Origin: a virus | Virus record (IMG/VR): IMGVR_UViG_3300025617_000043 | Coordinates: 1 to 43,807 of that record | Length of the DNA stretch: 43,807 bases | Strand: one strand, 5' to 3' | In this document: positions 1 to 43,807 of the stretch, piece by piece | How positions within the stretch are numbered: the first letter of the stretch is position 1 | Layout: the number at the start of each line of letters is the position of its first letter | Notes under the pieces: generated by a model | The model's input: the letters and a program-made list of their open reading frames with translations, nothing else | The model's database searches: none | Told to the model about the DNA's origin: nothing | Program-made: the position numbers and the translations under genes

Positions 1-77
1 GGAGTAATTAAAATGGCACGCCAGTTATTGCCTGCCTTAGTGGGCGCAGTTGCTTGTTCCTGAAAGATCGTAGACAT
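1..77 (-). CDS. Prohead protease/scaffold, 5' fragment (duplicate of the 43757 gene start)
   Basis: The first 25 codons of the protease/scaffold gene, cut by the window edge. The full gene is at 42585-43757. It is present only because of the terminal overlap and is not a separate gene. Confidence 0.9.
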   Translation of the reverse strand, partial: MSTIFQEQATAPTKAGNNWRAILIT

Positions 78-127
78 TGTAACAATAATATCACGATTAT
101 CTAGGGTTGTTTTGCAAGTCTCTCATA
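1..127. repeat. Terminal direct repeat, left copy
   Basis: These 127 bases are identical to 43681-43807. The copy holds the 5' end of the protease/scaffold gene (minus, from 77), its -10 box (85-90) and the last codons of the portal gene (97-127). A 127-base overlap is what a de Bruijn assembler with k=127 leaves on a circular contig, so this is more likely an assembly overlap than a biological terminal repeat. The unique circle is 43,680 bp. Confidence 0.95.
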
Positions 128-1581
128 TTGTTGTCGCCATCAGAGAGATCGTCAACCCCAGCACCAGAGTTGCCTTGGCTGCTCGCTACGTTGTTCGGGT
201 TGCCAGCACCAAGCGTCGTGCCCGTGTTAGCAAAGCTGCCGTTGTTGTTCGGTACGAGTACGCCATCTGGTACACTGCCTGGCGCTTCGATGCCGAGCTG
301 TTCCGCGATTGCGTCCTGCATAATCTCTGGGTCGAACAGACCGGTCATCCACGCCTGACCCAGTGACTGTACCGTGCGGTACGCGGGGTCCACGATAATG
401 TTGTTGAATGTCACGCTGGGCTCGGGAACGCCGATGACCTTGAGGACGCGGACGAAGAAGTACTCCCACGAACTTTGGCGTGCGTAGGCGGAGCTCAGTG
501 TGGACTGGTCGATAACCTGAGACCCTCCGCCACCGGATGCTCCGTCGCCGGCGAGAAGGGCCCCCACGGGAACCTCCATTGCCGTAGCGGCCATGGCGGC
601 CAAGGGCTGCCCGGTCTCGAGGTCGATCGAGTTGTTCCGGGGCATGGCGCTCATCTCAACGTCAGCACCGGTCACCGCAGTAGCGGCCACCTCTTTGTTG
701 TTGATGAGCTTGGAGGAGATGTTCGCTCCACCCTTAGCGGACTTGGTCTTGACTTGCCACGCAATACCCGAGAGAGCCTTGAGCATCTTCGAGCCGTCCT
801 TGAGATACTCGGAGTAGGCCCAGGTCCACGGAAGCGCGGGCAAGGAGTCGGGGATGCCCCACAGATTGCCGGACTCGTCGTTGACTTTACTGTCGATGAC
901 GACGAAGTTACGGTCAACTCGGATGTTGTTGATCTGCGCTACGGGGTTCTCCACGTAGTCGAGCGGGTACCAGACCTTGACGGTCTCGGAAAGGTAAGAG
1001 TTGTAGGGGTCGGTTACGGGTTCGCGCACCTGGTACTCGCGCAGGTAGTAACGAATAATCTCTGGGTCGTCAGGGTCCGTGGCCCAGCCTGCAATCTCGT
1101 CTAAGGGGATACGAGAAAAGCGACGATTGCGACGGTCATAACGCACAAAGAAATTCCCGTCAGTAAATAGGGATCGTTCATTTTTCTTACACGCCGCCTC
1201 ACTGAATAGAACTTGCTGGTTGATTGCGTCGTCGATAACGCGCTGGAACCTAGGAGCCAGTGGGTTGCCTGACTGTGACATCTTGAAGCCACGGCCAAAC
1301 ACATAGCCAGAGCGAAGAGTAGAACCACGCTTGAGGATGGGGTTAGCAGCCGTCTGCCTCCGTGCGTTCCTCGAGATAAGTTTGACATCCGCCAGGGCCA
1401 TGCCGCTGTCGGTGAACTGGTTAATCGGCGACCAGCCCTTTTCGTCGAAGTCTAGAGTCGCACGAGCAAGCGCGGAGTAGGACTCGGCGAGAATCTCATT
1501 GTCCTGAGAAAGAGTTTGAATCTCTTTCAAAAGCTCCTCAGACTCGGATGAACTGCTAGTAAAGCGATCGAAAATACCCAT
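97..1581 (-). CDS. Portal protein
   Basis: A 494-residue protein of the size usual for siphovirus portals. Portals form the dodecameric ring at the capsid vertex through which the terminase pumps DNA. The call rests on size, on position directly after the large terminase and before the protease and capsid genes, and on the family pattern: an acidic N-terminal helix, a mixed alpha/beta body with aromatic-rich segments, and a low-complexity Gly/Asn/Ser tail (about residues 440-494). The ATG has no Shine-Dalgarno. A TAAGAT box lies exactly 6 nt upstream and overlaps the terminase stop codon, which suggests leaderless expression. The stop lies in the terminal repeat. Confidence 0.9.
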   Translation of the reverse strand: MGIFDRFTSSSSESEELLKEIQTLSQDNEILAESYSALARATLDFDEKGWSPINQFTDSGMALADVKLISRNARRQTAANPILKRGSTLRSGYVFGRGFKMSQSGNPLAPRFQRVIDDAINQQVLFSEAACKKNERSLFTDGNFFVRYDRRNRRFSRIPLDEIAGWATDPDDPEIIRYYLREYQVREPVTDPYNSYLSETVKVWYPLDYVENPVAQINNIRVDRNFVVIDSKVNDESGNLWGIPDSLPALPWTWAYSEYLKDGSKMLKALSGIAWQVKTKSAKGGANISSKLINNKEVAATAVTGADVEMSAMPRNNSIDLETGQPLAAMAATAMEVPVGALLAGDGASGGGGSQVIDQSTLSSAYARQSSWEYFFVRVLKVIGVPEPSVTFNNIIVDPAYRTVQSLGQAWMTGLFDPEIMQDAIAEQLGIEAPGSVPDGVLVPNNNGSFANTGTTLGAGNPNNVASSQGNSGAGVDDLSDGDNNMRDLQNNPR

Positions 1582-1587
1582 AAAGCA

Positions 1588-1593
1588 ATCTTA
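1588..1593 (-). promoter_or_regulatory. Leaderless -10 box for portal gene (TAAGAT-N6-ATG)
   Basis: On the minus strand TAAGAT is followed by six bases and then the portal ATG, with no ribosome binding site. The box shares its TAA with the stop codon of the large terminase gene. It is one of eight minus-strand boxes with this layout. Confidence 0.55.
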
Positions 1594-3126
1594 CCAGTAA
1601 CTCTCCGAATAAAACGAATGCTCTGTTATTAGTTCTTCTAGCTGGACGATGTCACCTGGCTGTGGTCCGGACGTATCGTGAGAGATTGTGGACAGGATGG
1701 CGGCGTCCAAGGAGTCTGGAGAGGAGATGCCCGACTTGCGCATCTGGTCCTTGCTGGTCATTGTGATAGAACCCCTGGCGCTGAAGTGATAAGTCTGGCT
1801 TATCATCTCTTCGCGCAGCTGGTTGTCGTCGTAGTCTAAGTCCAGGCTCCCGTTTGCAAGGAGTTCTCGGAAGGTGTCGTAGTGCCATGCCCTCGCGTTA
1901 GTCCAGCGCGCTGAATCAGGCGAACCGTGCGATCCATTAATAGCGCCAATATCATAAACGGCATCATTAAAATCGTCCAGGCGAGCCAGAGCATCAACAA
2001 CACCACCACCCACACCGTTAACGTCAATGTTGACAACGCCTGCCACCAGTCTTTGCGCATGACCGTGCACCCTTCTTGCTGTTTCAATTAGGTCCAGCTT
2101 AGACCACTTGTCTATCAATCGCACCCTCCCACCCCGATTGATATACAAGACGTTCTCATCTGAACCAAAGCGCGCAACGTCAAGTCCCAGCGTCGGGCGG
2201 ATGGCGTCGTCATCCTCGAACTCTGCGTCAAAGCCCTTGTCGATTACTGACTGCGGGAAGAAGGTGTTGTCTGCCTCGTCCGGGAACTCGCCCAACACCT
2301 TGGACTTGTACCTGGCGGAGTCTTCACCCCAGGCACGTTTCTTGTGCTCAACCCAGTCAACGCTGGTGAGGCCATTTAAAAAATTTTTTTGATCTTCCTC
2401 TTCCGGGTAAACATTTTCCTCGGTAAATGTAGGTAGATCGAAAGCGCTAATGGTGTGAAGGTTCCAGTCCTGTGAGAGTTGAGGATCAGTGAATATTCTA
2501 TGAAATTCAGTTCCCCTTCTATCAGGGTTGCCAATCGCCAGAATCCTGGAGCCTGAACCAGTCGCCACTGCCTCAGCAGCCGTAAACATGTCTGTAGGAA
2601 GACCACCTGCCTCGTCAAGAAAAACATAAGTATTCCGTTTACGAGTTCCCTGGAAGCTTGAGACGATGTCCTGATCGCTAGGTCTTTTACCGAAGACGAG
2701 GAACTCTGCACCGTTATCACCATCCAACTTCCACGCTAATGTTTCCGTAATCCTACCAGGCAGCATCATCCCGCGAGTATCAGCTAAGCCCTTGTTTACT
2801 TTAAGGTAAGCAAAGATAACCTTCTCGATCTGGCTCAGCGTCGGTGCGGAGACAATGCACAGCGTGTCGCTCGGTACACCCGTCGCCACAATCCACGTAA
2901 TCAGGTCGGCCACCACGGCAGACTTACCGCAACCGTTCGCACTCTTCACTGCGGTGCGAGACGATTGCATAAAGGAGGAAACAATCTCCCCCTGCTTCGA
3001 GTACCACCGCTTTCCCAGTACGTCGCTTAGCCACGCCTCTGGGTCCGTTTGGTACAACCGCAGCTTGCTCTTAGAGCGCATCTCGTCGATGGCCCCGTCG
3101 AGCACGCTATTCAAATATGTTGGCAT
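1591..3126 (-). CDS. terL: Terminase large subunit (ATPase/nuclease)
   Basis: 511 residues, the motor that packages DNA and cuts it at the portal. The N-terminal ATPase has a Walker A-like SANGCGKS (about residue 63) and a Walker B FLDEA (about 170). The C-terminal RNase H-like nuclease has its acidic residues in LGLDVARFGSD, NIDVNGVG and SPDSLDAA. Both halves look intact. It overlaps the end of the small terminase gene by 20 bp, so translation is probably coupled. Portal follows directly. Confidence 0.96.
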   Translation of the reverse strand: MPTYLNSVLDGAIDEMRSKSKLRLYQTDPEAWLSDVLGKRWYSKQGEIVSSFMQSSRTAVKSANGCGKSAVVADLITWIVATGVPSDTLCIVSAPTLSQIEKVIFAYLKVNKGLADTRGMMLPGRITETLAWKLDGDNGAEFLVFGKRPSDQDIVSSFQGTRKRNTYVFLDEAGGLPTDMFTAAEAVATGSGSRILAIGNPDRRGTEFHRIFTDPQLSQDWNLHTISAFDLPTFTEENVYPEEEDQKNFLNGLTSVDWVEHKKRAWGEDSARYKSKVLGEFPDEADNTFFPQSVIDKGFDAEFEDDDAIRPTLGLDVARFGSDENVLYINRGGRVRLIDKWSKLDLIETARRVHGHAQRLVAGVVNIDVNGVGGGVVDALARLDDFNDAVYDIGAINGSHGSPDSARWTNARAWHYDTFRELLANGSLDLDYDDNQLREEMISQTYHFSARGSITMTSKDQMRKSGISSPDSLDAAILSTISHDTSGPQPGDIVQLEELITEHSFYSESYW

Positions 3127-3613
3127 CCAAAATACTTCCCGCCCTCTTGAGGCCCTGCTCTACTAAGTCGTCAATGTCTTCGTCGTCCGGCACCCCTTCG
3201 AATGCACGGAAGCCCGCAATGATATAAGCGAGCGCTGCGTCAAAGGCCTGGGCGAATATCTTAGCGTGTGCTGCCGTAATCTTTTCAATGTCATCATCGA
3301 CAAGTTTGCGTCTGGCGTCCAAGCGGTCTGAGACCAGGCGGAGCGACTTGAGGACAACGTTTGCTACGGAGGCAAAGTCTTTCATGTCTACGGAGTCCAG
3401 CATCCCGAAAGCTTTATCCTTCAGGGTGGCGGCCTCAATGAGAAGGAGCCTCTCCTCTTGGCGGTCTGTCAACCAGTCCTTGCTGTCCAGGAGGTAGGCG
3501 ATTCTCTCGGAGACGTAACCCGGTTCGAGTCCCGTGAGCTCCGCAATCTCGACAGGAGATTTTCTGGCGAGGCTCAATAGCTTCTCGTCCAGGTTCGTGC
3601 GCTCCAACTCCAT
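3107..3613 (-). CDS. terS: Terminase small subunit
   Basis: 168 residues, first gene of the late strand and directly upstream of terL. Small terminases recognise the packaging site and present DNA to the large subunit. The N-terminal part (residues 15-50, SPVEIAELTGLEPGYVSERI) reads as a helix-turn-helix. A long helical region for oligomerisation follows, then an acidic tail. There is no Shine-Dalgarno; TACAAT lies 7 nt before the ATG, so the transcript is probably leaderless. The assignment rests on position and HTH rather than a close family match. Confidence 0.8.
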   Translation of the reverse strand: MELERTNLDEKLLSLARKSPVEIAELTGLEPGYVSERIAYLLDSKDWLTDRQEERLLLIEAATLKDKAFGMLDSVDMKDFASVANVVLKSLRLVSDRLDARRKLVDDDIEKITAAHAKIFAQAFDAALAYIIAGFRAFEGVPDDEDIDDLVEQGLKRAGSILDANIFE

Positions 3614-3617
3614 GTAC

Positions 3618-3626
3618 TACATTGTA
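3618..3626. promoter_or_regulatory. Overlapping divergent -10 boxes, terminase versus early micro-gene
   Basis: The 17-bp gap between the divergent ATGs at 3613 (minus) and 3631 (plus) holds TACATT (3618-3623, plus) and TACAAT (3626-3621, minus). They overlap by three bases. Each lies 7 nt from its own ATG, so both transcripts could start at the start codon. Neither gene has a Shine-Dalgarno. Polymerase could use only one direction at a time. Confidence 0.5.
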
Positions 3627-3630
3627 TCTC

Positions 3631-3774
3631 ATGATAATTATTGAGACACAAGAGAACGATGTCATCCGTGAGTACGACCTTCCGAATGAGCAGCGCGATA
3701 GTTGGATCGAATTCTTCGACTGGCTGGTGGCGCAAGGGGAGATTCTGATGTGGGCCGAAATGCCGAAAATCTGA
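3631..3774 (+). CDS. Hypothetical protein, 47 aa, FDW motif
   Basis: Reads MIIIETQENDVIREYD and continues to a helical WIEFFDWLVAQGEI segment. The same FDW(L/M)xxQGxI pattern occurs in the 37-residue product at 7617-7730, so the two look like paralogous micro-proteins, which supports both as real. It has no Shine-Dalgarno; a TACATT box 7 nt upstream suggests leaderless expression. Function unknown. First gene of the rightward block. Confidence 0.5.
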   Translation: MIIIETQENDVIREYDLPNEQRDSWIEFFDWLVAQGEILMWAEMPKI

Positions 3775-3847
3775 AATTAAAAAAAATTAAACGTGCGGGT
3801 GTGCCGTACTAGAAAAATCGGATTTAGCAAATGTGAGAATTGTTTGG

Positions 3848-3884
3848 TAACGATTAGGTAACGAATCGGCGTGTCGCATTGACA
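3848..3884 (+). repeat. Composite repeat, module 1
   Basis: TAACGATTAGGTAACG (3848-3863), 15 bases, then TTGACA (3879-3884) preceded by GGCGTGTCGCA. It is the outlying copy of the repeat clustered at 4515-4858, in the 220-bp gap before the 28-residue gene. No TANNNT box lies 16-19 bp after the TTGACA, so it is probably a protein-binding site and not a promoter by itself. Confidence 0.7.
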
Positions 3885-3919
3885 GCCAGAAGAGCGTTAC
3901 AGATTGGTGCCGGCTGCGC

Positions 3920-3948
3920 TTGTGGTGTTGCCCTATTTAGACTAGGCT
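3920..3948 (+). promoter_or_regulatory. Putative early promoter TTGTGG-N17-TAGGCT
   Basis: A -35-like TTGTGG (3920-3925) and TAGGCT (3943-3948) are 17 bp apart, with the first gene of a small operon starting at 3994. Two other sites (4621-4649 and 5595-5623) share the TTGNNN-N17-TARGCT form, which is the main support. The alternative -10 TAGACT (3938) lacks a -35 at normal spacing. Confidence 0.45.
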
Positions 3949-3993
3949 TTTGGCATAGCCACTAAAGGGGTGGCACCAACAGATAGGGAAACA

Positions 3994-4080
3994 ATGAACG
4001 ACGAAATGATGATTCGCTGGATTGAGTCCACGCCGGTAGACGCTTGGATTGACGCAATGCTAGAGGGAGTAAGCGAATGA
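3994..4080 (+). CDS. Hypothetical micro-protein, 28 aa
   Basis: MNDEMMIRWIESTP and on, acidic with two Trp. An AGGGAAAC ribosome site precedes the ATG, and the stop overlaps the next start (ATGA). The tight overlap is the main evidence that it is translated. Function unknown. Confidence 0.5.
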   Translation: MNDEMMIRWIESTPVDAWIDAMLEGVSE

Positions 4081-4214
4081 GAGTGATTACCACGAACACG
4101 GCCGGCGAAAGTATCACCTACGCCTACGACCCGGAGCACTACGAGAGTGTGATGGTGTTTTACCAAGAGCTCAAAGAGCGGGGCGACTTGGTGAGCTACA
4201 GGGTGGCAGACTGA
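4077..4214 (+). CDS. Hypothetical protein, 45 aa
   Basis: Begins MRVITTNTAGESITYAYDPE. The start overlaps the preceding stop as ATGA and the stop overlaps the following ATG as TGATG, so it sits inside a coupled four-gene string (3994-4443). Predicted a short beta-hairpin plus a helix. Function unknown. Confidence 0.6.
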   Translation: MRVITTNTAGESITYAYDPEHYESVMVFYQELKERGDLVSYRVAD

Positions 4215-4339
4215 TGGCGGACAATTGCCTAATCTGTGGCGTGTGGGGTACCCTTCGGGGTACCCCTTGCCCAGACTGCGAGAACGCTAAGGGTGGCTGG
4301 GAAGATATAAGGCTAGACGACTACGGGAGGAAATTGTGA
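4214..4339 (+). CDS. CxxC zinc-ribbon micro-protein, 41 aa
   Basis: Two knuckles, CLIC (residues 5-8) and CPDC (19-22), are separated by a short turn, the layout of a minimal zinc ribbon. Start and stop both overlap neighbouring genes by a few bases. The mRNA for the turn between the knuckles is itself a perfect hairpin with a cUUCGg tetraloop (4245-4266). Function unknown. Confidence 0.6.
   Translation: MADNCLICGVWGTLRGTPCPDCENAKGGWEDIRLDDYGRKL
4245..4266 (+). other. Intragenic 9-bp hairpin with UUCG tetraloop
   Basis: GGGGTACCC pairs perfectly with GGGTACCCC around a TTCG loop (4254-4257), giving the very stable cUUCGg tetraloop. It lies inside the 41-residue zinc-ribbon gene. There is no U-tract after it, so it is not a standard terminator. 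It may protect mRNA, pause ribosomes or be a processing site. Confidence 0.75.
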
Positions 4340-4443
4340 ACAGGACGCGGCCAACACTTTGGGACTTGATACCAGATTGGGCTTATTGGATAATCTGCGG
4401 GGCGATCCTGATCCTGGCGCTAATAGCGCAGATCGGACAATAA
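4336..4443 (+). CDS. Single-pass membrane micro-protein, 35 aa
   Basis: The GTG start overlaps the preceding stop (GTGA) and has an upstream GGGAGGAAATT ribosome site. A short N-terminus (MNRTRPTLWDLIPD) is followed by a hydrophobic span of about 18 residues (WAYWIICGAILILALIAQ). Probably an inner-membrane peptide made early in infection. Such peptides often have anti-host or superinfection roles, but nothing here shows that. Confidence 0.6.
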   Translation: MNRTRPTLWDLIPDWAYWIICGAILILALIAQIGQ

Positions 4444-4581
4444 CCCCGGCAGCCTAGCCCCTCGATCTAAAAGCCGTCTACAGGACGGAGAACCAGACGA
4501 CCCCAAAAACAAGATAACGATTTGGTAACGACACGGCGTGGCGACTTGACACGATTACGGCAAGCGCCAGAGGGGGGATAG

Positions 4582-4597
4582 TCGAACATCTGTTCGA
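4582..4597. promoter_or_regulatory. LexA/SOS box TCGAAC-N4-GTTCGA
   Basis: A perfect palindrome with the TCGAAC(N4)GTTCGA form known for LexA operators of mycobacteria and other actinobacteria. It lies 4 bp upstream of composite module 3 and 24 bp upstream of the TTGACA of the promoter at 4621, so bound host LexA would sit beside that promoter. It suggests that part of the early region responds to host DNA damage. Confidence 0.8.
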
Positions 4598-4620
4598 TTA
4601 TAACGATTCGGTAACAGCCC

Positions 4621-4649
4621 TTGACATTGTGCCCGTTCTGTACTAAGCT
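4621..4649 (+). promoter_or_regulatory. Putative promoter TTGACA-N17-TAAGCT beside SOS box
   Basis: A consensus -35 (4621-4626) and TAAGCT (4644-4649) with ideal spacing. A TAACG box ends 4 bp upstream and the SOS box lies just beyond. It is the only composite repeat with a usable -10. The first gene downstream is at 5079, so the transcript would have a long leader or be a non-coding RNA. Confidence 0.55.
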
Positions 4650-4855
4650 GGGTTTGGTGCCCGAAAACAAGATAACGATCCGGTAACATTACGGCTGCTG
4701 CCCGGCGTGTCGCCTTGACAATAACGATCCGGTAACGCCCGGCGTGTCGGCTTGACATTCGGCAAGCGCCGCGAAAGCGAAATTATAACGATTTGATAAC
4801 AGCCCGCGTGTCAGCTTGACAATAGCAATTTGGCTGCGCTCGGCGTGTTGGGTTG

Positions 4856-4873
4856 ACACTCTCCGGAGAGTGT
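4856..4873. promoter_or_regulatory. Perfect 18-bp palindrome overlapping last TTGACA
   Basis: ACACTCTCCGGAGAGTGT is fully symmetric. Its first three bases are the ACA of the seventh TTGACA motif. Such a palindrome fits a dimeric repressor operator. A (CG)6 tract follows at 4878-4889. As RNA it could form a 7-bp hairpin, but it has no U-tract. Confidence 0.6.
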
Positions 4874-4919
4874 GTAACGCGCGCGCGCGTTCCTACTAAT
4901 TACGAATCCGCAGAAATAC

Positions 4920-4935
4920 CGTTACCATTCTGTTA
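4920..4935 (-). repeat. Inverted TAACG box
   Basis: On the minus strand this reads TAACAGAATGGTAACG, matching the box of the composite repeats except in the middle. It is the only inverted copy, has no TTGACA after it, and marks the right edge of the array just before the twin operator-promoters. Confidence 0.6.
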
Positions 4936-4953
4936 TCTCAGATCGGCTGGATT

Positions 4954-4983
4954 CAGCTAATTCATAGGTTAGCTGTGTATAAT
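4954..4983 (+). promoter_or_regulatory. Operator-promoter 1: CAGCTAA-N8-TTAGCTG with TATAAT
   Basis: A perfect 7-bp inverted repeat (4954-4960/4969-4975) fills the place of the -35 and spacer. A consensus TATAAT (4978-4983) follows. The -35 position reads AGCTAA, so the promoter probably depends on, or is blocked by, a factor that binds the inverted repeat. A conserved ATCAACA follows at the expected transcription start (4991). Confidence 0.7.
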
Positions 4984-5022
4984 GGGGGACATCAACAAGA
5001 GAAAAAATAGGGTGTTAGCACT

Positions 5023-5052
5023 CAGCTAAATCATAGGTTAGGGTGCTATACT
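5023..5052 (+). promoter_or_regulatory. Operator-promoter 2: CAGCTAA-N8-TTAG with TATACT
   Basis: A second copy 69 bp downstream of the first, with identical geometry: CAGCTAA to -10 is 24 bp in both, and ATCAACA follows at 5059. Its right half-site is degenerate (TTAGGGT). It directly precedes the 50-residue gene at 5079. A further TTAGC half-site lies at 5015. Confidence 0.7.
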
Positions 5053-5078
5053 GAAGCCATCAACACAAGGGGGTAATT

Positions 5079-5231
5079 GTGAACAGGGTACACGATTCAA
5101 TAGCTAAGCCAACCACCAAAACTCGCAACGGGTGGAACAGTAAGCGCCCAAAAACCACACGCGGCCAAAAGCTAAAGGGTAGCTACTATGCTGCCGCCAC
5201 GCCCGTACAAGTGAGCTGGATCGAACGATAG
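5079..5231 (+). CDS. Basic hypothetical protein, 50 aa
   Basis: The GTG start follows AAGGGGG at good spacing. The protein is Lys/Arg/Thr-rich with almost no acidic residues in its first 45 positions, so it may bind nucleic acid. It is the first gene after the twin operator-promoters and so probably among the earliest expressed. No family recognised. Confidence 0.6.
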   Translation: MNRVHDSIAKPTTKTRNGWNSKRPKTTRGQKLKGSYYAAATPVQVSWIER

Positions 5232-5240
5232 GGGAGAACT

Positions 5241-5456
5241 ATGGCACGACTACGCCGCACGGTGGTCGCCACGCGAAAGCTGGCGATACGCTACAACGAT
5301 AATAATACACGGGCGAAGTGTAGGCAATTTATGGAAGAGATGCTCACGCCTGAGATGGTCGAACGCGGGTTCAGAGTATCCGCGAGCCGAAAAGTGTACG
5401 ACGAAACAGACTGCGAAATTTATTACTACGCCTACGACATTACGGCTCTTATATAG
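5241..5456 (+). CDS. Hypothetical protein, 71 aa
   Basis: MARLRRTVVATRKLAIRYND at the start, with GGGGAG 6 bp upstream of the ATG. A basic N-terminus, a central helix (RAKCRQFMEEML) and a tyrosine-rich C-terminus. It lies 9 bp after the 50-residue gene and so in the same early operon. No family recognised. Confidence 0.65.
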   Translation: MARLRRTVVATRKLAIRYNDNNTRAKCRQFMEEMLTPEMVERGFRVSASRKVYDETDCEIYYYAYDITALI

Positions 5457-5471
5457 AGATAACCCTATGTT

Positions 5472-5498
5472 CCTATAATAGTATTATAGTATTATAGG
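5472..5498. repeat. AT-rich inverted repeat with three half-sites
   Basis: CCTATAATA and TATTATAGG form perfect 9-bp arms 9 bp apart. The middle TATTATAG is itself a half-site, so three copies alternate in direction. It lies just after the 71-residue gene and could be an operator or melt easily. The rest of the 5457-5677 gap holds a promoter (5595) and a GC-rich stretch with an orphan GGGGGGAG at 5516 but no supported gene. Confidence 0.55.
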
Positions 5499-5594
5499 AT
5501 TCTCTTATAGTAACACGGGGGGAGTATTCTGCGCATCCGCGCTATTCCGCGGGCCGCCGATTCAACCACGGCGAAAATGCCCCTCGATCCGGAT

Positions 5595-5623
5595 TTGACG
5601 ACACTAAAAGACTATGCTAAGCT
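5595..5623 (+). promoter_or_regulatory. Putative early promoter TTGACG-N17-TAAGCT
   Basis: TTGACG (5595-5600) and TAAGCT (5618-5623) have exact 17-bp spacing, matching the site at 4621. It would drive the long string of small genes that begins at 5678. Confidence 0.55.
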
Positions 5624-5677
5624 CAAGGTATTACAGCAAGGAAACACTAGAACACCACCAGACAATTAGGGGGAATG

Positions 5678-5839
5678 ATGGCAAAAGTACGGTGTAACGA
5701 CTGCCGGGACTATTTCGACAGAACGACGCTCACTTGGAATTCTGAGGACGGGTGGCACGCACTTTGCGACGACTGTAAGCTCGTGCCGGCTGCCACGGGA
5801 CCGGGCGAGTGGAAACTAATCAAGATAGGGGGCAAGTGA
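5678..5839 (+). CDS. CxxC zinc-ribbon micro-protein, 53 aa
   Basis: Two CxxC knuckles (CNDC near residue 6, CDDC near 34) enclose a beta-rich WNSEDGWHAL segment, as in small zinc ribbons. Two ATG codons are adjacent; the second (5678) has better spacing to AGGGGG. The stop overlaps the next ATG. Function unknown. Confidence 0.65.
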   Translation: MAKVRCNDCRDYFDRTTLTWNSEDGWHALCDDCKLVPAATGPGEWKLIKIGGK

Positions 5840-5970
5840 TGGAAGAGCTATCACTAGAGCTAACGCACGAGCTACTGGATATTGCGGAAGCGGACAACAC
5901 TAAGGAACTACTGGAGGAACTGCTGGCAATACGCGGGTACGACGAGAGCAACATCAGGGGGGGCAAGTGA
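5839..5970 (+). CDS. Acidic helical micro-protein, 43 aa
   Basis: The start overlaps the preceding stop (TGATG), with GGGGGC upstream. The sequence is Leu/Glu-rich and predicted as two helices (MEELSLELTHELLDIAEAD, then TKELLEELLAIRGYDE). The stop again overlaps the next ATG. Function unknown. Confidence 0.6.
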   Translation: MEELSLELTHELLDIAEADNTKELLEELLAIRGYDESNIRGGK

Positions 5971-6110
5971 TGGCACGAACATTCACGGACGAAATTTGCG
6001 ACCGGTGCGGAACCCTCACCGTAGAGGGGACGGACCCGGCGTGGTACTACGACAGTAGGCAGCAACTTAAGATGAAATTCATTGAGCACAATTGCGAGGA
6101 GGAACTGTGA
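5970..6110 (+). CDS. Cys-containing micro-protein, 46 aa
   Basis: One CDRC knuckle near the N-terminus (residues 10-13) and a His/Cys pair near the C-terminus (HNC) could ligate zinc. Translation is coupled by overlap at both ends. Function unknown. Confidence 0.6.
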   Translation: MARTFTDEICDRCGTLTVEGTDPAWYYDSRQQLKMKFIEHNCEEEL

Positions 6111-6352
6111 TCACGATTTACGAAACAGCATTCTACGGACCAACGGACCACCGCGGCCAGCGCATCAAGGTAACCAATACCCGCACGGGTAAAAGTAGGT
6201 GGCACCATTGGGACTATGCCGTGAACTGGGGAATTGACCAGCACGAGGAAGCGGTTAGACGGTGCGCGTTATTTCGCGGGAAGCTCGTAGAGCTAGGCGG
6301 CCAAACTAAGCGGGGCTGGCTATTCGCGCTGACACACGAAGAGGGGGAGTGA
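6107..6352 (+). CDS. Hypothetical protein, 81 aa
   Basis: GTG start at 6107 chosen because GCGAGGAGGAA lies at ideal spacing and GTGA overlaps the previous stop. An upstream TTG in frame lacks such a site. The product (MITIYETAFYGPTDHRGQ and on) is a basic alpha/beta protein with HHWDYAVNW. Similar small early proteins occur in actinophages, without known function. Confidence 0.7.
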   Translation: MITIYETAFYGPTDHRGQRIKVTNTRTGKSRWHHWDYAVNWGIDQHEEAVRRCALFRGKLVELGGQTKRGWLFALTHEEGE

Positions 6353-6573
6353 TGACACCGGAACAGATGGAAACATTCACGGCAGATATTGACGACAGCC
6401 CGGTGATAGAACGGGACTACTTTGGGAGAGTGGTGGTGACAATTCAGCTAGCCGGGGGAATTGAGCTGATGGTGCGGGCAAGTAAAATCGCGGCAGCATT
6501 AGCGCCATCGTCGTACGAGCGGTCGCTCGGAATGTACCGGCAAGACTGCGAGCGGAAGAATGCGGGGGAGTGA
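6352..6573 (+). CDS. Hypothetical protein, 73 aa
   Basis: Starts MTPEQMETFTADIDDSP at the ATG that overlaps the previous stop, with GAGGGGGAG upstream. A beta-rich middle (YFGRVVVTIQLAGGIELMV) is followed by a C-terminal helix. Coupled to the next gene. No family recognised. Confidence 0.65.
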   Translation: MTPEQMETFTADIDDSPVIERDYFGRVVVTIQLAGGIELMVRASKIAAALAPSSYERSLGMYRQDCERKNAGE

Positions 6574-6671
6574 TGATGACGGAGTGCCCACGACACGAGG
6601 GAGCTTTTGACTGTACGCCTTTTTGCGATGTATGCGAAGGTAATCAAGAATATGAACAGGGGGAACAATGA
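6573..6671 (+). CDS. Cys-rich micro-protein, 32 aa
   Basis: CPRHEG, a single Cys and CDVC within the first 22 residues give a C-x2-H and C-x2-C pattern like a tiny zinc finger. Overlapping stop/start signals at both ends (TGATG, ATGA) and GGGGGAG upstream support translation. Function unknown. Confidence 0.5.
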   Translation: MMTECPRHEGAFDCTPFCDVCEGNQEYEQGEQ

Positions 6672-6925
6672 GCACGAAAACCGACGGTACTTGGGACACG
6701 GCGTTTATGACCGGGCATTATCGCCGGGAGTACTCAGCGCTACTGGACCGCACGATCGTGGACATACGGGCGATGTATCCGGAAGAGATGGAGATACTTG
6801 GCTGGGAGTCTGCGGGCGAGGCAGGCTGCCTGCTGATACTGGACGACGGCTCGGTGTTCGTGCCGGCGTCGGACCCGGAGGGCAACGGACCCGGCGCGCT
6901 GATAGTTAGCGAGATGGGGGAATGA
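6668..6925 (+). CDS. Hypothetical protein, 85 aa
   Basis: ATG preceded by CAGGGGGAACA. Reads MSTKTDGTWDTAFMTGHYRR, with a central LDRTIVDIRAMYPEEMEILGWE and an acidic C-terminus. Predicted alpha/beta. Overlaps the genes on both sides. No family recognised. Confidence 0.7.
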   Translation: MSTKTDGTWDTAFMTGHYRREYSALLDRTIVDIRAMYPEEMEILGWESAGEAGCLLILDDGSVFVPASDPEGNGPGALIVSEMGE

Positions 6926-7044
6926 TGTTGCTGGCGGAATGTTGCGAGGCAGAGAATATCGAGGAGTGTGGCTGCGGTGAGTGCTTATCGTGCCCACCGG
7001 AGTCGCGAGCACAATGGTGCTCTAACTGTAAGGAGGAGCGATGA
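6922..7044 (+). CDS. Cysteine-rich micro-protein, 40 aa
   Basis: Nine cysteines in 40 residues, in patterns CC, CGCGEC, CLSC-like and CSNC, enough for one or two metal sites. ATG at 6922 (ATGA overlap) or 6925. The stop overlaps the next ATG. The highest Cys density in the genome. Function unknown. Confidence 0.6.
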   Translation: MMLLAECCEAENIEECGCGECLSCPPESRAQWCSNCKEER

Positions 7045-7103
7045 ACTGGTACGACTTGGCAGCAGGGGTAAGTGAACTAGACGAGGAGGAATGGGAAGAA
7101 TGA
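7041..7103 (+). CDS. Acidic micro-peptide, 20 aa
   Basis: MNWYDLAAGVSELDEEEWEE, behind a strong AAGGAGGAGCG ribosome site and overlapping the genes on both sides. Its main role may be translational coupling to the next gene. Confidence 0.4.
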   Translation: MNWYDLAAGVSELDEEEWEE

Positions 7104-7279
7104 AAGAGTACACATTCACGATGACACGCACGGACACGGGCAAGGTGACCGTCACGGCGGCCAACGAGCGGGAAGCCATCGAGAAGGCGCACGACTACAC
7201 CGCACGAATTGTGATGGTGAACGAGCGCTCGTGGCAAGACTCACGGATAATCAGGCACAAACTAGAAGGGAAAAAATAA
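7100..7279 (+). CDS. Hypothetical protein, 59 aa
   Basis: MKEYTFTMTRTDTGKVTVTA then NEREAIEKAHDYTA gives a beta-beta-alpha pattern seen in many small phage proteins that begin with a strand pair and a helix of AxEAxxxA type. The start at 7100 overlaps the previous stop; 7091 is an alternative in-frame ATG. Function unknown. Confidence 0.65.
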   Translation: MKEYTFTMTRTDTGKVTVTAANEREAIEKAHDYTARIVMVNERSWQDSRIIRHKLEGKK

Positions 7280-7617
7280 TGGGGGACCGGAATAACATCA
7301 AGATCACATACAGCACCGGGGATAGTATCTATCTCTACGGGCATTGGATTGGCAACGAGATTCACGGAATCGTAAAGCAAGCTATGAAGTCATCGGACAG
7401 GGTAACGGACGAGTCATACTTCGCAAGGGTGCTGTTCTCCCGAATGGTGACAAGCGGTGGCACCAGGGACATTGACACGGAGACGGGCTACGGGATCGCC
7501 CCGTATGTTGTGGACCACGACGCCGGGAATGTAATGGTGCATATCGACTACACCAAAGCTAGCAAGCTGACCGAGTGGCGGCCAGCGGTTAACTACGAGT
7601 ATGCGGATGTGGAGTAA
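7279..7617 (+). CDS. Hypothetical protein, 112 aa (MGDRNNI type)
   Basis: ATG at 7279 chosen because TAATG overlaps the previous stop and GAAGGG lies upstream; the longer GTG form (7231) has no ribosome site. Proteins starting MGDRxNI with a YLYGHWxG segment are common in actinophage early regions. Their role is not known. Confidence 0.75.
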   Translation: MGDRNNIKITYSTGDSIYLYGHWIGNEIHGIVKQAMKSSDRVTDESYFARVLFSRMVTSGGTRDIDTETGYGIAPYVVDHDAGNVMVHIDYTKASKLTEWRPAVNYEYADVE

Positions 7618-7730
7618 TGACAGATAACGACGGCTGGGGCGAAGTGTTCGACTGGATGCTAGAGCAAGGACACATCGTGACACTAGAAGACGGCTCAATG
7701 ATGATGGTGAAACAAGAAGGGGAAATGTAA
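7617..7730 (+). CDS. Hypothetical micro-protein, 37 aa, FDW motif
   Basis: MTDNDGWGEVFDWMLEQGHI carries the FDWxxxQGxI motif also seen in the 47-residue product at 3631. Overlaps the genes on both sides (TAATG). Function unknown. Confidence 0.6.
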   Translation: MTDNDGWGEVFDWMLEQGHIVTLEDGSMMMVKQEGEM

Positions 7731-8104
7731 TGGGAACGACGGGATATTGGGTTAGCTACTACGAGACGAACACAACCGAGAAGGTGAGGGAGTGGCTGCG
7801 CAAGCAATACACCTGGGACGAGTGGCAAGTGCTCGATCTGGCACCAGGCACGAAGCGCCGGAGTAACTGGTGGATGGCTATGAAGCAAGCGGAAACCGGT
7901 AGGGTCAGGGCGTTACAGGTCATCACCAGCAACCGAGCCAAGAGTGAAAGTACCTTTTATACCAAGGAAGTGGGGGAGGATATGGGACCATACTCCACGG
8001 ACATTCCCAAGCGATTGTTCCGGATGCTCACTCCACTTGATGAAGACGAAACCTACGCTCGGGAGTGGCGCGAGAAGGTAAGCAGCGGAGTAGTGAGGGG
8101 GTAG
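7730..8104 (+). CDS. Hypothetical protein, 124 aa (MGTTGYW type)
   Basis: Starts at the ATG overlapping the previous TAA, with AAGGGGAA upstream. MGTTGYWVSYYE and a following KVREWLRKQY helix resemble a set of phage proteins that begin MGxTGxx and have a conserved Trp-rich beta core (WWMAMKQ). Function not established. Confidence 0.75.
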   Translation: MGTTGYWVSYYETNTTEKVREWLRKQYTWDEWQVLDLAPGTKRRSNWWMAMKQAETGRVRALQVITSNRAKSESTFYTKEVGEDMGPYSTDIPKRLFRMLTPLDEDETYAREWREKVSSGVVRG

Positions 8105-8106
8105 CA

Positions 8107-8271
8107 ATGGAATGGAAGGACGGCGACGACAGTGCGCTGTACGACAAGGGCTACAACGACGGCTACAGGCAGGCGATCATAGACGCTCAGGCAAGCAAGA
8201 AGAAGCTAGGCAAACTACGCCGAGAGACATACCAAGCACCATCGAAGGGGAAGGGGAAGCACAGTGCCTAG
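8107..8271 (+). CDS. Hypothetical protein, 54 aa
   Basis: MEWKDGDDSALYDKGYNDGY: the DxGYxDGYxxA pattern is typical of short phage helical proteins. A basic C-terminus (KKKLGKLRR, KGKGKH) suggests nucleic-acid contact. Ribosome site GAGGGGG precedes it. Function unknown. Confidence 0.65.
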   Translation: MEWKDGDDSALYDKGYNDGYRQAIIDAQASKKKLGKLRRETYQAPSKGKGKHSA

Positions 8272-8482
8272 ATACAACATACAACAGACGGTCGAATATC
8301 ACGCGGAAGCTATCGAGGCTTCGAGCCCGGAGGAGGCTCTCTCGATTTACCTGAAAGACCAGGACAGCTACTATGTCGGGGTTGATGACGAGAACATCGA
8401 GGAGCTCGAGTGGTGCGACGAATGCGACAACGAAGCGGGCTGGTGCAAGTGCGAGGATGATGAGGAGGAAGACAATGCCTAA
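8264..8482 (+). CDS. CxxC-containing acidic protein, 72 aa
   Basis: GTG start behind AAGGGGAAG, overlapping the previous gene. A beta-alpha-beta N-terminal half (VEYHAEAIEASSPEEAL) looks like a small single-domain phage family, and the C-terminal half has CDEC and CKC knuckles ending in an acidic tail. Function unknown. Confidence 0.7.
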   Translation: MPRYNIQQTVEYHAEAIEASSPEEALSIYLKDQDSYYVGVDDENIEELEWCDECDNEAGWCKCEDDEEEDNA

Positions 8483-9113
8483 CTGGGTAAGCAACTCGGT
8501 CAGAGTGACCGGCAACAAGGAAGACCTGAAACGCTTTGCGGAGCAGGCTGGCGCAGACTACAGGCGCAAGTTCCACGAACTAACACCGGATGGTTTAGCG
8601 TGGGTTGATGGTGAAGTATCCGATCAGCACCTATCATTCTGGAACTTCGTGCGACCTGACGACTCAATCCTCGATGAGTATTGGGGTTCCGAGAGCCAGG
8701 ACTTGTCGCTGGAGCAGCGGTTACAGTACAAGACGAACCACTGGTACGACTGGAATGTCCGCAACTGGGGGTGTAAGTGGGACGCGAGCCATGTGTACTT
8801 CGAGGACTGGGATGGCGAGTTAGCCTACGACTTCGATACGCCATGGGGGTTCCCCGAGGGTGCTGTCCGCGCCATGGTTGCCCAGTACCCGACACTGAAC
8901 TTCACGATCAGGTTCCTGGAGGAGCAGGGTTGGGGTGGCGAGGCTGTCGGCTTTGATGGTGACTTTGCCATCCTCAAGGAGTGGGACATTCCCTGTACGC
9001 ACGAGGAGCGCATGGAGCATATTGGCTACTGCTGGTGCGAGGAGATGCGCGACGACGAGGTGGAGTACATGTACGACGACTGCCCAAAGAAGAAGGAGCT
9101 AGCGAATGCCTAA
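8475..9113 (+). CDS. DUF1281/Api92-like protein, ferredoxin-like fold
   Basis: 212 residues starting MPNWVSNSVRVTGNKEDL, the classic N-terminus of the DUF1281/YubB (Api92-like) family, with the family's WYDWNVRNWGCKWDA segment mid-protein. The family occurs on phages, plasmids and integrative elements; its biochemical role is not established. The C-terminus adds CWCEE and other Cys residues. ATG at 8475 chosen for the MPNW signature and GAGGAGGAAG upstream. Confidence 0.85.
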   Translation: MPNWVSNSVRVTGNKEDLKRFAEQAGADYRRKFHELTPDGLAWVDGEVSDQHLSFWNFVRPDDSILDEYWGSESQDLSLEQRLQYKTNHWYDWNVRNWGCKWDASHVYFEDWDGELAYDFDTPWGFPEGAVRAMVAQYPTLNFTIRFLEEQGWGGEAVGFDGDFAILKEWDIPCTHEERMEHIGYCWCEEMRDDEVEYMYDDCPKKKELANA

Positions 9114-9204
9114 CGACAATGCAGCCTGGGTTACAGAGCGACTAAGCCGGGTGCTCAATCAAGCGATCTACGAATCACAAAAGTCTCAGGAGGATGACGA
9201 CTAG
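9106..9204 (+). CDS. Hypothetical micro-protein, 32 aa
   Basis: MPNDNAAWVTERLSRVLNQA: one amphipathic helix. The ATG overlaps the previous gene's last codons, with AAGGAG upstream. It is the last gene before a structured 180-bp gap. Function unknown. Confidence 0.5.
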   Translation: MPNDNAAWVTERLSRVLNQAIYESQKSQEDDD

Positions 9205-9214
9205 ACACACAGAC

Positions 9215-9315
9215 TCAGCCAAGCAGGGAAGCAAGGCTGACACGGGCCGCGTACTTACCCCTTTCAGCGCGGCCCACTGGGAGCAGGTGGAACCCCCTAT
9301 CTTTCACCTGCTCCC
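9215..9315 (+). terminator. Three consecutive hairpins, last terminator-like
   Basis: Perfect arms occur at 9215-9220/9235-9240 (TCAGCC/GGCTGA), 9244-9251/9268-9275 (GGGCCGCG/CGCGGCCC) and 9279-9289/9305-9315 (GGGAGCAGGTG/CACCTGCTCCC). The third extends through G-U and A-U pairs and is followed by TCTTCCATTT. The whole gap is almost fully paired, so it may be a processed RNA or a multi-hairpin terminator that closes the micro-gene operon before the methyltransferases. Confidence 0.6.
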
Positions 9316-9350
9316 TCTTCCATTTACAGATGAAACATAGGATGATGAGA

Positions 9351-9356
9351 TAAGAT
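9351..9356 (+). promoter_or_regulatory. Putative -10 box TAAGAT before methyltransferase operon
   Basis: GAGATAAGAT lies between the hairpins and the ribosome site (GAGGAGGG at 9366-9373). It resembles the TGATAAGAT before the 2OG oxygenase gene (25090-25095). No convincing -35 at 16-18 bp. Confidence 0.35.
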
Positions 9357-9384
9357 ACAAGAATAGAGGAGGGATGATTTCACG

Positions 9385-9888
9385 ATGACCAACTGGGGGA
9401 ACGAAGCAACAGTAGCCAAGACAGAAGTATGGCTCACGCCACCAAGCATTATCAGAGCGCTTGGGGATTTCGATCTTGACCCGTGCTCCGAGGAGGAGAT
9501 GCCGTGGCAAGTGGCAAGCAAGAAGTACACGGAGAAGGACGACGGTCTTGTTCAGGAATGGGAGGGTCGGGTCTTCATGAACCCACCGTACGGACCGAAG
9601 CTTGACCCCTTCTTGCACAAGCTGGCTGAGCACGGAAACGGAATCGCTCTCGTGTTCGCTAGGACGGAGACGCGGGCGTTCTTTAGAAATGTGTGGCCGC
9701 GCGCTAATGCGATCATGTTCTTGCGCGGTCGGGTTAGGTTCTATCGACCAGACGGAACGCAGGGACAGTCTTCTGGTTCGCCTAGCTGCCTCGTCGCCTA
9801 CGGCGAGAACAATGTCAAGGCGTTGTATGACTCTGGTCTCGATGGAGTCATCATTACATTGGATGGAATGGAGGAGATGCCCAAGTGA
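9385..9888 (+). CDS. DNA N6-adenine methyltransferase (phage Dam type)
   Basis: 167 residues matching the phage Dam family (PF05869 type): KTEVWLTPPSIIRALGDFDLDP at the start and the catalytic NPPY at 66-69, followed by PFLHKLAEHG. It transfers a methyl group from SAM to N6 of adenine, probably to mask phage DNA from host restriction. No target-recognition extension is visible, so the site cannot be read. It overlaps the cytosine methyltransferase by 4 bp, so both bases are probably modified together. Confidence 0.9.
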   Translation: MTNWGNEATVAKTEVWLTPPSIIRALGDFDLDPCSEEEMPWQVASKKYTEKDDGLVQEWEGRVFMNPPYGPKLDPFLHKLAEHGNGIALVFARTETRAFFRNVWPRANAIMFLRGRVRFYRPDGTQGQSSGSPSCLVAYGENNVKALYDSGLDGVIITLDGMEEMPK

Positions 9889-10493
9889 AGATACTAAACC
9901 TCTACGCCGGCATCGGTGGCAACAGGAAGCTCTGGGGCGACGATCACCAGATAACCTCGGTTGAGTACGACCCCAAGATTGCAGCCGTGTATGCCGACCT
10001 ATGGCCGCAGGATGAGCTGGTCGTGGGAGATGCTCACGAGTACCTGAGACTGAACCACGAGCAGTTCGACTTCATCTGGTCATCACCACCGTGCCAAAGC
10101 CACAGCTCGTTTCGCTACAACATTCAGGTGAGGTTCCACGGGACCGAGCAGGTCTACCCGGACATGAGCTTGTATGAAGAGATTCTCTTTCTGAAGTACC
10201 ACAGCAACGCCACCTGGCTGGTGGAGAATGTCGTGCCGTATTACGGAGCGATGCTCGATCCCATCAAGCGCAATCGCCATCTGTACTGGACTAATTTTGA
10301 CCTGCCAGAGATTCCCAAGACGGGTGAGAACATCAAGACAATGAACAAGGTTAGCCAGCTCGAGGAGCTACACGGGTTTGACCTGTCGAAATATAGTTTG
10401 CCAAACAAGAGGCAAGTGCTTCGAAATGTAGTCGATCCGGAAGCGGGCCGGCTATTTTTGGAGGCAGCAATCAAGGAGAGGGAGCATGGATAA
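9885..10493 (+). CDS. DNA cytosine-C5 methyltransferase
   Basis: GTG start (GTGA overlap). SAM-binding motif LNLYAGIGG (residues 4-12), catalytic SSPPCQSHS with Cys70, ENV at 114-116, and a C-terminal RQVLRNVVDP segment like motif IX/X. At 202 residues it is short, with a reduced target-recognition region, as is usual for small phage cytosine methyltransferases. No partner endonuclease is nearby, so it probably serves protection. Confidence 0.9.
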   Translation: MKILNLYAGIGGNRKLWGDDHQITSVEYDPKIAAVYADLWPQDELVVGDAHEYLRLNHEQFDFIWSSPPCQSHSSFRYNIQVRFHGTEQVYPDMSLYEEILFLKYHSNATWLVENVVPYYGAMLDPIKRNRHLYWTNFDLPEIPKTGENIKTMNKVSQLEELHGFDLSKYSLPNKRQVLRNVVDPEAGRLFLEAAIKEREHG

Positions 10494-10725
10494 CAGAGAG
10501 CTAGAAGAACAGATTGAGAAGTACATCAGGACGAACGCTGAGGGCTCAGAAATTATTACGGGTTGGGTCCTGTCGGTATCAGTCAAACATCCTCGCATGG
10601 AGAAAAGTGATGGGTACATTGTAGAGAATAGTGATGGACTTCCGTACCATTCTCAGATAGGATTACTTACTGCGGCCATCGAGGAGAAGAAGAACGCAGT
10701 GCTGTCAAAGGTGCTGAGGGACTAG
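10486..10725 (+). CDS. Hypothetical protein, 79 aa
   Basis: MDNRELEEQIEKYIRTNAEG then IITGWVLSVSVKHP: a helix and a beta-rich middle. The layout (GWVLxxSxxHP, SDGLPYHSQIGLLTAA) is shared in part with the 78-residue product at 23189 (DWVLVGAVSD, LYAVSGLL), so the two may be distant paralogs. Overlaps the methyltransferase gene by 8 bp. Function unknown. Confidence 0.65.
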   Translation: MDNRELEEQIEKYIRTNAEGSEIITGWVLSVSVKHPRMEKSDGYIVENSDGLPYHSQIGLLTAAIEEKKNAVLSKVLRD

Positions 10726-10734
10726 GAGGAGACA

Positions 10735-11121
10735 ATGCTGGACGACAACATCGACCTAAACATCTGGGACAAGGTTGGATACGAGACTGGGTACAAGCAA
10801 GAGGGCTGGGTCTTCACGCCATACACGATTGAGGCCAAGGGTGACAGCTTCGGTACGGGCATAGAGCTCACGAGCTCGGAGATAAGCCTGACCCCAGCGG
10901 AGGCGAAGCGTCTAACGCTAGGCGTAGCGATGGCGGACGGTGGTGACTACACACCCGACGCAGACTTCTGGATGGATATGCAGACGTTCTACCTGACATA
11001 TCAGGACATTCCCGATCGTGTAGATGCGCTGCTGAAGTCCCTCTTGGAGGAGGCCGAGAGGCTGGCTACCGCCAAGCAAGAGCGGGCTCAAGAAGAATGG
11101 ATGGAGAGCAGGGTGTTCTAA
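10735..11121 (+). CDS. Hypothetical protein, 128 aa
   Basis: ATG behind TAGGAGGAGACA. MLDDNIDLNIWDKVGYETGY, a beta-rich centre (FGTGIELTSSEISLTPAEAKRLTLG) and a long charged C-terminal helix (LLEEAERLATAKQERAQEE). No family recognised. Coupled to the next gene (TAATG). Confidence 0.7.
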   Translation: MLDDNIDLNIWDKVGYETGYKQEGWVFTPYTIEAKGDSFGTGIELTSSEISLTPAEAKRLTLGVAMADGGDYTPDADFWMDMQTFYLTYQDIPDRVDALLKSLLEEAERLATAKQERAQEEWMESRVF

Positions 11122-11264
11122 TGAACCCACGTATCACGGACTATGGCGCATTCATGTACTGCGATGAGTGCGCAAACATTGCGCTCGAGCACGAGTGGAA
11201 CGAAGACCTGGGCATGTGCGCAGCCTGCGCAAGTGTCGTAACAGAGGAGGAGGAAGATGTATAG
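11121..11264 (+). CDS. CxxC zinc-ribbon micro-protein, 47 aa
   Basis: Two knuckles, CDEC (residues 14-17) and CAAC (34-37), are joined by a short helical segment, followed by an acidic tail. The start overlaps the previous stop and the gene overlaps the next. One of eight CxxC micro-proteins in the early block. Confidence 0.6.
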   Translation: MNPRITDYGAFMYCDECANIALEHEWNEDLGMCAACASVVTEEEEDV

Positions 11265-11523
11265 AGAAGATGGCATCAGTGCCGGGGACCGTAGCCTTGA
11301 GATTCAGATTGAGTCAAGCGCCACGCTCGAGAAGCTGTATGGCTTCTTTGATGAAGCGGGCATTGCTCACCGATACTCGATGGATGACGGTGAGCTGGAG
11401 GTATCCATCCACGGTGAGTGGCTGCTGTTCTATGTAGACAAGCGGGTACTGACAGACGAGCAACAACTAGATCAAGCATTCGAAGATGCACAACGCATAG
11501 CAGAAGGGTACTGGAAACAATGA
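11257..11523 (+). CDS. Hypothetical protein, 88 aa
   Basis: MYREDGISAGDRSLEIQIES, behind GAGGAGGAGGAAG. Alternating strands and helices (EKLYGFFDEAGIAHRYS, GELEVSIHGEWLLFYVD) suggest a small alpha/beta domain. The stop overlaps the next ATG. Function unknown. Confidence 0.7.
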   Translation: MYREDGISAGDRSLEIQIESSATLEKLYGFFDEAGIAHRYSMDDGELEVSIHGEWLLFYVDKRVLTDEQQLDQAFEDAQRIAEGYWKQ

Positions 11524-12050
11524 GCGCGGAGTTAGATGCAGTAAATAAGGCAAAGAAGGCGCATGTAATCGCCAAGGCTACACTCGAGCAACGCTTGAGA
11601 GACGAGCTGAAGAAAGAGTTGGCTAATCTCCAGACGCAGATTGACCTTGCCGTTAGGTTCGCTTACGCGGCCGGCGAGAGCAAGGCTGAGATTATGCGAT
11701 CGCTGGGCACTAAGGATTACCACACACTGAACGCTTCGCTAGAGCGAACGGCTGGGGTGACTGAGATTGTCGGAACAGACCCCCTTGACCAGTGCTACAC
11801 ATTCGACCCTGACACCGGAGAGCTCAACGTGACTTACGTCAAGCACGGTCCGCTGTCTATTACCGGCAGCGCAACCCTCACATTCCAGTCCATGAGAGAC
11901 GGGACGAAGTGGTTCGCATCCTCGACGCCATTGTGGAACGATGACTACACCGTGCGTAATGACGTGGTGGCAGCGCTGGATAACAGGCAGGATGGCGAGT
12001 ACTACGACGAAGCCCTTGCTTGGGTTGAGAACATTATCAACGGGAGCTAG
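11520..12050 (+). CDS. Coiled-coil/HTH-like protein, 176 aa
   Basis: ATG at 11520 overlaps the previous stop. The N-terminal 50 residues are a charged coiled coil (NKAKKAHVIAKATLEQRL), then AYAAGESKAEIMRSLGTKDY reads like a helix-turn-helix of the resolvase or sigma-like type, and the C-terminal half is a beta-rich domain (ITGSATLTFQ, TKWFASSTPLW). Such proteins are common beside replication genes in actinophages. A DNA-binding role is an inference. Confidence 0.65.
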   Translation: MSAELDAVNKAKKAHVIAKATLEQRLRDELKKELANLQTQIDLAVRFAYAAGESKAEIMRSLGTKDYHTLNASLERTAGVTEIVGTDPLDQCYTFDPDTGELNVTYVKHGPLSITGSATLTFQSMRDGTKWFASSTPLWNDDYTVRNDVVAALDNRQDGEYYDEALAWVENIINGS

Positions 12051-12056
12051 GCCGAG

Positions 12057-12314
12057 GTGTTAGCCTTCGTTTTAGTGACAGCGATATTCATCGCCTGGGC
12101 TTGGCGGTTTGTCAGGAATGTCGAAGAGGGTTACGAAGAGCAGACAATCCTTCAGCAGATGCAACAAGCTGAAGCTCGGCAACGCGAGGTTGAATCCGGA
12201 GACTACTGGGAAGAGGAGGAGGTGCATTATGACACTGGAGAAATTGTTACCCACACCAGACCAGCAATCCGCCATCCAAAGAATCGTAACCGAGCCTACG
12301 AGAGCAGCTCTTAA
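12057..12314 (+). CDS. Single-pass membrane protein, 85 aa
   Basis: GTG start after GGAGCTAGGCCGAG. An N-terminal hydrophobic span (MLAFVLVTAIFIAWAWRFV) is followed by an acidic coiled coil (QQMQQAEARQREVE) and a polar tail. Its end overlaps the helicase start by about 85 bp in another frame, long for an overlap, but both start sites are well supported. Confidence 0.6.
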   Translation: MLAFVLVTAIFIAWAWRFVRNVEEGYEEQTILQQMQQAEARQREVESGDYWEEEEVHYDTGEIVTHTRPAIRHPKNRNRAYESSS

Positions 12315-13614
12315 CGCTTCCACCATGGGGGCTGGTAAGACACTCAAGGCGGTTGAGGTAGCCAAGGCTCTTGGCTCCAAGACCATCCTGCTCATAGCCC
12401 CACTCAACACCAGGCTGGGGTGGCAGGTAACCTTCGAGCGACAGGGTGTAGACCTGCCATTCAGGTGGATCAACTCAAGGTCCGCTGGCCAGAAGGCCAA
12501 GGAGGATTGGTTTTGGCAGCAGCCCGGCATCTACTTCGTGGGTGTCGAGTTGTTCGTTCGACTAGGCTGGGAGGGCAAGACTCGATCGAAGATGTGGAGC
12601 CACAAGCCTGACCTCGTGCTGTTCGACGAGGTACACCGCAGTCAGAATCGCAAGAGCAAGACGCACAAGACGCTCAAGCAGGTGAAGGGCAAGTTCAAGC
12701 TTGCCATGTCGGGCACCCCCACGGGCAACAACTTTGATGGCGCTTGGGCTGTGACCAAGTGGCTGTGGCCAACGGTTATCGAGAACTCTTACTGGGCTTG
12801 GGTCGATAAGTGGTGCGCCACTGAGTACGACCACTTCGCACCGGGCGGGAAGAAGGTTGTCGGCGAGAAGACGCCCGGCGCATTCTTCAACTACTTGCCG
12901 TGCTACGTCCGCCTCGAGTCCGAGGTTGACGCCAAGCTCCAAGAGGAGCAGGTCTACATCGAGCTCACACGTGAGCAGCGCAAGGCCTACAACGATCTTG
13001 AAGAGAAGATGATTACCTGGTTAGAGGACAGGCCGCTGGTGGTCGAGTTCCCGATCAGCTTGCGCGCCAGGCTTCGGCAGGCGACACTCGGGTTGTTCTC
13101 CATCGACGACGAGGACAACGTGGTATTCGACAACGACTGCAAGTCGCAGAAAATCGACGTGATGTTCGACATACTCGAGGACGACTTCGAGAACGAGACG
13201 GCTCTCATCCTTACCGACTCCAGAAAGTTTGCCGACGTGGTTGTCAGCAGGCTCAACCGGGACGGCAAGACCGCAATGCCCTGGCATGGAAACATCTCGG
13301 ATGCTAAGCGACAAGAGACCAAGGAAGCATTTGTCAGTGGTTCGTGTCAGTATGTAGTAGCTGTAATATCCGCCATCGCAGAAGGCGTTGACGGGTTGCA
13401 GCACGCAACACGTAATGTGCTGTGGATGAATCGCAGTGACAACAGAATCCTCAACGAGCAGGTGGCCAAGCGTGTTCACCGCAGGGGACAAGAGAGAACG
13501 GTTCGATCGGTGGAGCTCATAGCAATTGACACCTATGACTCCGGCGTATTAAGCTCGCAGATACAGAAGGCAGTTGACATGAACCGAACACTCAAGGAGC
13601 AACGTGGCGATTAG
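12229..13614 (+). CDS. SNF2-like DEAD/DEAH helicase
   Basis: 461 residues with all expected superfamily 2 motifs: Walker A STMGAGKT (31-38), DEVH (133-136), SGTPTGN (161-167), ILTDS, an SxIAEGVDGLQHA segment and motif VI QVAKRVHRRGQ. These are the SNF2-type motifs found in phage helicases of similar size. It probably unwinds or remodels DNA or displaces proteins during replication or recombination. ATG 12229 chosen for AAGAGGAGGAGG upstream; the in-frame extension to 12109 lacks such a site. Confidence 0.9.
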   Translation: MTLEKLLPTPDQQSAIQRIVTEPTRAALNASTMGAGKTLKAVEVAKALGSKTILLIAPLNTRLGWQVTFERQGVDLPFRWINSRSAGQKAKEDWFWQQPGIYFVGVELFVRLGWEGKTRSKMWSHKPDLVLFDEVHRSQNRKSKTHKTLKQVKGKFKLAMSGTPTGNNFDGAWAVTKWLWPTVIENSYWAWVDKWCATEYDHFAPGGKKVVGEKTPGAFFNYLPCYVRLESEVDAKLQEEQVYIELTREQRKAYNDLEEKMITWLEDRPLVVEFPISLRARLRQATLGLFSIDDEDNVVFDNDCKSQKIDVMFDILEDDFENETALILTDSRKFADVVVSRLNRDGKTAMPWHGNISDAKRQETKEAFVSGSCQYVVAVISAIAEGVDGLQHATRNVLWMNRSDNRILNEQVAKRVHRRGQERTVRSVELIAIDTYDSGVLSSQIQKAVDMNRTLKEQRGD

Positions 13615-14272
13615 TATTGGTGACAACTGCAAGAGGGGTCACGAGATATCAGGTGACAACATTCAGTACTACACCAACCACGGTGTGCGACGAGTGCGGT
13701 GCGCAACGTGCAACCAGCCACCAAAGTCCAACCCGAAGAAGAAGCCGGGCGACATGTGCAAGAACGGTCACGTGATTATCGGTGACAACATGCGTGAGCA
13801 GAAGATGCCGGGCGGTGTGGCATACGTTTGCGTTACTTGCAAGCGGGAAAATGTGCGAAGAAATTATCGCAATAATTCCGGTCTCACCGAGGATGAACTC
13901 AACCGCAGAGATCGCAATCAGTCCAAGTCTGCGCTTCAATCAGCACGCAGGGCGGCCGAGCGAGCTGACGATCTTATCGAGAAGGGCAAGGAAGATGCTG
14001 CGCTCAACTACCTGAAGCTCACTAAACGAGCCGAGCGGATGAGTGATGCCCTACAGAAGGGCATGGCGAAAGACAGGGCCAGGTGTGCAGATAATCCTGG
14101 ACCCTATATTGACTACGAAGAAGGCAACGAGCCAACCAAAAACCAGGCGTACTTGATGTGTGTCGGTTGTCCGGTGTTGGTGCAGTGTGCTAGATTCGCC
14201 AGCGCATACAAACCAGCTGTCGGTGTATGGGGTGGGGAAGTTTATGAAGACGGCAAGTTACGATACAAATAG
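13604..14272 (+). CDS. WhiB-family regulator fused to two N-terminal zinc-ribbon repeats
   Basis: 222 residues in three parts. Two repeats of C-x3-H...C-x2-C type with the shared (R/N)GHxIxGDN core lie at residues 9-36 and 52-79. A charged helical linker covers about 95-155. A WhiB domain follows, with Cys161, 186, 189 and 195 (C-x24-C-x2-C-x5-C) and the GVWGG turn at 207-211. WhiB proteins are actinobacterial [4Fe-4S] regulators that act on sigma factor; phage copies can repress host genes or block superinfection. GTG start behind AAGGAGC, overlapping the helicase stop. Confidence 0.85.
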   Translation: MAISIGDNCKRGHEISGDNIQYYTNHGVRRVRCATCNQPPKSNPKKKPGDMCKNGHVIIGDNMREQKMPGGVAYVCVTCKRENVRRNYRNNSGLTEDELNRRDRNQSKSALQSARRAAERADDLIEKGKEDAALNYLKLTKRAERMSDALQKGMAKDRARCADNPGPYIDYEEGNEPTKNQAYLMCVGCPVLVQCARFASAYKPAVGVWGGEVYEDGKLRYK

Positions 14273-14282
14273 GAGGAACACA

Positions 14283-14942
14283 ATGGAATCAGTACCAAAA
14301 ATCTACGGAGCTATCGCTGCTATCCAGGCTGGAGTTGGCAACATTCCGAAGAACGGCATCGGCCCGGCATCTCAGGGCTCGTACAAGTACGTCAAGAATG
14401 ACGACATCCTGGAGGCCATCTCCAAGCTGATGATTGAGCACGGTGTTATCACTAAGCCAGAGATCATTAACTACGAGCTGGTCAGCCGGGAGATTGGCAA
14501 GGACCGGGTCGTCCCCTTGACAATCGTTCACTTGAAAATCACCTACATCTCCGTCGAAGACGGCTCGGAGTTCTCCGTGATTGTCGGCTCAGAAGGCGCA
14601 GACAACAGCGACAAGGGTGGCCGCAAGGCCGTAACCCAGGCGCAGAAGATTGCTAACCTGCTGACCTTCAACATCGCAACAGGCGAGCCTGACCCCGATG
14701 GCATGGATGTTGCGCCGATAGCCAAGGGTTCAACACCTGCCCAGGCTAAGATTGCGCAGGCATCTACCAGTGGAACCTACAACCAGATCAAGGCGTTCCT
14801 TGGTACGGCTGGTCTTAGTGGCTCGGTTGCTAACACTATCGGTGGACGCATCTCGGGTGGCAAGAGCCCCGACGTGTGGACCAAGGATGAGGACGTGCTC
14901 AAGCAGGTACTCGCGGCCCTCAAGGCTGGCGAGGTCGAGTAG
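14283..14942 (+). CDS. erf: ERF-family single-strand annealing protein
   Basis: 219 residues. The N-terminal half has the ERF pattern: AIAAIQAGVGNIPKNG, then GSYKYVKNDDILEAISKLMIEHGV, then KAVTQAQKIANLLTFNI. ERF proteins anneal complementary single strands for recombination or genome circularisation. The C-terminal part (AKIAQASTSGTYNQIKAFL onward) is a small helical domain. It sits with the nuclease (15105) and SSB (15950), a complete recombination set. ATG chosen for TAGGAGGAACACA. Confidence 0.85.
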   Translation: MESVPKIYGAIAAIQAGVGNIPKNGIGPASQGSYKYVKNDDILEAISKLMIEHGVITKPEIINYELVSREIGKDRVVPLTIVHLKITYISVEDGSEFSVIVGSEGADNSDKGGRKAVTQAQKIANLLTFNIATGEPDPDGMDVAPIAKGSTPAQAKIAQASTSGTYNQIKAFLGTAGLSGSVANTIGGRISGGKSPDVWTKDEDVLKQVLAALKAGEVE

Positions 14943-15115
14943 TGCAGGTCTCCGCGAAGTCTCCCATAGTTGGAGACTCAACATGGATAGCGATGTGGGA
15001 CTGTGGTCGCTGCCCCGAGTCCGCCAAGTATGACTACTTGGACTCGGAGGTAGAGGCTCTGAACATGGCACAGCTCTACTCATTCCTACACGAGCTGCAA
15101 AACCATGGAGCCTAA
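14942..15115 (+). CDS. Hypothetical protein with CxxC, 57 aa
   Basis: GTG start overlapping the previous TAG. MQVSAKSPIVGDSTWIAMWD, then CGRC, a YDYLDSEVEALNMAQLY helix and a short tail. Overlaps the nuclease start by 11 bp. Only two Cys residues, so zinc binding would need a partner. Function unknown. Confidence 0.6.
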   Translation: MQVSAKSPIVGDSTWIAMWDCGRCPESAKYDYLDSEVEALNMAQLYSFLHELQNHGA

Positions 15116-15953
15116 GCTAAGAGTCCGGTCCTCCGGGCATGGTGGCAGTGGGTATAAGCACCCGCACACCGGGGTAACAGTCCCCGGTGTAACCACCGTG
15201 CTCAAGAGACTGGACAAGCCAGCGATCGCGCAGTGGGCGGTGGACAACACGGCGGCCTATGCGGTTGCCAACATTGACCACCTGCTGACACGCACGCAAG
15301 AGCAGGGCTACGGATTCTTGCGGTGGTACTGGAAGCGTGACCCGCTCAAGGGTGACACGGAAGATATCCGCAACTATTCGAACGGCGTGCTCAATGATGC
15401 AGCAGAGCTCGGGACATTGCTTCACGACTGGGTTGCGGCCGAGCACGGTGCTTGCCCCTACCCCGACACGAGCTCGGCACCATATCACTTCTGGGAGATG
15501 GTGGAGCAGTGGGATCAGTACAGTGCGCAGCACGACATCGAGCCCGTCCACACGGAGGTTACTCTCTGGAACAGCGAGCTTGGCTACGCCGGTACAGCTG
15601 ATGGCATCTGGAAGATTGATGGCAAGCTAACGATGCTTGACCTCAAGACATCTCGCAACACGTGGGATGAGCACTGGATGCAGATATCCGCACTAGCCGA
15701 GGCCACGACACTCCTGGAAGAAGTGGATGGCAACTGGGTCGAGACGGATATGCTACGGTGTGAGCAGCGGGCGCTGCTTCACATCAGGCCCAGCGATACG
15801 GACAAGGAGGGCAATGCAATGGCCCCCTTTGCCGAGTTGAAAGTAATGCCGGAGGATGAATATGATGACATGTTCAAGGCATTCAAAGGATTGCTTAGCG
15901 TGACTCATGCGCTGAGCGATATCAAAACCCTACGCAATAGGAGGAGTAAATGA
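15105..15953 (+). CDS. PD-(D/E)XK nuclease (RecB/Cas4-like exonuclease)
   Basis: 282 residues with a RecB-type nuclease core: LGTLLHDWVAAE (His107), YAGTADGI (Asp166), LDLKTSRN (Asp179-x-Lys181) and a following WMQISALAEA with Gln193. The Fe-S cysteines of true Cas4 are absent. It is probably the 5'-3' exonuclease partner of ERF. Coupled to SSB by a 4-bp overlap. Confidence 0.88.
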   Translation: MEPKLRVRSSGHGGSGYKHPHTGVTVPGVTTVLKRLDKPAIAQWAVDNTAAYAVANIDHLLTRTQEQGYGFLRWYWKRDPLKGDTEDIRNYSNGVLNDAAELGTLLHDWVAAEHGACPYPDTSSAPYHFWEMVEQWDQYSAQHDIEPVHTEVTLWNSELGYAGTADGIWKIDGKLTMLDLKTSRNTWDEHWMQISALAEATTLLEEVDGNWVETDMLRCEQRALLHIRPSDTDKEGNAMAPFAELKVMPEDEYDDMFKAFKGLLSVTHALSDIKTLRNRRSK

Positions 15954-16321
15954 GTCGCATCAACGCCGTATTTAGCGGCAACGTGGTGGCTGAGCCCACC
16001 CGAAAGGACATCAACGGGACATCTCTCATGGAGTTCCCCGTCTATGTCAACCACACCAAGAAGAACCGTGACTCGGGAGAGTACGAGAAGACTGGTGACA
16101 CCAGCAAGATTCGCGTTACCGTGTGGCGCGATCTGGCAGACACCTTGGACGTGAAGCAGGGAGACCTGGTTGAGGTTCACGGTAGCTTGATTGAGAAGGA
16201 GTTCGACAAGAAAGATGGAACTCCTGGTCGCTCGCTTCAGACCGATTACATCGAGTCTGTCGTGGTCAAGTACCGCAAGGATGGACAGGCGGCAACCGTC
16301 GATTCAGACGGAGCCTTCTAA
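15950..16321 (+). CDS. ssb: Single-stranded DNA-binding protein
   Basis: 123 residues with an OB-fold SSB pattern: INAVFSGNVVAEPTRKDING, FPVYVNH, KIRVTVWRDLADTL, GDLVEVHGSLIEKEF. It lacks the long acidic tail but ends DSDGAF, similar to the DDDIPF-type tip that recruits host partners. GAGGAG precedes the ATG. It protects single strands for ERF and the primase-helicase. Confidence 0.9.
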   Translation: MSRINAVFSGNVVAEPTRKDINGTSLMEFPVYVNHTKKNRDSGEYEKTGDTSKIRVTVWRDLADTLDVKQGDLVEVHGSLIEKEFDKKDGTPGRSLQTDYIESVVVKYRKDGQAATVDSDGAF

Positions 16322-16333
16322 CCCAATAGGGTT

Positions 16334-16406
16334 TGGCCCATAGCTCAATTGGCAGAGCGACCGGCTGTTAACCGGTAGGTTCCTGGTTCGAGTCCAGGTG
16401 GGCCAG
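16334..16406 (+). tRNA. tRNA-Asn (GTT)
   Basis: A full cloverleaf of 73 nt. The 7-bp acceptor TGGCCCA/TGGGCCA pairs perfectly, the D-stem is GCTC/GAGC, the anticodon stem ACCGG/CCGGT has loop CTGTTAA (anticodon GTT), and the T-arm is CCTGG-TTCGAGT-CCAGG. The discriminator is G as usual for tRNA-Asn. CCA is not encoded. It is the only tRNA found and lies between SSB and the primase-helicase. Confidence 0.95.
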
Positions 16407-16436
16407 CGTAGTACGATAACAACAGAGGAGGTGTAC

Positions 16437-18653
16437 GTGCAGAAGTTCATTACGACTATTCTGGGTGAGAATAGTGGGTACGCATTCATTAGCAGGGCGA
16501 GCGGTAAGACCGCTAATGGCAAGCTCAATGTCAACATTCACAAGGCTTTTCAGTATCCAAAGCAGCTCGACGAGATGGTTGCCTACGCAGAGCAACACTC
16601 AAGCGAGGACGTGTACCTATCGCCATTGCTATACGGCGACAAGAAGAACGACAAGGGCAACATTGCTCGGACTCCGGAGAACGCGCTCACATCGCAGACC
16701 ATCTACATGGACTCGGACTTGTGCACCCCTGACAAGTTTAGGCTAGAGCCGTCTATCCACGTGGTTACCAGTCGCGGTCGCGGTCACGACTACTGGTTGC
16801 TGGACGAGCCCATCGAGGCAAAGCACGCAGCAGAGATTGCGCACAGGATTACGACCGCCCACAAAGACGACGGGTGCGACCCGAGCGGTTGGTCGGCCAA
16901 CAAGGTGCTCCGCCTGCCGGACACCGTAAACACAAGTCACGGGTTCCCCGAGTCCGTGGTCGCAGAATATAACGGCGTTGTATATAACGCACTAGATATA
17001 GATGGAGCATACGATGATGTTGAGATTGTTGAGCGGCCAATCATGGGTCGGGAAGAGGTTATTTCTGCTGAGGAACCGGCTCTTGCGGATTACGCTGAGG
17101 CGCTTGCTAAACTCCCCCAGAACGTACTGGACATTGCGCTGGCTGAGCCCAAGGTGGGTCCAGACGGCAATCGATCCGAAGCTCGCTACCGATTACTGTG
17201 CGAGCTGTTTAGACTTGGCGATGTACTCACGCAACAAGAAGTACTCTCAATTGCATGGAAGGCACCTGCATCCCGCAAGTGGAGTCAAGAAGATTCACGA
17301 GGTCTTAGCGGACTTGTAGCCGAGGCGAACAAAGCCTACGCCGAGGTCCAGTGGAACAAGGGCGAGGGACTGGAACCACCGGAGCTGGACACTACAGATA
17401 AGGGAATCCAGCTACTCAAGGGTGACGAATCTCAAGTGCTTGAGCACCACCGCACATGGGTAGATGACTACACCGATTGGGCGAACAGCAAGCACGCAAA
17501 GCAGAACGGTCCTTACGACAGGATTAATGCGTGGACAGTTCTTTCCTGTGCGTTTGGCGACATGGCATTTATTCCCCGCAAGAGCGGCCCAGAGGGCGTG
17601 AACCTTTACACCATGACACTTGGTGAGACAACCACTGGTAAGTCTCAAGCGCTCAAGCTAATGCGCACGGTGATGGACGAGGTGTTCTCTGAAGACCCCG
17701 GCTACAACCTAGGCGGTAACGCTAGCCCTAACGCTCTGGGCGAGAAGCTCATTGAGCGCGATGGCAAGGTGTCGCTGTTCAACAAGGATGAGGCGCATGG
17801 TCTCTTCAAGCAATGGGCAACTCAGGACTGGACCAGCGGAATGATGGAAGACCTGGCGTTGCTATACGACGGCACCGTTCCTCCGATGCTGCGCGTGGGC
17901 AAGAAGGAGATGTCAAAGCCGGCAAAGACTCAGTTCGTGATGCACCTTATGGGAACCCCCGAGGAGATTTCTAAGGCCCTGAACAGGGAGATGTTCAAGT
18001 CTGGATTCCTGGCGCGATTCATGTGGTCTATCGGAGAGCCACGCACCCTAAGCAAAGATGCTGTGCGCGAAGAGGATTCAGATGGCACGGAAATCAAGCT
18101 GGGCTTCGAGCCTATGGCTAGGCAGTGGGCCGCCGAGTTCGCTGAGATAAAGCGTCAGTTGCGTAGCGACGTGAGCTCGAGCAAGGTTTCGATAGGCATA
18201 ACCAAAGAGGCCAGCGACCGCATGACTCAGGCCAAGTGGGACTTAGCTAACTTAGTCAAGAAGTCCGACGCGAACTGGGACATCATCAACCCGTCACTGG
18301 TTCGCATGGGCGTGACGCTCCGTAAATGCGCAACGCTTCTGGCGGTATCGGATGGCCGCAAGGTGACCGAGCTCATTGACGTACTCAAGGCGCTCGAGGC
18401 TTGTGAAGAGTGGGTCAAGAACCTGATGATTGTTGCACGCAGTATCAATGCCAGCGACTTCGAGCGCTCCTGCGATGAGGTAGAAGCATTCGTGCGCAGC
18501 AAGGATGACATGGTAAAGCTGGAGTTCGTGAACAGGAGATTCAAGGCGTGGCGTGTCAGAGATTTACAAGAGGCCATCGGCGCTCTGGTATCACAAGGTA
18601 GAATTAAAGAGGTGTCCCAATCGGGCGCTAAGTGGATAGCAATCAACAAGTAG
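16437..18653 (+). CDS. Primase-helicase, archaeo-eukaryotic-type primase plus DUF3987-like ATPase
   Basis: 738 residues. The N-terminal third has an AEP/RepB-type primase pattern: YMDSD (Asp92, Asp94), SRGRGHDYWLLD, then VLRLPDTVNTSHG. The C-terminal half is an ATPase of DUF3987 or RepA-like type with Walker A GETTTGKS (396-403) and a KDEAHGLF acidic motif near 450-457, then a winged-helix-like end. It probably primes and unwinds the genome for host DNA polymerase. GTG at 16437 chosen for AGAGGAGG at ideal spacing; the longer frame would run into the tRNA. Confidence 0.82.
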   Translation: MQKFITTILGENSGYAFISRASGKTANGKLNVNIHKAFQYPKQLDEMVAYAEQHSSEDVYLSPLLYGDKKNDKGNIARTPENALTSQTIYMDSDLCTPDKFRLEPSIHVVTSRGRGHDYWLLDEPIEAKHAAEIAHRITTAHKDDGCDPSGWSANKVLRLPDTVNTSHGFPESVVAEYNGVVYNALDIDGAYDDVEIVERPIMGREEVISAEEPALADYAEALAKLPQNVLDIALAEPKVGPDGNRSEARYRLLCELFRLGDVLTQQEVLSIAWKAPASRKWSQEDSRGLSGLVAEANKAYAEVQWNKGEGLEPPELDTTDKGIQLLKGDESQVLEHHRTWVDDYTDWANSKHAKQNGPYDRINAWTVLSCAFGDMAFIPRKSGPEGVNLYTMTLGETTTGKSQALKLMRTVMDEVFSEDPGYNLGGNASPNALGEKLIERDGKVSLFNKDEAHGLFKQWATQDWTSGMMEDLALLYDGTVPPMLRVGKKEMSKPAKTQFVMHLMGTPEEISKALNREMFKSGFLARFMWSIGEPRTLSKDAVREEDSDGTEIKLGFEPMARQWAAEFAEIKRQLRSDVSSSKVSIGITKEASDRMTQAKWDLANLVKKSDANWDIINPSLVRMGVTLRKCATLLAVSDGRKVTELIDVLKALEACEEWVKNLMIVARSINASDFERSCDEVEAFVRSKDDMVKLEFVNRRFKAWRVRDLQEAIGALVSQGRIKEVSQSGAKWIAINK

Positions 18654-18658
18654 GAACT

Positions 18659-19405
18659 ATGTCTTCATCAACCCCGGCACCGAAGCGCGACCAGATTAAG
18701 GGAAGCGACAAGAACAAGAAGGGTTCTGCCAGCAAGGGCAGCACGGGCATCTCCGTTAGCGACTCCACGAGGACGGCCCTGCGCAAGAAGGTTGCGGATC
18801 ACAACGAGGCCAACCCCGGCGCGGACAAGCGCGCCACGCTAGGCGCACTGCTTGCGGTGTGGCGACGTGGTGCTGGCGCATTCTCTACTTCGCACCGACC
18901 CGGCGTGTCGAGAGCGGCATGGGCAATGGCGCGGGTCAACGCCTACCTGTACCTGCTGCGCAACGGACGACCCGAGAATTCTAAGTACGTCACCGACAAC
19001 GACCTGCTGCCATCGAAGCACCCGAAGCGCTCGAGCAAGCGTGAGTGGGCTGGCGTCCCGGACTTCGACTTCTTCATCGAGGAAGAGAAGATGTACAAGA
19101 TTCCGGCTGGCGCTGTCGCTGCTGCTAAGCGTGCCCAGAAGTGGGTGGCTGATGGCAAGGCCGGTAGCGGATTCACCGACGTTGGCCGCGCTCGCATGGC
19201 ACAGCTGGCCCGAGGTGGCAGCGTGTCTAGGGAAGTTGTTGGGAAGATGCGATCGTTCTTCGCACGCCACTCCAAGTCCAGCAAGGGAGCTGAGGGATTC
19301 CGCTCTGGGCAGGATGGCTACCCATCACCAGGCCGTGTGGCGTGGGACGCATGGGGCGGTGACGCTGGCGAGTCGTGGGTAAACGGCTTGAGTCTAGATG
19401 ACTAG
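18659..19405 (+). CDS. Two-domain phage protein with WGGDAG motif, function unknown
   Basis: 248 residues. A Lys/Ser-rich start is followed by a first domain (RRGAGAFSTSHRPG, WAMARVNAYLYLL, residues about 65-100) and a second domain ending in FTDVGRARMAQLARGG, MRSFFARH, GYPSPGRVAWDAWGGDAG. Both blocks recur in many phages, often in or beside head or protease proteins, without known activity. Here they are fused in one early-strand protein next to the primase. ATG chosen for TAGGAACT upstream. Confidence 0.6.
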   Translation: MSSSTPAPKRDQIKGSDKNKKGSASKGSTGISVSDSTRTALRKKVADHNEANPGADKRATLGALLAVWRRGAGAFSTSHRPGVSRAAWAMARVNAYLYLLRNGRPENSKYVTDNDLLPSKHPKRSSKREWAGVPDFDFFIEEEKMYKIPAGAVAAAKRAQKWVADGKAGSGFTDVGRARMAQLARGGSVSREVVGKMRSFFARHSKSSKGAEGFRSGQDGYPSPGRVAWDAWGGDAGESWVNGLSLDD

Positions 19406-19718
19406 CATCACGCCGCTTCCTATATACCCCTCAAAGCCCACAGGAGACGACCTCGCGCTACTAAAAGAAGCGAAGTCAAAAGTCCGCAGTGACATTCTTA
19501 TAAAGCCTGTACGGGCCGTACCTGGCTCGCCAGGCCGTATTCTTGCGTTGCGGGAGAAACCCACCTGGATATGCGACTACGCATTCATTCCAGAACCTAA
19601 CGTTGAATCGCTCAAGAATGCACTAGAATGGGTGCTAGAACTCAAGGAAGATTCACGCGGTATTACCGTAATCAAAACTCTAAAAGAAATCTTTGGAGAA
19701 CAAACGAGGGAACTGTGA
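19398..19718 (+). CDS. Hypothetical protein, 106 aa
   Basis: MTSITPLPIYPSKPTGDDLA, a central PGSPGRILALREKPTW and a helical C-terminus (ESLKNALEWVLELKED). It overlaps the genes on both sides (ATGACTAG and GTGA). No family recognised. Confidence 0.65.
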   Translation: MTSITPLPIYPSKPTGDDLALLKEAKSKVRSDILIKPVRAVPGSPGRILALREKPTWICDYAFIPEPNVESLKNALEWVLELKEDSRGITVIKTLKEIFGEQTREL

Positions 19719-20278
19719 CAACCAAGTGCACATGTCAAGTGTGCCTGTCAAGGAGGGAAGAAGTAATGGAACAAGGACCGTTCGAGACCGACCTGGATCG
19801 CCAGCGTCGGGAGCGTTATGAGAGGCAAGAGTCCAAGCGGGCTCCCAAGATTCAGATTGACCAGGTCATCACACTCAATGCCTGGCTGACTGGCGTGCTG
19901 GTGGCGTTCGCTGCGTCGGCCGTCGTGTCGTTCAACGGCATCACATCGGTGGCCGCATTCGTTGGCCTGTCGGTCGAGTGGATGGCGTACCTATTCTTTT
20001 TCTTTATCGAGCTCATGTACCTGCTGTTCCTGGTGGCGTACCTGCTTCTCGAGTCGAGGGACAATGAAGACAGCCGGGGTGCTCTGGCTGGGATGATATT
20101 CTTCGCTGCGGTTGCCGTTCTGGCCAACGCCTTCCACACCTTCGATTACTGGCAGTGGGCCTTCGATGAGCCACGCGCATGGGCCGGTGTGGTGCTGTCA
20201 ATCTCGGCACCGATTGCAATTATTTCCGCGAGCAAGATGGCGAGTCGTGTCATTTTTGCTAAATCTTTGGTAGTGTAA
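19715..20278 (+). CDS. Multi-pass membrane protein, DUF2637-like layout
   Basis: 187 residues from a GTG overlapping the previous stop; an ATG at 19766 is possible. A Cys-containing N-terminus (CTCQVC) and a charged helix are followed by about four membrane spans (WLTGVLVAFAASAVVSF; MAYLFFFFIELMYLLFLVA; GMIFFAAVAVLANAF; AGVVLSISAPIAIISASKM). The order and the APIAIISA end resemble DUF2637 proteins of actinobacterial plasmids and phages. Resemblance judged by eye. Function unknown. Confidence 0.55.
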   Translation: MTTKCTCQVCLSRREEVMEQGPFETDLDRQRRERYERQESKRAPKIQIDQVITLNAWLTGVLVAFAASAVVSFNGITSVAAFVGLSVEWMAYLFFFFIELMYLLFLVAYLLLESRDNEDSRGALAGMIFFAAVAVLANAFHTFDYWQWAFDEPRAWAGVVLSISAPIAIISASKMASRVIFAKSLVV

Positions 20279-20282
20279 CCGC

Positions 20283-20801
20283 ATGACCATCCAGTACGTC
20301 ATGGCAATAGACCCCGGCAAAGCGACCGGGATTGCCATTGGCCGCTACTCGGACACGATGCCAATGGAAGTGGTGTCCACCAACATCGTGACCAATGGTG
20401 TCTACGGGTTTGCAGAATGGCTGCACGATACCAACGACGGCAAGGCCATCATCAAGAACGATTGCTCCTACAACTATCCAGAAGACTACGACAATCTCGA
20501 GTATCACCTTGACGTTGTTTGCGAGAACTTCAACCTGCGCGGTGGCAACTTCACCCCCGACCTGGAACCCGTGCGAATTGAGGGCGTGCTCATTGACCAC
20601 TTCGGCAGCATAATGAAGTGGCAGTCGCCCTCGCATAAGTCGCTGGTAGGTGATAAGTTTCTAAAAGAGCACGAGCTCTGGCAGACAGGAAAAGATGTTG
20701 GGCACGAAGACGGCAGGGATGCGAACGATGCGCTCCTCCACCTTTTTGCCTACGTAATGAGAAGCAAGCACAACCCAACACTGGAAGCATACTGGAGGTA
20801 A
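20283..20801 (+). CDS. RuvC-like Holliday junction resolvase
   Basis: 172 residues with the RuvC/RNase H-fold acidic set: MAIDPGKATGIAIG (Asp10), VRIEG (Glu100), and HEDGRDANDALLHLF (Asp146, Asp149). Phage resolvases of this kind cut branched DNA before packaging. It has no clear Shine-Dalgarno; TAGTGT lies exactly 6 nt before the ATG, so a leaderless start is possible on the early strand too. Confidence 0.87.
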   Translation: MTIQYVMAIDPGKATGIAIGRYSDTMPMEVVSTNIVTNGVYGFAEWLHDTNDGKAIIKNDCSYNYPEDYDNLEYHLDVVCENFNLRGGNFTPDLEPVRIEGVLIDHFGSIMKWQSPSHKSLVGDKFLKEHELWQTGKDVGHEDGRDANDALLHLFAYVMRSKHNPTLEAYWR

Positions 20802-20803
20802 CC

Positions 20804-20998
20804 ATGAGCGATCGAATCGAAGAGGCGTTCACCGAGTATAAACTCAACAAGATGATTGACCCCGCGACCCGCTACACCAGCAACGAGAAGGACATCTTCC
20901 GCGCTGGATGGTCGGCGTCGCAGAAGCGGGTAGCACCCGTGGCCAAGGAGTCCGTCTGGGTCAACGCGCCCGTAGCGCCAGACGAAGACCCCGAATAA
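20804..20998 (+). CDS. Hypothetical protein, 64 aa
   Basis: MSDRIEEAFTEYKLNKMIDP, a helix, then FRAGWSASQKR (the FxAGWxA pattern is common in short phage proteins) and a Pro-rich acidic end. Last gene of the rightward block, 15 bp before the terminator. Function unknown. Confidence 0.65.
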   Translation: MSDRIEEAFTEYKLNKMIDPATRYTSNEKDIFRAGWSASQKRVAPVAKESVWVNAPVAPDEDPE

Positions 20999-21012
20999 GT
21001 AGTAGCCCCATA

Positions 21013-21042
21013 AGAAAACCCCCGGTTGCCCGGGGGTTTTCT
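21013..21042. terminator. Bidirectional Rho-independent terminator between early and late blocks
   Basis: Perfect 13-bp arms AGAAAACCCCCGG/CCGGGGGTTTTCT with a TTGC loop. Each strand ends in a T-run, so it stops transcription from both converging operons (early plus strand ending 20998, lysis minus strand ending 21072). Confidence 0.92.
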
Positions 21043-21071
21043 CTTTAGATTCGGATCACCGGCCTTTCTGT

Positions 21072-21278
21072 CTATGCGGACGAAGGCTTTCTGTCGTACT
21101 GAAGTACGGACGTAAGTAGTGACATCACCCCTGCCAAAGCAGAAACTGAAACAACGTGAATCCAATCCACATCGAGAACGCCAACAGCGCCAGAGCCGAT
21201 AACGGCCAAAGCAGTTTGCGCAACAGTTTTAGCACAGCGCTCTACGGAATAGTTTAGGTAGCTTTTGAGCTTATCCAT
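21072..21278 (-). CDS. Holin, r1t type
   Basis: 68 residues. MDKLKSYLNYSVERCAKTVA leads into two membrane spans (TALAVIGSGAVGVLDVDW; VVSVSALAGVMSLLTSVL). The VERxAKTxAQTxL opening and DVDW turn are typical of the r1t-like holin family, which forms membrane holes to release endolysin. AAGGAG lies 10 bp upstream. Last gene of the lysis cassette. Confidence 0.8.
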   Translation of the reverse strand: MDKLKSYLNYSVERCAKTVAQTALAVIGSGAVGVLDVDWIHVVSVSALAGVMSLLTSVLQYDRKPSSA

Positions 21279-21558
21279 CGGAATCTTTCTCCTTGTTATG
21301 TAGTGACTTGTCTTCCCACACTGCACCAAAAATGTAGCTAGTGAGAATGAGCGTAATCAATGCTACACCACCAGTAACAAGGTCGCTAATGTCTGTCATC
21401 GCGCCAGACAGGGCGGCAATCGAGCTCGCCACAAGCATGAAGGCTCCGATAGCAAACGATGCGAAGATGTATCGTCTGCGGTTTTTCCAAGTTGGTTTGT
21501 TCATAATATATTTAAGTCCCTTTAGGTAAACATCTACTGCACGGCGGATCGCAATCAC
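21271..21558 (-). CDS. Two-span membrane protein, possible second holin
   Basis: GTG at 21558 chosen because GGAGG sits 5 bp upstream; an internal ATG (21504, MNKPTWKNRRR) has a poorer site. After a basic MNKPTWKNRRRYIF segment come two membrane spans (ASFAIGAFMLVASSIAAL; LVTGGVALITLILTSYIFGAVW) and a charged tail. Small proteins of this form are common in aquatic phages near lysis or tail genes. Antiholin or holin role is a guess. Confidence 0.65.
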   Translation of the reverse strand: MIAIRRAVDVYLKGLKYIMNKPTWKNRRRYIFASFAIGAFMLVASSIAALSGAMTDISDLVTGGVALITLILTSYIFGAVWEDKSLHNKEKDSDG

Positions 21559-21567
21559 AGCATCCTC

Positions 21568-21648
21568 CTACTGACACGAGTCGCACTGCATTGCTTCCAT
21601 TGGGTCCATGGGTACGCTATATCCGTCTACAAATTCGTTTTCATCCAT
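21568..21648 (-). CDS. Micro-protein ending in CDSC, 26 aa
   Basis: MDENEFVDGYSVPMDPMEAM then QCDSCQ. The ATG at 21648 has TAAAAT exactly 6 nt upstream (leaderless pattern). An ATG 6 nt earlier (21654) would use GGAGTGG as ribosome site. First gene of the leftward lysis end unit, directly before the two-span protein. Function unknown. Confidence 0.5.
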   Translation of the reverse strand: MDENEFVDGYSVPMDPMEAMQCDSCQ

Positions 21649-21654
21649 TACCAT

Positions 21655-21680
21655 ATTTTACCACTCCACCGTGTTAGACT
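21655..21680. promoter_or_regulatory. Divergent promoters: TAAAAT (minus) and TAGACT (plus)
   Basis: Minus: TAAAAT (21660-21655), 6 nt before the ATG at 21648. Plus: TTAGACT (-10 TAGACT 21675-21680), about 25 bp before the GTG at 21706 with a GGGAGGA ribosome site between. Together they make the plus-strand cargo unit and the lysis end independent of their neighbours. Neither has a clear -35. Confidence 0.4.
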
Positions 21681-21705
21681 TGGGGCACTTAATGGGAGGA
21701 CCCCT

Positions 21706-22440
21706 GTGAAAATTTTGTTCATTGACCTGGAAACAAGCCCGATTACGGCCCATACGTGGGGTCTCTGGCAGCAGAACATTTCGATTAAACAAATAGTTGA
21801 AAGTACAGAAGTCATCTGCTTCGGCGCACGCTGGTACGGACAGAAGAAAGTCATCTTCAAGTCGGTCCACCACCACAGCAAGAAGGAAATGCTGAAGGAG
21901 TTGCACTCCCTCATGGACGAGGCGGATGCAATCGTCGGCTGGAACTCTAAGGGCTTTGACCACAAGCACATCCGTCGGGAGTTCCTCGAGGCTGGCATGT
22001 TGCCACCGTCGCCCGCCAAGGACATCGACTTGATGCTGGAGGTGAAGCGCAACTTCCGCTTCCCGTCGAACAAGCTTGACTACGTTGCGCAGCAGCTTGG
22101 CGTGGGTGCCAAGGTCGAGCACACTGGCTTCCAGTTGTGGCTGGACTGCATGGCCGGTAGCGACAAGGCGTGGCGCATGATGAAGAAGTACCAGATTCAG
22201 GATGTTGACCTGCTGGTCGAGCTCTACGAAAAGCTACTGCCGTGGATCAAGCACCCTAGCGTGCCCATTCACTCCGGCATCGAGGGCGAGGCTTGCACGA
22301 ACTGTGGCGGCGCGAAGCTCCAGCGCCGTGGCTACGAGGTTCTCAACACTGGCAAGTACCAGAAGTTCCAGTGCCTTGGCTGCGGTAAGTGGATGCGCTC
22401 CAAGAGCTCGGTTGCTACTGCGGACATGAGGGCACTGTGA
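21706..22440 (+). CDS. DnaQ-like 3'-5' exonuclease with C-terminal zinc ribbon
   Basis: 244 residues. DEDDy motifs: IDLET (Asp7, Glu9), GWNSKGFD (Asp85) and YQIQDVD (Tyr162, Asp166). Two CxxC pairs (197/200 and 223/226) form a zinc ribbon at the C-terminus. This is an RNase H-fold exonuclease of the polymerase-B exonuclease type, widespread in phages, for DNA processing or repair. GTG start behind GGGAGGA. It sits on the plus strand within the leftward lysis region with its own promoter. Confidence 0.85.
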   Translation: MKILFIDLETSPITAHTWGLWQQNISIKQIVESTEVICFGARWYGQKKVIFKSVHHHSKKEMLKELHSLMDEADAIVGWNSKGFDHKHIRREFLEAGMLPPSPAKDIDLMLEVKRNFRFPSNKLDYVAQQLGVGAKVEHTGFQLWLDCMAGSDKAWRMMKKYQIQDVDLLVELYEKLLPWIKHPSVPIHSGIEGEACTNCGGAKLQRRGYEVLNTGKYQKFQCLGCGKWMRSKSSVATADMRAL

Positions 22441-23192
22441 GCGCTGACACCACAAAGGTGTATTGGGCACCCTTCCCATTTGACGATCAAGATGACCAGT
22501 GGAACATGGGTTATCGACCGCCGCTTCCGGTAGCCGATAATTTCTATTCAAACCTTCAGGAAGAATCCACAATAGTAAGGTGTCCGGCCACTAGAGAGGC
22601 CGTAAAAAATCTATTTTCGCTAAACTCCAACATAAGTGACACGATAAATCTAGACAAAGACGTGATGCTTTCTGTTTATGAAGATAAACAAGAAGGGGAG
22701 TATCACATTCCGCTCGATGGGAAAATATCTCTAGTCAGAACTAGGCCCACCAGCTATAAGGGACTTGTTAATTTTAGCTACAATTTATCCTGGTTATTCT
22801 TGGCCGACGAGCCCCTGACAATGAGAACAACTCCACCCATATTTCCCGTTTCAATGCCGGTTGAAAATTCATTTTTAGCATTTGGAAAATACGACATAGG
22901 CAAATGGTTCAGACCAATGAATCTTGATTATCACGTTCCACTAGACTCAAAAACCTTTTCGGTTAAAGAAAATCAACCACTAATGTTTCTCGAATTCGAA
23001 ACAGACAAGAAGATTGAATTCGTTAGATTTAAAAACACAAGAACAATTGCAAATCTGTCAAGAGAATTTTCCCTTTCTTCCGGGAGGTGGGGCAAAAGAA
23101 TGACCCTGAAGCAACGCTATAAAATGGCTGAAAATTCTAAAATTATAGATTTGGTAATGTCTGAAATTAAAAAGAATGTGGTGCAACCGTGA
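22437..23192 (+). CDS. Hypothetical protein, 251 aa, AT-rich cargo gene
   Basis: GTG start overlapping the previous stop (GTGA). Begins MSADTTKVYWAPFPFDDQDD, then WNMGYRPPLPVADN; a beta-rich body with two repeated VPLD/IPLD segments, and a basic helical C-terminus (KRMTLKQRYKMAEN). Proteins with a YWAPF...WN opening occur in aquatic phages; no function is known to me. From about 22560 the codons become clearly A/T-rich (AAA, AAT, TTT, ATA) unlike both neighbours, which suggests recent transfer. Confidence 0.7.
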   Translation: MSADTTKVYWAPFPFDDQDDQWNMGYRPPLPVADNFYSNLQEESTIVRCPATREAVKNLFSLNSNISDTINLDKDVMLSVYEDKQEGEYHIPLDGKISLVRTRPTSYKGLVNFSYNLSWLFLADEPLTMRTTPPIFPVSMPVENSFLAFGKYDIGKWFRPMNLDYHVPLDSKTFSVKENQPLMFLEFETDKKIEFVRFKNTRTIANLSREFSLSSGRWGKRMTLKQRYKMAENSKIIDLVMSEIKKNVVQP

Positions 23193-23425
23193 GCGCTGAA
23201 ACATACGAGGCGTTGCAGATTGCCATCGAGGACCACCTGGCCGACGAGCTTGACGCTGAGATGATGATTGTCAAGGACTGGGTCCTAGTAGGCGCTGTGA
23301 GCGACATAGACTCCGTAAGCCACCGCGAGGAGATAGTTCTTCACCGCTCAGAGAACACGTCTCTATACGCCGTCAGCGGCCTCCTGGACTGGGGTAAGGC
23401 TACTATGTTCCCGGAAGAAATTTAG
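23189..23425 (+). CDS. Hypothetical protein, 78 aa
   Basis: GTG start overlapping the previous stop; its first 11 bases (GTGAGCGCTGA) repeat the start of the gene before. MSAETYEALQIAIEDHLADE, then KDWVLVGAVSDID and SLYAVSGLLDWG. It returns to GC-rich codons. Possibly related to the 79-residue product at 10486. Converges with the leftward membrane gene by 4 bp. Confidence 0.65.
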   Translation: MSAETYEALQIAIEDHLADELDAEMMIVKDWVLVGAVSDIDSVSHREEIVLHRSENTSLYAVSGLLDWGKATMFPEEI

Positions 23426-23847
23426 CTGGTGTACTTTTCGTTCAGCCCGTCAACGCCAACCTTGCCAAGCTTCTCGATGGCGGCACCGACCGGGGTGTAA
23501 CTCACCAGTAGGCACAGTAAGCCAGCTCCGAGTGCGGTCACGGCAGCCTCGGTCGTGAACCCGCCGAAGTGAGTCGGGTGCGTAATCAAATCACCAATAA
23601 ACGTGCCAGCCACAGCAAGAGTGGCAACGCCCCAACGCGATGTTTGGAAGCCGCGCAATGATCCGAAGGTCATTAGCACCCCAATTAGGCCAGCGTATGC
23701 GCCAGTCTGTGACGCAACAAGCCAGTGGTGCAAAGTTATTGAGCTGAGGTCGCCTTGTGTCATGGCAGTCAGGCAGGCGGCTGTAGCTTGCGCCAAGTGA
23801 CGCGAGAAAACAGCGGCCCTAAACTTGAGCGCTTGAAACCTTCCCAT
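23422..23847 (-). CDS. Multi-pass membrane protein, holin-like
   Basis: 141 residues. HLAQATAACLTAMTQGDLSS, then HHWLVASQTGAYAGLIGVLMTF and two more hydrophobic spans (VATLAVAGTFIGDLI; VTALGAGLLCLLVSYTPVG). The position directly after the endolysin and the XhlA-like protein fits a holin or a holin partner. Weak ribosome site, so it is probably coupled to the upstream gene. Confidence 0.6.
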   Translation of the reverse strand: MGRFQALKFRAAVFSRHLAQATAACLTAMTQGDLSSITLHHWLVASQTGAYAGLIGVLMTFGSLRGFQTSRWGVATLAVAGTFIGDLITHPTHFGGFTTEAAVTALGAGLLCLLVSYTPVGAAIEKLGKVGVDGLNEKYTS

Positions 23848-23850
23848 GGG

Positions 23851-24111
23851 TTAGGGCATCATCGACAGGACTGTGGGTACGACTGCGGCCACCAGTCCTA
23901 GGGCTCCAAACATTTTCCACATGTTCATTTCAATCTTGCGGATTCTGTGCTCGTGATCAGAGAGCTGGTTGGCAACATCTTGCTCCAGCTCGTCTAGTTT
24001 GTCGGAGATGCTGGGCATCTGAGCCGTAAGCTTCTCAAGCATTGACTGAATTTTTTGCACCTGAATATACAATTCTTTCATTGTGATGCGAGTCGAAGAT
24101 TCTTCTGCCAT
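23851..24111 (-). CDS. Coiled coil plus C-terminal membrane span, XhlA-like
   Basis: 86 residues. MKELYIQVQKIQSMLEKLTA to HEHRIRKIEMNMW is a coiled coil, followed by one span (MFGALGLVAAVVPTVLSMM). This is the layout of XhlA/hemolysin-type lysis accessory proteins that help a holin. The start overlaps the endolysin stop (TAATG). Confidence 0.65.
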   Translation of the reverse strand: MAEESSTRITMKELYIQVQKIQSMLEKLTAQMPSISDKLDELEQDVANQLSDHEHRIRKIEMNMWKMFGALGLVAAVVPTVLSMMP

Positions 24112-24662
24112 TACTTCAGCGCTTTCCTAATCGCAAAGAACTGTGCGAGACTTGCGCTCATCGGCCGTCTTACCGGCTTGGGCTTTACCGGCTCTGGCTT
24201 GGGCTTTACCGGCTCTGGCTTGGGCTCCGGCTTTTCTTCGGTTTCTACAGGTAGCTTGTCCACTAGGAACAATTCGGGATCGAGCACGTCGCCCCAACGG
24301 CCCCCGCGATTTCGGACTTCGAAGTGGAGGTGGTCGCCCGTGCTAGCACCGGTTGATCCGGCGGTGTAAATAAAGTCACCGGTTGATACCTTCTGGCCCT
24401 TCTTGAGGGCTGTGCGGTGAGCGCCGTGGTAATACACGGTGACAATTTCCCCATGGTCAATAAGCACGGTATGTCCCCCGCCCTTCGGTGACCAACCAAT
24501 CTTCTTGACAACGCCATCGGCAGCGACGGTCACCGGAAAGCTACCCGCTACATCCACCCCGTTGTGAAATTTCTTTTTTCCAGAAATCGGGTGGATGCGG
24601 TAGCCAAATGGGCTGTTCTTGTTGATCGAGTAGCCCTCGGGCCACGGGTTCTGAAGCTTCAT
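24111..24662 (-). CDS. Endolysin, M23 metallopeptidase
   Basis: 183 residues. The M23 zinc site is complete: HNGVD (His33, Asp37), YYHG (His79) and HLH (111-113). It cuts peptide cross-bridges of the cell wall. The C-terminus carries the PKPEPVKPKPEPVKPKP repeat, then RRPMSASLAQFFAIRKALK, which may bind the wall. No signal peptide, so release needs the holins. TAAAAT lies 6 nt before the ATG, so it is probably leaderless with its own promoter. Confidence 0.88.
   Translation of the reverse strand: MKLQNPWPEGYSINKNSPFGYRIHPISGKKKFHNGVDVAGSFPVTVAADGVVKKIGWSPKGGGHTVLIDHGEIVTVYYHGAHRTALKKGQKVSTGDFIYTAGSTGASTGDHLHFEVRNRGGRWGDVLDPELFLVDKLPVETEEKPEPKPEPVKPKPEPVKPKPVRRPMSASLAQFFAIRKALK
24178..24219. 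repeat. 21-bp tandem repeat in endolysin tail
   Basis: The unit CTTGGGCTTTACCGGCTCTGG occurs twice in full and partly a third time. It encodes the (PKPEPVK)n linker of the endolysin, so copy number could change linker length by slippage. Confidence 0.75.
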
Positions 24663-24668
24663 GTAACT

Positions 24669-24674
24669 ATTTTA
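24669..24674 (-). promoter_or_regulatory. Leaderless -10 box for endolysin (TAAAAT-N6-ATG)
   Basis: On the minus strand TAAAAT, six bases, then the ATG at 24662, with no Shine-Dalgarno. It lies just after the stop of the small gene 24679-24783. Confidence 0.55.
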
Positions 24675-24678
24675 GCAG

Positions 24679-24783
24679 TTAGCCCAAGTTGACCATGGCG
24701 TCAACCGCCTCGGCCACAAGGTTAGGCTCAGCAGCAGCGCCGCCTCCCCCGCCACCACCCGGCGCAGGCCAGATGGTAGCCAT
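24679..24783 (-). CDS. Gly-rich micro-protein, 34 aa
   Basis: MATIWPAPGGGGGGGAAAEP then a short helix (NLVAEAVDAMVNLG). The start overlaps the upstream stop (TAATG). Small Gly-rich proteins of this kind occur among phage tail genes; it may be a structural peptide or linker. Function unknown. Confidence 0.5.
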   Translation of the reverse strand: MATIWPAPGGGGGGGAAAEPNLVAEAVDAMVNLG

Positions 24784-25064
24784 TAGATGTCCTCTAGCAG
24801 GGCACGCAGCAAGGCGGCGTTGGACTCGTTCGTGTCGCTGATTGCGTACAGGCGGTCGTTGGGGTTGAGTTCGACAGAGAAACCTGCACCCGGGTCGAGC
24901 TTGAAGCCGTAGTCGGAGGTGGTCACAGTGGAGCCACCGATGTAGACAATGGCGGTTTCGTCAACATTCTGGATCGTTACATCGAGACCAGAGTGGCGTG
25001 CGCCAGGAGTTAGCTCGGTTGCGGTGGTGTTGCTCAGCGTGAGAAGGTCGTGGTAGATAGCCAT
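24783..25064 (-). CDS. Small beta-sandwich structural protein, 93 aa
   Basis: MAIYHDLLTLSNTTATELTP, HSGLDVTIQNVDETAIVYIGG, DYGFKLDPGAGFSVEL. Proteins with this MAIYHDxLTLS...VYIGG pattern are frequent in actinophage and aquatic phage tail regions and look like beta-sandwich surface proteins. TAGAAT lies 6 nt before the ATG (leaderless). Confidence 0.7.
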   Translation of the reverse strand: MAIYHDLLTLSNTTATELTPGARHSGLDVTIQNVDETAIVYIGGSTVTTSDYGFKLDPGAGFSVELNPNDRLYAISDTNESNAALLRALLEDI

Positions 25065-25070
25065 ATATCT

Positions 25071-25095
25071 ATTCTACCGCAAGATGTGATAAGAT
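25071..25095. promoter_or_regulatory. Divergent promoters: TAGAAT (minus) and TAAGAT (plus)
   Basis: Minus: TAGAAT (25076-25071), 6 nt before ATG 25064. Plus: TGATAAGAT (-10 25090-25095), about 32 bp before GTG 25128 with GCAGGAGG between. The two -10 boxes are 13 bp apart. This isolates the oxygenase gene as an independently expressed cargo unit. Confidence 0.45.
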
Positions 25096-25127
25096 TTTTT
25101 GCATCAGAGCACAAAGCAGGAGGAAAA

Positions 25128-25622
25128 GTGACCTACAAAGTAATAGATAACTTTTTGGACCAAGAAAGCTTCCGGGCAATCAAGGCCGCAATGGAAAGCG
25201 CGGACTTCGCCTGGTTCTACAACGACAGCGTGCTGTTCGAAAAATCAGACGAAGAACTTTATGACTATCAGTTCACGCACACCCTCTATAACGACTCGCT
25301 ACCCACTAGCGATTACTTTTTTACGTTTCAACCACTATGGGACAAGATAAAGCCAATCTCTTTGATTAGAGTTAAGGCCAACCTGAATCCAATCACGCCC
25401 ACCCACTACTACGGCGGCTGGCATCGAGACTATAAGTTGCAGTGCAACACAGCTGTTTACTACATGAACACTAATAATGGTTGGACGGAATTCAAGGAAA
25501 CCGGCGAGAAGGTTGAATCAGTGGAAAACAGGCTTCTTGTTTTTGATTCGGAAATGGAGCACAGTGGCGTAACCACAACCGATACAAGCGCCAGGTTTCT
25601 CCTGAACATTAACTACTTGTAA
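25128..25622 (+). CDS. 2OG-Fe(II) oxygenase
   Basis: 164 residues from GTG behind GCAGGAGG; the longer frame to 25050 overlaps the divergent gene and is unlikely. Metal ligands GGWHRD (His99, Asp101) and MEHSG (His145), and Arg156 in ARFLLNINY for 2-oxoglutarate, are all present. The family hydroxylates proteins, nucleic acids or small molecules; the phage substrate is unknown. It stands alone on the plus strand among tail genes. Confidence 0.87.
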   Translation: MTYKVIDNFLDQESFRAIKAAMESADFAWFYNDSVLFEKSDEELYDYQFTHTLYNDSLPTSDYFFTFQPLWDKIKPISLIRVKANLNPITPTHYYGGWHRDYKLQCNTAVYYMNTNNGWTEFKETGEKVESVENRLLVFDSEMEHSGVTTTDTSARFLLNINYL

Positions 25623-25625
25623 CGA

Positions 25626-25946
25626 TTATACTTCTTCTAGAATCCAGGTTCGAGTAGCCTCGTCCCATTCGTAGCCGAGCCCATCTGAGGGGTAGTCTAC
25701 TGGAGCGGACCAGGAACAGCTCTCTTCATCCAAAATCCAAGAGGGGTAGGGTGAGGGCGGCGTGAAGAAAGTTGTGTCAGCGTCATAGGTGCCATCGATT
25801 ACGGCAACTCTTTTCGGGTCTTCGCCCTTCAGGTCGGTGACAACCCATTCGCCAGGGTACCTCTCTGGGTTCGCCAGCAGGTAAGCTTCTTCAACAACTC
25901 TAATTTCAGAAACTACGCCGTTGTCAATTTTTGCAAAGTAGGCCAT
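25626..25946 (-). CDS. Tail-fibre-associated protein, 106 aa
   Basis: MAYFAKIDNGVVSEIRVVEE at the start, and a C-terminal PSPYPSWILDEES...WSAPVDYP...YEWDEATRTW. This pattern is widespread in aquatic phages next to fibre genes, where it is thought to be structural or to help fibre assembly. GGAG upstream. Follows the Gly-rich adhesin gene. Confidence 0.7.
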   Translation of the reverse strand: MAYFAKIDNGVVSEIRVVEEAYLLANPERYPGEWVVTDLKGEDPKRVAVIDGTYDADTTFFTPPSPYPSWILDEESCSWSAPVDYPSDGLGYEWDEATRTWILEEV

Positions 25947-25948
25947 TC

Positions 25949-26764
25949 CTATAGCTCCTTGTATCTAATTATGACAACGCCGTCTCCGCCATTGTGCCCG
26001 GCGTCGTTAGTGTTACCTCGGGAGCCACCGCCACCGCCACCTAAGCCGTCAGTGCCATCCGCTCCGGTGCCGCCACCACCAGCGCCACCAGTGTAGTAAC
26101 CCGAGCTGTTGCCAGCGCCACCCCCGCCGGCATAGGTTACCCCATCCAGCCAGGCCAAACCAGCGCCTCCACCGGCGCTACCGCTGCCGTTACGGCCACC
26201 GCCGCCACCACCGCGACCGCCAAGCACACCGCTGCCTCCAGAGTTACCTTGACCAGATATTCCCGATCCAGCGCCAGTGCCAAAGCCACCGCCACCACCA
26301 CCGGAACCACCGGAGCCACCGTTGTATCTACCAGAGTGACCGCCACCCGTTGCGCTTGCGCTAAAGTCGTTGGTACCAGCCCCGATTGCAGAGCTACTTC
26401 CACCCGATTGCCCGTTGTTAGTGCTGTTGGTGCTTCTAGCGCCACCGTTACCAACCGAAATCGCAAGCGAGCCCGTTGTTAGAGAGGTGTTTCCTGTGAG
26501 CATACCACCTGCACCGCCACCGCCACCGGAACGTGGCGAGCTGGATGAAGTGGCACCAGTTCCGCCACCGCCAGCAACAATCAGGTAGTCCACATCGAGT
26601 TTTCCCCTGCCCTCAATGGTAAAGTCGCCATCAGAAAGGAACTTGTGGTAAACGTAACCACCGCTGGTCGTCACCGTCCCGCCACTAGCGGACGGAACCG
26701 ATCGCATCTGATTGTATTTCTCGGAGTTCCTAATAGAACTGTTGCTCATTGAGGTGATAGCCAT
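25949..26764 (-). CDS. Glycine-rich tail adhesin
   Basis: 271 residues. The N-terminal part holds a beta segment (GGYVYHKFLSDGDFTIEG) and LDVDYLIVAGGGG. The remainder is mostly Gly/Ser/Ala with many GGGGG runs, ending GGDGVVIIRYKEL. This is the glycine-rich domain type seen at phage tail tips, likened to polyglycine-II adhesins such as T-even gp38. It is likely to contact the host surface. Its DNA is strongly repeat-like, so it could recombine. Confidence 0.8.
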   Translation of the reverse strand: MAITSMSNSSIRNSEKYNQMRSVPSASGGTVTTSGGYVYHKFLSDGDFTIEGRGKLDVDYLIVAGGGGTGATSSSSPRSGGGGGAGGMLTGNTSLTTGSLAISVGNGGARSTNSTNNGQSGGSSSAIGAGTNDFSASATGGGHSGRYNGGSGGSGGGGGGFGTGAGSGISGQGNSGGSGVLGGRGGGGGGRNGSGSAGGGAGLAWLDGVTYAGGGGAGNSSGYYTGGAGGGGTGADGTDGLGGGGGGSRGNTNDAGHNGGDGVVIIRYKEL

Positions 26765-26781
26765 TTGTTACTATCCTTTTA

Positions 26782-27114
26782 CTAAGCGGTAATTTCAGTG
26801 CCAAAGATGTTAATGCTCATGTCTGCGCTTGAGCAGTAAGCAGTAACAACGTCAGCGGCGTCAAGGGTAACCCCGAGAGTAAGCGTGGTGCTGTCATTTG
26901 CCGCCACGGGAACATCGTAGGCAATGAAGTGAAGCGTTGCCTCGGCAGCGCCGTTCGGGCGAATTGACAGGCGGAACGTTCCAGCAGTGGCCGCGCGGTT
27001 GGCAATAATAATCGTCGAGATAACAGCTTCGGTCGAAGCGGGTACGGTGTAGACGTCGGTAGCAGTCGTTGCCGCTGGCGCTGACTGACCCAGTACTTTA
27101 TAAGCGTTAGCCAT
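26782..27114 (-). CDS. Small beta-sandwich tail protein, 110 aa
   Basis: MANAYKVLGQSAPAATTATD, YTVPASTEAVISTIIIANRA, STTLTLGVTLDAADVVTAYC: an alternating strand pattern typical of small phage tail or capsid decoration proteins. It lies in the receptor-binding cluster. GGGAG upstream. Exact role unknown. Confidence 0.7.
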   Translation of the reverse strand: MANAYKVLGQSAPAATTATDVYTVPASTEAVISTIIIANRAATAGTFRLSIRPNGAAEATLHFIAYDVPVAANDSTTLTLGVTLDAADVVTAYCSSADMSINIFGTEITA

Positions 27115-27117
27115 TGG

Positions 27118-27291
27118 CTATGCTCCCATCATCATAAAATTTTGTTCGAAACCAACCGAGGTGGCGGTTGGTCGAGCGTCAAGGGCGTCCTGCACAGACT
27201 CAGCCAAGTCCTGAAACACCGTGTTTAGTGGCGCTACGGGATCGCTAGCGTCGGGATAAACAATGTTATCCGGGCTAGTGGTCGAAGCCAT
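27118..27291 (-). CDS. Hypothetical small structural protein, 57 aa
   Basis: MASTTSPDNIVYPDASDPVA PL then a helix (NTVFQDLAESVQDALDAR). Phage tail-fibre genes often start with this kind of Pro/Asp-rich head and helix, so it may be a short fibre-base protein or a detached N-terminus. AAGGAG sits 5 bp from the ATG. Confidence 0.6.
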   Translation of the reverse strand: MASTTSPDNIVYPDASDPVAPLNTVFQDLAESVQDALDARPTATSVGFEQNFMMMGA

Positions 27292-27332
27292 ACTTACTCC
27301 TTCTTGTTGCTAGTAATAAGTATACCAAACCG

Positions 27333-27917
27333 TTATGAAACTGCGTGCGCCAAAAGCTTGAAACGCTCCACTTCCACGTCATCGGTGGTGTCAATGCTTG
27401 CTGCCCACATGGAAACCTCGTCACCGGGCTCGACTCGCTCGATCCACTGGGTCATAGCCTTACCCACCTGACCCGTGCTGCCACCAAAAGAGCGACATTC
27501 GGTAGCGTCAATGGGTACACCATTCAACGCGAGCTTCAGGCCGATGGCGTTGTTGTTGCCAGCCTTACCGTCGTAGGTAGCCACGAACACGATTGTGCGA
27601 GCTTGGTCCGTGTTATTTACCACACCGGTAACGTTGCTTGTCCCGGCCGTCATGTTGAATGTGGCGTCAGGGTCAAGAGTTCCCGCAAGGTTGATGGGGT
27701 AGTAAACACCCGCCGTGGTTACGGGCACCGTGCCACCGGCCTGATTCCACAAGACCGCACGCATCGGTTGGCGCTGGGCAATGTTGAGCTGCCGAATAGA
27801 GTTGTAAGTGTCGATGTCGAACTTCTCATTCTTGTTGAGAATGTTACGAATGCTATCGGTCACCCACCTGGCCCACGGCTGAGACTGCGGGGAGATGTAA
27901 GACTTGGGGATGCTCAT
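27333..27917 (-). CDS. Minor tail protein, receptor-binding-like, 194 aa
   Basis: N-terminal SIPKSYISPQSQPWARWVTD and a helical segment (IRNILNKNEKFDIDTYNSIRQ), then a beta-sandwich domain. The SPQSxPWARWVxD opening with a helix and C-terminal jelly-roll-like part fits a trimeric tail-tip protein. It overlaps the end of the tail-hub gene by 4 bp. Confidence 0.65.
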   Translation of the reverse strand: MSIPKSYISPQSQPWARWVTDSIRNILNKNEKFDIDTYNSIRQLNIAQRQPMRAVLWNQAGGTVPVTTAGVYYPINLAGTLDPDATFNMTAGTSNVTGVVNNTDQARTIVFVATYDGKAGNNNAIGLKLALNGVPIDATECRSFGGSTGQVGKAMTQWIERVEPGDEVSMWAASIDTTDDVEVERFKLLAHAVS

Positions 27918-29674
27918 GCGTTCACCGGAACTTCTCTCATGGGGATAAGTGCAAAGTCCTTGAAGTTTACATTAGCAAACGTAGAGTTGAAGTTTTCAAA
28001 AGTCTTCTGGCCGAAGGGTAGCTCCAATACCGCTGACCAGGTGCTACCTAGCCCGGTCCAGCCAGGCTCCAGGTTCCCCCACAGCGCCGCGCCGTACACG
28101 TCATCCAGATCGCTAAACAGAGTGTCGTACTCAGCCTCAATGCTGATAACGTCCGGCGTGATGGTGCTGGAGCGCACGCGGTACACCGCATCGTCCAAAA
28201 GAATCCTCGAACCGGGCACCTCACCAAAGCCCTGGGGCACGGTGTTGCCAATATCGGTGGTGAACTCGTCGAAAGTTACACCCGAATACTCTTCGTTGAA
28301 GTTCGTAAACGAGTATCCGCCGGAAAGAGAATCGTTGAAGTCATCGAACGTCGGGAACAGCACCGTCGGGACAGAGCCCTTGAGCCTCGGGAAATCCGTG
28401 GCGCTCGTCGAGTACGTCTGGCTCGGCAGAGAGTACAACCGGCGTGCAAACAATGCGTAACGCTTAGCGTCTTCCAGCGTGTCAATCGTCGGGTTGTCAA
28501 TCTCCGCACCCTTCTCCAGCGGAGCTTCGACTGGCAGCAAACCAGTCTTCTCGGTGTAAAGCTTGCGCTCAAAGTTGGTACCCGTACCCACCATGCGGAG
28601 CGTGGAGTAGCTTGTCGATCCGTCGCTGATGCTAATACTGTACGGCGACAGGGGCTCGTAGCTGGGACCGGTCAAAGTCACCTTCACCCGGCTGCCATCG
28701 CCCAGGATTTCGAAGCTCATCGCCCCGCCTCTGTCCTCCCAGAAGGCGGCGCTTACCGGGAGGTTGTCGTTACCCGATACCGCGTACACCGAAGCTGTGC
28801 CGTAGTCTTTTTCGACCGTATCCTGCACCGTGGGTTGTTGCACGGAAGTAAGGAAGAACTCCAGGTCGAGTTCGAACTCTACCGTTTCGCCGTGCTCCAC
28901 CTGGTACACCTGAACCTCGGGGGTCCAGCCGCCCTTGGGGTACACCAGGAAATCTGTTTCTTGCGCGTAGTTGTAGTACGCAACGTCAAAGGTTTGCGCC
29001 AGCTCAATGTCCTGAACCTGCCAGCTTGTGTCGATGATGTTGGTTGCGTCGATTGTGCGCTGTCTGGTGGGTCGCACCACAACGTACTTTTGCACGACAG
29101 CAATCTCTACCTCATAGGCGGAGCAGAGTTGCTTGATAAACACCCATACGTCGCCCTCGTAGCCAGGCGTCTTGATGGTGGCGGTGGACAGGCCAAGGTC
29201 GAAGATAATATCCTGGGTGATACCCACCTGTGCGAAGATGCCGGTAAAGACCTGCTCGATGGTGCCGACCTTGGGGCCAATGATGTCGTCCACGTTGAGC
29301 AGCGCTAGGCGACTGCGACCACCCATCGTCACAAGGTCGTTGGAGCCGGAGACGTTCTCGACCTCACCGATGACCGCACCGTGGATGCGATCGTTGAGGT
29401 AGAACTCATCCTTATACAGGAGGATGCTGGCGTCGTTGTTGTTGACAACCTCGATGCTAGCGTCACCAATTGCACCGGTCTCATCGCCTGGGACTAGCGG
29501 GGTCGATCCCTCTGTATAGGAGTAACCGACAACGTTGGAGTTGCCACCCTTAAAACGCCCCGTGCCCGAAAGCCGTACAAAGATTTCTCCGCCCGGGTCG
29601 GCGATTAGGTTGTCGATTAACGACCATGTTCCGCCAACCAGGCCCCACTGGGGGTCCAGCTGGTACCAGTACAT
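27914..29674 (-). CDS. Minor tail protein, tail-hub/Tal-like, 586 aa
   Basis: A large beta-rich protein (MYWYQLDPQWGLVGGTWSLI at the start) downstream of the distal tail gene. Middle segments such as VWVFIKQLCSAYEVEIAVVQ KYVVVRP fit the hub domains of gp27/Tal-type proteins that close the tail tube and hold fibres. Assigned by size, position and fold pattern. Confidence 0.75.
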   Translation of the reverse strand: MYWYQLDPQWGLVGGTWSLIDNLIADPGGEIFVRLSGTGRFKGGNSNVVGYSYTEGSTPLVPGDETGAIGDASIEVVNNNDASILLYKDEFYLNDRIHGAVIGEVENVSGSNDLVTMGGRSRLALLNVDDIIGPKVGTIEQVFTGIFAQVGITQDIIFDLGLSTATIKTPGYEGDVWVFIKQLCSAYEVEIAVVQKYVVVRPTRQRTIDATNIIDTSWQVQDIELAQTFDVAYYNYAQETDFLVYPKGGWTPEVQVYQVEHGETVEFELDLEFFLTSVQQPTVQDTVEKDYGTASVYAVSGNDNLPVSAAFWEDRGGAMSFEILGDGSRVKVTLTGPSYEPLSPYSISISDGSTSYSTLRMVGTGTNFERKLYTEKTGLLPVEAPLEKGAEIDNPTIDTLEDAKRYALFARRLYSLPSQTYSTSATDFPRLKGSVPTVLFPTFDDFNDSLSGGYSFTNFNEEYSGVTFDEFTTDIGNTVPQGFGEVPGSRILLDDAVYRVRSSTITPDVISIEAEYDTLFSDLDDVYGAALWGNLEPGWTGLGSTWSAVLELPFGQKTFENFNSTFANVNFKDFALIPMREVPVNA

Positions 29675-29844
29675 TAGGCTTCCTCGATAGCCTCAGCAGT
29701 GTTACCCTCAGCAACCCACACAAGGTACTCCTCATAATGCCGGTTGCCTGGTGCTTCGCTAAAGGAAACGCGTCGCCCGTTTTCCTCAAACCAAATTAGC
29801 GTGTCGCCAAACGGGTCTTGTTGTTGAAAATACTGTCTGTCCAT
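29674..29844 (-). CDS. Hypothetical protein, 56 aa
   Basis: MDRQYFQQQDPFGDTLIWFE and RHYEEYLVWVAEGNTAEAIE. The stop overlaps the tail-hub start (TAATG) and GGAGTTGTG precedes its ATG, which overlaps the end of the fibre gene. The (L/V)xWVAEGNxxE motif is common in short proteins of phage tail regions. Function unknown. Confidence 0.6.
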   Translation of the reverse strand: MDRQYFQQQDPFGDTLIWFEENGRRVSFSEAPGNRHYEEYLVWVAEGNTAEAIEEA

Positions 29845-31082
29845 CACAACTCCGCATCAAGAGCAACTTTTGAGTTGCTATTCTCTGTAGTAAACCGCCC
29901 AGCGGAGCCAGCAGTACCACTGGCTTCGCTGTTATTGAAGAAGCCACAAGTATTCACAGTTGACCCCGTAGAAAGCAAAGAGTTCACATAGTCCCCAGGC
30001 CTTAAACGATAATAATCAGTGCCAATAGATGCCGACATGGACGGACTGACTCTCATAGCCACAGGAAAATTAAAAACCCCAACAATTACACTGCTTGACT
30101 CATAAGCAGCCATTGCTAGCGCTTTTCCGGTGCCTTCAACGGCTACATAATAGTACCGTTGACATAACGCCAACTCCACGCCATAAGACTTATGCTCGAA
30201 CGGTGTAGCAACACTCCCAGCCTCCAACTGCACACCCGTAACCTGCCAATAGTTCGAGGTAGAAGCAGCAAGGTTAGTCTGACCCACAGCCGAATTAGCG
30301 TTATCTCTCGCTGCCCAAGAAGTAGCCAAAGTGCCAGAACTTCTATCCGAACCAACACCCAACCAAAAAACTGTCAAAAGAGACAAACCATTATCGTTTG
30401 TGAAACCACTACCGCCCGTGTCCCCAGGCAATGTGACAGTTTTTTGTTCCCAAGTTCCCGACGAAACGATTGTGTAAGCCGCCGAAATATGACGACTATT
30501 ATCCAAATCTAAAAACTCAACAACATAAGTGCCCGTCGCATTAGATTTCACCCAAAACGATAAAGTCAACGACTCGGCACTCGACGTACCTTTTTTGAGT
30601 CCCTGTAAGTCCTGACCCTCAAACCGTTGCTGCACATTGACATAATCGCTCGCGGCAGGAGAGCCGTCAGCAGTCGTACATTCCATCTTGAGCGACTTAG
30701 CGAAACCGGAACCCGTCGGGCCATCAGACTCGACGGTTTGTGTCCATGTGCCCATCGAGGAAATGTCCGACCTCCAACGGTCAGCCGTGGAATAACCTGG
30801 GCCCGTAATCCCTGTTTCCGACGTGCCCCTCTGCGCCACCTGCATAGCACCGTTATAAATTAGGTTATCGCCAGGCTGCTGCTCAACATTGACCCACGCA
30901 GAACCGTTGTACTCCAGAACCTGACCGGTGGTGGGGCTGGTTACTGTTACTCCGGTAAGGTCGTCCAGCTCGAGGCCCTCCAGCGCGGTTGCCGTGGAGT
31001 TCCAGATAGCAGGGAAGGTACGGGGGTCTGATCCGTCCGCAGGAGTATTACCACCAGAGAGGCGGGTAATGTCTAAAGCCAT
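29844..31082 (-). CDS. Tail fibre protein with carbohydrate-binding-like domain
   Basis: 412 residues. N-terminal GQVLEYNGSAWVN segment, then NLIYNGAMQVAQRGTS, TADRWRS, LTLSFWVKSNATGTYVVEF, YWQVTGVQLEAGSVATPFEH and LCQRYYYVAVEG. This order is the usual phage fibre beta-jelly-roll of CBM4/9 type, probably contacting host glycans. The central part (about 30050-30750) is richer in A/T than its neighbours, as in swapped receptor-binding modules. Confidence 0.8.
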   Translation of the reverse strand: MALDITRLSGGNTPADGSDPRTFPAIWNSTATALEGLELDDLTGVTVTSPTTGQVLEYNGSAWVNVEQQPGDNLIYNGAMQVAQRGTSETGITGPGYSTADRWRSDISSMGTWTQTVESDGPTGSGFAKSLKMECTTADGSPAASDYVNVQQRFEGQDLQGLKKGTSSAESLTLSFWVKSNATGTYVVEFLDLDNSRHISAAYTIVSSGTWEQKTVTLPGDTGGSGFTNDNGLSLLTVFWLGVGSDRSSGTLATSWAARDNANSAVGQTNLAASTSNYWQVTGVQLEAGSVATPFEHKSYGVELALCQRYYYVAVEGTGKALAMAAYESSSVIVGVFNFPVAMRVSPSMSASIGTDYYRLRPGDYVNSLLSTGSTVNTCGFFNNSEASGTAGSAGRFTTENSNSKVALDAEL

Positions 31083-31928
31083 TTAGCTAGTCCATCCGTA
31101 GTATTCTGCTAATTCTGCTACCACTCCCACTTTGTCCAACGCGGACGAATAGGGTGTGTATGTTGGTTGTGATATGAACTGTAGCCCGGAGTGTCCCTGA
31201 CCGGAAATAAAGCCACCGGTCGCTGGGGTTACACCAGTCTCTAGCACTTGTACCATTATACCCGATAGGGTCAAAGTTCCCTCGCCCCCAAGGTGCAACT
31301 CCACCCCGTCGAAGGACGATGAGGCAAAGCTCTGGTTGAACCTGGTGTCATCGGTCACAGCCAGCAAGGTCAGTGTGACCGGTGTGCCGTTGTTCACCGC
31401 GTCGATAGTCGGCGTAGCCACCACGGTACCGCCCGTGCCGTCAGCGCCGTAAGCCCCGACGTGAGCCGTGTAGCCATCGGGGATGGGAATCCACACGCGG
31501 CGAGTCTGCCCCGAAAGCACGGTGTAGGTAATTGACTCTGAGGGGAAACCCAAACTGTTCGACGGTGTAGTCGCAGCCACACCACGAGTACCGTTATTGA
31601 GCGCCAGCCCGTCAGTGAGCCCCTGAGAAGGCGTAGCCCACCACTGAGGCAGAGCGTTGCGGTCGGCGGCCATCGGGTCGTGAACATAAATCGGACCGCG
31701 ACCGTACACGCCATCAGCCAGGTCGAGAACCTTGCGTGCCTCATCACGATCGACAGAATTCCATGTCATCGTGTACTGCTTGTGCGCAGCCGTAGAGCGA
31801 CGAATAGAAGTACCACCGTTTAGGTAGTCAACCTTGTTGAAGTAGCCCTGCTTAGACGAAGGCATGTTGACCGAAGGCGCACGGACCTCAAGCATCTGGT
31901 TGCGTGTTCCCATGTAGAAACAGCTCAT
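31083..31928 (-). CDS. Distal tail protein (Dit-like)
   Basis: 281 residues directly after the tape measure, the usual position of the baseplate hub ring. N-terminal MGTRNQMLEVRAPSVNMP and YTMTWNSVDRDEARKVLDLADG, GPIYVHDP, then a galectin-like beta-sandwich and a C-terminal SALDKVGVVAELAEYYGW. The ATG overlaps the tape-measure stop. Confidence 0.75.
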   Translation of the reverse strand: MSCFYMGTRNQMLEVRAPSVNMPSSKQGYFNKVDYLNGGTSIRRSTAAHKQYTMTWNSVDRDEARKVLDLADGVYGRGPIYVHDPMAADRNALPQWWATPSQGLTDGLALNNGTRGVAATTPSNSLGFPSESITYTVLSGQTRRVWIPIPDGYTAHVGAYGADGTGGTVVATPTIDAVNNGTPVTLTLLAVTDDTRFNQSFASSSFDGVELHLGGEGTLTLSGIMVQVLETGVTPATGGFISGQGHSGLQFISQPTYTPYSSALDKVGVVAELAEYYGWTS

Positions 31929-34900
31929 TAGTCGCTACCTCTTCTTGCCTGATTGAAATTGCTACGGTTCGTGGCCGACGCAACAACCTTGCCGTCCACC
32001 CTCAATTGTACGTTACCGGCGTTCTCAAGGAGCTTCCGGTCGTAGGGCGACAGCTCCACCATCATCGTGTCGCCACCCATGCCGCCACCGCCGACGAAGC
32101 CACCATTCGCGTAACCGCGCATTCCGTTCTGTAGCTGCGCAAGGAACGAGGGGTCAGGCATTCCGGTGGACTGGTTGACGTGCTGCTTGGGCACGACATA
32201 CTCGCCCTTGTGGACGATACCGGCTGGTGCGCTAGCTGCACCCGGTCCGGTGTAGCCACCGGAGGAAAAGCCTCGTTCTAGCCGAAGAAAGGCCCTTATC
32301 GCGCTGGCGGTGTCTGTAACCTTTGGGGCTTTATAGGTTCCCGCGGGAATGGCGCTGACAACCGGGTTGCTTGCTGGCGGCGGAGTGGGTACATTTTGAA
32401 CCTGATTTAGACGAGCGGCGAGATTAATGCTGTCATTGAGCTTGGCGTTTAGTTCGTTGAGAGCCTGGAGCGCCGGGTTGACATTGGCGCTAACAGTGAT
32501 ATCACGAGGCACTCGGTTGATTGCCGTGGTCACGTCATCAAAGGCACTTGCGTACTGAAGGACGACATCTTCCTGGAAACCAAGCTCCCTGGCTTGCTGG
32601 ATGAACTCACGTCGAGCTTCTTCTGTGGCCGCGGTTAGCTCTGCCTGGCTAGCGCCGGACTCTGCGAGACTGGTGATGTAGTCCTGGTACTCCTGCACGA
32701 GTCCAAGTAGCGCCGTTCTGTTCTGGCGCGATCCCGGACCCTGAGTAGTGAGGTCGCCTCCAGCAATCTGCTGGGCCTCGGCGAGTTCTCTAGCGTTCTT
32801 GGCCTGCTGCCTATCGAGGTCCGCAATCTCTTTGCGCAATTGTGAGGCACGCAAGGTGTCGTCATACGCCTCGGCAACGGACAGGAAGTATTCTTTGAGG
32901 GCCCGATCGGAGCCCAAGTCCTGCTGGGTTGCGGCCAATTCCTCGACGGCGTACTGCGCGTCTTCCACTTGACTCGTGAGGTCGAACCAAGCCTCCGCGA
33001 TGTTATCGATGGCAAAGGTGCTGGCAAACCGAATGTCAAAGGCACGGGAGATGACGTTCTCAAGGTCCCCCGCGTAGTCGGACAGCGTGCGCACTTCTTG
33101 CTGAGCCTGTTGAACGCCAAGGTTGAAGAAGTCCAGGTCAACCGTAGCGCCCGCAACGGCGTCGGAAGCAACGCCAAAGCTACTAGCGACTTGATCGATA
33201 GTAGAGCGCAAGAACTGTAGCGCGGGTGCCGTGCTCGAACCGACCGTGGAGGCAAGCTGAGCGTACAAAGCATTGAGGTTTGCCACCGCTTGTTCGGGGG
33301 TGCTCGATGACTGAAGAATGCTACTTACCGCATCTTGAATCTCACTGCTTGCGTAGAACGCATCTTCGCCAAGCTCGGCGTAAGCTTCGCCCAGGTCCGC
33401 AATGGATTGGGCTGCATCTTGAGCTGCGTTGATGGGCGAGAAAATACTATCGAGCAAGTCGTCGAACTTATCCTCAAGCGTTTCGACCGCGCCAGAGGCC
33501 CTGTTTACTGCTTCGGGAACCTCGCCGCCAAGGCCCTTTCTGATTGCTTCCGTAACATATACGCTTGTTTCAAGAATTCCGTTGAGGTGGTCCGGCGTTC
33601 TTTGCAATTCTTCGTTTGTCAGTCCGGCAGTAATCTTGAGCTCCATAAGAGCTGACGATAATATAGCCGCCATATCGGCGGTCAAGAGACCCTTGCTCTG
33701 GAGCTGTTCCTGCGCGTAGGTTAGGTCGGCTATGGATTGCCTCGTGTCACCCGTTGCGAGAATAGAGTTGACAAAGTTTTGGAACGAAGCGCTTGATGCG
33801 TCAATGTCTTCCTCGCCACTGGCAAGAGCGGCAAAGAATTCTTGCGTAGCGTCAGCCGCTTTCTTCTCTGCATTGATAGTGCCAAAGAGCTCGTCTGATA
33901 GCTGACTAATCTCACCCTTAGAAATTGCAATCCTATAGGCGGCCTCCTCTTGGGCCTCGTTAAACAAGGCTTGAGCGGCTGCCGCCTCGGTCATAAAGTA
34001 ACTGCCGTCTTGGAGCCCATCAACAAGTTCGCGGAGAGTCTGTATGGACCCCTCTGTTCCGCCGGCTTGATCTTCGTTGAAGGCCAGAGCGCCAAACGCG
34101 GTTCGGTATCCAGCGATTTCCGTTAGTCGCCTCTGCGCCTCTTCTGGTGTTCCGATTGCCAGGTCAATAAAACTGCTAAAGTCTCCAAACTGCTCGGTGA
34201 AGCCCTCTCTCAGTACTGGGTTTTCAAAGAGCGTCAGAAGCTCCTGGCTCTGAGAAGCTTGTAGTTTAATCTGGTTAGCGAACTGCTCACCCAAAACAAT
34301 TCGCTCTTTAATCTGCTCGTTGGCGGACGTGCCGGAAGCGTAGAGCCTGTTTTCGCTGTCGAGGAGTTGCTTGTTAGCTTCGGTGGTAAAGTTCTTTACC
34401 GCTACGTCCTTCTCCCTTGTTGCCGTCAGAACCCTAAGAGAATCGCCAGTTTTGTCAAATGTTTCTAGGTCGGCATCGAGAGCTTCGCGCAGAGATGCAG
34501 ATGATCCGATAACTTCTTCTTGAATTGCTTGAGACTGCTTTATCTTCTTTGAGTAGGCACCATATGCCAAGCCTCCAGCAACCAGTACCGCGCTCAAGAT
34601 GCCCAGCGTTCCCAATGCGATGCGTGCGGTTCTAGCGAAAGAAGCTATTCTTACTTCTGCCACTCCGGCGGCGGCGGCTAGTTTGCCAAAAACCGAGCCG
34701 GTGAAAAGTGACCTGGTGCTCAAGTCTGACATTGACAGGCCGAGCGAGCTGGCCGCGAACAACAAGCCAGAGAAACCAGCCGCTGCCGTGGCAAGCACGA
34801 ATCCAAGTCCAGTCAGTACCGCCAGGATGGCAGAGAGTCCTATCACCGTTGAGGAAAGCGCTTGACCAAAACCAGTTTCGGCAAATCCGGTCAGCCCCTC

Positions 34901-36298
34901 GACAATACTGTTTAGAAGCCCAACAAAGAAGCTCAGGGGTCCGGTGGTGGCCTCACCAGCAACCGCAGCGAGGATTCCAAAGTTTTGCCCAAGTCTCTTG
35001 AGCTGCTCCGCTACTGTCTCCGCGACAATCCCGTACTGCTCGTTAACCTTAGAGCTTTCGGCAAATGCCGAGTTGCTCAGCGCAATAAGTCTGTTTACCT
35101 CTTTGGAGTTTTGCGACAGCCTCAAGAGCGCTGGGATGTCTCGCACGGAGGTGATGCCTAGGCGACGAAGTGTCCGTTCCGCGTCAGCGCCCTCTTTGCT
35201 CAAGCCGGCAAAGAAGTCCCTAAGAACCTGGGTGGGTTCATTCTCCCACGAACTAGCAAACTCCTCGGCGGTTCTACCCGTTAGCCTGCCGTACTCGCCA
35301 AGCTCGTATCCGCTTTCCGCAATAGACTTGTTAATGTTAGAGAACAGTCGGGTGATGTTACCTCGCGCCAGCTCCGGCCTAATACCCAGGGACGCAAGCG
35401 ATCCGGAAAGGCCAACAATATCCGCAGCCGTGAGACCAGCGAGGTTACCCATCGAAGCGATGTTGGTGGCCACGTTTACAATCTGAGACTCGGTAGCAAC
35501 GGAGTCAACACCGACGGCCAGAATTGCGGAACCCAGAGCCTCGAAGTTTCCGTCAACGCCATCAATTAGCTGATTCAATCGACCAAAGCCGGTGGCCGCC
35601 GCGTCAACCGTGAGGTCTGTGGTCGCGGAGAACTTAGCCACGTTCTCGGTGAAGTTTGCAATCAAGTCCGTGGCGATGCCCAGCTGTCCCGCCAGCGTTG
35701 CGATGTCGGTGATGTCGGTCCAGGAAATCGGAGTTGCTTGTGCAATCTCTCTCAGGTCTCCCAGTAGCTGGTTTTTTGTTTCCTCACTGCTACGCGCCGC
35801 AAGCTCACTTGTTCTAACTACGTTTGCGAACTCTCGTTCATACTTAATCGCAAAGCCAATGGGGACAGCAGCAAGCGCGGCGGATGCGGTAGCCACTCTT
35901 TGCAAGCTGTTCGCGACATCATAAAGAGCGTAACGAAGGGAGGGCTTCGAGAAGTTCTGTAGCGCCTCAGTGTGCCTCTGAGTCGAGGGCAGACCGCTTT
36001 TGGTTACCTGCGCCTCAGTCTTTAGTAAATTTATATTTTGATGACGAGTGCTTATGTTTCTTTTGAGCTGAGCGTTGCTTCGTCTTAGAGTTGAAAGCCT
36101 GGCCTTGTCGGTTGCGTTGAGACCATTCTTCCTCGAGGCTTCACGCTTCTCAAGGGATTCAATCTTTTTTTGTTGCGCGACAAATTGTTTAGAGCTAGCC
36201 GTCTGAGTGTTGGATAGCTTTTTTACTTGCTTTTCAAGGGCGGCAAGCTTTTGTTGCCCGGTTACCTCTATAGCAACTTCAAGTTCAGAGTCCGCCAC
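31928..36298 (-). CDS. Tape measure protein
   Basis: 1456 residues, the longest gene. An N-terminal coiled coil (residues 1-110), a phage tail tape-measure core (LREIAQATPISWTDITDIATLAGQ), two hydrophobic segments (near 480-560, including LSAILAVLTGLGFVLATAA, and ALGTLGILSAVLVAGGLAYG), more coiled coil, and the usual C-terminus GIVHKGEYVVPKQH. At about 1.5 Angstrom per residue the tail would be near 220 nm. GTG start behind AAGGA. Confidence 0.95.
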   Translation of the reverse strand: MADSELEVAIEVTGQQKLAALEKQVKKLSNTQTASSKQFVAQQKKIESLEKREASRKNGLNATDKARLSTLRRSNAQLKRNISTRHQNINLLKTEAQVTKSGLPSTQRHTEALQNFSKPSLRYALYDVANSLQRVATASAALAAVPIGFAIKYEREFANVVRTSELAARSSEETKNQLLGDLREIAQATPISWTDITDIATLAGQLGIATDLIANFTENVAKFSATTDLTVDAAATGFGRLNQLIDGVDGNFEALGSAILAVGVDSVATESQIVNVATNIASMGNLAGLTAADIVGLSGSLASLGIRPELARGNITRLFSNINKSIAESGYELGEYGRLTGRTAEEFASSWENEPTQVLRDFFAGLSKEGADAERTLRRLGITSVRDIPALLRLSQNSKEVNRLIALSNSAFAESSKVNEQYGIVAETVAEQLKRLGQNFGILAAVAGEATTGPLSFFVGLLNSIVEGLTGFAETGFGQALSSTVIGLSAILAVLTGLGFVLATAAAGFSGLLFAASSLGLSMSDLSTRSLFTGSVFGKLAAAAGVAEVRIASFARTARIALGTLGILSAVLVAGGLAYGAYSKKIKQSQAIQEEVIGSSASLREALDADLETFDKTGDSLRVLTATREKDVAVKNFTTEANKQLLDSENRLYASGTSANEQIKERIVLGEQFANQIKLQASQSQELLTLFENPVLREGFTEQFGDFSSFIDLAIGTPEEAQRRLTEIAGYRTAFGALAFNEDQAGGTEGSIQTLRELVDGLQDGSYFMTEAAAAQALFNEAQEEAAYRIAISKGEISQLSDELFGTINAEKKAADATQEFFAALASGEEDIDASSASFQNFVNSILATGDTRQSIADLTYAQEQLQSKGLLTADMAAILSSALMELKITAGLTNEELQRTPDHLNGILETSVYVTEAIRKGLGGEVPEAVNRASGAVETLEDKFDDLLDSIFSPINAAQDAAQSIADLGEAYAELGEDAFYASSEIQDAVSSILQSSSTPEQAVANLNALYAQLASTVGSSTAPALQFLRSTIDQVASSFGVASDAVAGATVDLDFFNLGVQQAQQEVRTLSDYAGDLENVISRAFDIRFASTFAIDNIAEAWFDLTSQVEDAQYAVEELAATQQDLGSDRALKEYFLSVAEAYDDTLRASQLRKEIADLDRQQAKNARELAEAQQIAGGDLTTQGPGSRQNRTALLGLVQEYQDYITSLAESGASQAELTAATEEARREFIQQARELGFQEDVVLQYASAFDDVTTAINRVPRDITVSANVNPALQALNELNAKLNDSINLAARLNQVQNVPTPPPASNPVVSAIPAGTYKAPKVTDTASAIRAFLRLERGFSSGGYTGPGAASAPAGIVHKGEYVVPKQHVNQSTGMPDPSFLAQLQNGMRGYANGGFVGGGGMGGDTMMVELSPYDRKLLENAGNVQLRVDGKVVASATNRSNFNQARRGSD

Positions 36299-36338
36299 GA
36301 AAGAATCCTTAAGGTAATATGCTTAGTACCATTCTACC

Positions 36339-36791
36339 CTATGGCCTGTTTTTGCCCTGCAATATCTGCCTCTCCCTGGGCGGGGGCGAGGGCTTTCCCT
36401 GTTTGCTGTTCTGCTCTTCTAGCCACTCTTCCCTAGTTGGCATCTCGCCGCCGTCCATAACCCTGGGCTCTGCAATAAAGTATCTGCCATAAGACTTGTT
36501 CTTCTTTTTGCCGTCGGCCTCCTGGGCGCGTTCGATTGCTGCTCTGGACTTAGAAACCCTGGCCTTAGCGTCAAAGGTTACGCGATCGGATTCGTCTATC
36601 CAAAGCGGCACGCCATCCCGATACCAGTCCTCTAGCATGTAGTGGGCTTTGATTAGGCGATAGTCCCACATCGTCCACTCCGTGTGCGACGGGTCGCTAA
36701 ATATAACAGCTGTCGGCGGTTGCCCTATGCTGGCGGCTGCCTTGAGGTAGGTCCTAATAAACCCATTCTGCGGCCAGGTCAGGGCTTCGCT
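36339..36791 (-). CDS. Tail assembly chaperone, -1 frame extension (T part)
   Basis: Open in the -1 frame from the slippery site to 36339, about 150 residues after the shift. It reads SEALTWPQNGFIRTYLKAAA, then WTMWDYRLIKAHYMLEDWYR and a basic C-terminus. An in-frame ATG at 36671 would start a 110-residue protein but has no ribosome site, so it is probably made only as the 364-residue fusion with the upstream gene, as for lambda G-GT. Confidence 0.8.
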   Translation of the reverse strand, partial: SEALTWPQNGFIRTYLKAAASIGQPPTAVIFSDPSHTEWTMWDYRLIKAHYMLEDWYRDGVPLWIDESDRVTFDAKARVSKSRAAIERAQEADGKKKNKSYGRYFIAEPRVMDGGEMPTREEWLEEQNSKQGKPSPPPRERQILQGKNRP

Positions 36792-37432
36792 AAAAAATCC
36801 TCACCCGTGCTCATGGTAAACAAAGCGGTTGCGGAACGTAGCTTTTCGATTGCCTCATTAATTAACATCGTGGCCGAAAGCGGAAGCTCGTTTCTCATGG
36901 AGCTAATTGTGTTGTAAGAAAAGTCCGACTGCTCATCGCCGTCGTTGTTGACAATCTTTTTGATGTGGGCTTGCCACAGGAGGTCCGTGAAAAGTGAGTC
37001 TCTTTCGGGGGACTCTTTCTCTTCTCTTCCACCACCGCCAAGGATTCCCGACAGGTCGTTGTTGGGCATGTACTCGACTGGATACTTTTTCTTCGCGTCG
37101 GCGTAAAGTTTCTCCCTTTTCCCCTCGGCAATTCCCATTAGGTGAAAGGTGTGCATCGACTTGATGAGCTCTTGACGCATCGAGTCGCGCTTGAGGATTA
37201 GGTCGTCAAGCTTGGCTTGCAGTTTTGTGGCGCTTTTCGCGGCAGATATTTTTTTGTCAAGCTCTTGAATTTCTTCCTCGAGAAGAGCGGCTTCATATAC
37301 CAGGCCCTCGTCTAGGACTACGCTTACCTCGGTTTTGGGGTAAGACCTTTCTTGCAAAACCTTGACAATATTGAAGGTACCGGGAGCCTTTGCTTCCTCT
37401 ACCAATTCCGTAATGTCCTGTTCGTCTGACAT
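36779..37432 (-). CDS. Tail assembly chaperone (G part)
   Basis: 217 residues just upstream of the tape measure. Acidic N-terminus (MSDEQDITELVEEAKAPGTF), a coiled coil (LLEEEIQELDKKISAAKSAT) and HTFHLMGIAEGKREKLYADA. It ends GEDFLAKP shortly after T TTT TTA. The G protein and a fraction of GT fusion coat the tape measure during tail assembly. Strong AAGGAGG ribosome site. Confidence 0.88.
   Translation of the reverse strand: MSDEQDITELVEEAKAPGTFNIVKVLQERSYPKTEVSVVLDEGLVYEAALLEEEIQELDKKISAAKSATKLQAKLDDLILKRDSMRQELIKSMHTFHLMGIAEGKREKLYADAKKKYPVEYMPNNDLSGILGGGGREEKESPERDSLFTDLLWQAHIKKIVNNDGDEQSDFSYNTISSMRNELPLSATMLINEAIEKLRSATALFTMSTGEDFLAKP
36791..36797 (-). other. Slippery heptamer T TTT TTA for -1 frameshift
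   Basis: The 0-frame codons GAT TTT TTA hold the canonical X XXY YYZ heptamer, three codons before the G stop. Slipping back one base opens the frame through 36339 with no stop. Confidence 0.88.
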
Positions 37433-37476
37433 ATTCCTCCTTGTTCGTGCTAAATCCTACCATAGGCAAAGAAAAA

Positions 37477-37494
37477 CCCCCACCGAAGTGGGGG
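37477..37494 (-). terminator. Rho-independent terminator after tail-tube genes
   Basis: On the minus strand CCCCCAC-TTCG-GTGGGGG is followed by TTTTTC. The cUUCGg tetraloop adds stability. It follows the tail-tube-like gene, so it probably lowers readthrough into the chaperone and tape-measure genes, which are needed in fewer copies. Confidence 0.88.
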
Positions 37495-37513
37495 CTTCTC
37501 TTGTCCTAAAGTA

Positions 37514-38272
37514 TTAGGAAACGGTTACCGCACAGGTGTCGGTCTCGCCATTAGGTGCCGTAGCAGTAATGGTTGCCGATCCGGTTGCGACCGAGGTTAC
37601 AACGCCAGCGGAGGAAACCGTGGCCTTGGTTGCGTCACTCGTGGTGTACGTAACACCATTGGTGTAAACGCGTCCAGCCAGGGTGACCGCAAGCTCGTCC
37701 ACGTCGCCAGCGGAGGATGCCAGCGTGGCCGGGGTAACGACAATGGCAGCGGCGGAAGCGCCAGCAACCACTGTGCGAACCGCAAGGTCGCCCTGCGGAA
37801 GCATCGTTACGGTGTAACGGAATGCCTCTTCGCCTGTTACTGACTCTGCGTAGCCGTCGGTCATAACCTTGAGCACGTGCACCAGGTCGCCCTCGGCGGC
37901 AAGAGCACTGGACTCTTGGCCGTCAACGCGCATCACAATGTACCCAGAGGTACGGGGTGTGTCTAGCGTGTCGTAAACTTCCGAGTACTTGCTGGTTGCG
38001 TCATCGAAGGAGTTTGGGTAGTAGAAGGAAATTCCTCCACCCCAGTTAGCGAAACCACGGTCAAAGGTTTTTCCAAGAGCCGTGATGGCGGGGTCTTCGA
38101 GCTGGTTGGATGCCTCGAGGTTGAAGTCGAAGTCGTTCCAAGAAACAGCTTCCGAGATGTCAAGCGAAGCGTTGATCTCGGCGGCGGTGGGGTTCTTGTA
38201 GTCCGCGAAAGCGTTCGTGAGAGCCCACCAGACGCGGATGTTACCGCTTGCTGGTACCTTTACGTCAGTCAT
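37514..38272 (-). CDS. Major tail protein with C-terminal Ig-like domain
   Basis: 252 residues. Tail-tube domain at 1-165 (RVWWALTNAFADYKNPTAAE, RTSGYIVMRVDGQ, YTVTMLPQGDLAV), then a BIG2-type Ig-like domain from about 175 (VVTPATLASSAGD, KATVSSAGVVTSVATGSATI). Ig-like extensions decorate many siphovirus tubes. It is a paralog of the preceding gene. A terminator follows. Confidence 0.85.
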   Translation of the reverse strand: MTDVKVPASGNIRVWWALTNAFADYKNPTAAEINASLDISEAVSWNDFDFNLEASNQLEDPAITALGKTFDRGFANWGGGISFYYPNSFDDATSKYSEVYDTLDTPRTSGYIVMRVDGQESSALAAEGDLVHVLKVMTDGYAESVTGEEAFRYTVTMLPQGDLAVRTVVAGASAAAIVVTPATLASSAGDVDELAVTLAGRVYTNGVTYTTSDATKATVSSAGVVTSVATGSATITATAPNGETDTCAVTVS

Positions 38273-38784
38273 TATGAAGCCACCTCGTAGTTCCAGTTAA
38301 CGAAGTCGTTAGCGAAGAATGACTGGCTGATGCGCTGGTTCTCACCATTGCCGACAACGTCGATGCCAAAGTCAGTCTTTACTGCGACCATCTTGATGCG
38401 ATCACCGGCAGCGAATGCGTCTGTGCTCAGACCACCCGTGCGCATGATTGCAACGTACTCAATGTCGGGGAATGCCATGAGGTTGAACGCCTCGTTGAAT
38501 TCTCCAGTAGCAGAGGTGTCCGCGTCGCGGAAAGCCTCAAATACAACCTCTGGGTTGTAGAAGGTCGGGGTCGAAACATTGCCCTCGTCGCAGAAAGTCA
38601 GCGAGTCGTCAGTGTCTGAATCCCCAAGCGTAAACGTCGTTCCATCCTCGTTCAGCGCGCAGGTGATGTTCTTCACCAGGGCACCGTTCAGCTCAGCAGC
38701 AGTCGGAGCCGTACGGTCAGCGAATGCTTCTGGGTGAGCGAGACAGAGCGTAACGTTCGCACGATACATTCTGGTGTTAGCCAT
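38272..38784 (-). CDS. Major-tail-protein-like paralog without Ig domain
   Basis: 170 residues. MANTRMYRANVTLCLAHPEA and FADRTAPTAAELNGALVKNI match FADYKNPTAAEINASLDISE of the next gene, and both end with the same strand pattern (YVAIMRTGG against YIVMRVDG). It looks like a tandem duplication of the tube protein gene. Which one builds the bulk of the tube is uncertain. GAGGAAGAG precedes the ATG. Confidence 0.75.
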   Translation of the reverse strand: MANTRMYRANVTLCLAHPEAFADRTAPTAAELNGALVKNITCALNEDGTTFTLGDSDTDDSLTFCDEGNVSTPTFYNPEVVFEAFRDADTSATGEFNEAFNLMAFPDIEYVAIMRTGGLSTDAFAAGDRIKMVAVKTDFGIDVVGNGENQRISQSFFANDFVNWNYEVAS

Positions 38785-39053
38785 TAGTTCTCTTCCTCAA
38801 TATCGATATTGGATTCGGTTTCTTGCTCTTCGACAGTCCCTGTCTCTTTTTTCTTCTTTTTCAGCGAGGAGAAAATTGAGCCAGAGGATTGCTCTGCCTT
38901 CTCTTCCACCGTGCCCGGCCGGTACATAACCTTGTTATAAGGCTTTGCGCCGTCTTCGACGGGGACGAGAACGTCCTTGAACTTAGGGTGAACAAGCATC
39001 TTCGGGGACACATCGGAAATCTGTCCGGACACAGTGTTTAGGGCAAGTACCAT
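38784..39053 (-). CDS. Hypothetical structural-region protein, 89 aa
   Basis: MVLALNTVSGQISDVSPKML, then YNKVMYRPG, a lysine run and a Glu-rich tail. It lies between tail terminator and tail tube genes, where actinophages often carry a short gene of this kind. TAAACT is 6 nt before the ATG (leaderless). Function unknown. Confidence 0.65.
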   Translation of the reverse strand: MVLALNTVSGQISDVSPKMLVHPKFKDVLVPVEDGAKPYNKVMYRPGTVEEKAEQSSGSIFSSLKKKKKETGTVEEQETESNIDIEEEN

Positions 39054-39059
39054 ATACCT

Positions 39060-39065
39060 AGTTTA
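39060..39065 (-). promoter_or_regulatory. Leaderless -10 box (TAAACT-N6-ATG) for tail-tube operon
   Basis: Minus strand TAAACT, six bases AGGTAT, then ATG at 39053, in the 19-bp gap after the tail terminator gene. It would give the tail-tube genes their own transcript. Confidence 0.5.
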
Positions 39066-39072
39066 CCATCAC

Positions 39073-39531
39073 CTATGGGGTAATATACGAGGTTGGATCG
39101 GAAGAGCTAAATCTAAATTCCAGCGTCCCAACACCCAGGTAAAGCTTGGGAGAAGAGGTGTTTTCTGTAGCCGGGAAAACCGATTGCCCCGCGGTTGGAG
39201 TCAGCTGATATCCGTTGGATATCCTGTGCCCAATCAAAGCGTCCATAAAATAATTTAGTAACTGGCGGGCGATCTTTGGGGCTGGGGCGGCGGCAATGAT
39301 GTCGAAGTCGGAGATGTACTCGTCATATCTAACACCGGCCATCGAGGCATTATTAATGTTCCTAGTAGCACCACTCCAGCGAATAACAATAAATGGCTTG
39401 GTCTTTTGCTGAAGCCTGGCAATGCTTTCATCGTCGAAGACTTCGTCTTCTATGATTTCGTAGTTCGGAAACGCGGAAGTAATGTGCGCCGCTATCTCAT
39501 CTTGATATTCAATCAAATCAATTCCGGACAC
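39073..39531 (-). CDS. Tail terminator/completion protein
   Basis: 152 residues. GTG start overlapping the previous TAG (TAGTG). MSGIDLIEYQDEIAAHITSA, PFIVIRWSGATRN, YISDFDIIAAAPAPKIARQL and GVGTLEFRFSSSD fit the alpha/beta gpU-like tail terminator found at this position. It caps the tube before head joining. Confidence 0.7.
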   Translation of the reverse strand: MSGIDLIEYQDEIAAHITSAFPNYEIIEDEVFDDESIARLQQKTKPFIVIRWSGATRNINNASMAGVRYDEYISDFDIIAAAPAPKIARQLLNYFMDALIGHRISNGYQLTPTAGQSVFPATENTSSPKLYLGVGTLEFRFSSSDPTSYITP

Positions 39532-40085
39532 TAGGCTTCACCCCTATTAATTCTTCTTGTTATTCTTGCTCGATATTTTTTTAGCAATCTAGGCAATTCT
39601 CTTTCAACAGACTTCCGCGAGTCCCTTAACGCAAACATTCCCTCGGTGTTCTTGTACCCACCGTTAGGGTTTGGTCTGATAATCAGAGAGCCCTGGCTTA
39701 CCTTTAGGTTTCCCGAGGGACCGTAGGAGGCGAGGAATCTGTTCCTGAATCCCTGATCTTGATAAACAAAGTACTTTCGCACTTTACCAATCCACCCATA
39801 CTCAGCACGAACGCTTGTGCCGGACCTGGTGACCCTGGACTTTACTGCGTTGTACATCTGACCCGTGCGATATCTACCGGGCCCCTTGTTAATTCCGGCC
39901 CTCCTTGCGGCATCGCTAAACGGCGTGCCACTCGTCAAAATAATTGCTTTCATTTCATTCTCGCCAAACTCAGCCATTTCCGCGGCCATCGCCTCGGCTT
40001 CTTCGGCAACAATCCTGGGAGCAGATTCTACTTTTTTCAGAAGGTTGGTCACGTCAATTGAAATTCCATAGTTAGCGTAAACCAT
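39531..40085 (-). CDS. HK97 gp10-like head-tail protein
   Basis: 184 residues between the stopper and the tail terminator. Helical N-terminus (PRIVAEEAEAMAAEMAEFGE), then GRYRTGQMYNAVKSRVTRSG, the TGxLxxSxxxxV-like core of HK97 gp10 proteins, and a basic C-terminus. GTGGAG overlaps the stop of the upstream gene. Confidence 0.72.
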   Translation of the reverse strand: MVYANYGISIDVTNLLKKVESAPRIVAEEAEAMAAEMAEFGENEMKAIILTSGTPFSDAARRAGINKGPGRYRTGQMYNAVKSRVTRSGTSVRAEYGWIGKVRKYFVYQDQGFRNRFLASYGPSGNLKVSQGSLIIRPNPNGGYKNTEGMFALRDSRKSVERELPRLLKKYRARITRRINRGEA

Positions 40086-40525
40086 TACTCCACCGACTTT
40101 ACGTCTACTTCACATTCGATTGTTCTGTTCCAACCGTAAGAAGAATTAATGGCGGACTTGACAACAAACTTTAAATCCTCAAGCACGGAGTCCTGGCCGC
40201 CGTTAGTTACGCGGACTTGTAGGCCCTTGCGTATAAGGCCCACAGAAGCGTCGTAGGGGACCTGAATCCTCACTCCGTGTATAGCAGCTTGGGTAACCCC
40301 AATATCGGGCGTTGAGGCCTCTCTCAGGGGCTGTACGCGGGCGGAGCCCGAGTAGAGCACCACCTCGCTTGTGGTGCTGTAAGTATTGGTTGCCATGTCC
40401 CAAACCTGATCGCGCAGGTTGGGGTCGATAATCTGAATCTCCGCGTTGTACCAGCGCGCCACAATGGAGCGCATCTCTGTTGCTATCTTTGCGAAGTCAA
40501 TGCTGGAGTTCTTGGAGATGGCCAT
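40085..40525 (-). CDS. Head-tail stopper (DUF6093-like)
   Basis: 146 residues. ARWYNAEIQIIDPNLRDQVW, YSGSARVQPLREA, GVRIQVPYDASVGLIRKGLQ: the strand-rich pattern of DUF6093 proteins, which occupy the stopper position in many actinophages. It seals the connector after packaging. Confidence 0.75.
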   Translation of the reverse strand: MAISKNSSIDFAKIATEMRSIVARWYNAEIQIIDPNLRDQVWDMATNTYSTTSEVVLYSGSARVQPLREASTPDIGVTQAAIHGVRIQVPYDASVGLIRKGLQVRVTNGGQDSVLEDLKFVVKSAINSSYGWNRTIECEVDVKSVE

Positions 40526-40938
40526 TAATTATTCCACCAAGGGTATTCGTCGGCTTGGCCGTCGTCGTCTTCGTCAATAAACATGGCAATCATGTTGAAG
40601 TATTCTGACGACTCTTCTTGCAGCGCCTCCTCCCGAAGCTGTGCAGCAAGCTTGCGCAAAGACTCGGCAATCTTGTCACCGTTTACCGTCAGGTCATCTG
40701 AAGACCAAGACTTGAGAAGAAGTGCCTGTGAGCCCGCAATGGTCTCCATGGCGCGTGCCGAGGCGAGCTTGACATTCTCGCCGTACATCGTGAGGAAAGC
40801 GCCGATCTCGTCGTCGCCAAAGTACATGTAGTCGCCCACGCCGCCAACGACGTTCTCTGCTTCGGTGTCACCAAGCAGCACTCGAACCTTACCCGTGTCG
40901 CTAGTGAAATCTACGGGAGACACTCCTGAATTAGCCAT
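40525..40938 (-). CDS. Head-tail connector/adaptor
   Basis: 137 residues. VDFTSDTGKVRVLLGDTEAE, YFGDDEIGAFLTMYGE, KLASARAMETIAGSQALL: the helical adaptor pattern of gp6/gp15-type connectors that bind under the portal. TAAAAT is 6 nt before the ATG, so it is probably transcribed as a leaderless message beyond the capsid terminators. Confidence 0.82.
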   Translation of the reverse strand: MANSGVSPVDFTSDTGKVRVLLGDTEAENVVGGVGDYMYFGDDEIGAFLTMYGENVKLASARAMETIAGSQALLLKSWSSDDLTVNGDKIAESLRKLAAQLREEALQEESSEYFNMIAMFIDEDDDGQADEYPWWNN

Positions 40939-40944
40939 ATCTAC

Positions 40945-40950
40945 ATTTTA
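40945..40950 (-). promoter_or_regulatory. Leaderless -10 box (TAAAAT-N6-ATG) for connector operon
   Basis: Minus strand TAAAAT-GTAGAT-ATG. It sits directly after the tandem terminators of the capsid gene, so it restarts transcription. It shares AATGTAG with the terminase box (TACAATGTAG). Confidence 0.55.
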
Positions 40951-40960
40951 CCCTATAAAA

Positions 40961-41039
40961 AAAGACCCCGCACCGGAGCCAGGGGAAGGGGGTGAGGCTC
41001 GACGGTGCGGGGAATCCAGCAGGAGGGGAGCTGGTCTTT
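40961..41039 (-). terminator. Branched hairpin terminator downstream of capsid gene
   Basis: Main stem CCCCGCACCG/CGGTGCGGGG (40966-40975/41003-41012), extended by GAGCC/GGCTC inside; a second hairpin CCAGC/GCTGG (41016-41034); outer pairing AAAGA/TCTTT. On the minus strand the main stem is followed by TCTTTTTTT, so it works as a terminator. The three-way junction is unusual for one. Confidence 0.75.
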
Positions 41040-41059
41040 ATATCCTAGCAAAAGAAAAA

Positions 41060-41083
41060 CCCCCGAGCGATAACGCCCGGGGG
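41060..41083 (-). terminator. Rho-independent terminator after major capsid gene
   Basis: On the minus strand a 10-bp stem CCCCCGGGCG/CGCTCGGGGG (one G-U pair) with a TTAT loop is followed by TTTTTC. It lies 17 bp after the capsid stop and is the first of two tandem terminators. Confidence 0.88.
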
Positions 41084-41099
41084 TAATTCTATTGGTTGC

Positions 41100-42221
41100 T
41101 TAGGAACCGGCTCCAGTCGAGTAACGGAGTCCGTCCTGAGTGATGTTGTAAGCGTCAACGACGTGGCGGACGCGAGTCTGCACGTCATCTTCGTCGAAGC
41201 TTCCATCGCGAACGGGGATTTCTCCGCCACCGAGGCTGAAGTGTCCGTTGTCCTTGACCGAGATAAGCGGCGTACGCGAACCGGAGAGGAAGACCTCCCA
41301 GAAGTACGGGCGAACCTGAAGGTCAGGAATCACGAACCACCATGCGTCAGTCTGTCCACCCGAAACCGTGTCCAAAGCGTTGAACTCGATGGGGTTGAAC
41401 GGGCTGGTGATGAAGCTCGGGTTCAGGATCGAGGTCTCGGAACCTGACACGCGCTCAATCTGCTGAATGGCAAACAGTTCGCGGACGGTCATCGCAAGCG
41501 AGGTGCCGTAAACGAGCTTGTAGTTGTTTGCGATTACGCGGTTGCCACCAACGGTGTCGGTGCGCGAATCTGCCATAGCGGTCTCGAGTGCATCGAGGCT
41601 CAGTGCGGGGTTGCCGCTGAGGCCCTTGCCAGAGAAGCCAGAGCCCACTGCGCCAGCGGTCGTCACGAAGAGCTTCGCAAGTGCGATGTCTTCCTGGCGA
41701 GCTGCGTAGTTAGCGAACTTGCTGGTCATCTGACCGATCATGTCGAAGTTACCCGTGCGACGCAGCGACTCCCATGACATGCGGGCGCGAACACCGTGCT
41801 TGCCGTCGAAGTCCTTGTCGAGCTGGGTGGTGGTGAACGAAACGGCGGGGTACTCTTCGTACTCTCCGACCGAAGGCAGTCCACCCTCGATGAATTCCTC
41901 GCCAGTTCCACCGGTCAGGGCGCTTGGGTCAACCTGGAAGTCACCGAAGCGAATGGTGCCGAAGTTGTCGGTCACGTACTCGTCAGCGATCTGGTCCCAA
42001 ACGTTCTGCTCGGCAGCGTACTGTGCCAGGAAGATAACGTTGATAGCAGGCTCCAGGACGGTGGGAATGTCCGAAGAGGAGATTCCTTCCTGGAGAGCAA
42101 CCTTTGCGCGAAGGTCTCCGGCCAGAGCGTTTGTCAGAAGCTTTGCGGCCTCAATCTGACGCTTGGTGGAGCGCTCTTCAATGCGGGCGATTTCCTGCTC
42201 TACTTTTTGAATGTTAGACAT
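41100..42221 (-). CDS. Major capsid protein (HK97 fold)
   Basis: 373 residues. A charged helical N-terminus (SNIQKVEQEIARIEERSTKR) is probably the scaffold-like delta region. Then GEEFIEGGLPSVGEYEEYP, a spine helix region (IGQMTSKFANYAARQEDIAL) and a beta-rich A-domain (WWFVIPDLQVRPYFWEVFLS). Size, order and tandem terminators after it support the call. ATG 42221 chosen with AGGTGA upstream; TTG 42230 is less likely. Confidence 0.9.
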   Translation of the reverse strand: MSNIQKVEQEIARIEERSTKRQIEAAKLLTNALAGDLRAKVALQEGISSSDIPTVLEPAINVIFLAQYAAEQNVWDQIADEYVTDNFGTIRFGDFQVDPSALTGGTGEEFIEGGLPSVGEYEEYPAVSFTTTQLDKDFDGKHGVRARMSWESLRRTGNFDMIGQMTSKFANYAARQEDIALAKLFVTTAGAVGSGFSGKGLSGNPALSLDALETAMADSRTDTVGGNRVIANNYKLVYGTSLAMTVRELFAIQQIERVSGSETSILNPSFITSPFNPIEFNALDTVSGGQTDAWWFVIPDLQVRPYFWEVFLSGSRTPLISVKDNGHFSLGGGEIPVRDGSFDEDDVQTRVRHVVDAYNITQDGLRYSTGAGS

Positions 42222-42240
42222 AGTAGTCAATCACCTATTC

Positions 42241-42585
42241 TTAGTTGTTGATCCGGACGAGAACGTCGCCTGCAACAGCACCTTTGGCCTTGACTGCGTA
42301 GCCAACGAGTTCGTTGTCAGTTGAAGTCGTGGTCAAAGCGGTGCCGTAAGTAGCTTCGCTTGCCAGGTAGATGGGGGCACCAACGGTGACCGCGTCAGCA
42401 GTGGTTCCAGTGAACACACCAATGTGGCGGAGCGTGGCGTAGTAAGCGGCGTCGTCACCCAGGGCGGCGCTGGTCTCAGCGACACCAACGATTCCACCGA
42501 GAACAACGAACATGCCACTGGTGACAGCTGCGTTCACGGGGTAGTTGATCGACTCTCCGTTTGCGTAAACTTCATTCAGAGCCAT
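42241..42585 (-). CDS. Capsid decoration protein, DUF2190-like
   Basis: 114 residues. NGESINYPVNAAVTSGMFVV, VGVAETSA, IGVFTGTTADAVTVGAPIYL, KAKGAVAGDVLVRI: the repeated strand pattern of DUF2190 proteins, which occur between the scaffold and capsid genes and stabilise capsids. The start overlaps the protease stop (TAATG). Confidence 0.82.
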   Translation of the reverse strand: MALNEVYANGESINYPVNAAVTSGMFVVLGGIVGVAETSAALGDDAAYYATLRHIGVFTGTTADAVTVGAPIYLASEATYGTALTTTSTDNELVGYAVKAKGAVAGDVLVRINN

Positions 42586-43757
42586 TAGGCACCAACCTTC
42601 ACGTTGAGAATGTCAGAGAGGCGAGGGGCCTTCTCTTCCGTGTTAACAATCACGGTCTCTTCGGTTGCCTTGACGGAAGCAGCTGCCTCCTCCTTGAAGT
42701 GCGACTTCACGGACTCGACGAAAGCTTTCTGGCTCTCGACAGCGTCGTTCAGGTCAGCACCGGCACGAAGCGACTCGTAGACGGCCTTCCGGGAAATCTC
42801 GGGGAGGTCAGCAGCAACCAACGCTTCAGCAACAGCCGCAACGTCAACTTCTTCTTTCTCCTCGGACTCCACAGCGGGCGCAAGGGCTTCTGCAACAGCA
42901 GCGGCTACCAAGTTAGGCAGCTCAGCCAGCTGGTCGCTCAATTCCTTGAGTTCCATATCTGAGTATCCTTCTTCCTTATTTGATTGGGTCGCTGCGGCTG
43001 TATGAGCAGCAGTACCTTCCTTACCGCTCATGGGAGCGGAAGCTTCTTCTTTGCCCTTCCAGGCGTTGCAGTAGTTACCACCTGCAACATAGTCATCCCA
43101 CTTCTCGCAGAATGCTTGGCCGTCTTCGTTGACGTTGTTTTCGTTGAAGAACAAGCAGTTGCCACAAGCGCGACCCTCGGGCACATCCTCGGATGTTGCG
43201 GGCCGGTAGTTGTCCGGCAGTTCTTCGTAAAGCTTTTTCTTGTCCTTGTCCTTGTCGTACTCGACCGTGGCCATAGCGCGCGCCGCTTCGTACAACTTGT
43301 CGGCAAGCTTAGAACCCGGACGACCTGGGTATGATACCAGGTCCACAGAGTTCTGAGTGTGCGGAATCAAGTTTTCTACAACGACTTCACCCTCGTCGTT
43401 GTAGTTCCCTTCGCCCATTGCGTAAATCGAAAGACCGGTGTGGGGAGCAACTGCTTCCACGAACTCTTTCCAGTGAGGCATGACATCGAGCTCGGCAACG
43501 AGTCCAACGCCCTCCTCGTAACGTGCGTCCTCAGACAGGACGGCCATCAGGTTCTTGGGAGACCGAACTTCTTCTTCGCTGTTCGGGTGATCGACATAGG
43601 AGTGCGTTCCCTTGGGGAAAGCCTTGGGGCCGTACTCCTTGAGAACACTCTCCGTGTAAATGCCCGACGAACCTTTACCAGGAGTAATTAAAATGGCACG
43701 CCAGTTATTGCCTGCCTTAGTGGGCGCAGTTGCTTGTTCCTGAAAGATCGTAGACAT
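42585..43757 (-). CDS. Prohead protease fused to scaffold, with Cys4 insertion
   Basis: 390 residues. Protease part (1-170) with assemblin-like His in THSYVDHP and Ser in HTGLSIYAMG. A four-cysteine insert follows (YRPATSEDVPEG, CGNC, a third Cys in FCEKW, a fourth in NYCNAW; about 185-235), a motif seen in XkdF-type phage proteins and likened to HiPIP or zinc modules. The C-terminal part (270-390) is acidic coiled coil, the scaffold. TATTAT lies 7 nt before the ATG (leaderless). Confidence 0.85.
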   Translation of the reverse strand: MSTIFQEQATAPTKAGNNWRAILITPGKGSSGIYTESVLKEYGPKAFPKGTHSYVDHPNSEEEVRSPKNLMAVLSEDARYEEGVGLVAELDVMPHWKEFVEAVAPHTGLSIYAMGEGNYNDEGEVVVENLIPHTQNSVDLVSYPGRPGSKLADKLYEAARAMATVEYDKDKDKKKLYEELPDNYRPATSEDVPEGRACGNCLFFNENNVNEDGQAFCEKWDDYVAGGNYCNAWKGKEEASAPMSGKEGTAAHTAAATQSNKEEGYSDMELKELSDQLAELPNLVAAAVAEALAPAVESEEKEEVDVAAVAEALVAADLPEISRKAVYESLRAGADLNDAVESQKAFVESVKSHFKEEAAASVKATEETVIVNTEEKAPRLSDILNVKVGA

Positions 43758-43807
43758 TGTAACAATAATATCACGATTATCTAGGGTTGTTTTGCAAGTC
43801 TCTCATA
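43681..43807. repeat. Terminal direct repeat, right copy
   Basis: Identical to 1-127. It holds the start of the protease/scaffold gene and the last codons of the portal (43777-43807, minus), which continue at the left end of the window. It shows that the ends join. Confidence 0.95.
43765..43770 (-). promoter_or_regulatory. Leaderless -10 box for protease/scaffold (TATTAT-N7-ATG)
   Basis: Minus strand TATTAT, seven bases TGTTACA, then ATG at 43757, in the 19-bp gap after the portal gene (duplicated at 85-90). The TATTAT box is one base from consensus TATAAT. No Shine-Dalgarno. Confidence 0.55.

Follow-up and report, generated by a model that had tools for sequence, protein, structure and literature searches.

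The region from 3848 to 4935 of a viral record of 43,807 nt (IMGVR_UViG_3300025617_000043; the window below means this whole stretch), which probably belongs to a phage of actinobacteria, carries an array in which a direct-repeat box is repeatedly joined to TTGACA at distances that change in whole helical turns. The sequence makes it probable that this is an activator-dependent promoter array for a rightward, presumably early, gene block, with the box read by a host regulator of the MtrA/GlnR type. The array itself is confirmed: on re-reading and pattern searching, the box-plus-TTGACA modules and the closing inverted box described in the initial annotation were all located where it had placed them:

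3848..3862, + strand: box 1, MtrA/GlnR-type direct repeat (by sequence), gap 16 to TTGACA at 3879
3868..3884, + strand: module 1, GGCGTGTCG-CA-TTGACA, without a -10 at spacer 17
4515..4529, + strand: box 2, gap 16
4535..4551, + strand: module 2, GGCGTGGCG-AC-TTGACA, without a -10
4601..4615, + strand: box 3, putative activator box of the complete promoter, gap 5
4621..4649, + strand: promoter, TTGACA-N17-TAAGCT, same layout in distant relatives
4653..4662, + strand: putative start-site element TTTGGTGCCC, beginning 26 nt after TTGACA
4673..4687, + strand: box 4, gap 27, 72 bp on from box 3
4704..4720, + strand: module 4, GGCGTGTCG-CC-TTGACA, without a -10
4722..4736, + strand: box 5, gap 15
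4741..4757, + strand: module 5, GGCGTGTCG-GC-TTGACA, without a -10
4786..4800, + strand: box 6, one mismatch, gap 15
4805..4821, + strand: module 6, CGCGTGTCA-GC-TTGACA, without a -10
4823..4837, + strand: putative decayed box 7 (by sequence), TAGCAATTTGGCTGC, five mismatches, gap 15 to TTGACA at 4853
4842..4858, + strand: module 7, GGCGTGTTG-GG-TTGACA, whose sole -10-like sequence is a weak TAACGC at spacer 16
4921..4935, - strand: inverted box ending the array, three mismatches, half-sites TAAC-N7-TAAC

The 15-mer box, TAACGATNNGGTAAC, is exact at 3848, 4515, 4601, 4673 and 4722, which are the only 5 exact matches in the 43.8-kb record (reversed-pattern control, 0), and has one mismatch at 4786; at up to three mismatches, the window holds 15 matches versus 7.6 in shuffles (shuffle maximum 13). 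TTGACA, present in the array at 3879, 4546, 4621, 4715, 4752, 4816 and 4853, occurs 45 times in the whole window versus 21.5 in shuffles. The second element, GGCGTGTCGNCTTGACA, has six copies at up to three mismatches (shuffle mean 0.44, maximum 4), every one inside the array and in a single orientation, with no near-match elsewhere in the window.

Measured from the 15-mer, the gaps between the six boxes and TTGACA are 16, 16, 5, 27, 15 and 15 bp (15, 15, 4, 26, 14 and 14 from the 16-mer used in the initial annotation), giving a phasing of R(10.5)=0.95 with p ~0.0005 against uniform gaps of 3–33 bp; because the modules are probably copies of each other, we also give the value for the three distinct gap classes only (5, 16, 27), p=0.011. 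The proposed whole-turn steps are not reproduced by random gaps, and relatives that keep the array also keep the phasing. Three close phages retain it, each upstream of terS, with gaps of 16, 16, 5, 26, 15 and 15 (L113/L105), 15, 5, 15 and 15 (L109) and 5, 16, 5 and 26 (L114), and the inverted box recurs in L113 with two mismatches; inspection by eye alone suggests it in L109 as well. Amid diverged spacers, the alignment shows conserved islands at the boxes, at TTGACA, at GGCGTGTC and over most of TTTGGTGCCC. A point against the promoter-array reading is that the array is missing from five of the nine loci whose TerS is at least 50% identical (L104, at 93%, L108, L110, L106 and L107).

Gap choice among viruses was judged only from a search allowing gaps of 3–33, the other viral search having fixed the gap at 5 bp; its 52 rows merge into 40 distinct ones (same gap plus 75% identity), 10 of which were set aside as the clade of the window. 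Gap 5 occurs in 12 of the 30 that are left and gaps 15–17 in 6 of the 18 others (p=0.006 for 6/18 only; 7/19 if L017 is counted, a gap-15 locus grouped with the clade although none of its proteins is recognisably related to those of the window, with GGCGTGTTG between box and TTGACA). Box-to-box spacings of 71–73 make up 20 of 72 pairs, some of them repeats of a phage that has several locus ids. Another locus, L016, has a gap-5 promoter followed 73 bp on by a gap-15 GGCGTGTCG module (box with three mismatches) that reads TTGACT-N17-TATAAT plus ATG. A relative of the window's TerL or TerS is present in 24 of the 49 viral loci retrieved with box-N5-TTGAC, some of them copies of one phage; beyond the clade, TerL identities are 40–53%. 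In 23 of these, all except L159, the promoter is directed away from the terminase at a distance of up to 7 kb, as in the window.

The initial annotation had held that only one module has a usable -10, and that TTGACA is mostly not a -35. The former is borne out: in the window, a sigma-70-type arrangement (TTGACA, 16–18 bp, TATAAT-like) is found at 4621 alone, with TAAGCT at 17, and the other six of the seven TTGACA copies have no TAnnnT at that spacer. A generic promoter scan of 3600–5250 called two promoter-like sites versus 1.6 in shuffles and passed over 4621, since TAAGCT agrees in just three of six positions. The latter is contradicted by relatives with the box or GGCGTGTCG, which show TAnnnT preferentially at 17 bp: this is the most frequent spacer in distinct box promoters with gap 5 to TTGAC (21/50), and 17 of 91 clustered GGCGTGTCG contexts have it there, more than at any other spacer. 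As exactly 17 bp is the commonest distance in both sets, we take TTGACA to be a true -35. The second TAnnnT peak, at spacer 12 (13/50 box promoters), is probably the TATGCT part of TATGCTAAGCT. Of 47 distinct box promoters, 11 have TTTGRTRCC within reach, 10 of them at the place of TTTGGTGCCC. Of the protein-site platform proposed earlier, the two elements sharing a DNA face survive, and an activator is the most likely protein to use them; the denial of a -35 role does not survive.

Elsewhere among phage contigs GGCGTGTCG-N2-(-35) is frequent, with at least 120 viral stretches containing it, and there, judged by sequence, it likewise precedes real promoters. These contigs were chosen for holding CGGCGTGTCGNCTTGACA, which inflates the TTGACA excess at +11 and the 574 GGCGTGTCG copies; that search pattern specified neither a 17-bp distance to the -10 nor the spacing of CRP-like boxes. 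Such CRP-like boxes lie upstream of GGCGTGTCG at 8–12 bp (33 cases) or 19–25 bp (12), with two between, and, because a Rayleigh test peaks near a period of 12 rather than 10.5, their spacing is described by these two modes and not by a fitted period. Bacterial hosts gave no GGCGTGTCG-N2-TTGACA in 121 genomes of one actinobacterial order, and the first 30 kb of Streptomyces phage EGole hold one GGCGTGTCG, with TTGACA not at the expected place. Four of the six window copies of the second element have the core GTGTC (copy 2 has GTGGC, copy 7 GTGTT), which cannot decide for a WhiA site since GACAC/GTGTC is just 5 bp and common; the longer GGCGTGTCG is absent from the available portions of two accounts of WhiA (PMC3781837, PMC4850268). 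The WhiB motif was found in 2 of 120 GGCGTGTCG loci, a count uninformative about WhiB as a predictor of GGCGTGTCG because the loci are parts of genomes of ~10 kb each.

The reader of the box, whose phage form is RTAACGAT-NN-GGTAAC with variants in viral loci that include TAACAATTTGATAAC, is most likely host MtrA. MtrA has the consensus RTAACAATttnRTAACAAT and activates from upstream of the -35 (PMC3353115), and S. venezuelae sites at -34 and -55 are read as activating (PMC13189361). Set against two RTAACAAT repeats with a 3-bp linker, the phage box agrees in its period and, apart from one base in the window, in its first repeat; of the second repeat, the TAAC core alone agrees. This consensus is that of C. 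glutamicum. The position also corresponds to an activating one, with gap 5 to TTGAC and the 17-bp TAnnnT described above. MtrA was above the family cut-off in five of five actinobacterial genomes tested. Against this reading, the bare box is only mildly enriched in 296 actinobacterial genomes (8 matches versus 0 for the control, two of the eight in the centre genome, itself picked for holding a match), and gave 16 versus 7 in 121 genomes around another genome picked for a match; no known MtrA target was recognised beside the eight sites. Three of these eight sit between a sugar-binding-protein gene and an apparent argS.

A reading with the nitrogen regulator GlnR, or a different member of the OmpR family, in place of MtrA is less probable; the mechanism would otherwise be unchanged. 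Sequence alone does not separate GlnR from MtrA, which reportedly binds GlnR boxes. GlnR boxes have the same 11-bp period and are given as GTnAC-n6-GTnAC in S. venezuelae and t/gTAAC-n6-Gc/aAAC in M. smegmatis (PMC10704036); the phage box fits the S. venezuelae form, and the S. coelicolor form less well. However, its first repeat, TAAC(G/A)AT, matches the C. glutamicum MtrA consensus, and the GAAAC-like form of several GlnR b-sites is not seen in the phage boxes.

We also consider it unlikely that the boxes are operators of a new-family phage DNA-binding protein, be it a repressor or a middle activator, whose likeness to MtrA/GlnR sites would be coincidence or mimicry. Exact box-N5-TTGACA does recur virally, with 12 distinct cases outside the clade, and is nearly absent from bacteria (the entire genome_contigs collection gave four matches, of which one is actinobacterial), a scarcity that also counts against the favoured reading; the five array-less relatives are also without some genes of unknown function of the array-bearing G007 and G002 (such as 5079–5231 and 7730–8104), and 40 of the 70 window proteins scanned are without a listed Pfam family at the cut-offs applied, leaving room among them for a new family of DNA-binding proteins. 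The same scan recognised no repressor, integrase or response regulator among the 70 proteins, WhiB being the sole recognised transcription factor, and beyond terminase and portal no window gene is common to most of the distant box-bearing loci compared, although a small gene could be missed because many contigs are fragments. Gene presence in box-bearing versus box-less relatives, like protein families, yielded no candidate for a phage-encoded reader.

A replication origin, which the initial annotation had listed as an option, is very improbable in the form of iterons that a phage initiator would bind: the direct repeats are intergenic and near the GC-skew minimum, and GGCGTGTCG in other phages is sometimes near TTATCCACA-like sequences, but the minimum, near 3 kb, does not discriminate because it coincides with the switch of transcription direction, and across phages the boxes are tied to -35/-10 geometry. 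Neither component of an iteron origin was found: the array has no known initiator gene beside it, and DnaA boxes do not cluster, the window having a single 9-mer (TTATACACA at 4982). Nor was a par gene found among the 70 proteins; nothing supports a replication origin or a partition site. Least credible is a temperate-phage operator array like the stoperators of mycobacteriophage L5, which also hold a TTGACA-like core and are 13-bp asymmetric sites dispersed over the genome with a cognate repressor, since here the second-element near-matches are confined to the array in one orientation and no integrase or repressor was recognised in the 70 proteins.

In the activator-dependent promoter array that we favour, the array, in a divergent region beside the terminase, would drive a large block of genes that runs rightward and is presumably early. 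The box, with its 11-bp period, would be bound by a dimeric response regulator of the OmpR family, likely host MtrA; at gap 5, immediately upstream of the sigma-A -35, this would create a class-II-type promoter (4621), and boxes at gaps 15/16 and 26/27 would be placed one or two turns farther on the same face. At the longer gaps, GGCGTGTCG-N2 fills the room beside the -35 and would bind another -35-adjacent factor, for which WhiA (motif GACAC/GTGTC) with the phage WhiB-like protein is a candidate; modules without a -10 may be auxiliary or decoy sites. More tentatively, and with some doubt, actinophages may repeatedly have built promoters on host stress and nutrient regulators (MtrA/GlnR-type here, CRP-type elsewhere) placed whole turns upstream of a shared, undescribed GGCGTGTCG site read by a phage-directed WhiB/WhiA-like complex. 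On that tentative view, the phage would sense the envelope or nutrient state of its host at infection, with the inputs of several regulators summed by the array. A promoter grammar that recurs in phages only distantly related, made up of activator box, whole-turn spacing, GGCGTGTCG, -35, 17 bp and -10, would let control regions be found by sequence in metagenome contigs and would make it testable whether these phages use host MtrAB or GlnR signalling to time transcription. Should the GGCGTGTCG factor be phage WhiB plus WhiA, actinophage whiB genes, taken as a mark of actinophages (PMC10202952), would gain a concrete role.

The initial annotation knew of no described phage element of this form, and none was found in the open-licence PMC literature, judged mostly from listings. 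A phage DNA similarity search, in near and distant mode, returned no match among annotated phages, and the nearest isolates by TerL are the Clavibacter phages CN1A (47%) and CMP1 (44%). In both, as in the window, a TerL homologue and a primase homologue are encoded on opposite strands and diverge from the genome-end region; unlike the window, CN1A has no box at up to two mismatches in 36.8 of 56.8 kb, CMP1 has one two-mismatch match and no array in 28.7 of 58.7 kb, and each has at most one GGCGTGTCG in the parts covered. GlnR boxes share the 11-bp period, whereas the phage boxes have GTAAC or ATAAC, not GAAAC, as the second half and show no a-b-a-b quadruple apart from stacked half-sites in L009. 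The sites of MtrA, an OmpR-family regulator of Corynebacterium glutamicum, Streptomyces and Mycobacterium, have in common with the phage boxes the RTAAC(A/G)AT direct repeat, its 11-bp period and, for the activating sites, a place upstream of the -35; the phage boxes differ in forming a tandem array in phage DNA with fixed gaps of 5, 15/16 and 26/27 to TTGACA, and in a second repeat that often continues TAACGG or TAACAG instead of TAACAAT. Promoters co-activated by WhiA and WhiB (WhiA motif GACAC) have a parallel here in GTGTC, short and common as it is, immediately upstream of the -35 and in the WhiB-domain protein of the phage (13604–14272). In class I and class II activation by CRP or PhoB, finally, the activator box is -35-proximal or one or two turns upstream on one face, and although most modules here are without a -10 and have an extra GGCGTGTCG beside the -35, the positions of the phage boxes are the same.

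The array lies in the divergent region of the 43,807-bp virus record, whose relatives are IMG/VR contigs. Structural genes, including terL, run leftward from the terminase gene terS; rightward from ~5.1 kb lie replication-type genes for a helicase, a WhiB-domain protein, Erf, an exonuclease, SSB and a DUF3987 primase. The array and four tiny ORFs fill the divergent region. The features are:

3107-3613, minus strand: terS
3848-4935: array
4621-4649: putative promoter TTGACA-N17-TAAGCT, with the third box 5 bp before it
4653-4662: TTTGRTRCC, overlapping the expected start site
4856-4873: ACACTCTCCGGAGAGTGT, a perfect palindrome of 18 bp that takes in the end of the last TTGACA
4953-4983 and 5022-5052: a 20-bp repeat in two nearly identical copies (TCAGCTAA-TTCATAGGTTAG) just before TATAAT and TATACT -10s; the first copy forms the dyad AGCTAA-N8-TTAGCT
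9385-10493: genes for Dam-like and cytosine DNA methyltransferases

The initial annotation had described modules in which a box with half-sites 11 bp apart precedes TTGACA at distances changing in steps of about one helical turn, and motif matching in the window located all the elements it named where it had placed them. Taking the box as 15 bp, the gaps from box to TTGACA are 16, 16, 5, 27, 15 and 15 bp, and exact boxes are confined to the array, with none elsewhere in the record. Six random gaps are phased equally well in 0.05% of sets, or in 1.1% when just the three distinct gap classes are counted, so that the window by itself is suggestive, not decisive, and the relatives decide.

With the DUF3987 protein as query, 17 related loci were found; in nine fetched loci with TerS at least 50% identical, the 1.2-2.6 kb upstream of terS was read. 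Four keep the array, with gaps of 15, 5, 15 and 15 bp in L109, of 16, 16, 5, 26, 15 and 15 bp in L113 and L105, which look like the same phage, and of 5, 16, 5 and 26 bp in L114. The alignment has its conserved islands, set between diverged spacers, at the boxes, TTGACA, GGCGTGTC and most of TTTGGTGCCC. The window and L113 also have an inverted box after the array, as does L109 when judged by eye. Elements, gaps and the relatives' arrays together confirm the phased box array. The other five loci (L104, L108, L110, L106 and L107) lack it, and their records contain no box, exact or with one mismatch, anywhere. L104 is the closest by TerS (93%) yet array-less; its GCGTGACAAC-TTGACA-N17-TATTGC is predicted to be a promoter with a weakened second element, the short site (GGCGTGTCG) found directly upstream of the -35 in most array modules. 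Judged from these loci, the array is a module conserved yet replaceable, retained or lost whole. Repeats similar to those at 4953-5052 occur in L113; L109 instead has two TTGACA-N17-TATAGT promoters. The repeats and their -10s probably constitute another pair of promoters under a separate operator. Both methyltransferase genes occur in two relatives that have the array (G007 and G002); of the five compared that lack it, some represented by incomplete records, none has them.

Scanning viral contigs for box-N(3-33)-TTGACA returned 42 stretches, and the swapped order 10, five of them within arrays already found. Removal of near-duplicates and the presumed window clade left 30 cases; L017 (gap 15) was wrongly set aside with the clade, as it shows no detectable protein relation to the window. 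The gap is 5 bp in 12 of the 30 and 15-17 bp in 6 of the 18 others (p=0.006 versus an even spread). A second viral scan, which held the gap at 5, relaxed two box positions and took TTGAC for TTGACA, gave 49 stretches. TAnnnT stands at spacer 17 in 21 of 50 distinct box promoters, with lesser peaks at spacers 12 (13), 18 (6) and 22 (6), the first of which is probably the first half of TATGCTAAGCT. A box at gap 5 is thus predicted to make a promoter. Among the 49 fetched loci with a gap-5 promoter, 24 also contain a TerL or TerS relative; in 23 of these the promoter is directed away from the terminase within 7 kb. Since box-N5-TTGACA has just 4 matches in the whole-genome collection and recurs in viral contigs, the 4621-4649 promoter would belong to a class almost confined to the latter. 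Downstream, TTTGRTRCC follows in 11 of 47 box promoters, in 10 exactly 26 nt after the hexamer (background ~0.003 per promoter); the loci that carry it besides the window are L008, L014, L015, L016, L024, L114, L140, L154, L156 and L160.

The second element is predicted to be a widespread neighbour of the -35. Its form CGGCGTGTCGNCTTGACA occurs in at least 120 stretches and at least 164 copies in the viral scan, on contigs of up to 116 kb among the matches listed; nine loci measured have 36-45% GC. One ribonucleotide reductase of this set shares ~61% identity with the enzymes of Streptomyces phages, and some of the contigs are therefore probably also actinophages. Clustering the contexts listed at 60% flank identity gave 177 clusters. 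Among these clusters, 91 have a -35-like hexamer 11 bp into the element, where the search itself favours one; TAnnnT at spacer 17 follows in 17 of the 91, versus 0-4 at each remaining spacer between 8 and 30. Upstream of GGCGTGTCG, CRP-like boxes (TGTGA-N6-TCACA) end at a distance of 8-12 bp in 33 listed cases, of 19-25 bp in 12 and in between in 2, versus 1 in a reversed-sequence control. A different activator box thus makes roughly the same one-turn choice; in the window, the second element begins 4-5 or 16 bp after the box. CRP-like boxes and TTATCCACA-like 9-mers in L179-L298 lie in apparently intergenic regions of other phages. The full form is found in L016 (GC 44%; TerL 49%) as box (3 mismatches)-N15-TTGACT-N17-TATAAT followed by ATG, where GGCGTGTCGAT separates the box from the -35; L017, with no protein relation to the window detectable, also has the composite.

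A Pfam scan of 70 window proteins recognised WhiB as the sole known transcription factor and gave no response regulator, repressor or integrase; 40 of the 70 have no Pfam family at the limits used. A WhiA-WhiB-sigma structure is known. WhiA, which works with WhiB and has the motif GACAC in either orientation, as given in the available parts of PMC3781837 and PMC4850268, is the best lead for a reader of GGCGTGTCG, on a 5-base motif too short to decide.

For the box, host genomes appear to lend weak backing to a host regulator: matches number 8 versus 0 in the control in 296 actinobacterial genomes (the centre genome accounts for two of the 8), 16 versus 7 in 121, and 12 versus 10 in 149 compared around a Bacteroidales genome. 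MtrA scores above the family cut-off in all five actinobacterial genomes tested, and no MtrA target was recognised next to the eight actinobacterial box sites read. At position 1501 of L175, L176 and L177, from three small actinobacterial genomes, an exact box lies between a divergent sugar-binding-protein gene and an apparent argS, and may be a genuine host binding site for the regulator of the phage boxes.

In the proposed model, host regulator dimers would occupy the boxes; those at gap 5 would contact sigma region 4 at TTGACA, turning on the 4621 promoter, and those one or two turns off could act cooperatively by way of the GGCGTGTCG factor. Modules lacking a -10 may increase local concentration, retain polymerase or serve as decoys. 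The initial interpretation is partly upheld: of the roles it suggested, an activator platform is the most likely, and the evidence adds nothing in favour of a replication origin or a partition site.

OmpR-family proteins often use half-sites stacked at 11 bp, a pattern resembled by L009 8647-8733 (minus strand of a 60% GC locus), where stacked half-sites with an 11-bp period precede TTGACA. In the available parts of the respective papers, the Corynebacterium glutamicum MtrA site is RTAACAATttnRTAACAAT, and MtrA bound upstream of the -35 activates (PMC3353115), the direct repeats bound by S. coelicolor MtrA stand five bp apart (PMC5650626), and the repeats bound by M. tuberculosis MtrA are 7 bp long with 4 bp between them (PMC11215152); the period is ~11 bp in all three. 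GlnR boxes have an equal period (PMC10704036), so that MtrA and GlnR are inseparable by sequence alone. Searches of open-licence PMC papers gave no description of this combination of parts, of its tandem arrangement in phages, of the GGCGTGTCG site beside the -35 or of the start-site element; the parts of the array are of known kinds, namely phased activator boxes preceding sigma-70 promoters.

Follow-up and report, generated by a model that had tools for sequence, protein, structure and literature searches.

A phage-specific WhiB protein with an N-terminal arm of predicted tandem zinc ribbons, encoded in a replication and recombination operon

Among Wbl proteins of solved structure, the one closest in sequence to the protein described here is WhiB7, the core of which binds region 4 of SigA while its C-terminal AT-hook contacts DNA just upstream of the -35 element (PMC3905903, PMC10245118). 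The triplet E63-P64-W65 is needed for WhiB7 to bind SigA (PMC3905903). WhiB proteins are also among the commonest regulators of actinophages, and their role in phages is almost unknown. A survey that examined 2951 actinophage genomes for WhiB placed the cluster EK genes near replication genes and found function hard to deduce (PMC8612146); the words zinc, N-terminal and HNH are absent from its main text. Two other regulator fusions are known. WblP, already described, resembles the present protein in joining a Wbl domain to another nucleic-acid or polymerase module and differs in the partner, an ECF sigma factor (PMC6282962). Ku-Lsr2 of cluster J phages, mentioned in the same survey, is likewise a regulator fusion, with another partner domain and another regulator family (PMC8612146). 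Our literature search on phage WhiB and zinc ribbons returned one unrelated paper; it covered mostly literature outside subscription, and an earlier mention is possible.

The gene was located in a 43,807-nt stretch of viral DNA, referred to as the window (Table 1). Its open reading frame, its motifs and a Pfam Whib match agree with the architecture given in the earlier note, namely two C-x3-H/C-x2-C ribbons, a linker and a complete WhiB domain with GVWGG. The reading frame is a real gene. It overlaps the stop codon of the upstream helicase gene by 11 nt, and most orthologues are also preceded by a purine-rich site like that of the window; the overlapping reading frames in the operon suggest translational coupling. 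A copy 98% identical to the window protein (L020) was found on a contig of a Microbacteriaceae bin. Relative to L020, the window gene carries approximately 52 synonymous and 5.5 nonsynonymous changes (dS 0.49, dN 0.011), and the whole armed protein is under strong purifying selection (dN/dS ~0.02). The presence of L020 in this bin makes a member of the Microbacteriaceae the most likely host, with the reservation that bins can catch phage contigs by composition. No second WhiB gene was found in the window.

Table 1. Features of the armed WhiB gene and its operon, in window coordinates.
Feature	Position	Strand	Basis or remark
SNF2-type helicase, upstream operon neighbour	12229..13614	+	Pfam SNF2-rel_dom, E=3.4e-13
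Shine-Dalgarno sequence AAGGAG	13594..13599	+	4 nt 5' of GTG; read from sequence
Zinc-ribbon-armed WhiB gene	13604..14272	+	222 aa, GTG start; orthologues
Predicted zinc ribbon 1 (C9, H13, C33, C36)	13628..13711	+	C9-x3-H13 ... C33-x2-C36; residues 9-36
Predicted zinc ribbon 2 (C52, H56, C76, C79)	13757..13840	+	C52-x3-H56 ... C76-x2-C79; residues 52-79
Helical linker	13859..14068	+	Model helices 96-126, 130-137, 141-156
WhiB core, four cysteines, GVWGGEVY turn, short C-terminus	14072..14269	+	Pfam Whib
ERF-type single-strand annealing protein, downstream operon neighbour	14283..14942	+	Pfam ERF, E=2.1e-14
Putative PDDEXK-type nuclease of the operon	15105..15953	+	By inspection only; position conserved; without Pfam match
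Single-strand DNA-binding protein (SSB), same operon	15950..16321	+	Pfam SSB, E=3.3e-10
tRNA-Asn	16334-16407		In the window; occupies the SSB-to-primase gap where some relatives carry a second WhiB

When residues 1-155 were shuffled 100,000 times, one ribbon motif arose in 0.09% of the shuffles and two motifs in none. All four ligands of each ribbon, eight in total, were kept in every two-ribbon relative, as were all four WhiB cysteines (C161-x24-C186-x2-C189-x5-C195) in the two-ribbon orthologues, whose identity to the window protein ranges from 44% to 98%. The C3H ligands of both ribbons are predicted zinc sites; no Pfam zinc model scored above its cut-off in the window protein. Since the fold model was of moderate quality (pLDDT 77, pTM 0.41), only its secondary structure was used, which comprised a two-stranded hairpin for each ribbon, the linker helices and the WhiB turn. 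The helical linker proposed between ribbons and WhiB was thus upheld as to its helices and had to be redrawn as to its extent: its end (approximately residues 119-155, LNYLKLTKRAER...) is retained in ribbon-less relatives and is therefore part of the WhiB unit, which puts the true junction at about residue 95-118. The linker also matched tape-measure and DUF5667 Pfam models weakly, and these matches were rejected as helical look-alikes.

The Pfam Whib model matched residues 157-212 of the window protein with 32.4 bits against a cut-off of 23.6 (E=1.4e-7), and detected 10 of the 11 aligned relatives at E<=1. WhiB7 was the top match of solved structure by sequence (E=3e-8), and WhiB7 chains made up the best four matches of a fold search, each of them weak (best E 0.13 in the PDB). 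Shared with WhiB7 of M. tuberculosis (PDB 7KUG, 7KIF) are the Fe-S cysteines and the GVWGGE turn (GVWGG at residues 207-211) followed by an aromatic residue and a glycine, GGE-[VI]-[FYW]-x2-G. A glutamate follows the turn in most forms (E212 here), as it does in M. smegmatis WhiB7 (E71). In contrast, the C-terminal AT-hook RGRP/basic tail of WhiB7 is absent from the window protein, which ends in GVWGGEVYEDGKLRYK, and from its orthologues, and the N-terminal arm belongs to the phage protein only. In an ungapped alignment P204-A205-V206 stands in place of the EPW triplet (some distant relatives have P-A-W), so that the WhiB7 contact is not preserved as such; P204 is invariant in alignment A4. 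By sequence, then, the window protein is a member of the Wbl family and not a WhiB7 orthologue. Its two halves are opposite in charge: across the ribbon-bearing forms the net charge of the basic arm was +8 to +18 and that of the WhiB core -13 to +1, the core being acidic in nearly all of them.

Relatives were found with the helicase as bait and then by alignment. Two ribbons and a core were present on the viral contigs L003, L004, L005, L006 and L080, and an additional N-terminal Cys/His module, the third, in L013 and L014. L015 has two ribbons and L018 one, both with diverged cores. Three relatives were ribbon-less: L081, L082 and L021, the last a contig of the Microbacteriaceae bin that also holds L020. 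Among viral contigs, the most similar fusion protein (72% identical) was that of G001, the sister of the window phage in the helicase tree. Annotated phage records yielded no close relative, their best matches being core-only or less than 30% identical. Clavibacter phage CN1A gp15 (U5PTC1) and Pseudanabaena phage Pan2 gp45, annotated only as hypothetical proteins, resemble the window protein in their order of ribbon, linker and WhiB-like core and in the position of their genes, which follow a helicase gene in a replication operon. They differ in having a single ribbon each and a diverged core, which falls below the Pfam cut-off in CN1A and is undetected by Pfam in Pan2. In the L015/Pan2 group the second and third cysteines are separated by eight residues, not two. 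The WhiB-like cores with this spacing lie at L002 2788-3504 and L015 5986-6882. Pan2 is recorded as a cyanobacterial phage, yet its operon is like those of actinophages. Stand-alone phage WhiB proteins, such as TM4 WhiB and Microbacterium phage Lifes gp80, share the WhiB core in an actinophage and differ in carrying no zinc-ribbon arm; the Lifes gene likewise lies between helicase and exonuclease/ERF genes.

In close relatives the gene occupies one slot, in the order SNF2-type helicase, WhiB gene, ERF, putative nuclease, SSB and primase-like gene. One extra open reading frame separates helicase and WhiB in L081, and several small genes do so in L015, Pan2 and Lifes. The earlier note had raised the possibility that the N-terminal part is a separate gene in all relatives; profile and motif searches of the relatives found the arm either fused or absent, never encoded separately. 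The domain order it proposed to look for in actinobacteria and phages was recovered in related viral contigs and in the L020 contig of the Microbacteriaceae bin. At E<=1e-9 a further 396 Actinomycetota genomes gave no armed WhiB, and a search of plasmids gave none either. Another 199 Microbacteriaceae contained no full-length match, and the two weak matches among them were ribbon-less WhiB-like reading frames. The armed WhiB is a genuine, conserved and phage-specific Wbl variant. The ribbon-less relatives show that the WhiB core can do without the arm, and the WhiB-core tree accommodates both loss and original absence of ribbons in these forms. In more distant pairs the ribbons evolve faster than the core.

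All three ribbon-less records also encode a second, canonical WhiB, which carries a basic tail in those read, compared with one of nine ribbon-bearing records (G002). The hypergeometric probability of this complement, calculated by hand, was 9/495 = 0.018 for 12 records, and it is taken as a lead only because the records are related and some are fragments. Second canonical WhiB genes with basic tails lie between SSB and primase at L004 8989-9321, L021 9094-9381 and L081 5495-5791.

The ribbons are of the kind found with HNH nucleases, as had been supposed. When phage proteins were searched with the arm, the sole matches were mycobacteriophage HNH endonucleases, at an E of ~0.2 for the whole collection that is weak alone. 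Aligned pairwise, however, the arm matched the tandem ribbons of Graduation gp10 with E=3e-7. This protein consists of NUMOD4-HNH_3 (Pfam) followed by two ribbons, CKRGHELSGDNLQ... and CINGHPKTPENRY..., and has in common with the arm the tandem C-x3-H/C-x2-C arrangement and the signature CKRGHE-[IL]-SGDN-[IL]-Q. Its ribbons are C-terminal, in contrast to the N-terminal ribbons of the window protein. Ribbon 2 and the linker also matched residues 163-268 of the 281-residue HNH endonuclease phrog_826 (E=3.6e-8). The HNH families phrog_826 and phrog_1492 matched 9 and 8 of the 11 relatives, respectively, in the window protein over this same segment, and the arm had no match in the PDB. The window protein is not an HNH endonuclease; no NUMOD4 or HNH Pfam match was obtained at E up to 10. 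In L080 the operon includes, between its ERF and nuclease genes (4390-4866), a gene for a NUMOD4-HNH homing endonuclease that ends in a ribbon-like tail; it is a possible donor of the arm.

We give roughly even credence to a model in which the protein is an Fe-S module that docks on RNA polymerase and leaves DNA contact to a borrowed arm of zinc ribbons. As a phage Wbl regulator, it would be made together with the early replication and recombination operon, and its C-terminal domain would probably hold a [4Fe-4S] cluster. The WhiB core would dock on the RNA polymerase of the host, either at sigma region 4 or close to it, like WhiB1, WhiB3 and WhiB7. The canonical C-terminal DNA-binding tail is absent, and the basic N-terminal tandem-ribbon arm would contact DNA instead. 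A single polypeptide would then engage the polymerase together with a site in the DNA upstream of -35, steering transcription, probably of phage genes, with activation as the presumed outcome. The division into a basic arm and an acidic core that lacks the tail fits such an adaptor. The DNA-targeting arm envisaged in the earlier note is plausible, given a basic arm of nuclease-tail type, a mostly acidic core without a DNA-binding tail, and a unit that is conserved under purifying selection; the two targets suggested for it did not hold up, as described below. The adaptor is also favoured by the retention of all ribbon ligands and WhiB cysteines, by the kinship of the arm to HNH endonuclease tails, by WhiB7 being the closest relative of solved structure, and by the second WhiB of the ribbon-less relatives. 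Counted against it are the loss of EPW, the eight-residue cysteine gap in L015 and Pan2, the setting among replication genes, the want of a common target site among relatives and the existence of ribbon-less cores.

The replication setting admits a different reading, that of a replication or recombination accessory in which the ribbons would bind single-stranded or branched DNA and the core would be a structural or redox module contacting helicase, ERF or SSB and taking no part in transcription. The constant slot between SNF2-type helicase and ERF, ahead of nuclease, SSB and primase, and the overlapping reading frames speak for such a factor. In Microbacterium phages of cluster EK, too, WhiB is encoded amid replication genes (PMC8612146). 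However, regulators too occur in early operons, many other contexts are known for phage WhiB genes (PMC8612146), and the best established partner of a Wbl core is sigma region 4 (PMC10245118, PMC3905903). We regard a purely accessory role as possible and rather unlikely.

Less likely still is a role in host takeover, by which the protein would compete with host WhiB for sigma or promoters, shutting off host genes or excluding other phages, and the ribbons would serve as a protein binder or a general DNA anchor. According to the survey's passage on TM4, its WhiB acts on host whiB2 as a dominant-negative regulator and blocks secondary infection (PMC8612146). Short WhiB cores without a DNA-binding tail do occur among the relatives. 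However, a conserved arm of nuclease-tail type suggests DNA targeting, and TM4 WhiB is a stand-alone protein. Passive accretion, in which a chance fusion added a homing-endonuclease tail that is tolerated without function, is very improbable: the NUMOD4-HNH gene inside the L080 operon, the range of 0 to 3 modules and the faster evolution of ribbons in distant pairs speak for it, but the ligands of both ribbons are all kept across divergent phages, dN/dS relative to L020 is ~0.02, and a ribbon is also present in the distant CN1A/Pan2 group.

The adaptor model can be extended, speculatively and with considerable doubt, to a class of modular adaptors for RNA polymerase in phages. In such a class a tail-less WhiB Fe-S core would be programmed by 0-3 exchangeable zinc modules of homing-endonuclease-tail type, as a one-polypeptide counterpart of sigma appropriation by T4 AsiA and MotA, and arm-less phages would leave the choice of promoter to a second WhiB that has a tail. 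The orthologue series, with 0-3 zinc modules in one operon slot, offers a system for asking how a Wbl core finds DNA and acts during infection. Should the choice of target site lie with the arm, the protein would represent natural re-targeting of a sigma-binding Fe-S protein by endonuclease-tail modules.

Two candidate targets of the arm had been suggested, AGCTAA operators and composite repeats. AGCTAA occurred at 22 sites against 16.6 +/- 3.7 expected, and 13 of 100 shuffles gave equally high counts; the enrichment was not significant and AGCTAA was rejected as the operator of the arm. The composite repeat, TAACGATtTGGTAACG then CGGCGTGTCGgCTTGACA, is present in about six copies in 3844-4860, one of which adjoins a promoter-like TTGACA-N17-TAAGCT. 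Of the three nearest relatives, G002 and G003 have the TAACGAT..GGTAAC array and G001 lacks it. The linkage of repeats and arm was judged unsupported, the array being absent from G001 despite its having the closest fusion protein among viral contigs. The target may have changed in G001, which is conceivable because its early region is of different make. Comparison of the sequences upstream of the small terminase gene revealed no shared activator site.

The 3844-4860 array itself consists of tandem TAACGAT-N2-GGTAAC (TAACG every ~11 bp) and CGGCGTGTCG-N2-TTGACA elements, all in a single orientation. At 4953-5050 two copies of TCAGCTAA[TA]TCATAGGTTAG stand shortly before TATAAT and TATACT. Within the first copy an inverted repeat of AGCTAA and TTAGCT occupies the expected position of the -35 element, which makes a regulated early promoter pair likely; the fetched regions of relatives did not contain the longer promoter-like sequence. 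Between the early and late genes, a GAAATTAAAAAAAATTAAACGTGCGGGTG block at 3770-3810, also present in G001 (L042 ~10068-10112), is a possible origin or regulatory site. Adjacent genes for Dam-type and C5-cytosine-type DNA methyltransferases lie at 9385-10493, the latter encoding 202 aa with a Pfam match to the first 79 positions; the pair is common to G002 and G003, and the fetched part of G001 did not contain it. A possible 2OG-Fe(II) oxygenase gene (25050-25622, Pfam match below cut-off) is read from the + strand, amid late genes that run on the - strand. In L046 (G005), several near-identical promoter-like sites, TTGACAAACCGAAATTGGTGTGTCTATAATG, with a conserved spacer were seen at ~5230-9400, and several of these are preceded by CCCCTWWAGGGG.
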